Source: an uncultured Pelagibacteraceae bacterium (GTDB lineage Bacteria > Pseudomonadota > Alphaproteobacteria > Pelagibacterales > Pelagibacteraceae). Taken from it: DNA of 64,000 nt. This document shows positions 1 through 64,000 of this stretch, piece after piece (the first letter of the stretch is position 1; the number at the start of each line of letters is the position of its first letter). A program made the position numbers and the translations under genes. Location of the stretch: positions 18,519 to 82,518 of the forward strand of contig CACHFM010000005.1 of the NCBI GenBank assembly GCA_902579105.1, given 5' to 3'. Under the pieces are notes generated by a model that was given only the letters and a program-made list of their open reading frames with translations, had not been told where the DNA came from and searched no databases.

Positions 1-434
1 GTCAGTACGGAAAAAAGTGGATTTCAATTAAAGGAAATTTATTTGTAAGTTTTTTTTATGAATTAAAAAATATAAATCTATCTTTGTCAGTTATAACTAA
101 AATTAATTGTTTATTAGTAAAAAAATTAATAGAAAATTATTATAAAAAAAAAATTGTATATAAAAAACCAAATGATTTATTAATAAATAAAAAAAAAATA
201 TGTGGAATATTACATGAAACTATCTCGATATCAGAAAAAAAATTCTTGATTGTTGGTATTGGGATAAATTTAGTAAAAAGTCCAAAAATTAAAAATTACC
301 CCACAACAAATTTACTTGAATTAATAAATAAAAATGTCAATAAACTAGTTTTTGAAAATGAACTAAAACTACTTTTTGAAAAAAATTTATCAAGGATGTA
401 TAAAATTAATTTTAAATTAAATAAAAATAAATGA
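1..434 (+). CDS. birA: Biotin--[acetyl-CoA-carboxylase] ligase, C-terminal part (5' truncated by window edge)
   Basis: Attaches biotin to the biotin carboxyl carrier protein of acetyl-CoA carboxylase. The reading frame is open from base 3, upstream of the ATG at 84 in the ORF track. It begins QYGKKWISIKGNLFVSFFY, which matches the RGRRGRxWxSxxGxNLYxS biotinyl-AMP-binding loop of the family. A later segment, KKICGILHET then IVGIGINL, matches the KxxGILxE and GIGINxN elements of the catalytic domain. No DNA-binding domain can be judged because the 5' end is missing. The stop overlaps the coaX start by 4 bp (ATGA), and birA-coaX-rnj is a familiar alphaproteobacterial order. Confidence 0.85.
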   Translation, partial: QYGKKWISIKGNLFVSFFYELKNINLSLSVITKINCLLVKKLIENYYKKKIVYKKPNDLLINKKKICGILHETISISEKKFLIVGIGINLVKSPKIKNYPTTNLLELINKNVNKLVFENELKLLFEKNLSRMYKINFKLNKNK

Positions 435-1177
435 AAATTTTAGGAGATATTGGTAACACTGAAACTAAAGTTTGTTTGGTTTCATCAAATAATAGAATAA
501 TAAAAAAAATATCTTTTTTAACCAAAAATGTAAATCAATCTAAATTGAATAAATTATTTAATAATTTTAAAATTGATTATAGAAAAATTAATAAAATAGT
601 TTTTTGTAGCGTGGTACCTAATTCTTTTAATTTAATTAAGAGCTTATTATCAAAAAAAACAAAAGTTAAATGTTACGAAGTTAAAAATCTAAATTTAAAA
701 TCGTTAATAAAAATTAATGTTAATTATAATCAAGTTGGATCAGACAGAATAACAAATGCAATAAGCTTAATGGACAATAAAAAAAACTTTATCATTCTCG
801 ATTTTGGAACAGCTACAACTTTTGATGTGTTAATAAAAGATACATATGTTGGAGGGATTATTGCCCCTGGTATTAAATTGTCGCTTAATACTCTTTCGGA
901 CAAGGCAACTTTAATACCTAGGATTAATTTAAAAAAAATTAACAAAGTAATAGGCAAAGACACAATTTCTGCAGTTAGATCTGGTTTTTTTTGGGGTTAT
1001 GCTGGTTTAATTGACAATATTATTAAATTAATTAAGAAAGAAACTGGGAAATCCTTTAAAGTAATAATTACTGGAGGATTTTCAAATTTTTTTAAAAAAT
1101 CAATAAAAACGAAAGTAAGTCACAATAAAGATATCACAATTAAAGGTCTTATTAAGATCTCAAAATTAATTAAATAA
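431..1177 (+). CDS. coaX: Type III pantothenate kinase
   Basis: Phosphorylates pantothenate in the first step of coenzyme A synthesis. The 248-residue protein opens with MKILGDIGNTETK, the DxGNT phosphate-binding motif of the ASKHA fold. GSDRITNAI near residue 98 and DFGTATTFD near residue 124 are the other signature motifs, and GGFSNFF near the C-terminus is the adenosine-side glycine motif. The length is normal for CoaX. The ATG overlaps the birA stop, suggesting translational coupling, and rnj starts 1 bp after its stop. Confidence 0.93.
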   Translation: MKILGDIGNTETKVCLVSSNNRIIKKISFLTKNVNQSKLNKLFNNFKIDYRKINKIVFCSVVPNSFNLIKSLLSKKTKVKCYEVKNLNLKSLIKINVNYNQVGSDRITNAISLMDNKKNFIILDFGTATTFDVLIKDTYVGGIIAPGIKLSLNTLSDKATLIPRINLKKINKVIGKDTISAVRSGFFWGYAGLIDNIIKLIKKETGKSFKVIITGGFSNFFKKSIKTKVSHNKDITIKGLIKISKLIK

Positions 1178-1178
1178 A

Positions 1179-2837
1179 ATGAAAGATGAACTATTATTTT
1201 GTCCACTAGGTGGATCTGGTGAAATAGGAATGAACATGAATCTATTTGGTTATGGTCAGCCAAGCGACCACAAGTGGATAATGGTTGATATAGGCGTTAC
1301 ATTTGCTGATGATACTGTTCCAGGAGTCGATTTAATTTATCCAGATCCAAGTTTTATAGTTGAAAGAAAGGATAATTTATTAGGTATAGTTTTAACTCAC
1401 GCTCATGAAGATCATATTGGAGCAATTGCACATTTATGGCCTAAATTAAAATGTAAAATATTTGCAACTCCATTTACAGCCTTACTTATAAAAGAAAAAT
1501 TTAAAGAGAAACAAATTGATATAACTAAAGATTTACAAATTGTTGAACTGAATGGTAAAGTATTATTAGATCCATTTGAAATCGAATACATAACACTTAC
1601 ACACTCAATATTAGAGCCTAATGGTTTAAGAATTAAAACTCCTGCAGGCACTGTCTTGCACACTGGTGACTGGAAAGTTGATCCTAACCCATTGATTGGA
1701 GATAAAATTAATGAAAAAAGATTAAAAGAAATAGGTGAAGAAGGAGTTCTTGCTATGATTTGTGACTCAACAAATGTTTTTAGTGTTGGAAGATCAGGAT
1801 CAGAATTAGATGTAAGAAAAAATTTATTAAATATTGTGTCTCGATTAAAAAAAAGAATTATCATTACCTCATTTGCCTCAAACGTAGCTAGAATGGAATC
1901 TGCTTTTTATTGTGCTGAGAAAACTGGTCGTCAAATTTCATTAGTAGGAAGATCAATGCACCGAATTTATAAGGCAGCTAGACAATGTGGATATTTAAAG
2001 AATACAATTGAGCCAATTGATCCAAGAGAATCTAAAAATTTTTCAAGAGAGAAAATAGTTTATCTATGCACAGGCAGTCAAGGTGAGCCAATGGGTGCAA
2101 TGATGAGAATTTCAAACTATGTACATCCTGATGTTTTTATAGAGGAAGGTGATGCGGTAATATTTTCATCTAAAATTATTCCTGGTAATGAAAAAAAATT
2201 ATATAAACTTCATAACCAATTGGTTAAAGAGGGAATAGAGGTAATTTCTGAAGACACTGAATTTGTACATGTTTCGGGCCATCCTAACAGAGAAGATTTA
2301 AAGGATATGTATAACTGGGTTAAACCTAAGTGCGTAATTCCTGTTCATGGAGAACACAGACATATGATTGAGCACATTAATTTTGCAAAAGAAATGCAAG
2401 TACCTTATCCAGTTCAAGTAGAAAATGGCGATATTGTTAAGTTATATCCCGGAAAAAAACCAGCTGTTTATGATAAAGCACCAAGCGGAAGATTATATCT
2501 CGATGGAAATATAAGTGTAGATGAGGATGCACAATCTATAAAAGATAGAAAGAATTTAAGCGCAAATGGATATTTAGTTGTAACAATAATGATTACACCT
2601 AAAGGCAATATTCATAGTAATCCAATATTATCATTTAAGGGTTTACCTGTTGATGAAAAAGATGAATTTATCTATGGTTTAGAAGAAGAAATCAAAAAAA
2701 CAACCAGATCATTTAAAATTGGAAGTAAGCAGCAAGAAAAAAATTTGATTGATGCTCTTAAAATTGCTTGTAGAAAATTTTCAAAAGAAAAAACTGGAAA
2801 AAAACCTTTTACAAATATCAATTTAGTAAATATTTAA
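1179..2837 (+). CDS. rnj: Ribonuclease J family metallo-beta-lactamase RNase
   Basis: Endo/5'-exoribonuclease acting in mRNA decay and RNA maturation. The 552-residue length is normal for RNase J. LTHAHEDHIGAIAHLW near residue 72 is the HxHxDH zinc motif, HTGDWKVDP near residue 161 supplies further metal ligands, and VHVSGHPNREDL and PVHGEHRHM in the C-terminal half are the beta-CASP motifs. It sits between coaX and proS, the usual alphaproteobacterial position. A small DUF1467-type membrane protein often found between rnj and proS in larger relatives is absent; only 37 bp separate them. Confidence 0.93.
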   Translation: MKDELLFCPLGGSGEIGMNMNLFGYGQPSDHKWIMVDIGVTFADDTVPGVDLIYPDPSFIVERKDNLLGIVLTHAHEDHIGAIAHLWPKLKCKIFATPFTALLIKEKFKEKQIDITKDLQIVELNGKVLLDPFEIEYITLTHSILEPNGLRIKTPAGTVLHTGDWKVDPNPLIGDKINEKRLKEIGEEGVLAMICDSTNVFSVGRSGSELDVRKNLLNIVSRLKKRIIITSFASNVARMESAFYCAEKTGRQISLVGRSMHRIYKAARQCGYLKNTIEPIDPRESKNFSREKIVYLCTGSQGEPMGAMMRISNYVHPDVFIEEGDAVIFSSKIIPGNEKKLYKLHNQLVKEGIEVISEDTEFVHVSGHPNREDLKDMYNWVKPKCVIPVHGEHRHMIEHINFAKEMQVPYPVQVENGDIVKLYPGKKPAVYDKAPSGRLYLDGNISVDEDAQSIKDRKNLSANGYLVVTIMITPKGNIHSNPILSFKGLPVDEKDEFIYGLEEEIKKTTRSFKIGSKQQEKNLIDALKIACRKFSKEKTGKKPFTNINLVNI

Positions 2838-2874
2838 TTTGAATATTTAAATATAAGAAATATTATTAATTAAG

Positions 2875-4209
2875 ATGCTTATATCAAAATCATTTATACC
2901 AATTTTAAAAAATAATCCATCTGAAGCCAAAATTAAGTCTCATCAGTTAATGTTAAGAGTTGGAATGATAAAGCAAGCATCAGCAGGTATTTATTCTTGG
3001 TTACCTCTTGGATTTAAAGTAATGAAAAAAATTGAAAATATTGTTCGTCAAGAACAAGACAAAATTGGCGCACAAGAAATATTAATGCCAACAATTCAAT
3101 CAAGTGAAATATGGAAAGAAAGCGGTAGATATGATGATTATGGTGAAGAGATGCTTAGAATTAAAGATCGTCAAAATCGAGAAATGCTTTATGGACCAAC
3201 TAATGAAGAACAAGTTACTGAAATTTTTAGATCATCAATAAAATCTTATAAATCATTACCTCAACTTTTATATCATATACAATGGAAATTTAGAGATGAG
3301 ATAAGACCTCGTTTTGGAATTATGAGAGGTAGAGAATTTTATATGAAAGATGCATATTCGTTTGATATAACTGATGATGACGCATTTTACTCATACAATA
3401 AATTTTTTTTATCTTATCTTAGAACGTTCAAAAGATTATCGTTAACAGCTATACCCATGGCAGCAGACACTGGACCAATAGGTGGAAATCTATCACATGA
3501 GTTTGTAATTCTTGCTGATACAGGTGAGAGTAAAATTTTTACAGATAAAAGAATTTTTGAATTAAATTGTGATAATACAAAATTGGACAAATCATCACTA
3601 GAACAAATGAGAAAAATGTATGAGCAATATTATGCTGTAACTGATGAAAAATTTAATAAAGATGATTTTGAAAAAATTGTTAATAAAGAAAATAGATTAA
3701 TAACTAAAGGTATAGAAGTAGGGCATATTTTTTATTTTGGTGATAAATATTCAAAAGCAATGAATACGGCAGTTGATCTACCAGGTGGAAAAAAAGATTT
3801 TGTTAAAATGGGCTCTTATGGAATTGGAGTATCAAGATTAGTAGGAGCAATTATAGAGGCTAAATATGATGATAAGAATGAAATCATGAAATGGCCATTG
3901 TCTGTTGCTCCTTATGATATAGGGATTATACCTATGATAAATAAAAACGATACGTCAGCATTAGAAAAAGCTAATAATATTTACCTTCATTTAAAAAAAA
4001 ATAATATTGATGCAATTATTGATGATACGGAAGAAAATTTTTCATCAAAAATAAAAAAAATGAATTTAATTGGCGTACCATATCAAGTTATTATAGGAAA
4101 AAAAACTGAAGGAGATCTTTTAGAATTTAAAGAAATTGGTGGTGAAACTCAAAATTTATTTTTAGATAAAATCATAAAAATCATAACAAAACAAAAAGCT
4201 TCAAATTGA
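2875..4209 (+). CDS. proS: Prolyl-tRNA synthetase (short, alphaproteobacterial type)
   Basis: Class II aminoacyl-tRNA synthetase charging tRNA-Pro. At 444 residues it is the short form that lacks the large editing insertion of the E. coli enzyme, normal for Alphaproteobacteria. Visible motifs are SAGIYSWLPLGFKVMKKIE (motif 1 region), WKFRDEIRPRFGIMRGREFYMKDAYSF (motif 2) and GSYGIGVSRLVGAI (motif 3), followed by an anticodon-binding domain. The TGA overlaps the TTG start of lolC, so proS is likely cotranscribed with lolC-lolD-dnaE. Confidence 0.95.
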   Translation: MLISKSFIPILKNNPSEAKIKSHQLMLRVGMIKQASAGIYSWLPLGFKVMKKIENIVRQEQDKIGAQEILMPTIQSSEIWKESGRYDDYGEEMLRIKDRQNREMLYGPTNEEQVTEIFRSSIKSYKSLPQLLYHIQWKFRDEIRPRFGIMRGREFYMKDAYSFDITDDDAFYSYNKFFLSYLRTFKRLSLTAIPMAADTGPIGGNLSHEFVILADTGESKIFTDKRIFELNCDNTKLDKSSLEQMRKMYEQYYAVTDEKFNKDDFEKIVNKENRLITKGIEVGHIFYFGDKYSKAMNTAVDLPGGKKDFVKMGSYGIGVSRLVGAIIEAKYDDKNEIMKWPLSVAPYDIGIIPMINKNDTSALEKANNIYLHLKKNNIDAIIDDTEENFSSKIKKMNLIGVPYQVIIGKKTEGDLLEFKEIGGETQNLFLDKIIKIITKQKASN

Positions 4210-5441
4210 TTTCTACATTAGAAAAAGAAATTACTTTTAGATTTTTAAAAGCTAGAAAAAAAGACGGTTTTTTAAATATTATTTCAATATTTTCATTTAT
4301 AGGAATAAGTCTTGGCGTTGCAGTTTTAATAATTGTTATGTCAGTTATGAATGGTTTTAGAACAGAACTTATTAATAAAATTGTAGGTTTTAATTCGCAT
4401 ATAACCATTAAGTCATATGATGAAAAAGGCGTTGATCAAAGTAAATTAAATAATAAAAACTTAAAATTTATATCAGAGAGCATTATATTTAGTAACTCAG
4501 GTGAAGCAATAATATTAAAAAATAATAAATCAAAAGGTATCGTTTTAAGAGGCTATAATAGCAATGATTTCTCTAATTTAAAAATTATAAACAATAACAA
4601 ATTTAAAGGAAATAAATCTGAGCTAAATAAAAATTTTATTTCAATAGGAAACGAACTAAGTTTTGCTTTAGACCTAGAAATTGGAGATGAAATTACTTTA
4701 ATGTCTCCTTCTGGTGTAGAAACGATAATTGGTAGTATGCCTAAACAAAAAACTTTTATAGTAACGTCAATTTTTAATAGTGGTCTAGCAGATTTTGACA
4801 ATAGTATAGCATTAATTAATTTGGATACATTGGATGAGTTTTTTGGTTACAATATTTATGATAGAAATATAGAAATTTATTTAAAAAATCCTAATAATAT
4901 TCAAACACAAAAACAAGTTGTTAAAAATATTTTTAATGAAGAGTTTGTTTATAGTTGGGCAGACATGAACAATTCGTTATTTTCTGCACTTAAAGTTGAA
5001 CGTAATGTTATGTTTATAATATTGTCTCTAATAATTATAGTTGCAGCTTTTAATATTATTTCTGGTTTGACAATTTTAGTAAAAAATAAAACTAGAGATA
5101 TTGCTATATTAAAATCTATAGGCGTTTTAAACAAATCAATTGTTAAAATCTTTTTTTTAATTGGTATCATAATTGGAACTTCAGCAACTATATTTGGAAT
5201 TTTATTAGGTGTAACATTCTCAATTTACATAGAAAATTTTAGACAATTTTTGAGCTCTACATTTAATATAAGTTTATTTCCTGAAGAAATTTATTTTTTA
5301 AGTAAAATGCCTTCTGAGATAAATCCGAGTTCAATTTTATTAATATCAATTTGTTCAATAATAATAACAATTATTGTATCAATATTCCCAGCTATTAAAG
5401 CTGCAAAATTAGATCCAATTAAAGCATTAAAATATGAATAA
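4206..5441 (+). CDS. lolC: Lipoprotein-releasing ABC transporter permease (LolC/LolE family)
   Basis: Inner-membrane permease that, with LolD, extracts outer-membrane lipoproteins for transfer to LolA. The 411-residue protein has an amphipathic start (EKEITFRFLKARKKDGFLNIISIFSFIGISLGVAVLIIVMSVMNGF) typical of the family. A first membrane helix follows at about residues 22-44, then a periplasmic domain, then three C-terminal helices in the FtsX-like domain. The start is TTG, lying across the proS stop. As in other Alphaproteobacteria one gene appears to serve for both LolC and LolE. It overlaps lolD by 8 bp. Confidence 0.9.
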   Translation: MISTLEKEITFRFLKARKKDGFLNIISIFSFIGISLGVAVLIIVMSVMNGFRTELINKIVGFNSHITIKSYDEKGVDQSKLNNKNLKFISESIIFSNSGEAIILKNNKSKGIVLRGYNSNDFSNLKIINNNKFKGNKSELNKNFISIGNELSFALDLEIGDEITLMSPSGVETIIGSMPKQKTFIVTSIFNSGLADFDNSIALINLDTLDEFFGYNIYDRNIEIYLKNPNNIQTQKQVVKNIFNEEFVYSWADMNNSLFSALKVERNVMFIILSLIIIVAAFNIISGLTILVKNKTRDIAILKSIGVLNKSIVKIFFLIGIIIGTSATIFGILLGVTFSIYIENFRQFLSSTFNISLFPEEIYFLSKMPSEINPSSILLISICSIIITIIVSIFPAIKAAKLDPIKALKYE

Positions 5442-6111
5442 TTTTCTTCAACTAAAAAATATTTCAAAAAGTTTTAAAACTGAAAAAAAAATTAAAGTTT
5501 TAAAGAATTTATCTTATAATTTTAGTAAAGGAAAAATTTATTCATTAATGGGTCCTTCGGGTTCAGGCAAATCTACATTGTTAAACTTAATTTCTTTAAT
5601 TGATAGACCTACCATTGGAAACATAAAGTTTAACAATACCACAATTAATTTTAATCAAAATAAGATCAATGATATTTTTAGAGCTAAAAATATAGGAATT
5701 ATTTATCAGGAAAATAATCTACTTCCGGACTTTACAGCTTTAGAAAATGTATATTTGGCAAATTTATCAATTAATAATAATAAAGATTTAGCGTTATCAA
5801 AGGCAGAAAATTTATTAAAAAAAGTAGGTTTATCAAATCGATTAGATCATTTCCCTTCCCAATTATCTGGTGGCGAGTGTCAAAGAGTAGCCATTTCAAG
5901 AGCTATAATTAATGATCCAGAAATCATTCTTGCCGATGAACCAACAGGAAGTTTAGATTTTAATACAGCAAAAGATATTTTTGAAATTTTAAACAATCAA
6001 AAACAATCAAATAGGTTAATAATTTTTGCAACCCATAATAGATATTTTGCTAATAAAGCAGATTATCTTTTGGAGATGATAGATGGTAGTATAAAACCTA
6101 CTTATGTCTGA
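5434..6111 (+). CDS. lolD: Lipoprotein-releasing ABC transporter ATP-binding protein
   Basis: ATPase driving lipoprotein extraction by the adjacent LolC. The 225-residue protein has Walker [12 protein letters not shown] near residue 40, Q-loop region IYQENNLLPDFTALENV, signature LSGGECQRVAISRA, Walker B IILADEPTGSLD and the switch histidine in ATHNRYFA. The LP..TA.ENV segment after the Q-loop is typical of the LolD/FtsE/MacB group. It overlaps lolC by 8 bp and dnaE by 8 bp, so the four genes proS-lolC-lolD-dnaE are probably one transcript. Confidence 0.93.
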   Translation: MNNFLQLKNISKSFKTEKKIKVLKNLSYNFSKGKIYSLMGPSGSGKSTLLNLISLIDRPTIGNIKFNNTTINFNQNKINDIFRAKNIGIIYQENNLLPDFTALENVYLANLSINNNKDLALSKAENLLKKVGLSNRLDHFPSQLSGGECQRVAISRAIINDPEIILADEPTGSLDFNTAKDIFEILNNQKQSNRLIIFATHNRYFANKADYLLEMIDGSIKPTYV

Positions 6112-9100
6112 GTCTTCAATTCAAAACTTTAATCATTTAAAAATACATTCACAATACTCTATTTGCGAAGGTGCAATTAAAATTGAGGATTTACAGAATA
6201 TTTCAAAATCAAATAAAATTAAATCTTTAGCATTATGTGATACCACTAATCTGTGTGGAGCTCTTGAGTTTGCAGAAAAGATTTCAAAAGTTGGAACTCA
6301 ACCAATTATAGGAACTCAAATTAATTTTAAATATGGAGATACTATTGGTTTACTTCCTTTATTTTCTTTAAATGAGGAAGGTTATAAAAGAATTATTAAA
6401 TTATCTTCGTTATCTTATATTGATAATGATGGAATGTCAGATCCATATATTGAGTTTGATGATTTATTAAATGACACTAAAGGCGTTTCTATATTTTCAG
6501 GAACTTTTTTAGGATTATTTGGAAAATTATTTGATAAAGGCCAATTTAACGAAATAAATAATCTATATATAAAACTTAAATCCAGTTTTAGTGATCGTTT
6601 TTATTTAGAAATACAGCGTCATAATGATCAGAATGAATCAGATTTTGAAAAATTTAATTTAAAAAAATCTTTTGAATTACAAATACCGTTAATTGCTACA
6701 AACGAAGTTTTTTATTTAAATAAGGATATGCATGAAGCTCATGATGCTTTGATTTGTATTGGCAATAAAACTTACATCAATGATAAAGACAGAGTAAGAT
6801 TTAGTGACCAGCATTATCTAAAAACTAACTCAGAAATGTCACAATTATTTTCTGATTTACCTGAAGCTTTAGAGAATAATTATAATTTTCCTTTAAGATG
6901 TAATTTTAGACCTTTATTTTCAAATCCAATTTTGCCAAATATTAGTTCTGAAAAAGGTGGAAATGCTGATGATATATTAAAAGAAGATTCATTAGCTGGT
7001 TTACAAAATAAGTTTAAACAAGTTTTTGGAATTGAGGATAATGATCTTAAAAATAATAAATCTTATATTGATTACAAAAATAGACTGAATCACGAACTAT
7101 CAATTATTATTGAAATGAAATACTCTAGTTATTTTCTTATTGTATCTGATTATATTAAGTGGGCAAAAAATAATGATATTCCCGTTGGTCCAGGAAGAGG
7201 GTCTGGAGCAGGATCTTTAGTTGCATGGTGTCTTTCAATTACTGATATAGATCCAATTAAATTTAATTTAATTTTTGAAAGATTTTTAAATCCTGATCGT
7301 ATTTCAATGCCTGACTTTGATATCGACTTTTGTGAACAAAAAAGAGATCTTGTATTCGAATATTTAACACAAAAATATAAAGATAGTGTTGCTCATATAA
7401 TAACTTTTGGAAAGTTAAAAGCCAGAATGGTTATTAGGGATGTTGGAAGAGTTTTAGGTTTGCCATATGGTTTTGTAGATAGTATTTCAAAGATGATCCC
7501 ATTCGATCCATCAAGACCTCAAAATTTGACTGAATGTATTTCTGGAGAACCAAGACTACAAAAACTAATTAAAGATGATCCTAGGGTTAAAAAATTAACC
7601 GATCTTTCTTTGAAATTAGAAGGTTTAAATAGAAATGTTGCAACTCATGCTGCAGGTGTTGTAATAGCTGATAAAAAACTTACTGAGGTAGTTCCTTTAT
7701 ATAAAGATGCCTCAGCAGATTTACTTTTACCATCTACTCAATTTGATATGTATTCAGCAGAAAATGCAGGATTAATTAAATTTGATTTTTTAGGCTTAAA
7801 GACTCTTACAGTAATCAGCAACACTCAAAAATTAATAAAAAAAGTTAATAATGACTTTGAAATAGAAAAAATTAATTATGAGGATCAAAAAGTTTTTGAT
7901 CTTTTATCAACAGGTAAAACAGTTGGTCTATTTCAAATTGAAAGTACAGGAATGAGAGAAGCTTTGATGCAGATGAAACCAAATCATATTGAAGATATAA
8001 TAGCACTTGTTGCACTTTATAGACCCGGTCCGATGAGCAACATACCAATATATAATGACTGTAAACATGGCAAACAAACTCCTGATTATCTTCATCCACT
8101 ACTAGAGGATATTCTTAAACCTACATATGGTGTCATTATTTATCAAGAACAAGTAATGCAAATAGCACAAAAATTATCTGGATTTACAGCTGGTCAAGCA
8201 GATCTTTTAAGAAGAGCAATGGGTAAAAAGAAAAGGGCAGAATTAGAAAAACAAAAACAAGGTTTTATTAATGGTGCATTGAAAAATGGTATAGCTAAGG
8301 ATGTTGCTGCAGGAATTTTCTTAAAAATTGAACCTTTTGCTGAATATGGTTTTAACAAAAGTCATGCTGCAGCATATGCAATAATTTCATATCAAACTGC
8401 CTTCTTAAAAACTTATTATCCAAATGAATTTATAGCTGCTTCAATGTCAATGGATATTTCAAATCAAAATAAATTAAGTGAGTTTTATGAAGAATTACTT
8501 AGATTAAATACAGATGTTGTTAGACCAGATATAAATGAGTGTTTTGAGGATTTTAAAACTTATAATAATAAATTTTATTATGCACTTGGAGGCATTAAAG
8601 CTGTAGGATATGAAGCTATTTCCAATATTGTAAAAGAAAGATTACAAAATGGAAAATTTCAATCAATTAATGATTTTTTAAACAGGGTTAATCCCAAAGA
8701 TATCAACAAACTACAACTAGAGGGATTAGTTAAGGCAGGTGCTTTTGATAGTTTAAATTCTAATAGAAAAGCATTGTTTGAATCAATTCCAAATTTGATT
8801 TTAAAAAATAAAAATATCTATGAAAACAAAGTTAATAATCAAAAAGATTTATTCACAGAAGAACAAGAATATCATAATAATATTGTTAATGATATACAAG
8901 ATTGGAAATTTGAAGAAAGATTATCAAAAGAATTTGAAGCAGTAGGTTTTTTTATTTCAGATCATCCATTAAATCAATTTACAGAAATTTTTAATGATTA
9001 TAAAATTATAGATTATTTAAATTTTAATAATAATAAAATTAAAGAATCAAATGTTGCAGCAACACTATTAAAAATACAAGAGAGAAAAACAGCAAAAGGA

Positions 9101-9517
9101 AATTCTTATGCTGTATTAAAATTAACTGATTTAAGTAGTGTTTATGAATTATTTATATTTTCAGACATTTTAGAAAATAATAGAGAGATTCTTAAAGAAG
9201 GTAATTCGTTAATTTTAACTTTAATTAAAAATATATCAAATGATGATAATAGATTTAAAAGAGTGAATGTTCAAAAAGTTGCTTCTTTAAAAGATTTGTT
9301 TAATAGTCCAATAAGTGAAGCTTCATTTGATGTAAAGTCTAATACACAAATTGAAGAAATTTCAAAAATTTTAAAAAATGAAGGTAAAACTAAGATAAAT
9401 ATAAATCTAATTACAAAAGATAAAAATCTAAAATTTAAACTTAAAAAACCAAGAAATTTAGATAGAAAGTCACTTAATTTATTAAGAAAAAGAGAAATTT
9501 TTACTTCTATTGCTTAA
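6104..9517 (+). CDS. dnaE: DNA polymerase III subunit alpha
   Basis: Catalytic subunit of the replicative polymerase. At 1137 residues it has full DnaE length. An N-terminal PHP domain begins FNHLKIHSQYSICEGA. The polymerase active site includes GPGRGSGAGSLVAW and MPDFDIDFCEQKR, with the PDxDxD acidic triad near residue 405. VALYRPGPM and EYGFNKSHAAAYA are further family motifs. A helix-hairpin-helix region and an OB fold (VAATLLKIQERKTAKGNSYAVLKLTD) lie toward the C-terminus. No separate proofreading domain is fused. It overlaps lolD by 8 bp. Confidence 0.97.
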   Translation: MSESSIQNFNHLKIHSQYSICEGAIKIEDLQNISKSNKIKSLALCDTTNLCGALEFAEKISKVGTQPIIGTQINFKYGDTIGLLPLFSLNEEGYKRIIKLSSLSYIDNDGMSDPYIEFDDLLNDTKGVSIFSGTFLGLFGKLFDKGQFNEINNLYIKLKSSFSDRFYLEIQRHNDQNESDFEKFNLKKSFELQIPLIATNEVFYLNKDMHEAHDALICIGNKTYINDKDRVRFSDQHYLKTNSEMSQLFSDLPEALENNYNFPLRCNFRPLFSNPILPNISSEKGGNADDILKEDSLAGLQNKFKQVFGIEDNDLKNNKSYIDYKNRLNHELSIIIEMKYSSYFLIVSDYIKWAKNNDIPVGPGRGSGAGSLVAWCLSITDIDPIKFNLIFERFLNPDRISMPDFDIDFCEQKRDLVFEYLTQKYKDSVAHIITFGKLKARMVIRDVGRVLGLPYGFVDSISKMIPFDPSRPQNLTECISGEPRLQKLIKDDPRVKKLTDLSLKLEGLNRNVATHAAGVVIADKKLTEVVPLYKDASADLLLPSTQFDMYSAENAGLIKFDFLGLKTLTVISNTQKLIKKVNNDFEIEKINYEDQKVFDLLSTGKTVGLFQIESTGMREALMQMKPNHIEDIIALVALYRPGPMSNIPIYNDCKHGKQTPDYLHPLLEDILKPTYGVIIYQEQVMQIAQKLSGFTAGQADLLRRAMGKKKRAELEKQKQGFINGALKNGIAKDVAAGIFLKIEPFAEYGFNKSHAAAYAIISYQTAFLKTYYPNEFIAASMSMDISNQNKLSEFYEELLRLNTDVVRPDINECFEDFKTYNNKFYYALGGIKAVGYEAISNIVKERLQNGKFQSINDFLNRVNPKDINKLQLEGLVKAGAFDSLNSNRKALFESIPNLILKNKNIYENKVNNQKDLFTEEQEYHNNIVNDIQDWKFEERLSKEFEAVGFFISDHPLNQFTEIFNDYKIIDYLNFNNNKIKESNVAATLLKIQERKTAKGNSYAVLKLTDLSSVYELFIFSDILENNREILKEGNSLILTLIKNISNDDNRFKRVNVQKVASLKDLFNSPISEASFDVKSNTQIEEISKILKNEGKTKININLITKDKNLKFKLKKPRNLDRKSLNLLRKREIFTSIA

Positions 9518-9524
9518 TTATATC

Positions 9525-9555
9525 TTGTTAAATTGCTAAAATATTAGTACATAAT
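9525..9555 (+). promoter_or_regulatory. Possible sigma70-type promoter for the rpsB operon
   Basis: TTGTTA at 9525-9530 is followed by CATAAT at 9550-9555 with a 19-bp spacer; TACATA at 9548 would give 17 bp but is a poorer match. It lies just upstream of the structured rpsB leader. Given the A+T content this is only a suggestion. Confidence 0.3.
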
Positions 9556-9570
9556 TCGTAAATTAAATTA

Positions 9571-9640
9571 ACACGCACACAGTTGTTGGTTTTATACCTC
9601 CGGTCCTTAATTGGAAATTACTGTGGTGGCTTAACCGGGA
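9571..9640 (+). promoter_or_regulatory. Structured rpsB (ribosomal protein S2) leader RNA with predicted pseudoknot
   Basis: This stretch is visibly more G+C rich than its surroundings. By hand I find helix CACAG (9578-9582) with CTGTG (9621-9625), and CCGGT (9600-9604) with ACCGG (9634-9638). These two helices cross, which makes a pseudoknot. A small hairpin GGT-TTTAT-ACC (9588-9598) sits inside the first helix. The 3' strand of the second helix covers the Shine-Dalgarno-like GGGA just before the ATG at 9647, so folding should repress translation. Control by S2 itself is inferred from other r-protein leaders. A 2009 computational survey of structured RNAs in 'Candidatus Pelagibacter ubique' reported an element before the S2 gene; this is probably the same one. 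Confidence 0.75.
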
Positions 9641-9646
9641 ATAAAT

Positions 9647-10465
9647 ATGAAAATACCTAACTTAACAATACAACAATTATTAGAAGCAGGAGTACATCTA
9701 GGTCATAAAACTTTAAGATGGAATCCAAAAATGAAAAAATATATTTTTGGAAAAAGAGATGCTATTCACATTATAGATTTAACCCAAACACTTGAGCTTA
9801 CAAAATTAGCTCTAGAACAAGTTTATAATACAATAGCAAATAATGGAAAAATTTTATTTGTATCTACAAAAAAACAAGCCTCCGAAGCAATAGCAGAAGT
9901 AGCAAAGGAAACAGATCAATATTTTGTAAATTATAGATGGTTAGGTGGAATGCTAACTAACTGGGGTACAATTTCTAATTCAATTAAAAAATTGAAAAAA
10001 TTAGAAGTCGATTTGGTATCTGAAAATAGAGGATTTACCAAAAAAGAACTTTTAAAAATGAGTGTTAAAAAAGATAAACTTCAAAGATCATTGGGAGGGA
10101 TTGCAGAAATGAAAAAAATTCCTGATTTAGTATTTATAATAGATACAAATTATGAGTCTCTAGCAATTGCTGAGTCAGCAAAACTCAGAATTCCAATAAT
10201 AGCAATTTTAGACAGTAATTCTAACCCTGATAATATTGATTTTCCTATACCAGGTAATGATGATGCAAGAAGAGCAATAGATCTTTATTGCAACTTAATT
10301 AAAGAAACAATTATCAATGCAAAAGGTTCTTTGTCTGAAGCAGAAAAAAAAAAAATTACTGTAAAAGAAAATAATGAAAAAGATAAATCTAAAACAATTC
10401 AAGAATTAGATAGAGAAAAATTAGAAAAAAAATTCTCAAAAGAAAAAAAAGAAAAATTAAATTAG
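9647..10465 (+). CDS. rpsB: Small ribosomal subunit protein uS2
   Basis: Structural protein of the 30S subunit. The 272-residue protein begins [37 protein letters not shown], the N-terminal signature of S2. [13 protein letters not shown] near residue 97 and [49 protein letters not shown] are the other conserved blocks. The last ~45 residues are a lysine/glutamate-rich tail. It is the first gene of rpsB-tsf-frr and is preceded by a structured leader. tsf starts 1 bp after its stop. Confidence 0.97.
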
Positions 10466-10466
10466 T

Positions 10467-11318
10467 ATGAATGACATTGATAAAGTAAAGAAATTGAGAG
10501 AAGCTACTGGAGCTGGTTTTAAAGATTGTAACCTAGCAGTAAAAGAATCTGGCGGTGATTTAGATAAAGCTATTGAAATATTAAGAGTTAAAGGCATTTC
10601 AAAAGCATCAAAAAAAATGACTAGAGATGCTAAAGAAGGAGTGATTGCGTTAAGTGGTGATGAAAATAAAACTTCAGTAATTGAAGTTAATTGTGAAACA
10701 GATTTTGTTGCAAAAAACGAAGATTTCACAAATTTTGTTAAGGAATTAAGCGAATTAAATAATCAAAAAAATTCTAATATTGATGAATTAAAAAATTCTA
10801 AAATGAAAAATGGCGAAACTGTTGAGGATAATATTGTAGCTTTGATCGCCAAAATTGGAGAAAAAATAACAATTGGTAAAGCAAAGACAATAAATAATTC
10901 AGGTACAATAAATAATCATTATCTACACACAGTTATAAAAGATAATATTGCAAAATTAGCTGTTGTAGTATCTTTGGAAACAAAAGATAATTCTGATGTA
11001 ATTAAAAATTTTGGAAAACAACTTTCTATGCATATAGCTGCATCCAATCCTTTGGCATTAGAATCTAATTTAATCGATCAGTCAGTAATTGATAAAGAAC
11101 AAGAACTTGTTAATGAAGAATTAAAAAATTCCGGAAAACCTGAAGATATTGCAAAAAAGATTAGCTTAGGTAAAATGAGTAAGTTTAAAGAGGAAAATGC
11201 TCTATTATCACAAGCATGGGTAATGGAACCAAAAAAGAAAGTTAAAGATATTATAAAAGAACTTTCAATTGCTGATTTAAAAATTAAAGAGTTTTTTAGA
11301 TTAAAGATTGGAGAATAA
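10467..11318 (+). CDS. tsf: Elongation factor Ts
   Basis: Guanine-nucleotide exchange factor for EF-Tu. The 283-residue protein has an N-terminal UBA-like domain ([39 protein letters not shown]) and the signature [15 protein letters not shown] near residue 75, followed by the dimerisation core. The length is normal. Its stop codon abuts the frr ATG directly; the pyrH gene that normally separates tsf and frr in Alphaproteobacteria is missing. Confidence 0.97.
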
Positions 11319-11870
11319 ATGTTTGATGAAAAATCATACAGCCTTAAAATGGATAAAGCCATCGAGGTGTTCTCAAAAGAATTATCGTCTTTAAGAACTG
11401 GTAGAGCAAATTCATCAATGCTTGACTTAGTTAAGGTAGATGTTTATGGACAACAAATGCCGATTAATCAAGTTGGTAGTATAACTACACCAGAACCTAG
11501 AATGATAAATATACAAGTATGGGATGCTAACAATTTACCTTTAATAGATGCTGCTATAAAAAAATCTGACTTAGGATTAAATCCTCAAATTGATGGTCAA
11601 TTAATAAGATTACCAATACCAGAGCTAAACGAAGAAAGAAGAACGGAATTAAAAAAACTTATTAAATCTGTAGGTGAGAAATGTAAAATTTCTATTAGAA
11701 ATATTAGAAGAGAAGCTAACGAAGAGCTTAAAAAACTTTTAAAATCAAAAGAAATTAGTGAAGATGACGAGAAATCATCAGAAAAAAGTGTTCAATCAAT
11801 TACAGATAATCATATTAAAACAGTAGATGATAAAGTTTTATCAAAAGAAAAAGAAATAATGACGATATGA
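11319..11870 (+). CDS. frr: Ribosome recycling factor
   Basis: Splits post-termination ribosomes together with EF-G. The 183-residue protein has the family hallmarks: KAIEVFSKELSSLRTGRANSSMLD at the N-terminus, GSITTPEPRMINIQVWD, GLNPQIDGQLIRLPIPELNEERR, then a long C-terminal helix. It starts immediately after the tsf stop and overlaps uppS by 4 bp (ATGA), so translation is likely coupled through the operon. Confidence 0.97.
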   Translation: MFDEKSYSLKMDKAIEVFSKELSSLRTGRANSSMLDLVKVDVYGQQMPINQVGSITTPEPRMINIQVWDANNLPLIDAAIKKSDLGLNPQIDGQLIRLPIPELNEERRTELKKLIKSVGEKCKISIRNIRREANEELKKLLKSKEISEDDEKSSEKSVQSITDNHIKTVDDKVLSKEKEIMTI

Positions 11871-12541
11871 ACCCACTAAATCACGTAGCCATTATCATGG
11901 ATGGTAATGGAAGATGGGGACTAAAATATAAAAATTCTAGAAATGCCGGTCATAAAGCAGGTTTAAGTACAGTTGAAAAAATAATTAAAGAAACAATTAA
12001 ACATAAAATAAAATTTCTTACTCTTTATGCATTTTCAACAGAAAATTGGAAAAGACCCAAGAAAGAAATAAATTATTTATTTAATTTGTTAGAAATTTTC
12101 CTATTAAAAAGAATTGAAGATTTACATAAACAAAATATAAAACTTAAGATAATAGGAATTAAAAATTTTTCAACAAAACTTAACAAACTTTTAAAATTAG
12201 CTGAAAAAAAAACAGCTAAAAATACAAGACTACATATAAATCTTGCACTTAATTATGGTTCTAAATTTGAATTGATTAATGCATTTAAAATTTTAAGTAA
12301 AAAAAAAAATAAAGTGAACGAAAAAAATTTTGTTAAATATTTACAAACTAAAGATACACCTGATCCAGATTTATTAATAAGAACAGGAAATACTAATAGA
12401 TTAAGTAATTTTCTTTTATGGCAACTTGCTTATTCAGAAATATTTTTTGAAAAAAAATTATGGCCTGCATTTAATAAAAAAGATTATAATTTAATAATTA
12501 AAAAATTTAAAAAAGTTAAAAGAAATTTCGGTAGAATTTGA
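11867..12541 (+). CDS. uppS: Isoprenyl transferase (undecaprenyl diphosphate synthase)
   Basis: cis-Prenyltransferase producing undecaprenyl diphosphate, the lipid carrier for peptidoglycan and surface polysaccharides. The 224-residue protein starts HVAIIMDGNGRWG, the diphosphate-binding motif; GHKAGLSTVEKI, LYAFSTENWKRP and PDLLIRTGNTNRLSNFLLWQLAYSEIFF are the other conserved regions of the Z-type family. Its stop overlaps the cdsA start codon region. Confidence 0.95.
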   Translation: MNPLNHVAIIMDGNGRWGLKYKNSRNAGHKAGLSTVEKIIKETIKHKIKFLTLYAFSTENWKRPKKEINYLFNLLEIFLLKRIEDLHKQNIKLKIIGIKNFSTKLNKLLKLAEKKTAKNTRLHINLALNYGSKFELINAFKILSKKKNKVNEKNFVKYLQTKDTPDPDLLIRTGNTNRLSNFLLWQLAYSEIFFEKKLWPAFNKKDYNLIIKKFKKVKRNFGRI

Positions 12542-13170
12542 TGAGCAATGAATTAATCAAAAGAATTATAAGTTCAATTATTTTAATACCTATTGCACTT
12601 TTTTTTATAATAAAAGGATCTTTTTTTTTCATTTTTTTTATATCAATTTGTTTTTGTATAATCGTTTATGAATGGCATATTATGAGTAAAAAAAAACCAT
12701 ACTATTTTTATGGTTTAATTTTTTTAATTTTTTCATTTTTAACTATTTATGCACTTCGAATTAATAATAATGATTATCTTGAAGTATTATTTGTTGTTAC
12801 GATATGTGTTTCAACTGATATTGGTGGATATATATTTGGTAAATTATTTAAAGGCCCAAAACTGACAAAATATAGTCCTAATAAAACTTATTCGGGAATG
12901 TTTGGTGCTTATTTTTTATCATTAATCTCTGTTAATGTAATTCCTCTTTTTAAATTTGAAGTAATGCAATTTAGTGATTTTTTATTTGTTATAGTAATTT
13001 CAAGTGTAAGCCAAATTGGAGATGTCACTATTTCTTATTTTAAAAGATTAGCTAAAATTAAAGATACTGGAAAAATTATACCTGGTCATGGCGGACTACT
13101 AGATAGAGTTGATGGAATGATATTTGCCTTTCCATTTGCATTTATAGTTTTTTTTATAGGTTCATTTTAG
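12541..13170 (+). CDS. cdsA: Phosphatidate cytidylyltransferase (short form)
   Basis: Makes CDP-diacylglycerol from phosphatidic acid and CTP at the inner membrane. The family signature is at the C-terminus: SQIGDVTISYFKRLAKIKDTGKIIPGHGGLLDRVDGM. STDIGGYIFGKLFKGPKLTKYSPNKTYSGMFGA, upstream, is also typical. I place the start at the ATG at 12541, overlapping the uppS TGA by 1 bp, rather than the TTG one codon earlier. At 209 residues it is shorter than the usual ~270, with fewer N-terminal membrane helices. dxr begins immediately after the stop. Confidence 0.9.
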   Translation: MSNELIKRIISSIILIPIALFFIIKGSFFFIFFISICFCIIVYEWHIMSKKKPYYFYGLIFLIFSFLTIYALRINNNDYLEVLFVVTICVSTDIGGYIFGKLFKGPKLTKYSPNKTYSGMFGAYFLSLISVNVIPLFKFEVMQFSDFLFVIVISSVSQIGDVTISYFKRLAKIKDTGKIIPGHGGLLDRVDGMIFAFPFAFIVFFIGSF

Positions 13171-14349
13171 ATGAAAAAAAAAATTGCAATTCTTGGATCA
13201 ACAGGTTCTATTGGTAAAACATTGCTTAATTTAATAGCAAAGGATAAAAAAAATTTTGATGTACAGCTTTTGACAGCTAATAATGATTACAAAACTTTAC
13301 TAAAACAAGCCAAAAAATTTAAAGTTAAAAATTTAATAATTACTAATAGAAAAAGTTTTGAATTATTAAAGAACAAAACAAAAAATTTAAATATTAAAAT
13401 TTTTAATAGTTTTGATAATTTAAATAAAATTTTTAAATTTAAAATAGATTATGTAATGAGCTCGATTATGGGCATTGATGGTTTAGAGCCAACAATAAAA
13501 ATAATTAAATTTACAAATAAAATTGTTATTGCAAATAAAGAGTCCATCATTTGTGGATGGAACATAATAAACAAAGAGTTAAAAAAAAATAAAACAGAAT
13601 TCATTCCCGTTGATTCAGAACATTTTTCATTATGGTTTGGATTACAAAATTTAAAAGTTAATAATATTGAAAAAATTTTTATAACTGCATCAGGAGGTCC
13701 TTTTTATAAAATTTCTTTAAATCAATTTAAAAATATTAGAACTTCTCAAGCTTTAAAACATCCCAATTGGAAAATGGGTAAAAAAATTTCTATTGATTCT
13801 GCAACAATGATCAATAAAATATATGAGGTTATAGAAGCTAGGAATATTTTTAATATTCCATATAAAAATATTCAAATTTTAATTCATCCAAAATCTTATA
13901 TTCATGCCATATTAAAATTTAATAATGGATTAATTAAAATTATTGCTCACGACACTACTATGAAAATTCCAATTTTTAATACACTATTTTTAAATAGTAA
14001 CAAAAATTTGAAATCAAAAAAAATAAACTTAAAAATATTAAATGATTTAAAATTTAAAAAAGTAAATTTAAAAAGATATCCGATGATTAAATTATTCAAA
14101 TATCTACCTGCAAAACAATCATTATTTGAAACTATAATTGTTTCAGCTAATGATAAACTTGTGGAGTTATTTTTGAATAAAAAAATTAAATTTACTGATA
14201 TTCAAAAAAAATTATTTTATATTATTAAATCGAATGAATTTTCTAAATATAAAAAAATTTACCCAAAAAAAGCAAAAGATATTCTTGAATTAAATAATTA
14301 TGTTCGTTTAAAAGTATTAAAAAATGTGTATAAATCCATAAATGTTTAG
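13171..14349 (+). CDS. dxr: 1-deoxy-D-xylulose-5-phosphate reductoisomerase
   Basis: Second step of the MEP isoprenoid pathway, converting DXP to MEP with NADPH. The 392-residue protein begins KKKIAILGSTGSIGKTLLNLI, the NADPH-binding loop. VIANKESIICGW near residue 120 and PVDSEHFSLWFGL near residue 145 are catalytic-domain motifs, and SGGPF and HPNWKMGKKISIDSATMINK follow. It shares the pathway with ispDF on the opposite strand in this window. It overlaps bamA by 8 bp; the rseP gene usually between them is not present. Confidence 0.95.
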   Translation: MKKKIAILGSTGSIGKTLLNLIAKDKKNFDVQLLTANNDYKTLLKQAKKFKVKNLIITNRKSFELLKNKTKNLNIKIFNSFDNLNKIFKFKIDYVMSSIMGIDGLEPTIKIIKFTNKIVIANKESIICGWNIINKELKKNKTEFIPVDSEHFSLWFGLQNLKVNNIEKIFITASGGPFYKISLNQFKNIRTSQALKHPNWKMGKKISIDSATMINKIYEVIEARNIFNIPYKNIQILIHPKSYIHAILKFNNGLIKIIAHDTTMKIPIFNTLFLNSNKNLKSKKINLKILNDLKFKKVNLKRYPMIKLFKYLPAKQSLFETIIVSANDKLVELFLNKKIKFTDIQKKLFYIIKSNEFSKYKKIYPKKAKDILELNNYVRLKVLKNVYKSINV

Positions 14350-16588
14350 AAGACAAAACAATATACTAACTTTAATAACTATTTTTTTATCTTGTATTTT
14401 TTTACCAGCTTTTGGTGATGTTGTTAAAAAAATCGAAATTAAAGGTAATGATAGAATTTCTACCGAAACTATTAAAATGTTTGCTCAAGTAAATTTAGGT
14501 GATGATTTAGATGATAATGAAGTAAATAATCTTCTTAAACGTTTATATGATACTAATTTTTTTCAAGATATTTCGATTAAATTAATTTCAAATAATTTAT
14601 CTATATTAGTGAAAGAGAACCCAATAGTAGAAAATATTATTTATAATGGAATAAAATCCAAAACACTTAAAGAAAAAGTTACTGAGAATTTAAGTTTAAG
14701 AAGCAGATCTTCTTATGACAAAATTTTATTGAAAAAAGATAAAAATACAATTTTATCTTCTTTAAAAGATTTAGGATATTATTTTTCGACTGTTGATGTA
14801 GATAAGTTTGAAATTGGTGAAAATAAAGTTGACTTAATATTTAATATTAACTTAGGAAATAAAGCTAAAATAAAAAAAATTTCATTTATCGGTAATAAGA
14901 TATATAAAGATGGTAAACTAAGAAGTTTAATAATTAGTGAAGAATATAAATTTTGGAAATTTATTTCTGGAAAAAAATATTTAAACGAAAATTTAATAAA
15001 CTTTGATAAAAAATTATTAAAAAATCATTATTTGAACAAGGGATACTATGATGTTTTGATTAATTCATCATTTGCAAAAATTGTAAATAATGATGAATTT
15101 GAACTTATATTTAATATAGATGCAAAAAATAAATTTTTTTTTGGTGAATTAAAAATAAATTTACCTAACGATTTTGAGCCTTCAAATTTTGTTAATATAA
15201 AAAATACTTTTGATAAATTAAAAGGTAAACCTTATTCAATTAATTCAGTCGAAAAAATTATTGATGAAATAGATAAAATTTCTATTAGTGAACAATATGA
15301 ATCAGTTAAAGCTAGTGTTGTTGAAAATATTGTTTCAGATAAAATTAATTTAACATTTAAAATTGAAGAGACCGATAAATTTTTTGTTGAGAAAATAAAT
15401 ATTTTTGGAAATAATGTTACAAGAGAAAATGTTATTAGAAATCAATTCTCTATTGATGAAGGTGATCCATATAATGAAATTTTGGCAAACAAAAGCATAA
15501 ATAACATTAAATCTCTAAATTTTTTTAAAAATGTTGAGTCTGAAATCATTGATGGAAAAGATCAAAATTCCAAGATTATAAATATAACAGTTCAGGAAAA
15601 ACCCACTGGAGAAATAATGGCTGGAGCAGGTTTTGGTACTTCAGGTGAAGTTATTGAATTTGGTGTTAAAGAAAATAATTATTTAGGTAAAGGTTTAGCT
15701 GTTGAGTCACAATTATCATTAAGTTCAGAAAAAATTACTGGCAATATTAATATTGAAGACCCAAATTATAAAAATTCGAATAAATCAGTTAATTTAGGAA
15801 TTGAAGCTATTGAATATGATAAATTAGGTACATTTGGATATAAATCAAAAAAAATAGGTGGATTAATTGGAACAAGATTTGAATATTTAGATGATTTTAA
15901 GCTAGGTATAGAAACATCGTCTTTTATAGAGAAAATTGAAACAGATAGTACTGCATCTGCTCGTCAAAAAACTCAACAAGGAAATTATTTTGATACTTAT
16001 TTAAATCTAAGTTTTGATTATGATAAAAGAAATCAAAGGTTTAAAACAAGTGATGGATTTAGAAGCTATTATTCTATGGGTTTACCTTTAATAAGTGAAA
16101 ACAACACATTAAATAATTTTTATTTTTATAAAATTTTTTCTGAATTATATGAAGATAATATTTCATCTTTTTCTATTTCATTAAGTTCGGCCAACTCATT
16201 AACGGGCGATGATGTCAAATTATCTGAAAGATTATTTGTTCCTCAAAGTAAGTTGAGAGGTTTTGTTAGTGGAAAAGTTGGTCCAAAAGATGGAGATGAT
16301 TATATAGGTGGTAACTATTATGCAGTCATGAATTTGAATTCTACTCTGCCTCAAATTTTACCAAATTTTCAAGAAATAGAAGTAATATCATTTATAGATA
16401 TTGCTAATCTTTGGGGAGTTGATGATAAATCTTTGAATAAATCTAGTGAAATTAGAAGTTCGATAGGCATAGGCATTGATTGGTTCACGGCTGTTGGACC
16501 TTTAAGTTTTTCTTTTGCACAACCAATATCAAAAAGTTCATCTGATACAACTGAAACATTTAGGTTTAATTTAGGTACTACTTTTTAA
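14342..16588 (+). CDS. bamA: Outer membrane protein assembly factor BamA
   Basis: Central beta-barrel component that inserts outer-membrane proteins. The 748-residue protein starts with a signal peptide (NNILTLITIFLSCIFLPAFGD). A series of POTRA domains follows over roughly residues 25-420; the first begins VKKIEIKGNDRISTETI and the last begins FFVEKINIFGNNVTRENVIRNQF. The C-terminal third is a beta-barrel, with the conserved RGF in KLRGFVSGKVGP and a terminal F (RFNLGTTF). skp follows with a 1-bp overlap. Confidence 0.95.
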   Translation: MFRRQNNILTLITIFLSCIFLPAFGDVVKKIEIKGNDRISTETIKMFAQVNLGDDLDDNEVNNLLKRLYDTNFFQDISIKLISNNLSILVKENPIVENIIYNGIKSKTLKEKVTENLSLRSRSSYDKILLKKDKNTILSSLKDLGYYFSTVDVDKFEIGENKVDLIFNINLGNKAKIKKISFIGNKIYKDGKLRSLIISEEYKFWKFISGKKYLNENLINFDKKLLKNHYLNKGYYDVLINSSFAKIVNNDEFELIFNIDAKNKFFFGELKINLPNDFEPSNFVNIKNTFDKLKGKPYSINSVEKIIDEIDKISISEQYESVKASVVENIVSDKINLTFKIEETDKFFVEKINIFGNNVTRENVIRNQFSIDEGDPYNEILANKSINNIKSLNFFKNVESEIIDGKDQNSKIINITVQEKPTGEIMAGAGFGTSGEVIEFGVKENNYLGKGLAVESQLSLSSEKITGNINIEDPNYKNSNKSVNLGIEAIEYDKLGTFGYKSKKIGGLIGTRFEYLDDFKLGIETSSFIEKIETDSTASARQKTQQGNYFDTYLNLSFDYDKRNQRFKTSDGFRSYYSMGLPLISENNTLNNFYFYKIFSELYEDNISSFSISLSSANSLTGDDVKLSERLFVPQSKLRGFVSGKVGPKDGDDYIGGNYYAVMNLNSTLPQILPNFQEIEVISFIDIANLWGVDDKSLNKSSEIRSSIGIGIDWFTAVGPLSFSFAQPISKSSSDTTETFRFNLGTTF

Positions 16589-17109
16589 TGAGGTTTACTA
16601 AAAAATATATTTTAATTTTTATAATATATTTATCCAATATAACTTCAACATATAGTGCAGAAAATATTGTTTTTCTTGATATTGATTATGTTTTAAATAA
16701 TTCGAATCTTGGAAAGTCAATCTATATAGAATTAGAAAAATTAAATAAAGAAAATATAAACAAATTAAATGAAAAGGAAAAATTAATCAAAGAAAAGAAA
16801 GACAATATTAATAAAACAAAAAATGTTTCCACAAAAGAAAAACTTGAAAAAGATATTATTTTATTTAACAAAGACGTCGAGAAGTATAAATTAGAAAAAA
16901 AAAAATTACTTGATGATTTTAAAGTTAAAAAAAATAAAGAATTAGATAATTTTTTAATTAAAATAAATCCAATTATACAAGAATATATGAAAAGTAATTC
17001 AATTGATATAATTCTAGAAAAAAATCAAATTTTTATAGGAAATAAAACTAAAGACATTACTGAAGATATTATTAAGTTAATAAATAAAAAATTTATAAAT
17101 AATGGATAA
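16588..17109 (+). CDS. skp: OmpH/Skp family periplasmic chaperone
   Basis: Periplasmic chaperone holding unfolded outer-membrane proteins for BamA. The 173-residue protein has a signal peptide (KKYILIFIIYLSNITSTYSA) followed by NIVFLDIDYVLNNSNLGKSIYIELEKLN, resembling the OmpH start, and a long charged coiled-coil of about 80 residues rich in K and E. A C-terminal domain ends with SIDIILEKNQIFIGNKTKDITEDIIKLIN, which fits the family. It lies between bamA and fabZ. Sequence conservation in Skp is low, so the call rests largely on architecture and context. Confidence 0.85.
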   Translation: MRFTKKYILIFIIYLSNITSTYSAENIVFLDIDYVLNNSNLGKSIYIELEKLNKENINKLNEKEKLIKEKKDNINKTKNVSTKEKLEKDIILFNKDVEKYKLEKKKLLDDFKVKKNKELDNFLIKINPIIQEYMKSNSIDIILEKNQIFIGNKTKDITEDIIKLINKKFINNG

Positions 17110-17548
17110 ACTTAATAAAGAGCAAATTCGAAATTTATTACCTCATAGAGAGCCAATGCTTTTAATTGATGAATTATATAATATTAAAAAATTATCCTCA
17201 GCCACAGCAACTGTTTATGTCAAAAAAAATAGTTTCTTTGTACAAGGACATTTTCCTGAAAACCCTGTAATGCCCGGAGTTTTAATTGTTGAGTCTTTTG
17301 GACAAGCTGCTGCTGCTCTAACTGCTTTAGGACTAGATAAATCGACTTATGAAAATAAGTTGGTATTTTTAATGGGTGTTGAAAAAGCAAGATTTCGAAA
17401 CCCTGTTATACCTGATTGTAAATTAACCCTTCAAATTGAAGCAATAAGATCTCATGGCAAAGTTTGGAAATATAAAGGTGAAGCTTTCGTAGATGATAAA
17501 AAAATGGCTGACGCTGTTTGGTCAGCTACTATTGTTGATAAGAAATAA
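17102..17548 (+). CDS. fabZ: 3-hydroxyacyl-ACP dehydratase FabZ
   Basis: Dehydrates beta-hydroxyacyl-ACP in fatty-acid elongation; it competes with LpxA/LpxD for the same acyl-ACP pool. The 148-residue protein contains LPHREPMLLIDEL and the active-site HFPENPVMPGVLIVESFGQAAA, with catalytic His near residue 51 and Glu near residue 65. MGVEKARFRNPVIPDCKL is also typical. It overlaps skp by 8 bp. In many Alphaproteobacteria fabZ lies after lpxD; here it precedes lpxD. Confidence 0.95.
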   Translation: MDKLNKEQIRNLLPHREPMLLIDELYNIKKLSSATATVYVKKNSFFVQGHFPENPVMPGVLIVESFGQAAAALTALGLDKSTYENKLVFLMGVEKARFRNPVIPDCKLTLQIEAIRSHGKVWKYKGEAFVDDKKMADAVWSATIVDKK

Positions 17549-17599
17549 ATAGCAATAAATATTGATAACAGTATTAATTTTGCTTTGATAAAAGCAATT

Positions 17600-18580
17600 A
17601 TGTCTAATCCTTTCTTTAAAAATCATGGTCCATTTTTAATTTCTGAGATTTTAAAATTTCTTAATATTAAAGTTGATGGCATAAGCTCAAAACAAGAAGT
17701 TTTAGATATTAAAGATTTATATAGTTCAAATAATACCGATATTACTTTCTTTCATTCCAAGAAATACAAAGATGTAGCAAAAAATACAAAAGCATCCTAT
17801 TGTGTTACTACAGAGTCTTTAAAAAATGATCTTCCGAAAAATTGCATACCTTTAGTAGTTGATAATGTTTTAATATCAGTATCAAAATTAACTTCTAAAT
17901 TTTATCCAGACTCTATAAATGATGATTTTGATGACTCAGTAATCGATATACTTAAAACAGAATTTCAGAATAAAGTGAAATGTGGTAATAATGTTTTAAT
18001 TGGTAAAAATGTATCAATTGGCTTAAATTGTTTAATTGGTCATAATACTATTATTGAAAAAAATGTTTCAATAGGAAACAATTGTTCAATTGGATCAAAT
18101 ACAATTATAAGAAATTCAATTATTAAAGATAATGTAAAAATTTTAGATAATTGTGTTGTCGGCAAACATGGCTTTGGCTTTTTTCCAATAGATAATAAAA
18201 ATTTAAGATATCCTCATATTGGACACGTTTTAATAGAAGAAAACTGTGAGATTGGATGTGGGTCAACTATAGATAGAGGATCAATTTCTAATACTATAAT
18301 TGGAAAAAATACGTATTTAGATAATCAAATTCATATTGCTCACAATGTTAAAATTGGTAAAAATTCAGTTATAGCTGGCCAAGTAGGTATTGCTGGGAGT
18401 TCTATAATTGGAAATAATGTTAAAATTGGTGGACAAGCAGGTATTTCAGGACACCTGAAAATTGGAAATAATGTAGAAATTGGAGGTGGTTCAGGAGTTA
18501 TTAAAAATATTCCAGATAATAAGAAAGTGATGGGATATCCAGCAAAAAATATTAGAGAATTTTTAAGAGATAGTAAATGA
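17600..18580 (+). CDS. lpxD: UDP-3-O-acylglucosamine N-acyltransferase
   Basis: Third step of lipid A synthesis: N-acylates UDP-3-O-acyl-glucosamine. The 326-residue protein has an N-terminal uridine-binding domain (about residues 1-110) and then hexapeptide left-handed beta-helix repeats of the IGxNxxIG type. HGFGFFPIDNKNLRYPHIGHVLIEENCEIGCGSTIDRGSI contains the catalytic histidine region. I chose the ATG at 17600 (MSNPFFKNHGPFLISEIL) over the TTG at 17585, since it aligns better with LpxD N-termini. lpxA starts inside the stop. Confidence 0.93.
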   Translation: MSNPFFKNHGPFLISEILKFLNIKVDGISSKQEVLDIKDLYSSNNTDITFFHSKKYKDVAKNTKASYCVTTESLKNDLPKNCIPLVVDNVLISVSKLTSKFYPDSINDDFDDSVIDILKTEFQNKVKCGNNVLIGKNVSIGLNCLIGHNTIIEKNVSIGNNCSIGSNTIIRNSIIKDNVKILDNCVVGKHGFGFFPIDNKNLRYPHIGHVLIEENCEIGCGSTIDRGSISNTIIGKNTYLDNQIHIAHNVKIGKNSVIAGQVGIAGSSIIGNNVKIGGQAGISGHLKIGNNVEIGGGSGVIKNIPDNKKVMGYPAKNIREFLRDSK

Positions 18581-19359
18581 TTGATAAAACAGCAATAATT
18601 GATTCAAAGGCCAAAATATCAGAAAATGTTAAAATTGGTCCTTACTCTATAATAGGTCCTAATGTCGAAATTGGCGAAGGTACAGTTGTGCAATCACATG
18701 TAAACATAACTGGTAATACAAAAATTGGATTAAATAATAAAATTTATCCATTTGCATCTATTGGAAATGATCCTCAAGATTTAAAATTTAAAGGTGAAGA
18801 AACTGATTTAGAAATAGGTGATAATAACAAAATCAGAGAATATGTTACTATTAATCCAGGTACTGAAGGAGGTGGTGGGTTAACTAAAGTAGGAAGTAAC
18901 TGTTTGTTTATGGTTTCTGCTCACATTGCTCATGATTGTTTTGTTGGTGATAATGTAATATTAGCAAACAATGTTCCTTTAGGGGGTCATGCTCATGTTG
19001 ATGATAATGTCATTATAGGAGGAAATTCAGCCGTACAACAATTCACTAGAGTTGGTAAATTTGCAATGATTGGTGGTATGTGTGGGGTTGTTAGAGATGT
19101 AATTCCATATGGAATAGCTCATGGAAATAGAAGTATCTTACAAGGTTTGAATTTAATTGGTCTAAGAAGAAAAAATATTCCAAATAAAGAAATAATAACA
19201 CTTACTGAAGCCTACAAAGAAATATTTAAAAATGAAAATTTAACAGAAAATTTAAAAAAATTAACAAATGAATTAAGAAACAATGATCTTGTTCTTGAAG
19301 TAATTAATTTTATTGAAAAGGACAAAAAAAGACCAATTTGTACTCCTTTTTCAAAATAA
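18577..19359 (+). CDS. lpxA: Acyl-ACP--UDP-N-acetylglucosamine O-acyltransferase
   Basis: First step of lipid A synthesis. The 260-residue length is typical. Hexapeptide repeats start at IDKTAIIDSKAKISENVKIGPYSIIGPNVEIGEGT, and the LpxA-specific blocks ASIGNDPQDLKFKGEETDLEIGDNNKIREYVTINPGT and HIAHDCFVGDNVILANNVPLGGHAHVDDNVIIGG (catalytic His in AHIAHD) are clear. GLNLIGLRRKNI near residue 190 begins the C-terminal helical domain. It overlaps lpxD by 4 bp (ATGA) and is followed by lpxI. Confidence 0.96.
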   Translation: MIDKTAIIDSKAKISENVKIGPYSIIGPNVEIGEGTVVQSHVNITGNTKIGLNNKIYPFASIGNDPQDLKFKGEETDLEIGDNNKIREYVTINPGTEGGGGLTKVGSNCLFMVSAHIAHDCFVGDNVILANNVPLGGHAHVDDNVIIGGNSAVQQFTRVGKFAMIGGMCGVVRDVIPYGIAHGNRSILQGLNLIGLRRKNIPNKEIITLTEAYKEIFKNENLTENLKKLTNELRNNDLVLEVINFIEKDKKRPICTPFSK

Positions 19360-19360
19360 G

Positions 19361-20146
19361 ATGATTGGATTATTTTTAGGCGATACAGATTTTTCTGAAA
19401 TAGTTTTAAACAAAATAAAACGATTAAAAAAAAAATATTTTATTATTGATTTTTCAAAAAATAATAAATTTAAAAATAATATGTACTCTAATCGAATAAG
19501 TATTGGAAAATTTGGTAAAATTCTTAATTTAATAAAAGAAAAAAATTCAAAAAAAGTTTTATTCGCAGGCAAAATAGCCAAGCCAAAATTTTCATCTTTA
19601 AGATTAGATTTTAAAGGCTTTTATTATATGCCAAGCGTTATTAAAGCTGCAAAAAAAGGTGATGCTGCAATAGTTAAATCAATAATTAATATATTAAATA
19701 AAGAGGATATAAAAGTTATTAGCTCAATTTATTTTAATCCAGAATTATCTTTAAAATCAGGAAATTATACAAAACTTAAACCTAATAAAAAGGATTTAGT
19801 ATCAATTAAAAAAGGTATTAAATATTTTAATAAATTCAGCGATTTAGATCATGTCCAAGCTTTAGTTGTTAATAATAGTAAAGTTATTGCCAGGGAGGGG
19901 AGAGATGGTACTAAAAAAATGTTATCTAAATTAAAAAAAAAAACGCAAGGTGTTTTAATTAAATTTCCTAAAAAAAAACAAGATTTAAGAATGGATTTAC
20001 CCACAATTGGTCTTCAAACATTTAAGGATTGTAAAAAATATGGTGTAAAAGGAATAGTATTAAAATCTAAAAAAAATATAATTTTGGATAAGGTTAAATG
20101 TATTAAATTTGCAAATAGAAATAATATATTTATGAAAGTTATATGA
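19361..20146 (+). CDS. lpxI: UDP-2,3-diacylglucosamine pyrophosphatase LpxI
   Basis: Releases UMP from UDP-2,3-diacylglucosamine to give lipid X; the alphaproteobacterial replacement for LpxH. I place the start at the ATG at 19361, directly after the lpxA stop, giving 261 residues; the ORF track begins 48 bp earlier inside lpxA. The protein starts MIGLFLGDTDFSEIVLNKI and has FAGKIAKP, KKGDAAIVKSIINILNKEDIKVISS and DHVQALVVNNSKVIAREGRDGTKKML, resembling LpxI family blocks including the conserved acidic EGxDGT. Its place between lpxA and lpxB supports the call. Confidence 0.92.
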   Translation: MIGLFLGDTDFSEIVLNKIKRLKKKYFIIDFSKNNKFKNNMYSNRISIGKFGKILNLIKEKNSKKVLFAGKIAKPKFSSLRLDFKGFYYMPSVIKAAKKGDAAIVKSIINILNKEDIKVISSIYFNPELSLKSGNYTKLKPNKKDLVSIKKGIKYFNKFSDLDHVQALVVNNSKVIAREGRDGTKKMLSKLKKKTQGVLIKFPKKKQDLRMDLPTIGLQTFKDCKKYGVKGIVLKSKKNIILDKVKCIKFANRNNIFMKVI

Positions 20147-21279
20147 AAAAAATATTTATACTAACAGGAGAACCTTCAGGTGATAAGTTAGCTTCTACAG
20201 TTATATCAAAGCTTCAATCTATAAATTCGGAAATCAAATATTTGTCTGTAGGTGGATCTAATTTAAAAAAGTTAGGTATTAGCTCTATTTATGACTTAAA
20301 GGAGATAACTTACCTTGGATTTACAAGTGTTATTTTAAATATTTTTAAAATTAGAAAGAAAATTAATCAAACTGTAGAAGAGATAGTAAAATTTAATCCT
20401 GATGTTTTATTTAGTGTTGATAGTCCTGATTTTACCCTGAGAGTAGCTGAAAAAGTTAAGAAAATTAATAGTAATATTAAAACAATTCATTACGTAGCAC
20501 CTCAAGTGTGGGTTTGGAGAAAAAATAGAGTTAAAAAAATCAAAAGGTTTATTGATCATATTCTTTTACTTTTTGAATTTGAAAAAGAATATTTTGATAA
20601 GGAAAAGATCAAGAATACTTTTGTAGGACATCCTTTAATTGAAACAAAAGAAAATACAAAAACTAAAATCGATAATTTAATACCAGAAGACAAGAAAATT
20701 ATTTCCTTATTTCCAGGAAGCAGAAAATCTGAAACCATAATTTTGTTACCAATTTTAATAAGTTTTATTCAATTAATGAATAAACAATATAAAGATTATT
20801 TTTTTTATTTTCATGCCACTGAAGAAAATAAAAATTCAATATTAGATATTGTTAAACAAAATAATATTCAAAATATAGATGTTGTATCTGAGGAAAATAT
20901 TAAATCAGATGTCTTATCTAAATCTATTTTTGCGGTATCAAAATCTGGAACAGTCTCACTACAAATATGTAATGCGAACATACCATCTATAATTATTTAT
21001 AAATTAGGTTTTATAAACTTTATGATATTTAAATTATTAGTGAATGTTAAATTTGCAAATATTATTAATATTATCAATAATCGAGAAGTAATTCCTGAAC
21101 TTCTTCAAAACGAATGTAATGCTAATGAAATTTATAAAACAGTAATCTATTTTTTAAAACATCCTGAACTTATTAAAAATCAATTAAACGAGTGTAATAA
21201 AACTTTAGAGGGCATTAGATCAAAGACTTCATCATCAGATGAGTCATCAGCAGTTCTATCTAATTATCTCGTTTCCTAA
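20143..21279 (+). CDS. lpxB: Lipid-A-disaccharide synthase
   Basis: Condenses lipid X with UDP-diacylglucosamine to form the beta-1,6 lipid A disaccharide. The 378-residue protein begins KKIFILTGEPSGDKLASTVI, the LpxB N-terminal signature. DSPDFTLRVAEKVKK, HYVAPQVWVWRKNRVKKIKRFIDHILLLFEFEKEYF and SLFPGSRKSE are other family motifs. AVSKSGTVSLQICNANIPSIIIYK matches the nucleotide-binding part of the GT-B fold. It is the last gene of the rpsB-lpxB run and overlaps gltX by 24 bp, tail to tail. Confidence 0.95.
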   Translation: MKKIFILTGEPSGDKLASTVISKLQSINSEIKYLSVGGSNLKKLGISSIYDLKEITYLGFTSVILNIFKIRKKINQTVEEIVKFNPDVLFSVDSPDFTLRVAEKVKKINSNIKTIHYVAPQVWVWRKNRVKKIKRFIDHILLLFEFEKEYFDKEKIKNTFVGHPLIETKENTKTKIDNLIPEDKKIISLFPGSRKSETIILLPILISFIQLMNKQYKDYFFYFHATEENKNSILDIVKQNNIQNIDVVSEENIKSDVLSKSIFAVSKSGTVSLQICNANIPSIIIYKLGFINFMIFKLLVNVKFANIINIINNREVIPELLQNECNANEIYKTVIYFLKHPELIKNQLNECNKTLEGIRSKTSSSDESSAVLSNYLVS

Positions 21280-22656
21280 TCTTTTCTGTACTTCTTCCTT
21301 ACCTAAAGAAATTAAAATATCATATAGTCCCGGGCCAAATTTAGATCCAGTTAAAATAACTCTTAAGGGTTGTCCTACACCCTTAAAATTAGTCTCATGT
21401 TTTTTTATTAAATTATTTATAATGGGCTCCAATATTTCTCTATTTAAACTATTTAAGGATAAAATTTCAGTTTTAAATTCTTGAATTATATTTCTTGCTT
21501 TATCGTCAATTAGTTTAAGATCATCTTTATTAAAATTTATTTCATCTTGAATTATATATTTTGCATTGTTGAATATATCTTCTAATGTTTTTGCTTTATT
21601 TTTTAAAAATGATAATGAATTTTTTATTTTTTTCACTTTTTCAGGTTTAATTTTTTCTTTATAAGTTTCACAATAAGCTACTAAACTTTGGTATAGTTCG
21701 TTTTCATCTATAGTTTTGATATAGTGTTCGTTCATTGATAAAATGCGGCTCATATCTAGCTTTGAAGGTGATTTTCCAATTCCTTTTAAATTAAAATATT
21801 TAATACTCTCATCAAGTGTGAATATTTCTTTATCTTTGTATGACCAGCCTAATCTTAGTAAATAATTTCTTAAAGCATCTGGCATAATTCCAATCTTTGA
21901 GTAGTCATCTAAAGTTGAAGCATTATCTCTTTTAGATAGCTTTTTTCCTTCTATTGTATGGATTAATGGTATGTGAGCGAAATTAGGTACCTCCCAGCCC
22001 ATGGCTATATAAATCTGAATTTGTTTAAAAGTATTTATTTTATGATCGTCACCTCTAATAATGTGAGTCATCCCCATTTGATGGTCATCTACTGTTGCTG
22101 AAAGGTTATAAGTTGGAGTATAATCATTTCTTAAGATTATAAAATCCTCAATAGTACTGTTATCAACCTCAACATCACCCTGCACCAGGTCTTTTAAAAT
22201 AGAATTTCCTTCAATTTTACTTTTAAATCTAATTACAGGTTTAATACCTTTTGGAATGTCTTTTTCATCTGCATCTCTCCATTTTCTATTATAGATATAA
22301 GGCAGCTTTTTTTGTCTAGCTCTTTTCTTTTGTTCTTCAATTTCATTACTAGAACAATAACATTTATATGCATTTCCATTTTTTAATAATTCATTTGCAA
22401 CTTTGATGTGATCATCAATTTTAGTTGATTGAATATATTCATCGCCATCATGTTCAATTCCTATCCATTTTAAAGAATTTATAATTTGGATTTTATACTC
22501 TTCTTTAGATCTCTCCTTATCAGTATCCTCAATTCTTAAGCGAAAAGTACCTTTTTGATTTTTTGAGTAAAGCCAATTAAATAACGCTGTTCTTACACCT
22601 CCAATATGAAGAGCTCCAGTGGGTGAGGGAGCAAAACGTGTTGCTACATTTGACAT
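21256..22656 (-). CDS. gltX: Glutamyl-tRNA synthetase
   Basis: Class I synthetase charging tRNA-Glu, possibly also tRNA-Gln in a clade with two GltX paralogues and GatCAB. The 466-residue protein starts MSNVATRFAPSPTGALHIGGVRTALFNWLYSK (HIGH-type motif) and has GKKLSKRDNAS (KMSKS-type motif) near residue 240. The length is typical of the bacterial discriminating or non-discriminating forms; specificity cannot be told by eye. It lies downstream of lexA with 22 bp between, and converges on lpxB. Confidence 0.94.
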   Translation of the reverse strand: MSNVATRFAPSPTGALHIGGVRTALFNWLYSKNQKGTFRLRIEDTDKERSKEEYKIQIINSLKWIGIEHDGDEYIQSTKIDDHIKVANELLKNGNAYKCYCSSNEIEEQKKRARQKKLPYIYNRKWRDADEKDIPKGIKPVIRFKSKIEGNSILKDLVQGDVEVDNSTIEDFIILRNDYTPTYNLSATVDDHQMGMTHIIRGDDHKINTFKQIQIYIAMGWEVPNFAHIPLIHTIEGKKLSKRDNASTLDDYSKIGIMPDALRNYLLRLGWSYKDKEIFTLDESIKYFNLKGIGKSPSKLDMSRILSMNEHYIKTIDENELYQSLVAYCETYKEKIKPEKVKKIKNSLSFLKNKAKTLEDIFNNAKYIIQDEINFNKDDLKLIDDKARNIIQEFKTEILSLNSLNREILEPIINNLIKKHETNFKGVGQPLRVILTGSKFGPGLYDILISLGKEEVQKRLGNEIIR

Positions 22657-22678
22657 CAGTGTTGTTTAGACTATTTTT

Positions 22679-23356
22679 TTAGAAGTTTCTATATAAAGAT
22701 ACTAAAACACCTTGAACTTTAACCCTATCAGGTCCAAAGATCTTTGTTTCATAGTTTCTATTAGCACTTTCTAGTGCTACGACTTTACCTTTTTTACGAA
22801 TTCTTTTAAGCATTGCTTCATGCTCATCAATTAAAGCTACTACTATTTTTCCGTTATCTGCTGTATCAGTTCTTTTAATAATTACAGTATCGCCTTCATT
22901 TATACCCGCTTCAATCATCGAGTCCCCTTGAACTTTTAAACCAAAATAATCTCCATTTTTTTCTAAGTTGCTAGGTAATGGTATTCTTGAGACTTCATTT
23001 TGAATAGCTTCAACTGGAGTACCGGCCGCTATTTTTCCAAGAACTGGAACCTCTATATCACCTGAATTAATATTAACTTCGTCTAAACCACCTTTAATTA
23101 CACTTGGTGAGAAACTATTATAAATATCATTAGCAGATGCTGTTTCTGGTAATTTAATAACCTCTAAAGCTCTTGCTTTGTGAGCTAATCTTTTAATAAA
23201 TCCTCTTTCTTCTAATGCAGAAATTAATCTATGTATTCCCGACTTAGATTTTAAATTAAGAGATTGCTTCATTTCTTCATAAGAAGGAGAAACGCCAGAG
23301 CTTCTCAACTTCTTGTTGATAAATAAAAGTAGGTTTTTTTGTTTTTTAGTTAGCAT
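22679..23356 (-). CDS. lexA: LexA SOS repressor
   Basis: Represses DNA-damage genes and self-cleaves when stimulated by RecA filaments. The 225-residue protein has an N-terminal winged helix (MLTKKQKNLLLFINKKLRSSGVSPSYEEMKQSLNLKSKSGIHRLISALEERGFIKRL). The Ala-Gly cleavage site is in GKIAAGTPVEA near residue 112. The catalytic serine is in VQGDSMIEAGI and the catalytic lysine region is DTADNGKIVVALIDEHEAMLKRI. The upstream region carries alphaproteobacterial-type SOS boxes, suggesting autoregulation. Confidence 0.96.
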   Translation of the reverse strand: MLTKKQKNLLLFINKKLRSSGVSPSYEEMKQSLNLKSKSGIHRLISALEERGFIKRLAHKARALEVIKLPETASANDIYNSFSPSVIKGGLDEVNINSGDIEVPVLGKIAAGTPVEAIQNEVSRIPLPSNLEKNGDYFGLKVQGDSMIEAGINEGDTVIIKRTDTADNGKIVVALIDEHEAMLKRIRKKGKVVALESANRNYETKIFGPDRVKVQGVLVSLYRNF

Positions 23357-23358
23357 AA

Positions 23359-23395
23359 GAACAAATATCGTACAAACAATGTTCTATAAAAGTTC
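23359..23395 (-). promoter_or_regulatory. SOS boxes (LexA operators) upstream of lexA
   Basis: GTTC-TATAAAA-GTTC at 23381-23395 is an exact match to the alphaproteobacterial direct-repeat SOS box GTTC-N7-GTTC, written here on the plus strand. On the minus strand TATAGA within this box could serve as the lexA -10 element, so LexA binding would block its own promoter. A second copy, GTAC-GATATTT-GTTC on the minus strand (23373-23359), has one mismatch and sits right at the lexA start. Confidence 0.72.
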
Positions 23396-23445
23396 TTATA
23401 AATAAACAATAGATAAAAAACTAAGTAAAATAAAGGTTTATTCGA

Positions 23446-24237
23446 CTATAAAATAGAAAAAATAGAATTTTTATCTAAATTTTTCAAAAGTGATTCACCA
23501 ATTAAAAATGTGTTGATTGAGGTTTTTTTATTTAACTCCAATAGCTCTTCTTTAGTTTTAATTCCACTTTCAGATATCAAAGGACCTCTGTGATTTTTTA
23601 CAACTTCATAAATATCATAGGTTGTATTTATATCAGTTTTAAGAGTTTTTAAATTTCTATTGTTTATTCCAATTAAAGCATCTTTAAAATTTAAAGCTTT
23701 TATTGCTTCATCAACAGTATGCACCTCAACTATAACAGACATATTATATTTTAATGCTTCCTCATATAATTCATTTGCAAGATCATCAGAAACTCCAGCT
23801 AGAATAATTAAAATCGCATCTGCACCATAACTTTTAGAAAGAGGTATTTGAAATTTATCTATAAAAAAATCCTTACATAGAATTGGTAAATTAATTTTAT
23901 CCTTTATTTTACTTATATGAATTAAATTTCCCAAAAAATAATCTTCTTCAGTTAAAACTGAAAGACATGTTGCTTTATTATTTAAATAAATTTGAGCAAT
24001 ATCTACTGGATTGTAGTTATCTATTAAAATACCTGCTGAGGGACTTGCTTTTTTAATTTCAGCAATAATTGAGGTTTTGTCATTTTTTATATTATTTTCA
24101 ATTTTCTCTTTAAAGTTAATATATGTATTATTTTTTTTAATTAGCTCGTCCAAAACTTTAAGATCTAAAGATTTTTTTAATTTGTCAATTTTCTCTATTT
24201 TTTTTTTGATTATATTTTGAAGTATATTTTCAGACAT
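23446..24237 (-). CDS. trpC: Indole-3-glycerol phosphate synthase
   Basis: Fourth step of tryptophan synthesis: ring closure of CdRP to indole-3-glycerol phosphate. The 263-residue TIM barrel has IIAEIKKASPSAGIL (catalytic Lys) near residue 58, ILCKDFFIDKFQIPLSKSYGADAILII near residue 118, GINNRNLKTLKTDIN and LISESGI near the C-terminus. It is a stand-alone TrpC, not fused to TrpF. It overlaps trpD by 8 bp. moaC and moeA, which often follow trpC in this alphaproteobacterial cluster, are absent. Confidence 0.95.
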   Translation of the reverse strand: MSENILQNIIKKKIEKIDKLKKSLDLKVLDELIKKNNTYINFKEKIENNIKNDKTSIIAEIKKASPSAGILIDNYNPVDIAQIYLNNKATCLSVLTEEDYFLGNLIHISKIKDKINLPILCKDFFIDKFQIPLSKSYGADAILIILAGVSDDLANELYEEALKYNMSVIVEVHTVDEAIKALNFKDALIGINNRNLKTLKTDINTTYDIYEVVKNHRGPLISESGIKTKEELLELNKKTSINTFLIGESLLKNLDKNSIFSIL

Positions 24238-25222
24238 TTTGTATTTTTTCTAGGTGAGAAAAAGCTTTCCCAGAAAGGATAAATTCTCTTGCATGATTAT
24301 AAGCTTCTGGAAATTCAGAAAATTTTTCTGCAACAATTAAACCAGCTGCTGCATTCAAACAAGTTGCTTTTGAAAAATCATTATCTTTACCTTTAAAAAT
24401 TTCAATTATCTTATCAGCATTAAAATTAGCATCATCACCAATTAAATTTTCAAATTTATCTGCATTAACATTAAAAGATTTTGGATCAATTATAATTTCA
24501 GATATTTTACCTTCTTTTAGTTGAATTACATTTGTTTTAGCATAAGGTGATATTTCATCTAAACCATCTTCACTGTTTAAAATCCACGCAAATTTAATAT
24601 TTAAATTTTTAAGTCCTTTAGCAAATATCATTAATAATTTTTTATCAAAAACTCCAACAACTTGCTTCTCAACCAATGCAGGATTACTTAATGGTCCGAT
24701 CATATTAAAAATAGTTCTTTTACCAATTTTTTTTCTTACTGGTCCAACAAATCTCATTGCACTATGATAATTTGGAGCAAACATAAAACCAAAGTTATTG
24801 ATATTGATTTCTCTTTCTATGTCTTTTGGTTCATGATCTATTTTAATTCTAAGAGCCTCAAGGACATCTCCAGAACCACATTTTGATGATACTGCTTTAT
24901 TGCCATGTTTAGCTACTTTTGTACCCATACTAGCTAGAAGTAAAGCTGAAGCTGTAGAAATATTTAAAGTATTCATACCATCTCCACCAGTTCCGCAGGT
25001 ATCTATACAGCCAGTAATATTTACTCTTTTTGATTTTTCTCTAAGAACATAAACACCACCAGCAATTTCATCTGAAACTTCACCTTTTTCAGAGAGTAGA
25101 GTTAAAAAATCAAAAATTTCTTCTTCATTAGCTTTACCAGACATTATTAATTCAAAAGCAGATTTGCTTTCTTCAAAAGCTAAATTTTCCTTTTTTTTTA
25201 ATTTCTCTAAAATCTGTTCCAT
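24230..25222 (-). CDS. trpD: Anthranilate phosphoribosyltransferase
   Basis: Second step of tryptophan synthesis, transferring phosphoribose from PRPP to anthranilate. The 330-residue protein has DTCGTGGDGMNTLNISTASALLLASMGTKVAKHGNKAVSSKCGSGDVLEAL, which contains the CGTGGD PRPP-binding motif, the KHGN motif and the anthranilate site. FAPNYHSAMRFVGPVRKKIGKRTIFNMIGPLSNPA is the second conserved block. It abuts trpG with 1 bp overlap and overlaps trpC by 8 bp. Confidence 0.96.
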   Translation of the reverse strand: MEQILEKLKKKENLAFEESKSAFELIMSGKANEEEIFDFLTLLSEKGEVSDEIAGGVYVLREKSKRVNITGCIDTCGTGGDGMNTLNISTASALLLASMGTKVAKHGNKAVSSKCGSGDVLEALRIKIDHEPKDIEREININNFGFMFAPNYHSAMRFVGPVRKKIGKRTIFNMIGPLSNPALVEKQVVGVFDKKLLMIFAKGLKNLNIKFAWILNSEDGLDEISPYAKTNVIQLKEGKISEIIIDPKSFNVNADKFENLIGDDANFNADKIIEIFKGKDNDFSKATCLNAAAGLIVAEKFSEFPEAYNHAREFILSGKAFSHLEKIQNV

Positions 25223-25791
25223 TATTGATAATTTATAAAGTTTTTTAATATTTTCATTCCTAATTTAGTTTTAATACTTTCCGGATGGAATTGTACACCA
25301 TGAATATTATATTCTTTATGCTGAACACCCATTATTAATCCATCATTACTTTCTGCAGTAATTTTTAAATTTTTAGATAATGATTTCTTATCAATAATTA
25401 AGCTATGATATCTAGTAGCTTCAAATGTTCTTGGGAGATTTTTTAAAATTCCAATTTTATAAGATTTAATTTTACTTGTTTTTCCATGCATTAATTTTTT
25501 TGCTTGAATAATTTTTGAACCAAAAACTTGACCTATAATTTGATGGCCTAGGCATACCCCAAGAAAAGGAATATCTTTATGAAGAGTTTTTAAAATATTT
25601 AAACAATTTCCAGATTGATTTGGATTTCCTGGACCTGGTGAAATTACAATTTTATTATATTTTTTTTTTATTATTTCTTTTGAAGTAATTTTATTATTTC
25701 TTATTACATCGACTTTTACATTTAATGATGAAAGATAGTGATAAAGATTAAATGTAAAACTATCATAATTATCTATTAAAAGTATTTTCAT
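25222..25791 (-). CDS. trpG: Anthranilate synthase glutamine amidotransferase subunit
   Basis: Supplies ammonia from glutamine to TrpE. The 189-residue class I amidotransferase begins MKILLIDNYDSFTFNLYHYLSSL, then ISPGPGNPNQSG. The nucleophile is in FLGVCLGHQIIGQVFG (Cys near residue 78), and the His/Glu pair is in HGVQFHPESIKT near residue 167. It is unfused to TrpD. In other bacteria a TrpG may double as PabA for folate; this cannot be decided here. It shares 1 bp with both neighbours. Confidence 0.95.
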   Translation of the reverse strand: MKILLIDNYDSFTFNLYHYLSSLNVKVDVIRNNKITSKEIIKKKYNKIVISPGPGNPNQSGNCLNILKTLHKDIPFLGVCLGHQIIGQVFGSKIIQAKKLMHGKTSKIKSYKIGILKNLPRTFEATRYHSLIIDKKSLSKNLKITAESNDGLIMGVQHKEYNIHGVQFHPESIKTKLGMKILKNFINYQ

Positions 25792-27251
25792 TATCTCAAA
25801 GCGTTAATTAAAGCTTTGGCTTTATTAACTGTTTCCTCATATTCCTTAATTGGTTTACTATCTGCTACAATTCCTGCACCAGCTTGAACATAAAATTTTT
25901 TATTTTTTGCAACAGCCGTTCTTAATGCAATACATGTATCAAATTCTCCATTTGCCGAAAAATATCCAATACCACCAGCGTACACTTTTCTTCTTGTTGA
26001 TTCTAATTCATCTATAATTTCCATAGCTCTAATTTTTGGTGCACCAGAAACGGTGCCAGCAGGAAAACCTGCTAACAATGACTTAAATTTTGAGATTTTT
26101 TTATTATATTCTCCTACAACATTGGAAACTATGTGCATAACATGAGAATACCGTTCAATAATAAAACTTTCTGTAACTTTGACTGAATTAATTTTAGAAA
26201 CTTTACCAGCATCGTTTCTACCCAAATCTAAGAGCATTAAATGTTCTGATAATTCTTTTTTATCTTTTAGCAAATCTTTTTCATAATAAAGGTCTTCTTT
26301 TTTTGTTTTTCCTCTTGGTCTTGTTCCAGCTATTGGTCTTACAGTTATTTTGTTGTCTCTTAATCTTACTAATATTTCAGGACTAGCCCCAACTATTTGA
26401 AAATCACTAAAATTAAAGAAAAACATAAAAGGAGAAGGATTTGTAATTCTTAATTTTTTATAAATATCGAGAGGATTTTTTGTCAATTTTGCCTCAAATC
26501 TTTGACTCAAGACAACTTGAAAAATATCACCTATTTTAATGTATTTTTTAGCTTTATTAACCATATTAAGAAATTTGTTTTTAGGTGTATTGGATTTAAC
26601 CTTAATATCTTTAACAACTTTAATTTTTGATTTACTTAAATTCTTTATAGAAGACTGAATTGTAAGTTTAAAAAGTTCAGATTTTATATCTTCAAATCTT
26701 TTTTGATAATTAGTAATTTTTTCATCATTAAAAATATTGATTATATAAAACATTTCTTTTTTTAAATTGTCATGAATTATAAGAGTTCTAGGTCTCATTA
26801 ATCTAACATCAGGTAAATTAAGATCGTTTTTGCAATTATTAGGTATTTTTTCAATATATCTAATAGAGTCATAAGAAAAATACCCAGAGATTAAAGAACA
26901 AATCTTTGGCAATGATTTTGGTGTTTCAAATTTAAAATCTTCAATAATTTTTTCTATTAATTGATCTGGATTATCTTTTAGTTTAATTCTTTTTTTGTTT
27001 TTTATTAAATATGAGTTTTTGTTATTAAATTCCCATATTTTATCAGGATTTCTGCCAAATATTGTATATCTACCTTTAATTTTACCTTTTTCAACCGATT
27101 CAAAGATAAAACTGTTTTTTTCAATTAAAAAATTATCAATTAGATTAATTACTTCATCATCATTTTTTACCTTTTTAGAGGCATAGATGATTTGATTTTT
27201 TTTGCTTCTATGTCGAAACTTAAAATCTTTGAAGCTTCGATTAATTATCAT
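25791..27251 (-). CDS. trpE: Anthranilate synthase component I
   Basis: Converts chorismate to anthranilate using ammonia from TrpG. The 486-residue protein has DIFQVVLSQRFEAKLTKNPLDIYKKLRITNPSPFMFFFNF in the middle. The chorismate-binding C-terminus includes IAGTRPRGKTKKED, LLDLGRNDAGKVS, HVMHIVSNVVGEY, FPAGTVSGAPKIRAMEIIDELE and YAGGIGYFSANGEFDTCIALRTAV. TrpE is feedback-inhibited by tryptophan in the family. It overlaps the upstream foldase gene by 4 bp, so trpEGDC may be read from the promoter in front of that gene; no trp leader peptide or attenuator is seen. Confidence 0.95.
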   Translation of the reverse strand: MIINRSFKDFKFRHRSKKNQIIYASKKVKNDDEVINLIDNFLIEKNSFIFESVEKGKIKGRYTIFGRNPDKIWEFNNKNSYLIKNKKRIKLKDNPDQLIEKIIEDFKFETPKSLPKICSLISGYFSYDSIRYIEKIPNNCKNDLNLPDVRLMRPRTLIIHDNLKKEMFYIINIFNDEKITNYQKRFEDIKSELFKLTIQSSIKNLSKSKIKVVKDIKVKSNTPKNKFLNMVNKAKKYIKIGDIFQVVLSQRFEAKLTKNPLDIYKKLRITNPSPFMFFFNFSDFQIVGASPEILVRLRDNKITVRPIAGTRPRGKTKKEDLYYEKDLLKDKKELSEHLMLLDLGRNDAGKVSKINSVKVTESFIIERYSHVMHIVSNVVGEYNKKISKFKSLLAGFPAGTVSGAPKIRAMEIIDELESTRRKVYAGGIGYFSANGEFDTCIALRTAVAKNKKFYVQAGAGIVADSKPIKEYEETVNKAKALINALR

Positions 27252-28669
27252 TTGAAATAATTTCTAACCCGTTCAATAGTTTTTTGATTTAATTGTACTT
27301 GATATTTATTGTTAAGTAATAGATCGTATGATTGAAGTATGGTTTTCCTATTGTTTGTATTGTGCTTATTAACAAAATTTAAGTAGTCTTTGTCTGTTAT
27401 ATCAAATATATTTTGTTTAGAATTGGCTAATTTAATAAGATAAATTCTATTTTCTTTATCACTGACCATTGTAAAAGAGTCGATAGGCAATGAGTAAATT
27501 AATTTAACAGAATTTTCTTCAAATCTTTCATGGTCATTAATAGATTTTAAAGTAAGATACTGAATACTATAACCACCCATTTCTTTAAATTTATTATTAT
27601 CAAATTCTTTTTTTTGAATTTTTTCCAATATACTTCTATTTTGATCAAATTTACCTTTTTGATAAACTAACTCACGAATTTCATCATTAATCGTTTGATC
27701 TGTTAAATCAGGTCCACGATCAAATTTGTTAGTAATAGAATAGAGTAAAAAATTATCTCCATTTTCAATAAGATCTATTTCTGAAGATCTTTTTGAATAA
27801 ATGATATCTTCATTTTCTTTTTTGTTTTTTGAAGGAGCATATTCCTTGATTTCAATGACTTTGATATTGATATCTTTAAGAATAACTTCAAAGCTAACAC
27901 CTTGTGAAATTTCATTTTCAATACTATCTATTTTATCAAAAAATTCTTGATTAAATTCATCTAATCCAATTAAATTTTTTGGATTTAAAGTAACATATTT
28001 AAAATCGATATATTCTCTTTTTAATTTATCTTTATTTTCCTCTAAAAAAGTCTGAATTTCCAAATTAGTATAATCATCTTTTTTCTTATACAAATTTTCC
28101 ATTTCAAAATATTCAAGGTCTAAAGATTTATTTTCATCTTCAAATTTTTTTTTAATTAAAAATTCTGGTGTTATTGTTCCAGCACCAATAATATCAAATA
28201 AATGTTTTTGAAGTTCTCGATTTTTTAATTTAAGTTCAAACATTGGAGCAGATATATTATTTGATAATAAAAATTTTTCATATTTAGTTCTTTGAAAAAC
28301 ATTATTTTCATCATGAAAATTTTTATTTTCTTTTATATTTTTTAATATAACCAATTCTGAAACTGAAAGATCAAAATCCTCGATTTCTAAATTAATTAAA
28401 GTTGTTGAGATGAGACCAGATAGCAATTCTTCAATTATATTGTTATCTAAATTTTCTTTAATTATTTCTTGTGTAATTCCACTTTCATTCAGATAGTTCA
28501 TGAAATCTTGTGTAGTTACATTAGTATTATTTATCTTTGCAATATTATTTTGATTGTTTGAGCTAAAACCACCTCCAAAACCTCCAAAACCGAAAGCAAT
28601 TACAATTATTAGAATTAAGATTAACCCACCTAGTTTTTTAAAACCAAAATTTTTTAAAGTTTCTATCAT
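27248..28669 (-). CDS. PpiD-like membrane-anchored periplasmic folding factor (SurA N-terminal family)
   Basis: Probable peptidyl-prolyl isomerase/chaperone for exported proteins. I choose the ATG at 28669, giving 473 residues (MIETLKNFGFKKLGGLILILIIVIAFGFGGFGGGF), instead of the TTG 33 bp upstream. That start gives the PpiD pattern: a short cytoplasmic part, one membrane helix at about residues 13-31, then IAKINNTNVTTQDFMNYLN, matching the SurA/PpiD N-domain. A parvulin core is expected around residues 210-340 but its motifs are weak, so isomerase activity is uncertain. It is positioned between tpiA (divergent) and trpE, the usual alphaproteobacterial location. Confidence 0.8.
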   Translation of the reverse strand: MIETLKNFGFKKLGGLILILIIVIAFGFGGFGGGFSSNNQNNIAKINNTNVTTQDFMNYLNESGITQEIIKENLDNNIIEELLSGLISTTLINLEIEDFDLSVSELVILKNIKENKNFHDENNVFQRTKYEKFLLSNNISAPMFELKLKNRELQKHLFDIIGAGTITPEFLIKKKFEDENKSLDLEYFEMENLYKKKDDYTNLEIQTFLEENKDKLKREYIDFKYVTLNPKNLIGLDEFNQEFFDKIDSIENEISQGVSFEVILKDINIKVIEIKEYAPSKNKKENEDIIYSKRSSEIDLIENGDNFLLYSITNKFDRGPDLTDQTINDEIRELVYQKGKFDQNRSILEKIQKKEFDNNKFKEMGGYSIQYLTLKSINDHERFEENSVKLIYSLPIDSFTMVSDKENRIYLIKLANSKQNIFDITDKDYLNFVNKHNTNNRKTILQSYDLLLNNKYQVQLNQKTIERVRNYFK

Positions 28670-28725
28670 AGCGCTATTAATATATTGATCTGTAAAAAAC
28701 AAATCTATAGATTAAAAATTCAATT

Positions 28726-29463
28726 ATGACAAATAAATATATGTTTTTTATAGCTAATTGGAAAATGTTTGGTGATTTAAGGACTCTAAATTCATTAGAT
28801 AATGTAATTAAATTTTCAAAAACTAATAAAAATAAATTTAAATTAATTTATTGTCCTCCAAATACTCTTATACGACCTATGTCAAAAAGACTTAAAAATT
28901 CTAATTTAGAAGTCGGAGCTCAAAACTGTCATGAAAATGATGATTATGGAGCTTTTACAGGTCAAGTAAATTCGAGAATGTTAAAAAATGTTGGAGCTAA
29001 ATATGTAATCTTAGGTCATTCAGAAAATAGAAAAGCTGGCGAAAATGATAATTTGATTAATTTAAAAATTAAGAGTGCTATTAAAGTGGATTTGAAGGTA
29101 ATTTTTTGTGTTGGTGAAACTTTAAAAGAAAAAAAAAATAAAAAAACTACTCAAGTTTTAAAAAAGCAAATTGAAAAAGGGTTACAATCAATTAAAAATA
29201 AATCAAAAATAATTATAGCCTACGAACCTGTTTGGTCTATTGGCACTGGATTAATTCCAAAATCAGAAGATTTAATAAAATCTGTTTTATTTATTAGAAG
29301 TAGATTTGGAAGAAAATCTCCAAAAATTTTATATGGTGGGTCAGTTAACAGTGACAATATTAATCAATTAAAAAATATTAAGTCTATAGATGGTTTTTTG
29401 ATTGGTGGAGCTTCTCAAGATCCAAAAAAAATTATTGATATAATTAAAAAAACCTATATTTAA
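28726..29463 (+). CDS. tpiA: Triosephosphate isomerase
   Basis: Interconverts dihydroxyacetone phosphate and glyceraldehyde 3-phosphate. The 245-residue barrel has FIANWKMFGD (catalytic Lys near residue 12), VILGHSENRK (catalytic His near residue 100), IAYEPVWSIGTGLIP (catalytic Glu and the flexible loop near residue 165) and LYGGSVNSDN. It is transcribed away from the ppiD-like gene, with only 56 bp between the two chosen starts. secG follows after 6 bp. Confidence 0.96.
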   Translation: MTNKYMFFIANWKMFGDLRTLNSLDNVIKFSKTNKNKFKLIYCPPNTLIRPMSKRLKNSNLEVGAQNCHENDDYGAFTGQVNSRMLKNVGAKYVILGHSENRKAGENDNLINLKIKSAIKVDLKVIFCVGETLKEKKNKKTTQVLKKQIEKGLQSIKNKSKIIIAYEPVWSIGTGLIPKSEDLIKSVLFIRSRFGRKSPKILYGGSVNSDNINQLKNIKSIDGFLIGGASQDPKKIIDIIKKTYI

Positions 29464-29469
29464 GGCTCC

Positions 29470-29769
29470 ATGGAAAATGTACTATTAGTTCTAAACATCA
29501 TTATTGCTATTATTTTAGTTTTATTAATACTAATGCAAAAATCAGAAGGTGGAGCGTTGGGTATAGGAGTTTCACAAGAAAATTTTATGCTTTCTAGAAC
29601 TACTGGTAATTTTATGACAAAAGCAACTGCAATAGTTGCTGCGCTTTTTATTATTTGCAGTTTAGCCTTAACAATTTTATCAAGAAGTGAACTTACACCT
29701 ACTAGCTCAGTATTGGACACTATTGAGGAAAAAACTGAGGATACACCTTCAGTTCCTGAAAATAATTAA
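29470..29769 (+). CDS. secG: Preprotein translocase subunit SecG
   Basis: Small auxiliary subunit of SecYEG. The 99-residue protein has the SecG pattern: first helix VLLVLNIIIAIILVLLILMQKSEGGALGIG, with the conserved LMQxSEGGxLG between helices. NFMTKATAIVAALFIICSLALTIL is the second helix, and the tail is short and polar. It sits between tpiA and pyrG, the standard alphaproteobacterial order. Confidence 0.94.
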   Translation: MENVLLVLNIIIAIILVLLILMQKSEGGALGIGVSQENFMLSRTTGNFMTKATAIVAALFIICSLALTILSRSELTPTSSVLDTIEEKTEDTPSVPENN

Positions 29770-29815
29770 TTAAATTACTTTTCATTTCATTTTTTTTTAG
29801 CTATAAGATACTTCC

Positions 29816-31432
29816 ATGGCGCGATATATATTCGTTACTGGCGGCGTGGTTTCATCACTTGGAAAAGGTTTATCATCAGCTTCGTTGGGATATTTGTTAA
29901 GATCTCAAGGGTATAAAGTTAGATTAAGAAAAATGGATCCATATTTAAACGTTGATCCCGGAACAATGAGTCCATTTCAACATGGTGAAGTTTTTGTTAC
30001 AGATGATGGTGCTGAAACAGATTTAGATTTAGGTCATTATGAAAGATTTACAGATATATCTTCAAAACAATCAGACAATATAACAACCGGACGTATATAT
30101 AGTGATATAATTAAAAAAGAGAGAAGAGGGGGATATCTTGGCAAAACTGTTCAAGTGATACCTCACATTACTGACAGAATTAAAGAATTTATAAAAAAAG
30201 ATATTTCAAATGAAGATTTTGTAATATGTGAAATTGGAGGAACAGTAGGAGATATTGAAAGTTTACCTTTCGTTGAAGCTATCAGACAATTTTCAAATGA
30301 ACATGGAAAGTCAAAAACTCTGTTTATTCATTTAACCTTTGTTCCCTTTTTGAAATCATCAGATGAAATAAAAACAAAACCAACACAACATTCAGTGAAA
30401 GAATTGAGGAGCATCGGTATCCAACCTGATATAATTATCTGTAGATCACAACAGTCAATACCAATTGATCAAAGAAAAAAAATATCTTTATTTTGCAATG
30501 TTCCAATTGATAATGTGATTGAAACAGTTGATGTAAGAACGATTTATGAAGCACCTATTAGTTTTTTTAATCAAAAACTAGATAAACAAGTTTTAAAATA
30601 TTTTAAACTAAAGTCTAAAAAAAGAGCAAATTTGATTCCATGGAAGAAAATAACAAAAATTACTTTAAATACAAAAAAGTCAATCAGCATTGCAATTATA
30701 GGTAAATATGTAAATTTAAAGGATGCTTACAAATCTTTAGATGAAGCTTTAACACATGGTGGAATATCTAATAAAGTTAAAGTTAATTTAGTAAGGATAG
30801 AGTCAGATAAATTAAAAACTAATCAAATAAGAAAAAAGCTTAAGAATGTTTCAGGCTTATTGATCCCAGGAGGATTTGGTAAGAGGGGAACTGAAGGTAA
30901 AATTTCTGCAATTAAATATGCAAGAGAAAATAAAATACCGTTTCTTGGTATTTGTTTTGGTATGCAGATGGCAATTATTGAATTTGCAAGAAATAAATTA
31001 AAAATTAAAAAAGCTGGATCAAGCGAATTAGATAAGAATTGTTATCCTGTTATAGGATTAATTAATGAATGGGATAAAAATGGAAAAATCATTAAAGGAA
31101 CAGATAAAAATTTGGGTGGAACGATGAGATTAGGCTTATATGAGGCTAAATTAAGAAATAATTCTGCCATAAAAAAAATTTATAAATCTAACTCAATCAA
31201 AGAAAGACATAGGCACAGGTATGAAGTTAACAACAATCTTAAAAATGAATTTGAAAAAAAAGGATTAATTTTTTCAGGAATGTCACCAGATAATAAATTA
31301 CCGGAGATAATAGAACTTAAAAATCATCCATGGTTCATAGGAGTTCAATTTCATCCTGAATTTAAATCTAGACCTTTATCTCCTCATCCTTTATTCTCTT
31401 CATTTATCAAAGCAGCAAAAAACCGTAAATGA
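29816..31432 (+). CDS. pyrG: CTP synthase
   Basis: Converts UTP to CTP with glutamine as nitrogen donor. The 538-residue protein has the synthetase domain, beginning [35 protein letters not shown] and then [40 protein letters not shown]. The glutamine amidotransferase domain has [30 protein letters not shown] (nucleophilic Cys) and [14 protein letters not shown]. Its product also feeds CdsA and the KDO pathway. It overlaps kdsA by 4 bp. Confidence 0.97.
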
Positions 31433-32256
31433 ATAATTTTAAAGTTAATTGTGAAAATATAGAAATTTCAAACGATAATAAGATATGTATTATCGCTGGG
31501 CCTTGTCAGCTAGAAACTGAGCAACATGCTATGGATATGGCTGGAAAAATAAAAGAAATTACAAAAAAATTTGGTCTTGATTTTATTTATAAAACTTCTT
31601 TTGACAAAGCTAATCGAACAAGCCTTAAAGGAAAAAGAGGAGCGGGGCTTGATACTTCACTGCCAGTATTTGATAAAATTAAAAAAGAATTGAATATTCC
31701 AATTTTAACTGACATTCATAATATCGAGCAATGCTCAATTATTGCTGATCATGTCGATGTAATACAAATTCCAGCATTTTTATGTAGACAAACAGATTTA
31801 TTAATCGCAGCTGCAAAAACTAATAAAATTATAAATGTAAAAAAAGGTCAATTTTTAGCTCCATGGGATATGGTTAATGTCACTAAAAAAATTTCAGACT
31901 CTGGTAACAAAAACATTTTAGTAACTGAAAGAGGTGCAAGTTTTGGATATAATACTTTAGTATCTGATATGAGATCTTTGCCGATCATGGCAAAAAATGG
32001 TTATCCAGTAATTTTTGATGCCACACATTCTGTTCAACAACCAGGAGGTCAAGGCGAGTCATCTGGTGGACAAAGAGAATTTGTTGAATATTTAGCAAGA
32101 GCAGCTGTTGCTGTAGGTGTTGCCGGTGTTTTCATTGAAACTCATCAAGATCCAGATAACGCTCCTTCTGATGGCCCTAACATGATTCCATTAGATAAAT
32201 TAGAACATTTATTAAAACAGTTAACTGAGATAGATAGTTTAATTAAAAAAAAGTGA
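31429..32256 (+). CDS. kdsA: 2-dehydro-3-deoxyphosphooctonate aldolase (KDO-8-phosphate synthase)
   Basis: Condenses arabinose 5-phosphate with phosphoenolpyruvate to give KDO-8-P for the LPS core. The 275-residue protein has [101 protein letters not shown] and [31 protein letters not shown], all standard KdsA blocks. It sits next to eno, which makes its substrate PEP. It overlaps both neighbours by 4 bp. Confidence 0.97.
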
Positions 32257-33509
32257 GCAAAATTTTAAAAGTAAAAGCACGTCAAGTTTTTGACAGCAGA
32301 GGAAATCCAACTGTAGAAGCTGAAGTTTATGTAAAAAATATGAGTGCTTCTGCAATTTGTCCTTCAGGCGCTTCCACTGGAACTTTTGAAGCTTTTGAAA
32401 AAAGAGATAAAAATAATAAAAGATATCTAGGAAAAAGTGTTTTAGGAGCCATCAATTTAGTTAACACTAAAATTTCAAAAAAACTCAAAGGTCAAAATAT
32501 TCATAATCAAGAAAGAATAGATTCAATATTAATTAATTTAGACGGCACACGCCAAAAGACAAATTTAGGAGCAAATGCAATGCTTGCAGTTTCTATGGCA
32601 GTTAAAAAACTTTCTGCAAAAGTGAAAAAATTACCGTTATATCGAACATTTTTAGTAAAAAATAATTTTCAATTACCTTATCCTTTAATGAATATTATTA
32701 ATGGAGGAGCACATGCAAATAATGGTCTTAGAATACAAGAATTCATGATCAGACCTGATCGGGCAAAAAGTTTTGCCGAAGCTGTTAGAATTTGTTTCAT
32801 TGTTATAAAGAATTTAAGTAAATTAATAAAAAATAGAGGGTTATCAACTTCTGTAGGTGATGAAGGTGGTTTTGCCCCTATGATAAGTAGTAATAATGAA
32901 GCATTGGATTTAATTGTCTCTGCTATTAAGAAATCAGGATTTAATAATGGTAAAGATGTATCTATATGTCTTGATGTTGCAGCAAATGAATTATTAAAAA
33001 ATAATAAATATTCAATTCATTCAAAAAAATATATTTCTGTAGATAAATCTATCAAGGAGTATAAAAAAATTATTAAAAAATACAAAATTAAATCTATCGA
33101 AGATCCTTTTGCTGAAGATGATTGGATGGCATGGAATAAATTAATGAAGTCTGTAAATAAGATTCAAATAGTTGGAGATGATTTGTATGTGACAAATCTT
33201 GAAAGATTAAAGAAGGGGTTCTTAAATATTTCATCAAATTCAATTTTGATTAAATTAAATCAAATCGGCACGGTTTCTGAAACTTTAGATGTTATTAAGT
33301 TCGCGCAAACAATAGGTTATAAAACAATCATATCTCATAGATCAGGTGATAGTGAAGATACTTTTATTGCTGACTTAGCTGTAGGAACAAATTCTAATCA
33401 AATTAAAACTGGATCGTTAGCAAGATCTGAAAGAGTTGCTAAATATAACCAATTAATTAGAATAGAAGAAGAGCTTGGAAAAAAAACGAAGATGAATAAA
33501 GTCAATTAA
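32253..33509 (+). CDS. eno: Enolase
   Basis: Interconverts 2-phosphoglycerate and phosphoenolpyruvate. The 418-residue protein begins with GTG overlapping the kdsA stop (GTGA). [71 protein letters not shown] and [10 protein letters not shown] provide the Mg ligands and catalytic region. [41 protein letters not shown] is the C-terminal signature. It overlaps ftsB by 1 bp. Confidence 0.97.
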
Positions 33510-33811
33510 TGTTTAGATTAATAAAAAGAAATTATTTTTTATTAATATCTGTATTTTTTATTTTATATTTTGGTTTTAATCTTGTGTCTGGAGAAAGAGG
33601 TCTTTTTTCATATATTGAGAAAAAAGAACTTTTGTACAGCTTGAAAAAAGAAAAATTGTCCTTAACTAGCAAAATAGAAGATATGGATCATAAAAATTCA
33701 TTATTAAGTACCAATGTAGATCTTGATTATATAGAGACCTTAATAAGAGAAAGATTTTTATTTGGTAAAAAAGATGAGACAATCTATATAATTAAAACAG
33801 ATGAAAAATAA
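33509..33811 (+). CDS. ftsB: FtsB/DivIC-family septum formation initiator
   Basis: Small bitopic membrane protein of the divisome that bridges FtsL and FtsQ. The 100-residue protein has a short cytoplasmic start, one membrane helix ([20 protein letters not shown]), and a coiled coil ([29 protein letters not shown]). It ends with [24 protein letters not shown], which matches the ExxARExLgmxxxgEvv pattern of the family. It occupies the conserved place after eno. lipA starts within its 3' end; the pdhABC-lpd genes that often follow are missing. Confidence 0.87.
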
Positions 33812-34727
33812 AATTAGACACCCTGAAAAAGTAAATAAACCAATTAATCCAATTAAAAAAAAACCTGATTGGATAAGATCTAAATTATTAAATAGTAAAG
33901 AATTTTTTTTAACTAAAACAGTAGTTAATCAAAATAATTTAGTAACAGTTTGTCAGGAAGCTAATTGCCCAAATATCACAGAATGTTGGAGTAAGAGACA
34001 TGCAACTTTTATGATTATGGGCGATACTTGTACCAGAGCATGTGCATTTTGTGATGTAAAAACTGGCAAACCAGAAAACTTAGATCCATTTGAACCTTAT
34101 AAAATCTCAAAAGCTGTTAGTAAATTAAACCTAAAACATGTTGTTATTACATCTGTAGATAGAGATGATCTAGATGATGGAGGATCAAATCATTTTTATG
34201 ATGTAATCACAGCAATAAGAAAAAAAAATCCAAAAACATCAATTGAGGTTTTAACGCCAGATTTTTTAAGAAAAGGTGATGCATATAAAAAGATTTTAGA
34301 AGCCGACCTAGATGTTTTTAATCATAATATTGAAACGGTACCAAGTCTTTATCTTAAGGTTAGACCAGGCGCTAGATATTTTGGTTCTTTAGAGCTTTTA
34401 AAAAATGTAAAAAAAATTAATAAAAAGATTTTTACTAAATCTGGTCTTATGGTAGGCCTTGGTGAAAATAAAAATGAATTAATTCAGGTGATGGATGACT
34501 TAAGATCTGCAGAAGTTGATTTTTTAACTATTGGACAATATTTACAACCTTCAGTAAAACATCATCCTTTGAGTAGATATTATTATCCAGATGAATTTGA
34601 AGATTTAAAAAATATTGCTAAATCAAAAGGTTTTCTTTTAGTTTCATCTACACCACTAACAAGATCATCTTATCATGCGGATGAAGATTTTGATAAACTT
34701 AAAAAAAATAGATTAAAAAATAATTAA
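33801..34727 (+). CDS. lipA: Lipoyl synthase
   Basis: Radical-SAM enzyme inserting sulfur into octanoyl groups on lipoyl domains. The 308-residue protein has the auxiliary-cluster motif [13 protein letters not shown] near residue 52 and the radical-SAM motif [15 protein letters not shown] near residue 77. [47 protein letters not shown] and [21 protein letters not shown] also match, and RSSYHADE near the end supplies the conserved serine ligand. It overlaps ftsB by 11 bp and the next gene by 1 bp. Confidence 0.97.
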
Positions 34728-35179
34728 TGCCCAAAGCATCAGTTAAGAGATTAATTGATAATAGAAAAGACAAACTTGTTGAGTTTGTTTTAGATATTGA
34801 AAAATATCCTGAATTTATTCCATTTTGTATAAATTCTAAAATTCATGAAAGAAAAGATGATGGTGAAATTATTAATATAATTGCAGATCTGACCATAGGA
34901 AAGGGACCATTTAAAGATACTTTTAAAAGCGATGTTAAATTTAATAAAAAAAATGATCATATACATGTTTTAAATATTGAAGGACCTTTAAATTATATGG
35001 AGAATAACTGGAAATTTGTTGAAAAAGGAAATTCGTTGGACGGTTATAAAACTGAAATTTTTTTTGATATTGACTTTGAATTAAAAAATAAATTTTTAAA
35101 TATTTTAATGACCAAATCTTTTCAATACGGTTTAGAAAAAATAGCAGATGCGTTTCAAAAAAGAGCTGAAAGTCTCTAA
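34727..35179 (+). CDS. COQ10/RatA-like START-domain protein
   Basis: Lipid-binding START-like protein; in eukaryotes and Alphaproteobacteria COQ10 homologues help ubiquinone function, while gammaproteobacterial RatA was described as affecting ribosomes. The 150-residue protein has ASVKRLIDNRKDKLVEFVLDIEKYPEFIPFC at the N-terminus, the typical start of this subfamily, and DLTIGKGPFKDTFKSDVKFN in the middle. Its location directly after lipA is conserved in Alphaproteobacteria and favours the COQ10-type role. It converges on pncC with a 4-bp overlap. Confidence 0.85.
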   Translation: MPKASVKRLIDNRKDKLVEFVLDIEKYPEFIPFCINSKIHERKDDGEIINIIADLTIGKGPFKDTFKSDVKFNKKNDHIHVLNIEGPLNYMENNWKFVEKGNSLDGYKTEIFFDIDFELKNKFLNILMTKSFQYGLEKIADAFQKRAESL

Positions 35180-35646
35180 ATCACATCTAAGATCATTTTT
35201 AGTGCTTGATTTACAGTAGATTTTTGAATTGAGCCTCTACTTTTATTTTTAAAAATATTTTTTTTAACAATTATTTTATTTGCTTTTTTAATTCCAATGT
35301 AAACTAGACCAACTGGTTTTTTTTTGGATCCACCATTTGGGCCTGCAATTCCTGTAATTGATACAGCTATATTTGTTTTACTAATTTTATTCAGATTTTT
35401 AACCATAGACAAACATGTTTCATAACTTACAGCTCCATGCTTCAATATTATTTTTTTAGGTACTTTAAGAAGTTTTATTTTAGCTTGATTTGAATAAGTT
35501 ACTAAACCAATTGTAAAAACTTTAGATGATCCACTTATTGAAGTAATAGTGCTGGCTAGTAAACCACCAGTGCAAGATTCTGCAAATGATATATTTAACC
35601 TTTTTTTACTGAGTAATTTTACAACTTTATATGAAATTTTTATCAC
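35176..35646 (-). CDS. pncC: CinA C-terminal domain protein (NMN amidohydrolase type)
   Basis: Likely nicotinamide-nucleotide amidase in NAD recycling. I take the GTG at 35646, which overlaps the pgpA stop as GTGA, giving 156 residues (MIKISYKVVKLLSKKRLNISFAESCTGGLLAST); the ORF track extends 54 bp further into pgpA without support. The CinA motif AESCTGGLLASTITSISGSS, the GAVSYET element and SITGIAGPNGGSKKKPVGLVYIGI are clear. It consists of the C-terminal domain only, with no N-terminal MoCF-like domain, consistent with the missing moa/moe genes nearby. Confidence 0.9.
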   Translation of the reverse strand: MIKISYKVVKLLSKKRLNISFAESCTGGLLASTITSISGSSKVFTIGLVTYSNQAKIKLLKVPKKIILKHGAVSYETCLSMVKNLNKISKTNIAVSITGIAGPNGGSKKKPVGLVYIGIKKANKIIVKKNIFKNKSRGSIQKSTVNQALKMILDVI

Positions 35647-36134
35647 GATGTAATTACCATATATAAAACAAGTACAGCAACTACATATAGCCCAGCACAC
35701 ACATCATCCATTATAACACCAAAGCTGTTCTTAAAGTTTTTATCATAATAGCTGACAGGATAAGGTTTTGTGATATCAAAAATTCTAAACAGTATGAACA
35801 TTATAAAATAAAAAGTTAATACCTGACTAGTTTCTCTTGACCCTTCATGCGCAATTTCATAAAGGCAAATAGGAATTGATTGTCCAATAAATTCATCAAT
35901 AACCACTTCTTTTGGATCTTTATTTTCTAGATCCTGTGTAAATATATTAACTGCATAAAGGGAGACTAAAAATATAATTATAATTCCAATTAAAACAGTA
36001 TTTGGTGATAAATTTAATATATGAAATAATAAAAATAAAAATATAGTTGTTACAAGAGAAGCATAACTACCTGGTATTTTTTTTAATTTTCCAATTCCAA
36101 ATAATGTAACAAACAAAAAATTTATTTTACTCAT
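35643..36134 (-). CDS. pgpA: Phosphatidylglycerophosphatase A
   Basis: Dephosphorylates phosphatidylglycerophosphate to phosphatidylglycerol at the inner membrane. The 163-residue protein begins INFLFVTLFGIGKLKKIPGSYASLVTTIFLFL and has KDPKEVVIDEFIGQSIPI, the PgpA catalytic signature, with further hydrophobic segments and RIFDITKPYPVSYYDK, which matches the conserved RxFDxxKPxP motif. It overlaps ispDF by 8 bp and pncC by 4 bp, the standard alphaproteobacterial ispDF-pgpA-cinA order. Confidence 0.94.
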   Translation of the reverse strand: MSKINFLFVTLFGIGKLKKIPGSYASLVTTIFLFLLFHILNLSPNTVLIGIIIIFLVSLYAVNIFTQDLENKDPKEVVIDEFIGQSIPICLYEIAHEGSRETSQVLTFYFIMFILFRIFDITKPYPVSYYDKNFKNSFGVIMDDVCAGLYVVAVLVLYMVITS

Positions 36135-37233
36135 ATCGATTTATTGAAACTATTGTTTCGCAAGCAATAGCATTTTCATTACCTATTAATCCTAATTTTT
36201 CTACCGTTTTTCCTTTAATGTTTATGATACTTTTATCTATACTCATTAATTTTGACAAAGAATTTAAAATTTTATTTCTATATATTGAGATTTTTGGCTT
36301 TTCACAAATTAAATTAATATCTAAGTTGTTGATATAAAATTTATTCTTTTCAAGAATTGAAATTATAGGAATTAACATTTTTGGTGATCTTATATTTTTA
36401 AATTTATTTTTATTACTAGGAAAGTATGATCCAATATCCTTTTTTCTCATAGCACCCAATAACGCATCAATTATTGAATGTATTATAACATCGCCATCTG
36501 AATGACCTTTAAGACCTGAATGAAACGGAATTTTAACTCCACCTAGATATAGTTTTTTACTTTTTATCAACCTATGAATATCAAAACCAATACCAAAATA
36601 TGTTTTATTTTGATTAATGTCTTCTTTAAAAGTAATTTTATTATTAGAATTTTCACCTCTAATAAATTTAATTTCTAAATTATTTTTTATAAACAAGGAT
36701 GCTTCATCTTGAATTTTATTTTTTTCATTGATTGATAGACTATAGAGATTCTTAAATTTAAATGCCTGAGGTGTTTGAGTTAAAAAAGAATTATTTTTAT
36801 CTAAATTATATAATTTATTTTTTATTTTATATTTGATTGCATCTTTTGACAAAATAACAGGAATTACAGCTTTATTTTTTTTTAAAGAATTAACTAAATT
36901 TTTTAAAAGTTTAATACTAAAATTAGGTCTAGCTGCATCATGAATTAATACATTATTAGGTTTGAATTTTTTAATAAATTTAAGAGCTAATAGCGAAGAG
37001 TCTGATCTTTCTTTACCGCCATTAATAATTAAAATATTATTAGGTAAATTTATTTTTATTTGTTTCCTACTTTTGACAACTAAAATAATTTTTTTAAAAA
37101 GTTTTGAGTCCAGCGCTTTTTCTATTGAATGCTCAAAAAGAGCTTTATTTTTATAGTTAATAAACTGCTTTGGCTTAGAAGAATTAAATCTTTTGCTTTG
37201 TCCGGAGGCAAGTATTATAAAATAATTATTCAT
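36127..37233 (-). CDS. ispDF: Bifunctional IspD/IspF enzyme (MEP pathway)
   Basis: Fusion of 2-C-methylerythritol 4-phosphate cytidylyltransferase and MECDP synthase. The 368-residue protein has the IspD domain at about residues 1-205 (ILASGQSKRFNSSKPKQF, GGKERSDSSLLAL, VLIHDAARPNFS). The IspF domain begins at GIGFDIHRLIKSKKLYLGGVKIPFHSGLKGHSDGDVIIHSIIDALLGAMRKKDIGSYFP and ends near NIKGKTVEKLGLIGNENAIACETIVSI. The fused form is characteristic of Alphaproteobacteria. It is divergent from ntrY, with only 25 bp between the two start codons. Confidence 0.96.
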   Translation of the reverse strand: MNNYFIILASGQSKRFNSSKPKQFINYKNKALFEHSIEKALDSKLFKKIILVVKSRKQIKINLPNNILIINGGKERSDSSLLALKFIKKFKPNNVLIHDAARPNFSIKLLKNLVNSLKKNKAVIPVILSKDAIKYKIKNKLYNLDKNNSFLTQTPQAFKFKNLYSLSINEKNKIQDEASLFIKNNLEIKFIRGENSNNKITFKEDINQNKTYFGIGFDIHRLIKSKKLYLGGVKIPFHSGLKGHSDGDVIIHSIIDALLGAMRKKDIGSYFPSNKNKFKNIRSPKMLIPIISILEKNKFYINNLDINLICEKPKISIYRNKILNSLSKLMSIDKSIINIKGKTVEKLGLIGNENAIACETIVSINRYE

Positions 37234-37258
37234 TTAATATTGTGATTATTAATTTAAT

Positions 37259-39040
37259 ATGTTCGAATTCATCAAAAAAAATATATATCTAATATTATTA
37301 TTTTTTATCACATTATCGATAGGTTTTTTAACTTTTTTAACTTTTATTGATAAAGGTTATATTGAATTATCTGATAGAAATTTACAATATTTATTAATTT
37401 TAAACATAATACTTTTATTTTTACTTTTTATTTTTATATTTTTTGAAATCAAAAAAACTATAAAGAATGATATCGATCGAGATGGTTTAAAATCAAATAA
37501 AAAATATATTACATACTTTGCTTTATTTACATTTATCCCATCACTATTAATTTCTATATTTTCACTATTTTTATTTTCTTTTGCTTTAGAAAAATATTTT
37601 GACAAAAAGGTAACAACAGTTGTTAATAATTCATACGAACTTGCAAAGGATTATGTCGAAGAAGTAAGAAATAAAATTCAGTCTGAAATAATTCTTATCG
37701 CATTTGATACAAATAAAAGTAAAAAGTTTTTAAACGATAATGTTAATGAATATAAAAGATTTTTAAATACTCAAAAACTTATTAGAGGTGTTGATGAAAT
37801 ACATATTATAGATATAAAAAAAAAATTGTTATTTTCGACACTTGATGCCGATCAGCCATATACACCACCTGTAGATGAAGCATTAAATTTAGTTTTAGAA
37901 GATGACAGACCTTTAAAAATTATAAATGCTTTTGAAAATAAATCTGCTGCTATAATGCGTTTACAAAATTTTCAAGATAGATTTCTTTATGTTGTAAAAT
38001 ATTTAGACAAAGATATTTCCAAATATCTTACTGAATCACAAGAAGCAATTAATTTTTATTATACCGTTGAAGAAAAAAGCACAGGTATAAAAATTTCGTT
38101 TGCAATAATTTATATAATTATTGTTTCATTGCTTTTATTTATTTCTATATCAATTGCTATTAGATTCTCTTCTAGATTTTTTAGATCAATTAATAATCTT
38201 ATTTCTGCATCAACCTCAATTGGTAAAGGTAACTTTGATGCTAAAGTTCCAGAGGTAAAAACAGATAAAGATTTAGAGATTTTAAATAAAAACTTTAATC
38301 TTATGATTGACAGATTAAGAGTACAACAAGAAAAATTAATTATTAATGAAAGACATGAGGCTTGGGGAAGCTTAGCTAGAAAATTAGCCCATGAAATAAA
38401 AAATCCATTGACACCTATACAATTAACAATAGATAGATTAAAAACAAAATATTCTAATCAACTTAATAAAACTGATCAAACTAATTTTAAGGATAATTTA
38501 ATAATTATAAATAATCAAATTAAGCAAATTGAAAAATTGGTAAATGAATTTTCTGATTTTGCAAGAATGCCAAAACCAGTTCTTCAAAAAAATGATATTG
38601 TTGTATTATTAAAAGAAAACATCAAGCTATTAAAAGAGCTAGATAACACAATTAAAATAGATCTTTTAAATAATCAAAATAAAATAATTCTAAATAGTGA
38701 CAAAGAACAGTTAAGTAGAGTTTTTTTTAATTTAATAAAAAATTCAATAGAAAGCATTCATCAAAAAGCTGAAAAAGACACTAATAACAATGAAAAAATA
38801 ACTATTGAAGTGAAAGATTATGATGATCATATAAATCTTATAATAACTGATACTGGAGTTGGATTTAAAAATTTGAAAATAAATATTAAGGATATTTTAA
38901 ATCCATATTTTACAACAAAAAAAAATGGCACTGGATTGGGATTATCGATAGTAAATAAAATTATAAATGATCATAATGGTAATATTGAATTTATTTCAAT
39001 TGAAAATGGTGCAAAAATATCAATTATGTTTTTAAAATAA
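37259..39040 (+). CDS. ntrY: NtrY-type membrane sensor histidine kinase
   Basis: Sensor kinase of the NtrY/NtrX pair, linked in Alphaproteobacteria to nitrogen metabolism and redox. The 593-residue protein has about three N-terminal membrane helices within residues 8-115, then a periplasmic sensor region, then another helix near residues 280-300. A HAMP linker follows (RSINNLISASTSIGKGNFDAKVP), then the H-box LARKLAHEIKNPLTPIQLTIDRL and the ATPase motifs NLIKNSIESI, DTGVGF and GTGLGLSIVNKI. It is shorter than typical NtrY (700+ residues), with the H-box following directly after HAMP and no room for a PAS domain. It shares 1 bp with ntrX. Confidence 0.9.
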   Translation: MFEFIKKNIYLILLFFITLSIGFLTFLTFIDKGYIELSDRNLQYLLILNIILLFLLFIFIFFEIKKTIKNDIDRDGLKSNKKYITYFALFTFIPSLLISIFSLFLFSFALEKYFDKKVTTVVNNSYELAKDYVEEVRNKIQSEIILIAFDTNKSKKFLNDNVNEYKRFLNTQKLIRGVDEIHIIDIKKKLLFSTLDADQPYTPPVDEALNLVLEDDRPLKIINAFENKSAAIMRLQNFQDRFLYVVKYLDKDISKYLTESQEAINFYYTVEEKSTGIKISFAIIYIIIVSLLLFISISIAIRFSSRFFRSINNLISASTSIGKGNFDAKVPEVKTDKDLEILNKNFNLMIDRLRVQQEKLIINERHEAWGSLARKLAHEIKNPLTPIQLTIDRLKTKYSNQLNKTDQTNFKDNLIIINNQIKQIEKLVNEFSDFARMPKPVLQKNDIVVLLKENIKLLKELDNTIKIDLLNNQNKIILNSDKEQLSRVFFNLIKNSIESIHQKAEKDTNNNEKITIEVKDYDDHINLIITDTGVGFKNLKINIKDILNPYFTTKKNGTGLGLSIVNKIINDHNGNIEFISIENGAKISIMFLK

Positions 39041-40395
39041 TGGCCGCAGAAATTTTAATTGTTGATGATAATGCTGATATAAGAAATATTATAAATGAAC
39101 TTATAATTGATTCTGGATATAAAACTAGATTGGCAGCTAATTATAATCAAGCACTTGCTGAAATTGATAAAAAATTACCAGATGTTGCAATACTTGATGT
39201 TAAATTGGATAAAGGTGATAACGACGGTATAGAATTATTATCACATATAAAATCAAAAAATAAAGATATTCCAGTAATTATTATTTCTGGTCATGCAAAT
39301 ATTGAAATGGCTGTTAAGTCTCTTCAAAATGGAGCTTTTGAATTTATTGAAAAACCATTCGATCAAAATAGACTGTTAAATTTTGTTAGTAGAGCAGTTG
39401 AGAATTATAACCTTAAAAAGCTAAATAAAGAATATGAAAATAAATTATTTTCGTCTTATGATCTTATTGGTGAAAGTAAAAATATTGTTAATATAAATGA
39501 TCAAATAAAAAAAATTTCAATTACAGAAAGTAGAGTTCTAATTAATGGTCCATCTGGTTCTGGCAAAGAATTAATTGCTAGAAAAATACACAAAAGTTCA
39601 AATAGAGAAAAGAAACCATTTATAGTACTAAATGGTGCTCTTCTTGATGCAAACAAATATGAATTAGAGTTATTTGGCGAAGAAAAAGAAAACGGTTCTA
39701 TTTCCTATGGAGCTCTTGAAAAAGCAAATAATGGAACTCTCCTAATTGATCAGATCTCAGATATACCTTTAAATATTCAATCAAAAATATTAAGAGTTTT
39801 AACTGACCAAAAATTTAAAAGAATTAATGGAAATAATGATATAGTTGTAAATGTAAGATTAATTTGCTCTTCGAGTAAAGATTTAAAAAAAGAAATTGAA
39901 AAAGGTAATTTTAGAGAAGATTTATTGCACAGGATTAATGTTTTTGAAATTAATATAGAACCTCTTAGTCAAAGAATTTCAGACATACCTCTTTTAATCA
40001 AATATTTTTCAAAAAAAATATCTGAGAATTATAATATTAAAGAATTAGATATTGATGAAAATAATAGTTATATTCTTAATCATAATTGGCAAGGTAATGT
40101 TAGAGAATTAAGAAATTTAATAGAAAGAATTGCTATTTTGCAACCTGAGACAAAAGATAAAATTTCAAATATCGTTAAAGAGTCGTTAAAAAATAATAAT
40201 TTTACTGATCAAATTTCAGAAAATGACCTATCTGTGCCATTAAAAGAAGCTAGAGAAAAATTTGAAAAGGAGTATTTAACTATTCAATTAAAAAAATTTA
40301 ATGGCAATATTTCTAAAACAGCTAACTTTGTTGGAATGGAAAGAACTGCTTTGCATAGAAAATTAAAAGGTCTAGGAATTAAAGAATTTAACTAA
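39040..40395 (+). CDS. ntrX: NtrX-type response regulator with degenerate AAA+ domain
   Basis: Partner regulator of NtrY. The 451-residue protein has a receiver domain (ILIVDDNADIRNI, phospho-acceptor Asp in VAILDVKLDKGDNDG, Lys in IEKPFD), a central AAA+ domain with Walker A NGPSGSGKELIARKI, and a C-terminal Fis-type helix-turn-helix (GNISKTANFVGMERTALHRKLKGL). The sigma54-contacting GAFTGA loop is absent: the region reads FGEEKENGSISYGALEKANNGT. Walker B is LLIDQI, with Gln where LxxDE has Glu. It therefore probably binds DNA without activating sigma54. Confidence 0.9.
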   Translation: MAAEILIVDDNADIRNIINELIIDSGYKTRLAANYNQALAEIDKKLPDVAILDVKLDKGDNDGIELLSHIKSKNKDIPVIIISGHANIEMAVKSLQNGAFEFIEKPFDQNRLLNFVSRAVENYNLKKLNKEYENKLFSSYDLIGESKNIVNINDQIKKISITESRVLINGPSGSGKELIARKIHKSSNREKKPFIVLNGALLDANKYELELFGEEKENGSISYGALEKANNGTLLIDQISDIPLNIQSKILRVLTDQKFKRINGNNDIVVNVRLICSSSKDLKKEIEKGNFREDLLHRINVFEINIEPLSQRISDIPLLIKYFSKKISENYNIKELDIDENNSYILNHNWQGNVRELRNLIERIAILQPETKDKISNIVKESLKNNNFTDQISENDLSVPLKEAREKFEKEYLTIQLKKFNGNISKTANFVGMERTALHRKLKGLGIKEFN

Positions 40396-40396
40396 A

Positions 40397-41788
40397 ATGA
40401 ATATAATCATTTGTGGAGCTGGAAGAGTTGGTTTCACTATAGCGAAACAACTAAGTGATCAAGGACACTCCATTACAGTAATTGATCAATCAAGCGAAGA
40501 TATACAAAAAATTGATGACGCTTTAGATGTAAAGGCAATAGTTGGTAAAGCAACTTACCCATCAATTCTTGAAAAAGCTAACGCTTCTGAGACTGATATG
40601 ATTATTGCTGTTACAAGAAATGACGAGATTAATATGGTTATATGTCAAATTGCTTTTTCTATATTCAATATACCTAAAAAGATAGCAAGAATAAGATCTC
40701 AGGACTATCTAAATCCAAAATTTACAAGAGTTTATAATAAAGAAAATTTACCCATTGATGTAATTATTTCTCCAGAAATTGAAATTGCAAAATCTATTCA
40801 GAGAAAATTAGAAGCACCAGGAGCATTAGATAGTGTGCCTTTTGCTGATAATAAAATTAGATTGATAGAAATTTTGATAAATGAAAATTGTAATTTAATT
40901 AATATAAAACTTAATGAACTAACAAAAAAATATCCAAATCTTGATGCAAATATTATTGGTATAATTAGAAATGATAAATTTTTAATACCTAAAAAAAATG
41001 ATGATATTCAAAAAAATGATAAAATTTATGTTATTATAAATTCATCTCAGATGGCCGAAACACTAGAAGCATTCGGTCATAACGAAAAAATATCAAAAAA
41101 AATATTAATTGTTGGCGGTGGTAATATAGGATTTAACTTGGCAAAGAACCTTGAAGAATCTTTAGACTCAGCTAGGGTAAAAATTGTTGAAAAAGATAAA
41201 GATCGATCTGAGTTTTTAGCTAAAGAACTTAATAATACAATTGTAATAAATGGAAATGGTTTAGAAGAGGAGGTTTTGATTGAAGCTAATTTAGAAGAAG
41301 CAGAAACAGTTCTTGCTCTAACCAATGATGATGAAGATAATTTAATGGTAAGTGTATTAGTTGAAAAATTTGCTAAAGATGGAAAAAATGTTGATGATAA
41401 GAGAACAATGGCTCTTATTAACAAACCAAATTATTCTTTATTACAAAATTCACTTAAAATTGATGATCTTATTGACCCGAGAATGAATACAGTGTCTAGC
41501 ATTTTAAAGCATATTCACAAAGGTACAATTGAAACTGCGTATACAATTCTTAATGGTGAATATGAAGTTATAGAGGCTGAAATTATAGAAACATCAGAAT
41601 TAATTAATAAAGAATTAAAAAACTCAAATTTGCCAGATGAAATAAGAATTGGAGCTGTTTTACGCGAAAATAAAGTAATTATACCTAGATCAAATTTTGT
41701 ATTTCAAAAAGATGATAGAGTTGTTTTTTTAGCAAAAAAAGACTCAATTTCAGTTGTAGAAAATATATTTAGAATTAGTTCTATTTAA
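40397..41788 (+). CDS. trkA: Trk potassium uptake system regulatory protein TrkA
   Basis: Cytosolic NAD(H)-binding gating subunit of the TrkH potassium channel. The 463-residue protein has two tandem RCK units: the first begins MNIIICGAGRVGFTIAKQLSDQGHSITVIDQ and the second KKILIVGGGNIGFNLAKNLEESLDSARVKIVEKD. Each Rossmann part is followed by a TrkA-C domain, the last ending EIRIGAVLRENKVIIPRSNFVFQKDDRVVFLAK. The length fits the duplicated gammaproteobacterial/alphaproteobacterial TrkA. It lies 1 bp after ntrX and 4 bp before trkH. Confidence 0.95.
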   Translation: MNIIICGAGRVGFTIAKQLSDQGHSITVIDQSSEDIQKIDDALDVKAIVGKATYPSILEKANASETDMIIAVTRNDEINMVICQIAFSIFNIPKKIARIRSQDYLNPKFTRVYNKENLPIDVIISPEIEIAKSIQRKLEAPGALDSVPFADNKIRLIEILINENCNLINIKLNELTKKYPNLDANIIGIIRNDKFLIPKKNDDIQKNDKIYVIINSSQMAETLEAFGHNEKISKKILIVGGGNIGFNLAKNLEESLDSARVKIVEKDKDRSEFLAKELNNTIVINGNGLEEEVLIEANLEEAETVLALTNDDEDNLMVSVLVEKFAKDGKNVDDKRTMALINKPNYSLLQNSLKIDDLIDPRMNTVSSILKHIHKGTIETAYTILNGEYEVIEAEIIETSELINKELKNSNLPDEIRIGAVLRENKVIIPRSNFVFQKDDRVVFLAKKDSISVVENIFRISSI

Positions 41789-41792
41789 CTAG

Positions 41793-43190
41793 ATGTTACA
41801 ATTTAGAGTAAAATATTTAAGCTTTTTTTTTGGATTAATATCAATTTTATCTTTTTTTAATATAATTTATTCTTATTATTTTAATTTTTATCTAAATTTA
41901 AATACTTATTATTTTAGTCTTATTTCATCATCCGTAATTGCAGTAATATTTTACAAAATAAAAGCAAGTGAAAACAAGCCATCAATTTTTGAAAAAATTC
42001 TTACTGTTTTTTTAGGATATATTCTACTGCCTTTGATTTTATCAATTCCTTTTTATTTTAGTATATATAACTTAACTTTTTTAAATTCATTATTCGAAAC
42101 TGTTTCAGGCTTTACTTCAACAGGATTTACAATTTTTGACAATATTAAACATATTGATCAAGGATTAATATTATGGAGATCATCAATTCAATGGATCGGT
42201 GGTTTATATTTTTTATTTTCAATTATTTTTTTAATTGATATCTATGATGAAAGTTTAAAGAAATCACTTACAAATTTTTTATCGTTTAATAGTTCTGAAA
42301 TTTTAAAACAAACCATAAAGATTTTTTTATTATATTCTGGTTTAACAATATCAATTTTTTTAATTTTAAACATTCTTGGTATTAGATCTTTTAATTCTCT
42401 TAATTTGGCGATGTCTATTATTTCTTCAGGTGGTTTTATGCCAGTAAATGATTTGTCATTAGTTTTAAATAGTAATATTAAAATTATTATATTTTCATTT
42501 TTAATGTTAATTTCTTTTTTTAGTATTTTTTTTATTTTTAATTTAATTTTCTTAAGAAATAAAAATCTTAATTTCTTCTATGAAGATATTCATTTGTTTT
42601 TATACTTTATAATAGTTGTTACATTTTTTTTTATTTTTGACAAAAATTTTATTTATAGTTTTTTTTCTCTTGTAAGTAGTATTTCAAATATTGGTATTTC
42701 ACTTAAAATGAATCATGATGATCTAATTTTTGTTTATTTAATTTTAGTAATAATTGGAGGATCATTTTTTTCTACAAGTTCAGGGTTAAGATTCTTAAAA
42801 ATCTATTCATTAATAAAATATTCACTGAATCAAATACTATCTTATAGTAAGCCTAAGAATATTTTTATGAATAAATTAATTTTTTTTAAAATTAATTTTG
42901 ATTTTAAGGAAATAAACAAATATTTTTTAACTGTAATAATTTTTATTATTTCGTTATTTGTCTTAACTTCTTTATTAAGTTTAAGCGGTGTTCAATTTGA
43001 AAATTCTTTTAAATTGGCAATTTTAACTTTGATGAATACAGTTAATTCTTCGTCATATGGCTTAAGTGATTTTAATTTTAATAATTTACATATTTTTACT
43101 AAATATTTTATGATTTTTTTTATGATTATCGGAAGGGTTGAACTTTTAACTTTATTATTAATAGTAAAAAAATTTCTTTTTAAATATTAA
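41793..43190 (+). CDS. trkH: Trk-type potassium transporter membrane subunit
   Basis: Channel-like potassium transporter gated by TrkA. The 465-residue protein is strongly hydrophobic with about ten membrane helices and four weakly similar pore loops; the first contains FETVSGFTSTGFTIFDNI and another GGSFFSTSSGLRFLKIY, which supply the pore glycines. WRSSIQWIGGLYFLFSIIFL matches the TrkH WRxxxQWxGG segment. It is immediately downstream of trkA, and no terminator is evident before the tRNA-Arg that follows. Confidence 0.93.
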   Translation: MLQFRVKYLSFFFGLISILSFFNIIYSYYFNFYLNLNTYYFSLISSSVIAVIFYKIKASENKPSIFEKILTVFLGYILLPLILSIPFYFSIYNLTFLNSLFETVSGFTSTGFTIFDNIKHIDQGLILWRSSIQWIGGLYFLFSIIFLIDIYDESLKKSLTNFLSFNSSEILKQTIKIFLLYSGLTISIFLILNILGIRSFNSLNLAMSIISSGGFMPVNDLSLVLNSNIKIIIFSFLMLISFFSIFFIFNLIFLRNKNLNFFYEDIHLFLYFIIVVTFFFIFDKNFIYSFFSLVSSISNIGISLKMNHDDLIFVYLILVIIGGSFFSTSSGLRFLKIYSLIKYSLNQILSYSKPKNIFMNKLIFFKINFDFKEINKYFLTVIIFIISLFVLTSLLSLSGVQFENSFKLAILTLMNTVNSSSYGLSDFNFNNLHIFTKYFMIFFMIIGRVELLTLLLIVKKFLFKY

Positions 43191-43224
43191 TTTAGTATTA
43201 TATATGTAAAATTAATTAATAACT

Positions 43225-43301
43225 GCGCCCTTAGCTCAGCTGGATAGAGCATCGGTTTTCTAAACCGAGGGTCGGAGGTTCGAATCCTCCAGGGCGCGCC
43301 A
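43225..43301 (+). tRNA. tRNA-Arg (anticodon UCU)
   Basis: A complete cloverleaf can be drawn: acceptor GCGCCCT (43225-43231) with AGGGCGC (43291-43297), D arm TAGCTCAGCTGGATAGAGC, anticodon stem TCGGT/ACCGA with loop TTTCTAA (anticodon TCT), and T arm GGAGG-TTCGAAT-CCTCC. The discriminator is G and CCA is encoded (43299-43301). It reads AGA/AGG, the arginine codons favoured in this A+T-rich genome. Confidence 0.97.
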
Positions 43302-43326
43302 ATATCAATATATATCCATTATATTT

Positions 43327-43355
43327 TTGACCACACAAGATATAGTTAATAATAT
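43327..43355 (+). promoter_or_regulatory. Possible sigma70-type promoter for the aap operon
   Basis: TTGACC (43327-43332) and TAATAT (43350-43355) are separated by 17 bp, giving a start near 43362 and a leader of about 108 nt. A second -35-like TTGACG lies at 43377-43382 but has no well-spaced -10. No sigma54 (GG-N10-GC) site was noticed. Confidence 0.4.
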
Positions 43356-43410
43356 TCCAAAAATTTTAAATTTTCTTTGACGTTTTTAGATAATGATAGA
43401 AGATAAATCT

Positions 43411-43446
43411 AATTCAAATTTTATTTTGAATTATTTGTTAACAAAT
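43411..43446 (+). repeat. Two adjacent inverted repeats in the aapJ leader
   Basis: AATTCAAA (43411-43418) and TTTGAATT (43425-43432) flank a 6-nt loop. Directly after comes the perfect 14-bp palindrome ATTTGTTAACAAAT (43433-43446). Both lie between the likely promoter and the AAAGGAAG ribosome-binding site of aapJ. They could be operators or weak RNA hairpins; A+T richness makes short palindromes common, so function is unproven. Confidence 0.4.
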
Positions 43447-43469
43447 AAAAATAACTAAAAGGAAGAATA

Positions 43470-44510
43470 ATGTTTAAATACTTAAAACAATTAACTTCTT
43501 TAGTTGCTATGGTAGCTGTGTTGTTCACTTTTACAACAGAAACTATGGCTGCTAAAAAATCAAAGACACTTAAAAACACTCAAAAGAAGGGTTTTGTAAG
43601 ATGTGGAGTATCTCAAGGTCTACCTGGATTTTCTAATGCTGACTCAGCAGGAAACTGGACTGGTGTTGACGTTGATGTATGTAGAGCGGTAGCTGCTGCA
43701 GTATTAGGTGATGCAAACAAAGTTAAGTTTACACCATTAAGTGCTAAAGAAAGATTTACAGCTTTAACATCAAATGAGATAGATATCTTATCAAGAAATA
43801 CAACTTGGACTCTTTCTAGAGATGCTGATATCGGACTTACTTTCGTTGGAGTAAACTTCTACGATGGTCAAGGTTTTATGGTTAGAAAAAATTCTGGATA
43901 TACATCTGTGAATGATTTCAAAAACGGTATTTCTGCTTGTACAAACTTAGGAACAACAACTGAGCTTAACATGAGAGACTTCTTTAATTCAAAAGGAATT
44001 TCTTATGAGCCAGTAACTTTTGAAAAAGCTGACGAAGTTGTTGCTGCGTATGATGCTGGAAGATGTGATACCTATACAACTGATAAATCTGGTTTAGCTG
44101 CTCAAAGAATTAAATTGAGCTCTCCAGATGACCACATAGTTTTACCTGAAACTATTTCAAAAGAGCCTTTAGGCCCTGTAGTTAGACAAGGTGATTCTGT
44201 ATGGGAAGATATCGTAAGATGGTCTTTGAATGTTATGATCGAAGCTGAAGAATACGGTGTTAATTCAGCTAATGCAGACTCTATGAAAACTTCTGATAAT
44301 CCAGCAGTTAAAAGATTAGTTGGTGCAGAAGGTGAATTAGGAGCTGCTTTAGGTCTAGATAATGACTGGAGTTTAAGAATTATCAAGCAAGTTGGTAACT
44401 ATGGTGAAAGCTATAAGAGAAATATTGCTGACACTGGTATTTTGCCTGACAGAGGTCCAAATGAATTATGGACTAAAGGTGGAATTCTTTACGTACCACC
44501 AGCAAGATAA
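43470..44510 (+). CDS. aapJ: General L-amino-acid ABC transporter, substrate-binding protein
   Basis: Periplasmic binding protein for a broad range of L-amino acids. The 346-residue protein has a signal peptide (YLKQLTSLVAMVAVLFTFTTETMAA). The mature part has VRCGVSQGLPGFSNADSAGNWTGVDVDVCRAVAAAVLGD, SRNTTWTLSRD, CTNLGTTTELN and SLNVMIEAEEYGVNSAN, characteristic of AapJ/BztA. A good ribosome-binding site (AAAGGAAG) precedes the ATG. A strong terminator follows, so this gene is probably expressed well above the permeases. Its G+C content is visibly higher than that of most neighbours, as expected for a highly expressed protein. Confidence 0.96.
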   Translation: MFKYLKQLTSLVAMVAVLFTFTTETMAAKKSKTLKNTQKKGFVRCGVSQGLPGFSNADSAGNWTGVDVDVCRAVAAAVLGDANKVKFTPLSAKERFTALTSNEIDILSRNTTWTLSRDADIGLTFVGVNFYDGQGFMVRKNSGYTSVNDFKNGISACTNLGTTTELNMRDFFNSKGISYEPVTFEKADEVVAAYDAGRCDTYTTDKSGLAAQRIKLSSPDDHIVLPETISKEPLGPVVRQGDSVWEDIVRWSLNVMIEAEEYGVNSANADSMKTSDNPAVKRLVGAEGELGAALGLDNDWSLRIIKQVGNYGESYKRNIADTGILPDRGPNELWTKGGILYVPPAR

Positions 44511-44531
44511 TTAAATTAAATAATTAGTTAA

Positions 44532-44562
44532 AAAGGGCTAGATTTTTCTAGCCCTTTTTTTT
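44532..44562 (+). terminator. Rho-independent terminator between aapJ and aapQ
   Basis: GGGCTAG (44535-44541), loop ATTTTT, CTAGCCC (44548-44554), then eight T (44555-44562); flanking A and T runs extend the stem. It lies 22 bp after the aapJ stop and before aapQ, and probably acts as a partial terminator that lets a fraction of transcripts read into the permease genes. Confidence 0.9.
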
Positions 44563-44572
44563 ATAGTTTACT

Positions 44573-45724
44573 GTGAACCTTAATTTTAAAAAGATATTTC
44601 CACAATTACTTACCTTGTTGTTTGTTATACTTGTTTTTGGATTTTTTTCTTACAATGCTCAAGTTAACATGGAAAATAGAGGCATAACTTTTGGTTATGG
44701 TTTTTTATCTCAAGAATCTTCTTTTGATGTACAATTTTCATTAATTGAATTTGATGGCTCGCATTCATATTTTAGAGCATATCTAGTTGGTTTATTAAAT
44801 ACCATTTTAGTTTCAGTTATAGGAATAATATTTGCAACTATAATTGGTATTGCTGTTGGAATTGCAAGATTATCTAAAAATTATCTTATTGAAAGAACAG
44901 CAGCAATCTATGTAGAATTTTTTAGAAATATACCATTACTATTACAGATATTTTTTTGGTATTTTGCTGCTTTGAGAGCTTTGCCATTGCCACAAAAAGC
45001 AGAACCCATGTTTGGTGTATTTTTCTTAACAATAAAAGGTTTTTTTGTGCCTGCTTTTATATGGAATAATTTAGATATTTTTATTTATTCTATAATTGCA
45101 GCAATAATATCTATTATTTTTGTTAGAATACATGCAAGAAAAAAACAAGAAACTGAGGGTAAACAAACTCCAGTCTTGATGATTTCAATTGGATTATTAT
45201 TAATTTTACCTCTTTTAAGTTTTATAATAGGAGGAGCTAGTTTTACTGTAGAAGTTCCAGTCTTAAAACAATTATCGCAGTCTTCTTTTACTTATGAAGG
45301 TGGTATAGGACTGCCTCCTGAATTAATTGCATTAGCATTAGCATTATCTCTTTATACAGCAACTTTTATAGCAGAATGTGTTAGAGCAGGAGTGCAAGGA
45401 GTTGGAAAAGGTCAAAAGGAAGCTGCAGCATCAATAGGTTTAACTCCAAACCAAGTATTAAAATTAGTGGTTATGCCTCAAGCTTTAAGAATAATTATTC
45501 CACCTACTACTAATCAATATTTAAATTTAACAAAAAATTCTTCATTAGCTGCGGCTATTGCTTATCCTGATTTAGTTTTAGTTTTTGCTGGTACAGCTTT
45601 AATGCAGACAGGAAGAGCTATAGAAATTGTTTCTATAACAATGTTAACTTATTTATCATTAAGTATCACAATATCCATATTTATGAATTGGTATAATAAA
45701 AAAATTGCAATTAAAGAAAAATAA
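44573..45724 (+). CDS. aapQ: General L-amino-acid ABC transporter permease AapQ
   Basis: One of two heteromeric permeases working with AapJ and AapP. The 383-residue protein starts with GTG. The ABC permease core runs from FRAYLVGLLNTILVSVIGIIFATIIGIAVGIARLSKNYLIERTAAIYVEFFRNIPLLLQIFFWYF to the EAA-type loop QGVGKGQKEAAASIGLTPNQVLKLVVMPQALRIIIPPTTNQYLNLTKNSSLA. The N-terminal region contains FGFFSYNAQVNMENRGITFGYGFL, which is typical of AapQ. It overlaps aapM by 1 bp. Confidence 0.95.
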   Translation: MNLNFKKIFPQLLTLLFVILVFGFFSYNAQVNMENRGITFGYGFLSQESSFDVQFSLIEFDGSHSYFRAYLVGLLNTILVSVIGIIFATIIGIAVGIARLSKNYLIERTAAIYVEFFRNIPLLLQIFFWYFAALRALPLPQKAEPMFGVFFLTIKGFFVPAFIWNNLDIFIYSIIAAIISIIFVRIHARKKQETEGKQTPVLMISIGLLLILPLLSFIIGGASFTVEVPVLKQLSQSSFTYEGGIGLPPELIALALALSLYTATFIAECVRAGVQGVGKGQKEAAASIGLTPNQVLKLVVMPQALRIIIPPTTNQYLNLTKNSSLAAAIAYPDLVLVFAGTALMQTGRAIEIVSITMLTYLSLSITISIFMNWYNKKIAIKEK

Positions 45725-47166
45725 TGAATAAAATTAATTTTTTAACACCCAATAAAGAAAATTTATATACTTACTTGTATATAGGTATATTCTTATTTTT
45801 TTTTAGTGTTTTAGATGTATTTTTAAATTCATTTTATAATTTTAATTTAACTGGATTTTTACCTTCTTCTATCAGTTCTGTTTTACCATTAATTTTAGGC
45901 TTCATTGGTTTACATTTAATTAGAATTGAATATTCGGGAATAAAAAAATTAGATGTACTAAATAAAAATATTAATACAAATAGTTTTAATGCCTTTTTAT
46001 CATTAATAATTATATTCGTAGTAATTAAAGCACTACCTCCATTACTGAGTTGGTTCATTATAGATGCTAATATTGCAGGGGATAGCAAAGATGCTTGTAC
46101 TGGATCAGGAGCATGTTGGACTTATATTAAAATTTGGTTTAATCGATTTATGTATGGAATGTATCCTAATGCTGAACAATGGAGAATAAACTTATCATTT
46201 GTTGCATTAGCATTTCTTGGATCAATTGGTTATTTTGCTACTGAAAAATATAAAAAGTATCTAACACTTTATTATGTAGTTATTTATCCAATAATAGCTT
46301 TTTTATTTATTTTCTTTTTTATTTCAGGTGGACCTATATTTTTTGATTTTTCATATGGAATTATTGCTGCAGTAATTTCACTAATTATTGGTTTCTTTAT
46401 TCCATCAAAATTTAAAATGTATTATTTTATAATTGTTCCAATAACTATTTATATTTTATTAAAATATGTTTTGTTTTATGAAGCGCTTATAGAATTAGGA
46501 AAATTGGAAGCTCTAGAGTGGGTTGAAACTGGTGCCTGGGGAGGATTATCATTAACATTTATAGTATCATTTTTTTGTTTAATATTTTGTTTCCCAATAG
46601 GATTATTTTTATCCTTAGGTAGAAGGTCGGATTTTCCTATAATTAAATATATATCTATAGGTATGATTGAATTTTGGAGAGGTGTACCTTTAATAACGGT
46701 ATTATTTATGTCTTCAGTTATGTTTCCAATGTTTTTACCAGAAGATATGTTTATTGATAAATTAGTAAGAGTTATTATTGCAATTTCATTATTCGAAGCA
46801 GCGTATGTTGCAGAAGTAATTAGAGGAGGATTACAAGCTTTACCTCGTGGTCAATATGATGCTGCAAAGTCTTTAGGTATGGGTTATTGGAAAATGCATA
46901 TTTTCGTAATTTTACCACAAGCTTTAAAATTAGTAATACCCGGTATAGCAAATACTTTTTTAGCTTTAGTAAAAGATACCCCTTTAATATTTGTTGTTGG
47001 TTTATTAGAGATTGTTGGAATGCTTAACCTTGCTAAAACAAATCCTAAATGGTTAGGATTTGCTATGGAAGGATATGTATTTGCTTCAGTATTATTTTTT
47101 ATTATTTGCTATGCAATGAGTAAATATAGTTATAATTTAGAACAGAAATATAAAACTGAAAGATAA
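45724..47166 (+). CDS. aapM: General L-amino-acid ABC transporter permease AapM
   Basis: Second permease of the complex. The 480-residue protein has the AapM-type periplasmic segment [35 protein letters not shown] in the middle. The ABC core ends with the EAA loop [54 protein letters not shown]. It is longer than the roughly 380-400 residues of better-known AapM proteins because of extra hydrophobic segments at the N-terminus and before the core. It is followed by aapP after 2 bp. Confidence 0.93.
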
Positions 47167-47168
47167 TT

Positions 47169-47903
47169 ATGGCCGATCCTATTATTCAAATTAAAGACAT
47201 GAACAAATGGTTTGGAGATTTTCAAGTATTAAAAGATATAAACCTTGACGTTGAAGCAAATAAAAAAATAGTAGTTTGTGGACCATCTGGTTCTGGTAAG
47301 TCTACTTTAATTAGATGTATTAATAGACTAGAAGAACATCAGAAAGGCTCAATAATAGTTGATGGTACAGAATTATCAGAAGAAACAAAAAATATTGAAC
47401 AAATAAGAGCTGAAGTTGGAATGGTATTTCAGCAATTTAATTTATTTCCTCATTTATCAATATTAGATAATTGTACACTTGCTCCTATTTGGGTAAAAAA
47501 AATGCCAAAAAAAGAAGCAGAAGAATTAGCACTTAAGCAATTAAAACAAGTTCAGATTGATGATCAAGCAAACAAATATCCTGGTCAATTATCTGGTGGT
47601 CAGCAACAGAGATGTGCAATAGCAAGAGCTCTTTGTATGGAACCAAAAATAATGCTTTTTGATGAACCAACATCTGCATTGGATCCAGAAATGATTAAAG
47701 AAGTTTTAGATGCCATGGTAAATTTAGCTAAAGCAGGTATGACAATGATTGTAGTTACGCATGAAATGGGCTTTGCTAAAGAAGTAGCCGATGAAGTAAT
47801 TTTTATGGACGAAGGTATGATTATAGAGAAGGCTAATACAACCGAATTCTTTGCTAATCCAAAAAGTGATAGAACTAAGCTATTTTTAAGCCAAATACTT
47901 TAG
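47169..47903 (+). CDS. aapP: General L-amino-acid ABC transporter ATP-binding protein
   Basis: ATPase of the amino-acid transporter. The 244-residue protein has Walker [28 protein letters not shown]-loop [16 protein letters not shown], signature [19 protein letters not shown], Walker [16 protein letters not shown] and switch [22 protein letters not shown], all typical of the polar-amino-acid (GlnQ/AapP) subfamily. It is the last gene of aapJQMP; no clear terminator follows. Confidence 0.96.
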
Positions 47904-47934
47904 AATTGTTTTAGAAAATAAATTAAAAAGTATC

Positions 47935-47970
47935 TTGACAGGTTTTTAATAATACAAAATTTAGTATAAA
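47935..47970 (+). promoter_or_regulatory. Possible promoter before the XRE regulator
   Basis: A perfect -35 TTGACA lies at 47935-47940. The best -10-like elements are TTTAGT at 47960 (19-bp spacer) and TATAAA at 47965 (24-bp spacer, too long), so the -10 is uncertain. It suggests the regulator can be transcribed separately from aapP. Confidence 0.33.
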
Positions 47971-48048
47971 AATAAAAAATTTTTCTATTGCACGATCTTA
48001 AATAAATATGTTGAATAAGTTTTTAAAATTTAATTAAGAGGGGTCTTA

Positions 48049-48426
48049 ATGGAAGAAAATTTCAATAAACATTTAGGCAATAAGCTTAAATTAAGAAGAT
48101 TAGCACTTGGATTAACTCAAACTAAAGTCGCAAAAGCAATTAACGTTACATTTCAACAAATTCAAAAATATGAAAAAGGAACTAATGGAGTTAGTTCAAT
48201 TAGATTACTTCAATTATCAAACTATTTAAAAGTTCCTATTAATTATTTTTTTGAAGATTTTTCAGAATATTTAATTAATTTAGAAAAATCTCAACAAGGT
48301 CACATGAATGTAAATTATAATTTTTTAACAAAATTATATTCTGAATTGAACGATGATCAGAAAATTAAATTTAAAAAATCTTTACAAATTTCAAATACAG
48401 CAGTTGAAATTTCAAAAGTTATATAA
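48049..48426 (+). CDS. XRE-family helix-turn-helix transcriptional regulator
   Basis: Small DNA-binding protein of 125 residues. Residues about 9-66 form a Cro/CI-type domain: LGNKLKLRRLALGLTQTKVAKAINVTFQQIQKYEKGTNGVSSIRLLQLSNYLKVPINYFFED. The remainder is helical with no recognisable ligand domain. Proteins of this size and start are common in Alphaproteobacteria, often with pleiotropic roles. It follows the aap operon after 145 bp on the same strand, with a GAGGGG-type ribosome-binding site, and could regulate it, but nothing in the sequence proves a target. Confidence 0.85.
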   Translation: MEENFNKHLGNKLKLRRLALGLTQTKVAKAINVTFQQIQKYEKGTNGVSSIRLLQLSNYLKVPINYFFEDFSEYLINLEKSQQGHMNVNYNFLTKLYSELNDDQKIKFKKSLQISNTAVEISKVI

Positions 48427-48515
48427 TTTAATTTTTCTTTTAAGACCTAATATTAAATTATTAACTGCTTAATATTTATAAATTATAATAAAAATTATTT
48501 TCTAATAATACTTTT

Positions 48516-48591
48516 TGGCTCCTCGGGCAGGACTCGAACCTGCGACCAATTGATTAACAGTCAACTGCTCTACCAACTGAGCTACCGAGGA
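48516..48591 (-). tRNA. tRNA-Asn (anticodon GUU)
   Basis: Read on the minus strand: acceptor TCCTCGG/CCGAGGA, D arm TAGCTCAGTTGGTAGAGCA, anticodon stem GTTGA/TCAAT with loop CTGTTAA (anticodon GTT), T arm GCAGG-TTCGAGT-CCTGC, discriminator G and encoded CCA. It precedes no gene on its strand and is about 50 bp from tRNA-Cys, likely as one transcript (Cys then Asn). Confidence 0.96.
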
Positions 48592-48641
48592 ATATAAAAA
48601 AATCAACTTACTTTTTTTTATAACTAAAACAAGATTTTTTT

Positions 48642-48715
48642 TGGAGGCAACGCCCGGAATCGAACCGGGATACAAGGATTTGCAATCCTCTGCGTAACCA
48701 TTCCGCCACGTTGCC
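48642..48715 (-). tRNA. tRNA-Cys (anticodon GCA)
   Basis: Read on the minus strand: acceptor GGCAACG/CGTTGCC, D arm TGGCGGAATGGTTACGCA, anticodon stem GAGGA/TCCTT with loop TTGCAAA (anticodon GCA), T arm CCCGG-TTCGATT-CCGGG. The discriminator is U, the strong identity element of tRNA-Cys, and CCA is encoded. Confidence 0.96.
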
Positions 48716-48800
48716 TTCTCGTGTTTAATTAATAGCTACAGATGCCTTTTTATATTAAATATTTAACATTAGTCTATTAAATAAAGTTTCAAATTGATTA

Positions 48801-48828
48801 TTGTTAATTTAGATTATTAAATTATAAA
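48801..48828 (+). promoter_or_regulatory. Possible promoter for valS
   Basis: TTGTTA (48801-48806) and TATAAA (48823-48828) are separated by 16 bp. Initiation would fall about 5 nt before the valS ATG, giving a nearly leaderless message; no Shine-Dalgarno sequence is visible before this ATG, which fits. Confidence 0.4.
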
Positions 48829-48839
48829 CTTTAACATTC

Positions 48840-51467
48840 ATGAGTACTGATAAATATATACATTCTGATGTTGAAAATAAAATATATTCTTATTGGGAAA
48901 AAAACTCTCTTTTTAAACCAAAAGAAAATTCAAAAAAATTTTCAATAGTTATACCCCCACCAAATGTTACAGGCAGTTTACATATGGGACATGCTTTAAA
49001 TAATTCAATTCAAGATTTATTGGTTAGATATCATCGTATGAATAATTATGAAACTTTGTGGCAACCTGGAACAGATCATGCCGGTATTGCAACCCAAGCC
49101 TTGGTTGAAAAGAAACTTGCATCTGAAAAAATTGATAAAAATGAAATAGGTAGAGAAAAATTTATTGAAAAAGTCTGGGAATGGAAAGAGCAGTATGGCG
49201 ATATAATTATAAATCAGCTAAAGAAATTAGGTTGTTCTTGTGATTGGTCTAGAAATGCTTTTACTATGGATGAAAATTTATCTAAATCAGTTATTAAGGT
49301 TTTTGTTGATCTACATAAAAAAAATTTAATTTATAAAGCTAAAAAATTAGTTAATTGGGATACTGTTTTAAAAACAGCGATTTCTGATCTTGAAGTAGAT
49401 CAAAGAGAAGTTAATTCTAAAATTTATTACATTCGATATCCGATTAATGGGACAGATGAATTTATTACGATTGCTACAACAAGACCTGAAACAATGCTGG
49501 GAGATACAGGAATTGCTGTTAATCCAAAAGATGATCGTTTTAAATCCTTTGTTGGTAAAACAGCAACGATACCTATAGTTGGTAGAAAAATTAATATTAT
49601 AGAAGATGATTATGCAGATCCTGAACAAGGAACAGGTGCTTTAAAAATAACACCAGCACATGACTTTAATGATTATGATGTTGGGCAAAGAAATAATCTT
49701 GAAATTATAAATATTTTTACAGAATCTGGAAAAATTAATGATAATGCTCCAAAAGGCTATGTTGGTCTTGATAGATTTGAAGCTAGAAAAAAAATCTTAA
49801 AAGAACTTAAAGAAAAAGATTTTTTTGTAAAAGAAGAAAATATTAAGAATAAAGTTCCTTATGGAGATAGATCAAATTCTATTATAGAACCATTTTTAAC
49901 CGAACAATGGTTTGCTGATGCTGAAAAATTATCAGTAAAAGCAAAAGAAGTTGTTAATTTAAAAAAAACTAATTTCTTTCCTGAAAATTGGTCAAAAACA
50001 TATTTTCAATGGATGAATAATATAGAACCTTGGTGCATCTCTAGACAGTTGTGGTGGGGTCATCAAATTCCAGCATGGTACGGTCCTGACAAAAAAATAT
50101 TCGTAGCTATTAATGAAGATGAAGCTAAAGAGCAGGCAAAAAAACATTATAATAAAGATGTTGATTTAGTTCGTGATCCCGATGTACTTGATACATGGTT
50201 TTCATCAGGACTTTGGGCTTTCGCTACGTTGGGATGGCCTGATAATAAAAAATATGTAGATAAATTTTATCCTACTTCAGTATTGGTAACCGGATTTGAT
50301 ATTATATTTTTCTGGGTTGCTCGAATGATTATGTTTGGTACTGAATTTTTAAACAAAGAACCATTTAAAGATATTTATGTTCACGCATTAGTTAGAGATG
50401 AAAAGGGACAAAAAATGTCTAAATCTAAAGGTAATGTAATAGATCCATTAGATTTAATTGAAAAATATAGCGCTGATGCATTAAGATTTACCTTACTCTC
50501 AATGGCGTCTCCAGGGACTGACGTAAAGCTTTCTGAAGATAGAGTTAAAGGTTATAGAAATTTTTTAAATAAATTATGGAATGCAAATAATTTTTTAATA
50601 ACCAATGAATGTGATTTTATAAACATTGATAAAGTTCCTAGTTTAAATGTTAATATTAATAAGTGGATTTATTCTGAGTTAATAGAAGCAAAAAACAATA
50701 TAGAGAGAAATTTAAAAGATTATAGATTTGATGAAGCAGCTAAAAATGCCTATCAATTTGCATGGCACTCTTATTGTGATTGGTACTTAGAATTGTCTAA
50801 AACAATACTTTTTTCTGATAATGAAGAAGCTAAAATTGAGGTAAAAAAGGTTTCAAGCTACGTTTTTAAGCAAATACTTATTTTATTACATCCCTTTATT
50901 CCTTTTGTTACAGAAGAAATTTGGCTTAAGAATAAGTTTGATAAATCTAATAAAAATTTCTTAATGCTAGCAAATTGGCCAACTGGTAAAATCAATAAAG
51001 ATTCAAATACGGAACAAGTTGAAAAAATAATTAATATTATATCTGAAATTAGATCTTTCAAAAACGAACTTAATGTAAGTCCAGGTTCTTTTATTGATAT
51101 TTCTATTAATAATATAAATAATGATCAAAAAAAGTTTATTAATAATAATGAAATAATTCTTAAAAAATTAGGTAGAATTAAAAATATTCTCAACGAAGAT
51201 TCTAAAAAATCTGCAGCAACAATGATGGTGTCTGGAGATTTGTTTAAAGTTTACTTTGACAAAGATGTTGATTTAAAACTTATTAAAGAAAATTTAACTA
51301 ATAAACAAAACAGTATTCAGGACGAAATGAGTAAGATATCACAAAGATTAGAAAATAAAAGTTTTGTAGATAGAGCACCAAAAGAGATTGTTGAACAAGA
51401 AAAAACTAATTATAATAATTTAAAGAACGATATTGAAAAAATATCAGTAATAATAAAGGGTATATAA
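48840..51467 (+). CDS. valS: Valyl-tRNA synthetase
   Basis: Class I synthetase charging tRNA-Val, with an editing domain. The 875-residue protein has [29 protein letters not shown] (HIGH motif HMGH) near residue 50, and the editing-domain region [25 protein letters not shown] near residue 210. [17 protein letters not shown] and [18 protein letters not shown] (KMSKS) near residue 525 follow. The anticodon-binding and C-terminal coiled-coil regions end the protein. ilvD begins within its stop codon, with 1 bp of overlap. Confidence 0.97.
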
Positions 51468-53185
51468 TGGCAAAATTTAATAAAAAAAAACTTCCTAGTA
51501 GACATACATCATTAGGACCAGATAGAGCTCCACATAGATCTTTTTATTATGCCATGGGTGAAACTGAAAAAGATGTAGCTAAACCGTTTGTTGGTGTTGT
51601 ATCAACATGGAATGAGGCTGCACCATGTAATATTGCTTTAATGAGACAAGCTCAGTCAGTTAAAAAAGGTGTTAGAGCAAATGGTGGAACTCCTAGAGAA
51701 TTTTGCACTATTACTGTTACAGATGGTATTGCAATGGGTCATGAAGGAATGAAATCTTCTTTAATATCTAGAGAAGTAATTGCAGACTCTGCCGAACTTA
51801 CTGTTAGAGGACACTGTTATGATGCCTTAGTTGGTATAGCTGGTTGTGATAAATCGTTACCTGGATTGATGATGTCTATGGTTAGATTAAATGTTCCAAG
51901 TGTTTTTATTTATGGTGGATCCATTCTTCCAGGAAAATTTAAAGGTAAAGATGTTACTGTCGTTGATGTATTCGAAGCTGTTGGTAAACATTCATCAGGT
52001 CAGATGACTACTGCAGAACTTAGAAAATTAGAATTAGTTGCTTGTCCAAGTGCCGGTGCTTGTGGAGGACAATTTACAGCAAATACTATGGCATGCGTAT
52101 CTGAAGCAATTGGTTTAGCATTACCATATTCTGCTGGAACTCCTGCACCTTATGAAGAAAGAGATAAATACGCAAAAGCGAGTGGTAAAATGGTTATGAG
52201 TCTTTTAGAAAAAGGAATTAAGCCAAGAGATATAGTTACCAAAAAAGCTTTGGAAAATGCTGCAACAGTTGTTGCTGCAACTGGCGGATCTACAAACGCA
52301 GGCTTACATTTACCAGCGATTGCTAATGAGGCAGGAATTAAATTTGACTTAATGGATGTAGCTAAAATTTTTAAAAGAACACCTTATCTTGCAGATTTAA
52401 AACCTGGTGGAAAATATGTTGCTAAAGATATGTGGTTAGCAGGTGGTGTTCCAATGTTATTAAAAACTTTATATGAAGGCGGTTTTATCCATGGTGATTG
52501 CATGACTGTTACAGGTAAAACCATGAAAGAAAATTTAAAAAATATTAAATTTAATCCAAAACAAAAAGTAATGAGATCTTATAAAAATCCGTTATCATCA
52601 ACGGGAGGTGTTGTTGGATTAAAAGGAAACTTAGCTCCTGAAGGTGCAATTGTAAAAGTTGCTGGGCTTAAAAAATTACAGTTTACAGGAAAAGCAAGAT
52701 GCTTTGATAATGAAGAAAGTGCAATGAAAGCTGTTCAAAGCAGAAAGTATAATGATGGTGATGTAATTATAATTAGATACGAAGGTCCTGTAGGAGGCCC
52801 AGGTATGAGAGAAATGTTATCAACAACTGGTGCAATTTATGGACAAGGAAAAGGGGAGAAAGTAGCTCTTATTACTGATGGTAGGTTCTCTGGAGCCACA
52901 AGAGGCTTTTGTGTCGGTCATGTAGGCCCTGAGGCCGCTCTAGGGGGTCCTATAGGCCTTTTACGTACTGGAGACATCATTGATATCGATGCCAAAAAAG
53001 GAACTATAAATGTAAGACTTTCTAAAAAAGAAATGGCTGCGAGAAAAAGAAAATGGAAAGCTAGAAAATCAGATTTTGGATCAGGTACGTTATGGAAATA
53101 TGCACAAACAGTTGGACCGGCATATTTAGGTGCCCCAACACATCCAGGAAAGAAAAAAGAAGTTAAAGATTATTCTAAAATTTAA
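51467..53185 (+). CDS. ilvD: Dihydroxy-acid dehydratase
   Basis: Iron-sulfur dehydratase in valine, isoleucine and leucine synthesis. The 572-residue protein has the cluster-binding motifs [20 protein letters not shown] (Cys near residue 127) and [33 protein letters not shown] (Cys near residue 198), an early cysteine in WNEAAPCNI, and the C-terminal blocks [62 protein letters not shown]. It shares the branched-chain theme with valS upstream. It converges on gmd with an 11-bp tail overlap. Confidence 0.97.
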
Positions 53186-54215
53186 TTTTATATTTATTTT
53201 TAACCAATTCTAAATCAGAAACTATCATCATTTTAACTAATTTAGAAAAACTTGTTTTAGGTTTCCAATTTAATTCTTTTTTTGCTTTATTAAAATTACC
53301 CTTTAAGCTCCCTACATCTTTTGGCCTAAAAAATTTTTTATCTATTGAAATAATTGTTTTATTATTAACTTTATTAATTAGTTTTTCATTTAAATCTTTT
53401 CCGATCCATTTAGTTTTAAGCTTTAAGACTTTAATAGCTTCATTAATAAATTGCTTAATAGAGCAGGTTTTGCCTGTAGCTATCACATAATCTTTAGGCT
53501 TTTTTGTTTGTAACATCTTCCACATCGCTGTCACATAATCCTCTGAATAGCCCCAATCTCTTTTTAAATTAATATTTCCTAAGTAAACAGTTTTTTGCTT
53601 GTTAAAATATATTTTTGATAATCCTAGAGTTATTTTTCTAGTCACAAAATCCTCTCCTCTCAAAGGAGACTCGTGATTAAATAAAATTCCGTTTACAGCA
53701 TGAATTTGATATTTCTTTCTATAATTTATTACCGAATGATGAGCAAAAGCTTTTGATTTAGCATAAGGACTTCTTGGATTAAATAAAGTTTTTTCATTTT
53801 GATATTTTTTTCGACTTTTACCAAACATTTCAGACGAAGAAGCTTGATAAAACTTAATTTTTCTTTTTTGATCTTTGATTACTTTCAATATATTTAGTGT
53901 ACCACTTGCATTAATTTTAAAAGTTTCTGTAGGTTTTTTAAAAGATTTATTTACGTAAGATTGAGCTGCCAAGTTATAAACTTCATCAAATTTATATTTT
54001 GTAAATAATCTAATTAATTTCTTTGTTTCTCTTATGTCTATTTTTTTAATTGAAATTTTATTCAATATATTTAGTTTTTTTAATCGCCAATTATTGTTTT
54101 TAGAGGTTGTTCTTGTTAAACCAATAATCTTATAGTTTTTTTTTAATAAAAATTTAGCTAAGTAAGCTCCATCTTGCCCAGAAATTCCTGTTATCAGAGC
54201 AATTTTTTTTGTCAT
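53175..54215 (-). CDS. gmd: GDP-mannose 4,6-dehydratase
   Basis: Converts GDP-mannose to GDP-4-keto-6-deoxymannose, the precursor of GDP-fucose, GDP-rhamnose or GDP-perosamine for surface glycans. The 346-residue SDR protein starts [26 protein letters not shown], which aligns with Gmd; the ATG at 54230, five codons earlier, is the alternative. [51 protein letters not shown] (catalytic YxxxK) and [17 protein letters not shown] are specific to Gmd. No downstream reductase or transferase is in this window. It is divergent from manC. Confidence 0.95.
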
Positions 54216-54246
54216 AAGTAAATCTAACATATATATAGTTAATTAC

Positions 54247-55464
54247 ATGCAACAAAATCGAAAAATTATACCTGTAATATTATGTGGAGGTAGTGGCTCA
54301 AGGTTATCTTTAAACAATAAAAATAATACACCTAAACAATTTATAAATTTTGGAAATTGGACTTTATTCGATAAAACTCTTTTACGAATAAAATCATCAA
54401 TTTTTGATTCACCAATTATCAGTACAAACAAAAAATATCTAAAACATGTTAAACTACATCTAAGAAGAAATAAGATTACAAAATATAAAATAATTTTAGA
54501 GCCAGCAAAAAGAAACACCGCACCAGCTATTTTAACTGCTGCATTGATTAATAATATTCCAGATGATCAACCATTAATATTTTTTACAGCAGATCATTTA
54601 ATTGAAAAAATGAATATTTTTAATAAAGCAATTGTAAAAAATAAATCCAATCTAACTAATTTTAATGTATTTATATTTGGTATCAAACCCACATCTCCTT
54701 CAAGTGAATATGGATATTTTAAAACCAAGAAAATCAAAAAAAATATCAATAAAGTAATTAAATTTATTGAAAAACCAAATGAAGCAAAAGCAAAACAAGT
54801 TATTAAACAAAAAGGCTATTGGAATTCAGGAATGTTTTATCTTCGAAAAGATTCCATTATTAATAACTTTAAAAATTATCAGCCCAAAACTTACAGAAAT
54901 TGTTTAAATGCAGTTAATAAAGCAAAATACAAAGCTAATACATATTACTTAAATAAAGCTTCGTTTATAAAAGCGACTGCTAAATCTTTTGATTATGCAA
55001 TTCTAGAAAAAACCAAACAAATTAACGCTATCAAACTAGATATTCCTTGGTCAGATCTAGGTAGTTGGAAAGAAATATTGAAAATGTATGACAATAATAA
55101 AAATAAATATATTAAGAAAAAAAATGTCTTTTACCGACCATGGGGGAGATACACTAATCTGTTTGAAGGTAAAGAGTTTTTGATTAAGGAATTATTTGTA
55201 AAGCCGAAAGGAATATTAAGCTTACAAAAACACCATCACCGATCAGAACATTGGTTAGTTACACAGGGCAATGCTAAAATTACACTTAACAAAAAAATTA
55301 TAATTAAAAGACCTGGTGAGCATATATTTATTCCATTAGAGGCAATCCACAGAGTTCAAAATCCAGGAAAAAAACCTGTTAAAATTGTTGAAGCTCAAGT
55401 TGGCTCAATTTTAAAGGAAAGTGATATTGTAAGATATCAAGATGTTTATGGAAGAGTTCGTTAA
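54247..55464 (+). CDS. manC: Mannose-1-phosphate guanylyltransferase with C-terminal cupin (ManC/AlgA type)
   Basis: Makes GDP-mannose, the substrate of the adjacent Gmd. The 405-residue protein has the pyrophosphorylase motif PVILCGGSGSRLSLNNKNNTPKQF at the N-terminus, FTADHLIEKMN and SEYGYF with FIEKPNEAKAKQ in the middle, and PWGRYTNLFEGKEFLIKELFVKPKGILSLQKHHHRSEHWLVTQGNAKIT at the cupin isomerase domain. It is shorter than typical two-domain enzymes (~470 residues), so the mannose-6-phosphate isomerase activity is likely but not certain. Confidence 0.93.
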   Translation: MQQNRKIIPVILCGGSGSRLSLNNKNNTPKQFINFGNWTLFDKTLLRIKSSIFDSPIISTNKKYLKHVKLHLRRNKITKYKIILEPAKRNTAPAILTAALINNIPDDQPLIFFTADHLIEKMNIFNKAIVKNKSNLTNFNVFIFGIKPTSPSSEYGYFKTKKIKKNINKVIKFIEKPNEAKAKQVIKQKGYWNSGMFYLRKDSIINNFKNYQPKTYRNCLNAVNKAKYKANTYYLNKASFIKATAKSFDYAILEKTKQINAIKLDIPWSDLGSWKEILKMYDNNKNKYIKKKNVFYRPWGRYTNLFEGKEFLIKELFVKPKGILSLQKHHHRSEHWLVTQGNAKITLNKKIIIKRPGEHIFIPLEAIHRVQNPGKKPVKIVEAQVGSILKESDIVRYQDVYGRVR

Positions 55465-55482
55465 ATTAACTGAATTGTAATA

Positions 55483-55516
55483 TTAGATAAATATTTTTGT
55501 AATTAAACTTATCTAA
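55483..55516. repeat. Inverted repeat after manC
   Basis: TTAGATAA (55483-55490) and TTATCTAA (55509-55516) form an 8-bp perfect inverted repeat with an 18-nt spacer; one more A-T pair closes outside. There is no T tract. It may be a weak 3' stem for the manC message or chance in A+T-rich DNA. Confidence 0.3.
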
Positions 55517-55591
55517 TGATTGCTTACAAAATTTATAGTTAAATAATAAATTATTCTTCTCGTATTCACTTTAAATTTTGTTAATTAACAA

Positions 55592-55625
55592 CTTTCTCTC
55601 TTTTCATAATTGAGAAGAGAGAAAG
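55592..55625 (-). terminator. Strong 15-bp hairpin downstream of the lysine-rich small gene
   Basis: CTTTCTCTCTTTTCA (55592-55606), loop TAAT, and TGAGAAGAGAGAAAG (55611-55625) pair along 15 positions with one G-U. It begins 13 bp after the stop of the small minus-strand gene. On that strand only a weak, interrupted T run follows, so it may stabilise the 3' end of the message or act as a terminator without a good U tail. It also lies 3' of manC on the other strand. Confidence 0.55.
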
Positions 55626-55638
55626 ACGAATTTAGATA

Positions 55639-55848
55639 TTAATTATTTACAGATGCTGAGCTTTCATTAGCTTGTTTCTTAGCTATTTTTTTCGCTCTTT
55701 TTTCAGCAATTTTTTTTTCTAAACTTGCAATTTTTATATTAATTTTAGATAATTTTTTTTCTTTTAAACTTATCTTATTTTTAAGTTTATCTATTGATTT
55801 GATAAATTTCTTTTTTCTTTTTTCATTTTTCTTTAGTTTTTTACCCAT
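55639..55848 (-). CDS. Very lysine-rich small coiled-coil protein of unknown function
   Basis: I do not recognise this 69-residue protein. It begins MGKKLKKNEKRKKKFIKS and has 24 lysines (about 35%), with heptad-like spacing of I and L over residues 15-50 (IDKLKNKISLKEKKLSKINIKIASLEKKIAEK), then an Ala/Lys stretch and an acidic-free SSASVNN tail. It is intracellular by appearance. It is almost certainly real: a perfect AGGAGG lies just before the ATG, a consensus-like promoter lies upstream, and a strong hairpin follows. Possible roles are nucleic-acid binding or ribosome association; both are inference from charge only. Confidence 0.82.
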   Translation of the reverse strand: MGKKLKKNEKRKKKFIKSIDKLKNKISLKEKKLSKINIKIASLEKKIAEKRAKKIAKKQANESSASVNN

Positions 55849-55877
55849 GACAACCTCCTATAGTAAATTTAAAAACA

Positions 55878-55906
55878 ATTATATTTAAATTAAATATCTT
55901 AGTAAA
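55878..55906 (-). promoter_or_regulatory. Sigma70-type promoter for the lysine-rich small gene
   Basis: On the minus strand TTTACT (55906-55901) is followed after exactly 17 bp by a perfect TATAAT (55883-55878). Initiation near 55871 would give a leader of about 23 nt containing TAGGAGGTTGTC before the ATG. It is the best -10/-35 pair I noticed in the window. Confidence 0.6.
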
Positions 55907-55937
55907 ATAATTTTTTGTTAAATTATGTTATTTAAAA

Positions 55938-56822
55938 TTATAGTAAAAAATTTACTTTTTTATCTGAAAATTCAATATCAATCTGTTTATGACATCCAAA
56001 ATTGTCCCCATCAATCTGAACGGGAATTTCAAAATTATTACCATCAATATGAATATTTTTTGAGTAAGTAGTGATAACAGATTTGTTTTTCGATAGATCT
56101 CCATAAATAATAATTAAAATTATATAATATATTAGTTTTAATCTTGTTAAATCTTTGAACACGTAAGTTACCAATCTATCATCAAAAATATCTGATTTAT
56201 TTATCTTATGATGACCAGCATAATACTTTGTATTAGATGACAATATCCAATCGGCCTGATGTTTTTGACCGTCAAAGAAAACATTAAGTTTATTATTATT
56301 CATAAATAAAAAATGTTGAAATCCTTTTAAACCAAAAATTATCTTTCCTAGTATTTTTTTTATACGCGTATCAATAGAGTGAACAATTTTAGCATCCCAA
56401 CCAATACCAGCCATTAAAAAAAAATAATTTTCATTTATTTTTATAAGATTAGATTGTTTATAATTATTTGATGTTAAAGCACTGCAAATATCATTTACTT
56501 TTTTGGTTATAGATAACTCTGCTTGAAGTAAATTGGCAGTCCCAGCCGGTATATACCCAATTGCAAAATTTTCATTAAAATCAAAGTCATTTTTGATTAA
56601 TTCATTGATAGCAAATGATACTGATCCATCACCACCAGCAACTATCAATCTATCATAATTTTTATTTTTAAATTCAAGGAATATTTTTTTTGCCTCTTGT
56701 TCAGATTTAGTTTTGAAAAAATCAACAGTATTATTGATCTTTAATTTTTCATAAATTTTATTTACTAATTTTACTTTTTTCCCTGATGATGAATTGAGAT
56801 TATAAATTAAACAATAATGCAT
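55938..56822 (-). CDS. Diacylglycerol kinase-family lipid kinase (YegS/DgkB-like)
   Basis: Predicted to phosphorylate a lipid alcohol such as diacylglycerol, or to act in a related lipid pathway. The 294-residue protein begins MHYCLIYNLNSSSGKK (cf. NPxSG), and has YDRLIVAGGDGSVSFAINEL (GGDGT-type nucleotide motif) near residue 58 and IGYIPAGTANLLQAELSI near residue 89, the conserved PxGTxN motif. GIGWDAKIVHSID follows. It is divergent from the PlcP-like gene, and a Pho-box-like repeat oriented toward it lies about 68 bp upstream of its ATG, suggesting induction at low phosphate. Confidence 0.88.
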   Translation of the reverse strand: MHYCLIYNLNSSSGKKVKLVNKIYEKLKINNTVDFFKTKSEQEAKKIFLEFKNKNYDRLIVAGGDGSVSFAINELIKNDFDFNENFAIGYIPAGTANLLQAELSITKKVNDICSALTSNNYKQSNLIKINENYFFLMAGIGWDAKIVHSIDTRIKKILGKIIFGLKGFQHFLFMNNNKLNVFFDGQKHQADWILSSNTKYYAGHHKINKSDIFDDRLVTYVFKDLTRLKLIYYIILIIIYGDLSKNKSVITTYSKNIHIDGNNFEIPVQIDGDNFGCHKQIDIEFSDKKVNFLL

Positions 56823-56889
56823 AATTTTTTCGTAATTAAATTTTAATAAATCCTTAACATTTCAATGAAATAAGAAATAGATGATTCGA

Positions 56890-56907
56890 GTTACAGTTGT
56901 GTTACAA
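56890..56907 (-). promoter_or_regulatory. Pho box between the lipid kinase and plcP
   Basis: On the minus strand TTGTAAC-ACAA-CTGTAAC: two 7-bp direct repeats separated by 4 bp, the layout of a PhoB binding site (CTGTCAT-N4-CTGTCAT in E. coli) and almost identical to the site before pstS. A TATTTC -10-like element about 10 bp downstream on the minus strand would drive the lipid kinase gene. The plcP ATG is only 14 bp away on the other side. Confidence 0.65.
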
Positions 56908-56921
56908 AAAAGGTTTTTTTA

Positions 56922-57728
56922 ATGGCCCCACTATTAAAATATAAGAGTATATTCATATCTGATGTACATCTTGGTACTAAAGGTTGTCAAGCAGGCAAGC
57001 TTCTAGAGTTTTTCAAAAATTCAAGATCTGAAAATCTTTATTTGGTTGGAGACATAATCGATGTTTGGGCTATGCAAAAGAGTTTCTATTGGCCTCAAGA
57101 GCACAATGATGTCATTCAAAAAATATTAAGAAAAGCAAGGCACGGGACAAAAGTATTTTACATTATTGGTAATCATGACGAGGTGTTTAGAAAATTTATC
57201 CCAATGCACTTGGGTGATATTAAAATTGTAAATAGAGTTATTCATGAAACACAGTTAGGAAAAAAATATCTAGTTGTTCATGGTGATGCTTGGGACGGAG
57301 TAATGAAACATGCAAAATGGCTATCTAAATTAGGAGCTATTGCATATGAATTATTACTTAAAATTAATATTATTATAAATTTCTTTAGAAAGTTGAGAGG
57401 TAAAGACTATTGGTCTTTGGCAAAATTTTTAAAATATAAGGTAAAAAATGCTGTCAAATATATAGGTGAATATGAAAACACACTTTCAAAATATGCAAAA
57501 AGAAAAAAATTTGATGGAATAATCTGTGGTCACATCCATCACGCTGAAAATTTAAACCTTGATGGTGTGAATTATTTAAATTGTGGTGATTGGGTTGAGT
57601 CTTGTACAGCATTAACAGAAAAATATGATGGAACTTTTGAGATAATTTATTGGGATAAAAAAAGAAAAGAATATATTTCAGAAAATATTGATAAAGACAA
57701 GTTCACTTCTTTCAAAAAAGCATCCTAA
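56922..57728 (+). CDS. plcP: PlcP-like metallophosphoesterase (phospholipase C for lipid remodelling)
   Basis: Calcineurin-like phosphoesterase of 268 residues, related in sequence to LpxH-type enzymes. Metal motifs are complete: FISDVHLGTKG, NLYLVGDIIDVWAM, YIIGNHDEVFRKFIP, VVHGDAWDGVM and IICGHIHHAENL. Because LpxI already sits in the lipid A operon, and because this gene is followed after 3 bp by a GT4 glycosyltransferase and lies beside phoR and pst, I assign the PlcP role. PlcP is known to remove headgroups from phospholipids under phosphate starvation, giving diacylglycerol for glycolipid synthesis, in SAR11 and rhizobia. LpxH activity is the main alternative. Confidence 0.82.
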   Translation: MAPLLKYKSIFISDVHLGTKGCQAGKLLEFFKNSRSENLYLVGDIIDVWAMQKSFYWPQEHNDVIQKILRKARHGTKVFYIIGNHDEVFRKFIPMHLGDIKIVNRVIHETQLGKKYLVVHGDAWDGVMKHAKWLSKLGAIAYELLLKINIIINFFRKLRGKDYWSLAKFLKYKVKNAVKYIGEYENTLSKYAKRKKFDGIICGHIHHAENLNLDGVNYLNCGDWVESCTALTEKYDGTFEIIYWDKKRKEYISENIDKDKFTSFKKAS

Positions 57729-57731
57729 AAA

Positions 57732-58739
57732 ATGAAAATATTAATAGTTACTGATGCTTATTACCCGCAAGTTAATGGTGTAGTAAGAACTCTCCATCAA
57801 ACAGGTGAAATACTTAAATCACAAGGTCACACTATTGAATATATTACACCTCAACAATTTCTGACTGTACCTATGCCCAAATATAATGAAATTAGATTAT
57901 CTTTAAATGTTTGGCCTCGTGTAAGTAATTTAATCAATTCAATTAAACCTGATGCAATACACATCGCAACAGAAGGGCCTCTTGGTTTTATGGCAAGAAG
58001 ACATTGTATTAAAAAAGGTTTAAAGTTTACAACGAGTTTTCATACAAGATTTGATAAATATATGAAACTTTATATGCCTATCATTCCAGCTAAATGGTCA
58101 GAGAAATTTTTATGCAATTTTCATAATAAAGCTGAAAGAATTTTAGTGACAACAGAATCTATGCGTGAGGAGCTAATTGCATTAGGTGTTGATAATAATA
58201 AAATGGTTACATGGACTAGGGGAGGTAATCATGGTGCGTTTAAAAATCCCATTAAAAGAGACTTACCTTATAAAAGACCTATATGGATATATGTTGGTAG
58301 GATTGCAGTTGAAAAAAATATTAAAGCATTTTTAGATCTCGATCTTGAAGGTACTAAAGTTATTATTGGAAAAGGTCCAGATTTGAACAATTTGAAAAAA
58401 AAATTTCCAAATGATATTTTTTTAGGAGAAAAGACTAATGGAGAATTAGCATCTCATTTTGCATCATCAGACGTTTTTGTTTTTCCTAGTAAAACTGATA
58501 CATTTGGTATTGTTGTTTTGGAATCATTAAATTGTGGTACACCAGTTGCAGCTTATCCAGTGCCAGGACCTAAAGATATATTAGGTGGAACTAATATTGA
58601 TACTTTAGATGATGATTTGAAGGCTTCTGCTTTAAAAGCTTTGAAGGTAAGTCGCCAAGATTGTCTTGATTTTGCAAAAAAATATTCATGGGAAGAAACA
58701 GCAAAAATATTTTTTGAAAATATTTCACCTAATTATTAA
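57732..58739 (+). CDS. agt: GT4 glycosyltransferase, Agt-like (glycosyl-diacylglycerol synthase)
   Basis: Predicted to transfer a sugar to diacylglycerol, making phosphorus-free glycolipids. The 335-residue GT-B protein begins MKILIVTDAYYPQVNGVVRTLHQTGEILKSQGHTIEYI, a start shared with diacylglycerol mannosyl/glucosyltransferases, has IWIYVGRIAVEKNIKAFLDL, and the donor-site motif FPSKTDTFGIVVLESLNCGTPVAAYPVPGPKDIL (E-x7-E region). It directly follows plcP, and this pair is known from Alphaproteobacteria that swap phospholipids for glycolipids. Sugar donor cannot be read from the sequence. Confidence 0.83.
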   Translation: MKILIVTDAYYPQVNGVVRTLHQTGEILKSQGHTIEYITPQQFLTVPMPKYNEIRLSLNVWPRVSNLINSIKPDAIHIATEGPLGFMARRHCIKKGLKFTTSFHTRFDKYMKLYMPIIPAKWSEKFLCNFHNKAERILVTTESMREELIALGVDNNKMVTWTRGGNHGAFKNPIKRDLPYKRPIWIYVGRIAVEKNIKAFLDLDLEGTKVIIGKGPDLNNLKKKFPNDIFLGEKTNGELASHFASSDVFVFPSKTDTFGIVVLESLNCGTPVAAYPVPGPKDILGGTNIDTLDDDLKASALKALKVSRQDCLDFAKKYSWEETAKIFFENISPNY

Positions 58740-58773
58740 AGACAATATTCATTACATTTGTTAAAACATATCC

Positions 58774-59922
58774 ATGTTTTGGACAGAGTTGATACTCATA
58801 GTTGTAATAATTATTTTATTATATTTTTTATTTAAAAAAAATATTAAGCCAGAAAATACAGCTCCAGTTGTAAATAAGACCAATAAAGATGATTTAGGAA
58901 AGAGAGTAATTATTGAAGAATTAGAAGATCAATTTTTTGCTTTAGATAAATATAACTTAATCAAATATCTTAACAAAAGTGCAAAACAACGTTTTGGCGA
59001 AAACTTAATTGATAAAAATATTTCAAGTGTAATAAGAGATACAAAATTATTAGAAACAATTGATGAAGCTATTAAGGACCAAACCACAAAAAATGTTAAT
59101 GTAGAAATCAATTTACCATCTTATCAGCTTTACAAAATTTATGTTATTCCTGGTCCTACTCATCTGTTCCCAGAAGTAAACTCAGTTGTATTGTTTCTAA
59201 AAGATTTTACAGAAATAACAAAAGCACAAAAATTAAAAACTGATTTTGTTGCTAATGTGAGTCACGAATTAAGAACACCTTTAGTTTCAATTAAAGGCTC
59301 TTTAGAGACTATTCTTGGACCAGCTTCAAAAGACCAAGAGGCTCAAAAAAAATTTATGTCTATAATGTCTGATCAAGTATTGAGAATGGAAAACTTAATC
59401 AATGATTTATTGATTTTAAGCAGAATTGAGCTTGAAGAACACATTAAACCAAATAAAATCATTAATCTAAATGATATTTTTAAAAATATTAAAAGTAACT
59501 TTGAATTAATTCTTAAAAAAAAGAAAATTAATTTACATCTTGAACTTATTGAACCAACTTTAGTTTTTGGTGATAATGATAAATTGTTAACTGTATTTTC
59601 AAATTTAATTGATAATTCAATTAAATATTCTCAAGGTGGAAAAAATATATATGTCAAAAGTCAAAATAGTGAAGGTAAATTAATTGGTAAAAATATTGTC
59701 ATTAGTATTAAAGATGAAGGGATTGGAATACCTCAACAGTTAATTCCAAGAATAACTGAAAGATTTTTTAGAGTAGATACAGAAAAAAGTAAAAAAGTTG
59801 GTGGCACAGGTTTAGGTTTAGCTATCATGAAACATATTATATCTCAACACAGAGGTGATTACGAGATTCTTAGTAAACTTAATGAAGGTACTGAAATTAA
59901 AATATATCTTCCAACAAAATAA
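58774..59922 (+). CDS. phoR: PhoR-type phosphate sensor histidine kinase
   Basis: Membrane histidine kinase expected to phosphorylate PhoB. The 382-residue protein has one N-terminal helix (WTELILIVVIIILLYFLF), a PAS-like domain (LEDQFFALDKYNLIKYLNKSAKQRF) at about residues 45-150, then H-box FVANVSHELRTPLVSIKGSLETILG, N-box NLIDNSIKYS, and GIGIPQQLIPRITERFFRVDTEKSKKVGGTGLGLAIMKHIISQHRG, whose ERFFRVD...SxxxGGTGLGLAIVKHI pattern is PhoR-like. The context upstream of pstS-pstC-pstA supports the call. phoB is not in this window. Confidence 0.9.
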   Translation: MFWTELILIVVIIILLYFLFKKNIKPENTAPVVNKTNKDDLGKRVIIEELEDQFFALDKYNLIKYLNKSAKQRFGENLIDKNISSVIRDTKLLETIDEAIKDQTTKNVNVEINLPSYQLYKIYVIPGPTHLFPEVNSVVLFLKDFTEITKAQKLKTDFVANVSHELRTPLVSIKGSLETILGPASKDQEAQKKFMSIMSDQVLRMENLINDLLILSRIELEEHIKPNKIINLNDIFKNIKSNFELILKKKKINLHLELIEPTLVFGDNDKLLTVFSNLIDNSIKYSQGGKNIYVKSQNSEGKLIGKNIVISIKDEGIGIPQQLIPRITERFFRVDTEKSKKVGGTGLGLAIMKHIISQHRGDYEILSKLNEGTEIKIYLPTK

Positions 59923-60016
59923 TTAATTTAAAAAGTTGTTTAAAATTAACTCTTATTCGATCAATATTTAACAAATCTTTTGTTGATTCGTATCCTATTT
60001 TAATTAAATTTTTAAT

Positions 60017-60625
60017 ATGATTAAAGTATTGCATAGTATTTTAATTATCTTATTTGTTTTTATGTCGATGATTACTAAAAGTATATCATCGGATATATCT
60101 ACAATTCTAAGGAATCAACAATTAACTGTATTCGATATTGGTGTTTTTAGATTACAAGAAGATTTAAAAAGCACTTATCCTGAAATTAAAAAACATAAAG
60201 ATGTCCCATATGAAGATATTTACATGGATGTTCTCACTTCATATCGAAACAATTCAGTAGATCTAATTATTTCAATTCCTGTAAACGAAAATTTAAAAAA
60301 AGAAAACTACATGTCAGATTCATTTAGATGTAGAAATATATTTAATTCTGTCAGAGATCATTTACTAAGAAATGAAAATATGAGTAATTATAGATTTACT
60401 ATGGCAACAAGTTATTTAACATCTATATTTTCAACTCCAAGTAGTTGGCCCAAATGGCGTTATGATCAAAGTGTTCTTGAGGAATTAGTTAATCTCGTGA
60501 AATTGGAAGTTATTTTAAGGCCTACAACAGAACTTGCTTTTAAGGATAATGTTAATCCAATTTCATGCAAAGGTGGTTTGGAAACCGAAAAAAATGAGAT
60601 TATTATCTCAATGAAATACAACTAA
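60017..60625 (+). CDS. Exported protein of unknown function in the Pho/Pst cluster
   Basis: I do not recognise this 202-residue protein. It starts with a signal peptide (VLHSILIILFVFMSMITKSISS) and appears to be periplasmic, with no other membrane segment. Two cysteines (in SFRCRNIF and NPISCKGG) could form a disulfide. Trp/Pro-rich SSWPKWRYDQS lies near residue 143. The middle and C-terminal parts look alpha/beta, with DLIISIPVNENLKKEN and a final EKNEIIISMKYN strand. It lies between phoR and pstS, 94 bp after phoR, on the same strand. A role in phosphate acquisition is inferred only from position. Confidence 0.78.
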   Translation: MIKVLHSILIILFVFMSMITKSISSDISTILRNQQLTVFDIGVFRLQEDLKSTYPEIKKHKDVPYEDIYMDVLTSYRNNSVDLIISIPVNENLKKENYMSDSFRCRNIFNSVRDHLLRNENMSNYRFTMATSYLTSIFSTPSSWPKWRYDQSVLEELVNLVKLEVILRPTTELAFKDNVNPISCKGGLETEKNEIIISMKYN

Positions 60626-60646
60626 AAAGTTACCTTTTTAATAAAA

Positions 60647-60664
60647 CTGTAACAATTCTGTAAT
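60647..60664 (+). promoter_or_regulatory. Pho box upstream of pstS
   Basis: CTGTAAC-AATT-CTGTAAT: two 7-bp direct repeats with a 4-bp spacer, matching the PhoB operator architecture in the orientation of pstS. The site should replace the -35 element; TTCAAT or CAATAA about 9-11 bp downstream may be the -10. It lies 66 bp before the chosen pstS start. Confidence 0.75.
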
Positions 60665-60730
60665 ATTAAAGATTCAATAAATTTATACGAGTCTGAAATC
60701 TATTAATTAATAATGAAAGGATTAAAGATA

Positions 60731-61762
60731 ATGAAAAAACTAACTATAATAATTGCTTCGCTTGTTGCTTTAACAATTGCGACAGTTGCTCAAGCAAGAG
60801 ATCAAATTAAAATAGTTGGTTCATCTACAGTATTCCCTTACGCGACTGTTGTTGCTGAAAGATTCGGTGGTTCAGGATTTAAAACTCCTGTAATCGAATC
60901 GACTGGTACTGGTGGAGGAGCTAAACTATTCTGCGCTGGTGTTGGTGAACAACATCCAGATATTACAAATGCATCAAGAGCCATGAAAGATAAAGAAAAA
61001 GCTCTATGTAAAAAAAATGGAGTTAATGAAATCGTTGAGATCGTTATTGGTAATGACGGTATTACATTAGCTTATAGTAAAGATGCAAAACCAATTAACT
61101 TTACTAAAGAGCAATTATATTTAGCATTAGCTGCACATACAGTTGTTGATGGTAAATTAGTTCCAAATATTTATAAAACTTGGGACCAAATTGATCCAAG
61201 TCTACCTAAACAGAAAATTTCTGTAATGATCCCTCCAGGAACTTCTGGAACAAGAGATGCTTGGAATTCTTTGGTAATGAAAAAAGGTATGACTAAAGAA
61301 GCTAAAGCTCTTTATAAAGCTGGTTATGAGGCTGGAAATAAAAAATACAAAAAACCTCAAAAACTTTATAGAGAAGATGGTGCTGCTATTGAAGTTGGTG
61401 AAAACGATAGTTTAATCATTCAAAAATTAGTACAAGATAAAGACATGTTTGGTTTCTTTGGATTTAGTTATTTCTTAGCTGCTAAAGACAAATTGCAAGC
61501 TGCTAGCATTGATGGTGGTCAACCATCTCTTGAGAGTATTCAAGACTACAGTTATGCAGTTGCAAGACCATTATTTTTCTATGTGAAAAAAGCTCACGTT
61601 GGTGTAATCCCTGGATTACATGAATTTGTAAAAGAGTTCACTACAACTAAAGCTATAGGTAAAAATGGCTATTTGGCTGATATTGGTTTAGTACCATTAG
61701 ATAAGAAGTTGTACAAGACAACTAGAACTAATGCGAAAGATCTTGTTGCAATGGCTGACTAA
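60731..61762 (+). CDS. pstS: Phosphate ABC transporter, substrate-binding protein
   Basis: High-affinity periplasmic phosphate-binding protein. I choose the ATG at 60731 (343 residues, MKKLTIIIASLVALTIATVAQARD), which follows an AAAGGA ribosome-binding site and gives a normal signal peptide; the ATG at 60713 has no such site. Phosphate-binding loops are visible in IVGSSTVFPYATVVAERFG, IESTGTGGGAKLFCAGVGEQHPDITNASRAM and PPGTSGTRDAWNSLV. It is followed by a terminator and then pstC, so it is likely made in excess of the permeases. Base composition is closer to aapJ than to its neighbours, suggesting high expression. Confidence 0.95.
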   Translation: MKKLTIIIASLVALTIATVAQARDQIKIVGSSTVFPYATVVAERFGGSGFKTPVIESTGTGGGAKLFCAGVGEQHPDITNASRAMKDKEKALCKKNGVNEIVEIVIGNDGITLAYSKDAKPINFTKEQLYLALAAHTVVDGKLVPNIYKTWDQIDPSLPKQKISVMIPPGTSGTRDAWNSLVMKKGMTKEAKALYKAGYEAGNKKYKKPQKLYREDGAAIEVGENDSLIIQKLVQDKDMFGFFGFSYFLAAKDKLQAASIDGGQPSLESIQDYSYAVARPLFFYVKKAHVGVIPGLHEFVKEFTTTKAIGKNGYLADIGLVPLDKKLYKTTRTNAKDLVAMAD

Positions 61763-61786
61763 TAAAGCTGGTTAACAAATAAAGAT

Positions 61787-61815
61787 AAGGGGTCTTTTTA
61801 GGCCCCTTTTTTTTT
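61787..61815 (+). terminator. Rho-independent terminator between pstS and pstC
   Basis: AAGGGGTC (61787-61794), loop TTTTTA, GGCCCCTT (61801-61808), with nine T in the tail (61807-61815). It is 24 bp after the pstS stop and before the pstC ribosome-binding site AGGAG, giving partial termination within the operon, as at aapJ. Confidence 0.9.
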
Positions 61816-61848
61816 AAGAAAGTGTAAAGTAAAACATTAGGAGATTCT

Positions 61849-63234
61849 TTGAACTTAGTTATATTCATCTTTATTGTACTTCTTGGTTTTACTAGTTACT
61901 ATTTTGGAAGAAAAAAAGCCTACTCAATTCAAGCAACAAATACTAGATTAACAGCACTTCCACAATTTTATGGGTATTATTTAGCAATATGGTGCGCAAT
62001 ACCCGCTTTTATTATTTATTCTTTATGGGCAATATTTGAGCCGAGTATAGTTAAGTTAATAATTTTAAGTGATTATAGCAATCAAGGATATCTTGATGAC
62101 GAACTAAATCTAATTTATGAAAAAACTAAATCATTATCTCGTGGTCAGTTTAGTGGAGAAATTACTACTTATCTTGAAACATCTGCAGAAAAATATTTAA
62201 ATCTTCGATCTATAGCTCAAAACTCTAAAGTTGTTTTAATTTTGGCAATAATTATAGCTTCTATAGTTTATGGTTATAAAAGAATTTCTTCAAACAACAG
62301 AACAAGAGAACCGGTTGAAAAATTTTTAAATGCTGTTTTATTTACAGCTTCTTTGGCAGCTATATTAACAACTATTGGAATTGTTTTTTCATTAATATTT
62401 CAAACTATCGATTTTTTTAAAGTAATTCCCTTGTTTGATTTTATTTTTGGAACTCATTGGTATCCAGCTAAAGCATTTGTGAGAGATGCTTCTGAGCCTT
62501 TGGATCCATCAATGTATTCTGATACATTTGGGGCTGTACCAATTTTTGCCGGAACATTTTTTATAGCATTAATTGCAATGTGTGTTGCTATACCAATTGG
62601 ATTGATGAGTGGAATTTATTTAGCTGAATACGCTTCAACCAAAGTAAGACAATATGCAAAACCTTTAATTGAAATTTTAGCAGGCATACCAACTGTAGTT
62701 TATGGTTTTTTTGCAGCTTTAACAGTTGGACCATTCCTTAAAGATATAGGAACGGCAATGGGATTAGAAGTATCTGCAGAGAGTGCTCTAGCTGCAGGGG
62801 GTGTAATGGGGATAATGATTATTCCGTTTATATCTAGTTTGAGTGATGACGTTATTACTAGTGTTCCTCAAAGTTTAAGAGATGGTAGTTATGCAATGGG
62901 GGCTACTAAATCAGAAACAATAAAAAAAGTTATTTTTCCAGCAGCATTACCAGGAATTGTTGGTTCTATCTTGCTAGGTGTTTCCAGAGCTGTTGGAGAA
63001 ACAATGATTGTAGTTATGGCTTCAGGCCTTGCAGCCAACTTAACATTTAACCCTTTAGAATCTACTTCAACTATCACTGCTCAAATTGTCGTAATATTAA
63101 TTGGAGATCAGGCCTTTGGAGATCCTAAAACCCAGGCAGCATTTGCACTAGGTATGACATTGTTTTTGGTAACACTTAGTTTAAATATTTTTGCATTAAG
63201 AGTTGTTAAAAAATATAGGGAAAAATATGAATAA
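61849..63234 (+). CDS. pstC: Phosphate ABC transporter permease PstC
   Basis: Inner-membrane permease of the Pst system. The 461-residue protein has TTG as start, 5 nt after AGGAG. It has the long N-terminal extension usual in alphaproteobacterial PstC: a helix at about residues 2-17, another near 35-60, and a periplasmic loop. The ABC permease core then starts near residue 230 (AVPIFAGTFFIALIAMCVAIPIGLMSGIYLAEYAS), followed by PLIEILAGIPTVVYGFFAALTVGPFL and the EAA loop VPQSLRDGSYAMGATKSETIKKVIFPAALPGIVGSILLGVSRAVGETMIV. It overlaps pstA by 8 bp. Confidence 0.94.
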   Translation: MNLVIFIFIVLLGFTSYYFGRKKAYSIQATNTRLTALPQFYGYYLAIWCAIPAFIIYSLWAIFEPSIVKLIILSDYSNQGYLDDELNLIYEKTKSLSRGQFSGEITTYLETSAEKYLNLRSIAQNSKVVLILAIIIASIVYGYKRISSNNRTREPVEKFLNAVLFTASLAAILTTIGIVFSLIFQTIDFFKVIPLFDFIFGTHWYPAKAFVRDASEPLDPSMYSDTFGAVPIFAGTFFIALIAMCVAIPIGLMSGIYLAEYASTKVRQYAKPLIEILAGIPTVVYGFFAALTVGPFLKDIGTAMGLEVSAESALAAGGVMGIMIIPFISSLSDDVITSVPQSLRDGSYAMGATKSETIKKVIFPAALPGIVGSILLGVSRAVGETMIVVMASGLAANLTFNPLESTSTITAQIVVILIGDQAFGDPKTQAAFALGMTLFLVTLSLNIFALRVVKKYREKYE

Positions 63235-64000
63235 AAATAAAGAAAAACTCCTAAATTCTAGATATAGGGCCGAAAAAAGATTTCAATTTTACGGGAAAAG
63301 CGCAATTTTTTTAGCTCTATTATTTTTAACAATTTTTATTTTTAAAATCTTTTCTACTGGCTATACAGCGTTTCAGAAAACTTGGTTGATTGTACCAGTC
63401 ACCTTTGATGCTGAAACCATGTACCTTGACGAAAATCCTTCTAAAGAAGACTTAGAGGATGCAGATTATTTTGATCTAGCTTTACAAACAATGTTTAATT
63501 TAGATAAAAGTGCCTCAGAAAAACAACAAAATGATCTGAAGAGAATGGTCTCTTACTTTTTTGAAAGAGAGATTAAAAGGGAGCTTTTAAATGACCCTTC
63601 ATTAATTGGAAAAACTAAAGATGTTTACTTAACTGCTTCAGATGATTTAGATCAAGTATTTAAAGGCAATTATCCAAGGGATTTACCCGAAGATCAAAGA
63701 AGAGTTACAGATTATCAATTAAAGATTTTTGATCAACTTGTAGAACAGGGAAGAGTTGAAAGTAAATTCAATTTAAGTTTTTTTACACACCCAGATTCAA
63801 GAGAGGCTGAATTAGCTGGTATAGCAAGCTCATTTATGGGATCGATTTTTTCTATTTTAGTTTGTTTAGTTATTGCATTTCCTGTTGCAGTGCTAGCAGC
63901 TATTTATTTAGAGGAATTTGCACCAAAAAATAGATTTACTGATTTTATTGAGGTAAATATAAATAACTTAGCAGCTGTTCCATCAATTGTTTTTGGTCTT
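63227..64000 (+). CDS. pstA: Phosphate ABC transporter permease PstA (3' truncated by window edge)
   Basis: Second Pst permease; the frame is open from the ATG at 63227 to the window end (258 codons), so it was missed by the ORF track. It begins MNKNKEKLLNSRYRAEKRFQFYGKSAIFLALLFLTIFIFKIFSTGYTAFQKTW, then has the long periplasmic region of alphaproteobacterial PstA. The permease core starts at AGIASSFMGSIFSILVCLVIAFPVAVLAAIYLEEFAPKNRFTDFIEVNINNLAAVPSIVFGL, which is distinctive. pstB, phoU and phoB would be expected beyond the edge. Confidence 0.92.
   Translation, partial: MNKNKEKLLNSRYRAEKRFQFYGKSAIFLALLFLTIFIFKIFSTGYTAFQKTWLIVPVTFDAETMYLDENPSKEDLEDADYFDLALQTMFNLDKSASEKQQNDLKRMVSYFFEREIKRELLNDPSLIGKTKDVYLTASDDLDQVFKGNYPRDLPEDQRRVTDYQLKIFDQLVEQGRVESKFNLSFFTHPDSREAELAGIASSFMGSIFSILVCLVIAFPVAVLAAIYLEEFAPKNRFTDFIEVNINNLAAVPSIVFGL

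Follow-up and report, generated by a model that had tools for sequence, protein, structure and literature searches.

The window, a stretch of 64,000 nucleotides from a member of the Pelagibacteraceae (SAR11) with a 1.2-Mb genome, contains a phosphate block in which an ATG-initiated open reading frame of 202 codons is found between phoR and pstS (Table 1). The earlier note had placed it there, on the same strand as both neighbours, and the reading frame is present as described, separated from phoR by 94 bp and from pstS by 87 bp. The true start of pstS is probably its second ATG, at 60731. The encoded protein shares 97-100% identity with proteins from many Pelagibacteraceae records, and a search of the window against Rfam returned tRNAs only.

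Table 1 Features at the locus, in positions of the window.
Feature	Position	Strand	Evidence
Diacylglycerol kinase-like gene, divergent from plcP	55938..56822	-	DAGK_cat
Pho box, 1 mismatch, 15 bp before plcP	56890..56907	-	Consensus match; head of the plcP-agt-phoR-gene unit
plcP-type metallophosphoesterase (phospholipid remodelling)	56922..57728	+	Metallophos; HTCC7211 homologue at orthologous locus L075; role from the available text of PMC4796936
agt-type glycolipid glycosyltransferase	57732..58739	+	GT4 families; role from the available text of PMC4796936
phoR histidine kinase, one N-terminal transmembrane stretch	58774..59922	+	HisKA and HATPase_c
The gene: exported protein of an undescribed alphaproteobacterial family, 202 aa	60017..60625	+	Open reading frame, homologues, selection
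Predicted Sec signal peptide, codons 1-25	60017..60091	+	Hydrophobic stretch, residues 1-27; form conserved among relatives
Cys105 codon, invariant; long helix of the model	60329..60331	+	Alignments, AlphaFold2 model
Cys184 codon, invariant; C-terminal strand of the model	60566..60568	+	Alignments, AlphaFold2 model
Pho box array before pstS, TTTTAAT-AAAA-CTGTAAC-AATT-CTGTAAT	60636..60664	+	Exact match at 60647-60664
pstS phosphate-binding protein, lineage accompanying the gene	60713..61762	+	PBP_like_2; PstS tree
pstC	61849..63234	+	DUF3708 and BPD_transp_1
pstA, truncated by the window/contig end	63203..64000	+	

Probable transcription units at the locus

Pho boxes were scored against the consensus CTGTMAY-N4-CTGTMAY. 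A box precedes pstS with zero to two mismatches in 198 of 202 loci and plcP with one or two mismatches in 89 of 94; these loci are redundant, and unique sequences give the same picture. No box of its own was found before the gene in SAR11, where the best match usually has four mismatches, as in random windows. Since conserved boxes stand before plcP and pstS but not before the gene, it does not appear, in transcriptional terms, to belong to the Pst operon. The gaps along plcP, agt, phoR and the gene measure 3, 34 and 94 bp, phoR and the gene share 17 nt at the end of phoR in genera g7, g9 and g12, and no terminator-like site was found on the forward strand before 61787. The simplest reading of these sequences would be one transcript running from plcP through agt and phoR to the gene, and after it a second unit, pst, under Pho control of its own.

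A strong terminator-like hairpin with a T run (61787-61808) is located between pstS and pstC, which fits high expression of PstS relative to the permease. The literature covered by our search, which did not include the starvation study of Carini et al. 2015, yielded no expression data for the gene and no interaction or binding data for its product.

The protein, its family and its predicted fold

The N-terminus, MIKVLHSILIILFVFMSMITKSISS followed by D, resembles a Sec/SPI signal peptide: a single hydrophobic stretch (residues 1-27) with small residues at -3 and -1, a form conserved in relatives, with cleavage expected near the junction of SISS and D. Neither a lipobox nor a later transmembrane stretch was found in the gene product. 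The mature part contains exactly two cysteines, C105 and C184, which are invariant in 24 SAR11 relatives and also in a 46-row family alignment, and which probably form a disulfide. The signal-peptide-like N-terminus and the two cysteines to which the earlier note had drawn attention were both confirmed.

Ratios of dN/dS fall between 0.07 and 0.14 in seven of eight comparisons, the eighth, 0.32, resting on a dS of 0.04. Together with open-frame homologues in 78 of 197 genomes and a confident AlphaFold2 model, these values indicate that the gene is real, not a chance open reading frame, and is under purifying selection.

Searches of the gene product against Pfam, NCBIfam and the PDB sequences gave no credible match, so that the absence of a nameable family, claimed beforehand, holds for these libraries. 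Weak hits to Sas10_Utp3, LlsX, herpes glycoprotein B and SRP68 were discarded as chance or coil-like matches. We therefore describe the family by its own features, as tested on the 24 SAR11 rows and 46 family rows: the signal region, an L-x-D-x-G motif, the pair of invariant cysteines and, close to the C-terminus, LEV and C-x-G-x-L, all of which the gene product possesses. Residues invariant across the family are L, G, the two C, F, L and L, with D and Y nearly so; they form no catalytic set, and their mostly hydrophobic or glycine character argues against an enzyme. The invariant cysteines, the L-x-D-x-G motif and the confident model provide a definition for an alphaproteobacterial family that has no Pfam entry.

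AlphaFold2 gave a pLDDT of 86 with the 24-row alignment, and for the mature chain with 46 rows a pLDDT of 92.6 and a pTM of 0.88. The latter model is a compact alpha/beta domain with helices at residues 2-7, 13-26, 70-91 (the long helix), 101-112 and 146-152 of the mature chain, and strands at 44-50, 55-64, 136-144, 157-162 and 171-174. No Foldseek hit in the PDB had an E value lower than 0.19, TM-scores among the matches listed did not exceed 0.37, and a viral fold search found no usable match for the model. The structure prediction suggested in the earlier note as a check yields a confident domain for which the PDB fold search gave no good match.

The better Foldseek matches included three independent entries (PDB 3n2q, 2qx2, 3ib5) for CamS, the staph-cAM373 pheromone precursor lipoproteins, which are exported like the gene product. 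We rejected this fold, as the TM-scores (0.32-0.34, E 0.2-0.9) stay below the usual mark of 0.5 and there is no sequence match; moreover, the lipobox cysteine of CamS is missing from the gene product, whose signal region has no cysteine. Likewise, Pfam does not place the gene product in the phosphate-binding PstS family (PF12849): PBP_like_2 proteins adopt a two-lobed fold of about 300 aa, whereas the mature gene product is a single domain of 177 aa with a different order of secondary structure. Neither Pfam nor NCBIfam detects a phosphatase domain that would make it a periplasmic phosphatase.

Genomic position, relatives and recombination

A protein search of whole genomes found homologues in 32 of 101 genomes of the genus and in 79 of 197 sampled genomes of the family, or 78 (about 40%) once a match in G108 (E 5e-4), with nothing credible at that place, was discarded. 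In 76 of these 78 the gene immediately precedes pstS, both on one strand, with a gap of 90-129 bp and nearly always after phoR, the usual order being DAGK(-), plcP, agt, phoR, gene, pstS, pstC, pstA, pstB, phoU, phoB, SixA(-). In G109 the place before pstS is kept although phoR sits at the opposite end of the operon. The two exceptions are G123, which retains plcP-agt-phoR-gene with pstS 15.5 kb away, and G148, where the gene lies 24 kb from pstS. Within Pelagibacteraceae the position is thus conserved far beyond chance.

All 78 gene-bearing genomes encode PstS, and 73 each encode PlcP and Agt, while 40 genomes have PstS but not the gene. The distinction follows the PstS lineage: wherever PstS is at least 73% identical to that of the window the gene is present (71 of 71 genomes), whereas the second Pst lineage of SAR11, whose PstS reaches about 65% identity, goes without it, even inside the same genus. 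This second lineage (e.g. G103, G117 and G012) has likewise phoR-pstSCAB-phoU-phoB, but phoR directly precedes pstS, and the family profile at full sensitivity found no homologue between them. On the PstS tree, which is a quick tree with many open forks, gene presence needs three changes against a shuffled-label mean of 13.3; two of the tips scored as absent are G123 and G148, which carry the gene elsewhere. Six genomes combine plcP and pst without the gene, and G109 (single contig, about 100% complete) combines the gene and pst with no match to plcP or agt, suggesting that the gene follows Pst more than lipid remodelling.

The two Pst/PhoR lineages (L092-L111 and L059-L090) occur within one SAR11 genus, with PhoR about 44-52% identical. 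Four genomes (G124, G189, G193 and G248) have plcP and agt near pstS of the other lineage and no gene, a Pho island of mixed origin.

Recombination has reshaped the locus. In HTCC7211 (locus L075) two ancestries meet, one seen in pstSCAB and the mature part of the protein, the other in phoR and phoU-phoB. Between L080 and L083 a divergent cassette of about 1.4 kb (-750 to +620 around the gene; 67-80% identity) comprises the 3' half of phoR and the gene, while the flanking plcP-agt and pst are mostly 92-99% identical, which links the gene to phoR as much as to pst. With breakpoints at and in it, the gene marks a junction of recombination and has moved now with one neighbour, now with the other. 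Mirror-tree correlations (r 0.93-0.97 with every neighbour) do not separate phoR from pst as partner.

Profile searches extended the family to eight genomes of a sister SAR11 family (f2), to a few of 385 Alphaproteobacteria and, in the family to which G612 belongs and which is probably Azospirillaceae, to 32 of 82 genomes. Outside Alphaproteobacteria, one weak match was obtained among 299 genomes sampled across the phylum; viral contigs and phage records contained no relative, giving no sign of a phage-borne gene. The f2 relative follows atuA and overlaps a LivF-like ABC ATPase gene, in an operon (L214:3985-11321) that also encodes an AMP-binding ligase and Peripla_BP_6 proteins. The Azospirillaceae-like relatives are free-standing, several times beside an alpha/beta hydrolase gene, and most relatives outside Pelagibacteraceae, these and other Alphaproteobacteria included, are away from pst, indicating that the fold is not phosphate-specific. 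The association with phoR and pstS anticipated in the earlier note consequently stands within Pelagibacteraceae (76 of 78) and fails beyond them, where homologues lie mostly away from Pho genes, the outcome that the same note had named as evidence against its reading.

In six Azospirillaceae-like genomes a Pho-box-like site precedes the free-standing relative. We did not accept this as independent Pho control: the first half of the box falls on the Leu and stop codons of the preceding hydrolase gene, and the six genomes are closely related, which leaves the site as no more than a hint. One alphaproteobacterium with a 4.2-Mb genome (G460) carries two adjacent, diverged copies of the family (L225:6212-7332).

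Possible roles

The explanation that we favour, tentatively, is that the protein is soluble and periplasmic and assists one of the two SAR11 Pst/PhoR lineages in phosphate capture or sensing, and we infer the following mechanism for it. The gene would be expressed under phosphate shortage as the last gene of the transcript headed by the Pho box before plcP, and its product would be exported by Sec and fold with a C105-C184 disulfide. Instead of catalysing a reaction it would bind a partner, with PstS or the periplasmic sides of PstC/PstA as the likeliest candidates, and this binding would tune phosphate capture or the signal from Pst to PhoR; in other Alphaproteobacteria the same fold may serve other partners. 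Judged from the genome comparisons, the gene product is probably a missing part of how SAR11 copes with phosphate scarcity.

This explanation is based on adjacency to pstS (76 of 78), on the presence of PstS in all 78 genomes and of the gene in all 71 with the closer PstS (at least 73% identical), on G109, where the place before pstS survives the displacement of phoR, on the shared ancestry of the mature part and pstSCAB in HTCC7211, and on the f2 relative, which also shares an operon with an ABC-importer ATPase and a binding protein. Against it count the location upstream of the pstS Pho box and apparent cotranscription with phoR, the phoR-gene pair kept without adjacent pstS in G123, the L080/L083 cassette, the other Pst lineage, which does without the gene, and the outside relatives, most of which are not near pst. 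The phosphate job that the earlier note had deduced from position is hence supported by the fixed place and the coupling to one Pst lineage, and weakened by the outside relatives, the lack of an own Pho box and the other lineage.

No periplasmic domain is evident in PhoR, and its single transmembrane stretch argues against the gene product touching a sensor domain of PhoR directly. In E. coli, the model case, PhoR receives its signal by way of Pst and PhoU. A bolder reading, a previously unknown periplasmic regulator with a fold not in the PDB through which PhoR signalling would be coupled to the loading of one PstS lineage, appears improbable to us; if true, it would add a component to bacterial phosphate sensing and distinguish two SAR11 phosphate-uptake ecotypes. 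SAR11 bacteria rank with the most abundant cells of the ocean, and many of their habitats are phosphate-limited. If an undescribed exported protein strictly accompanies one of their two Pst lineages, it would point to a functional division in phosphate uptake.

Alternatively, the protein could be a general alphaproteobacterial periplasmic or envelope protein with no phosphate role that borrows the promoter of a recombining Pho island. The Azospirillaceae-like and other relatives away from pst, the AtuA/ligase operon of f2 and the breakpoints at and in the gene all suit such a protein, but we regard it as unlikely, given the strict coupling to one PstS lineage across several genera, the persistence of the gene next to pstS in 76 of 78 streamlined genomes and the Pho-box-like site of the six Azospirillaceae-like genomes, half of which coincides with the preceding stop codon.

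Slightly less probable is an envelope factor of the phosphorus-saving membrane remodelling by PlcP and Agt, one that moves, senses or stabilises glycolipid-rich membranes. Co-occurrence with plcP and agt in 73 of 78 genomes, the usual plcP-agt-phoR-gene order behind a Pho box, and G123 and G148, which keep the gene and plcP-agt although the gene lies apart from pstS, would be expected of it; G109 has the gene with no plcP/agt match, however, four genomes with plcP and agt close upstream of the other-lineage pstS lack the gene, as does G287, and no lipid-binding family or fold was recognised. Least probable, and very unlikely in our judgement, is a periplasmic organophosphate enzyme or binding protein feeding PstS: predicted export, the neighbouring genes and the enlarged cavity of the same-lineage HTCC7211 PstS, for which the available text of PMC12421899 reports tests with organophosphates, speak for it, but there is no phosphatase or binding-protein match, the few invariant polar residues resemble no metal or phosphate site, and the mature domain of 177 aa is below typical binding-protein size.

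As HTCC7211 is cultured and carries a homologue, the role can be tested. Its Pho/Pst locus with plcP-agt (PMC4796936, PMC12421899) has the same genes in the same order, with a homologue of 205 aa in the same place (L075:6485-7102, - strand); we identified genome G135 as this strain by the ORF lengths of pstS (PstS of 344 aa), pstC and pstB, and of pstA with a later ATG. The available parts of these papers characterise its PlcP (PB7211_983) and Agt (PB7211_960; PMC4796936) and its CpPstS, which binds phosphate with a Kd of 112 nM, has an expanded cavity and forms a distinct PstS branch (PMC12421899). The available part of PMC12636525 describes pstSCAB-phoU-phoB-phoR as core in coastal Pelagibacteraceae and as present in 55% of offshore genomes; the gene is neither named nor discussed in these portions of the three papers. 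The HIMB59 phosphate islands (PMC10734472) are comparable Pho islands, mobile and alphaproteobacterial, which besides pst, phoR-phoB, LpxH-like and glycosyltransferase genes also encode unnamed hypothetical proteins. Unlike in the window, agt and phoR of HTCC7211 are separated by a GNAT (Acetyltransf_5) and acyltransferase pair on the opposite strand (L075:8417-9981), which resembles an ornithine-lipid pair; a similar pair is found in G123 (L067).
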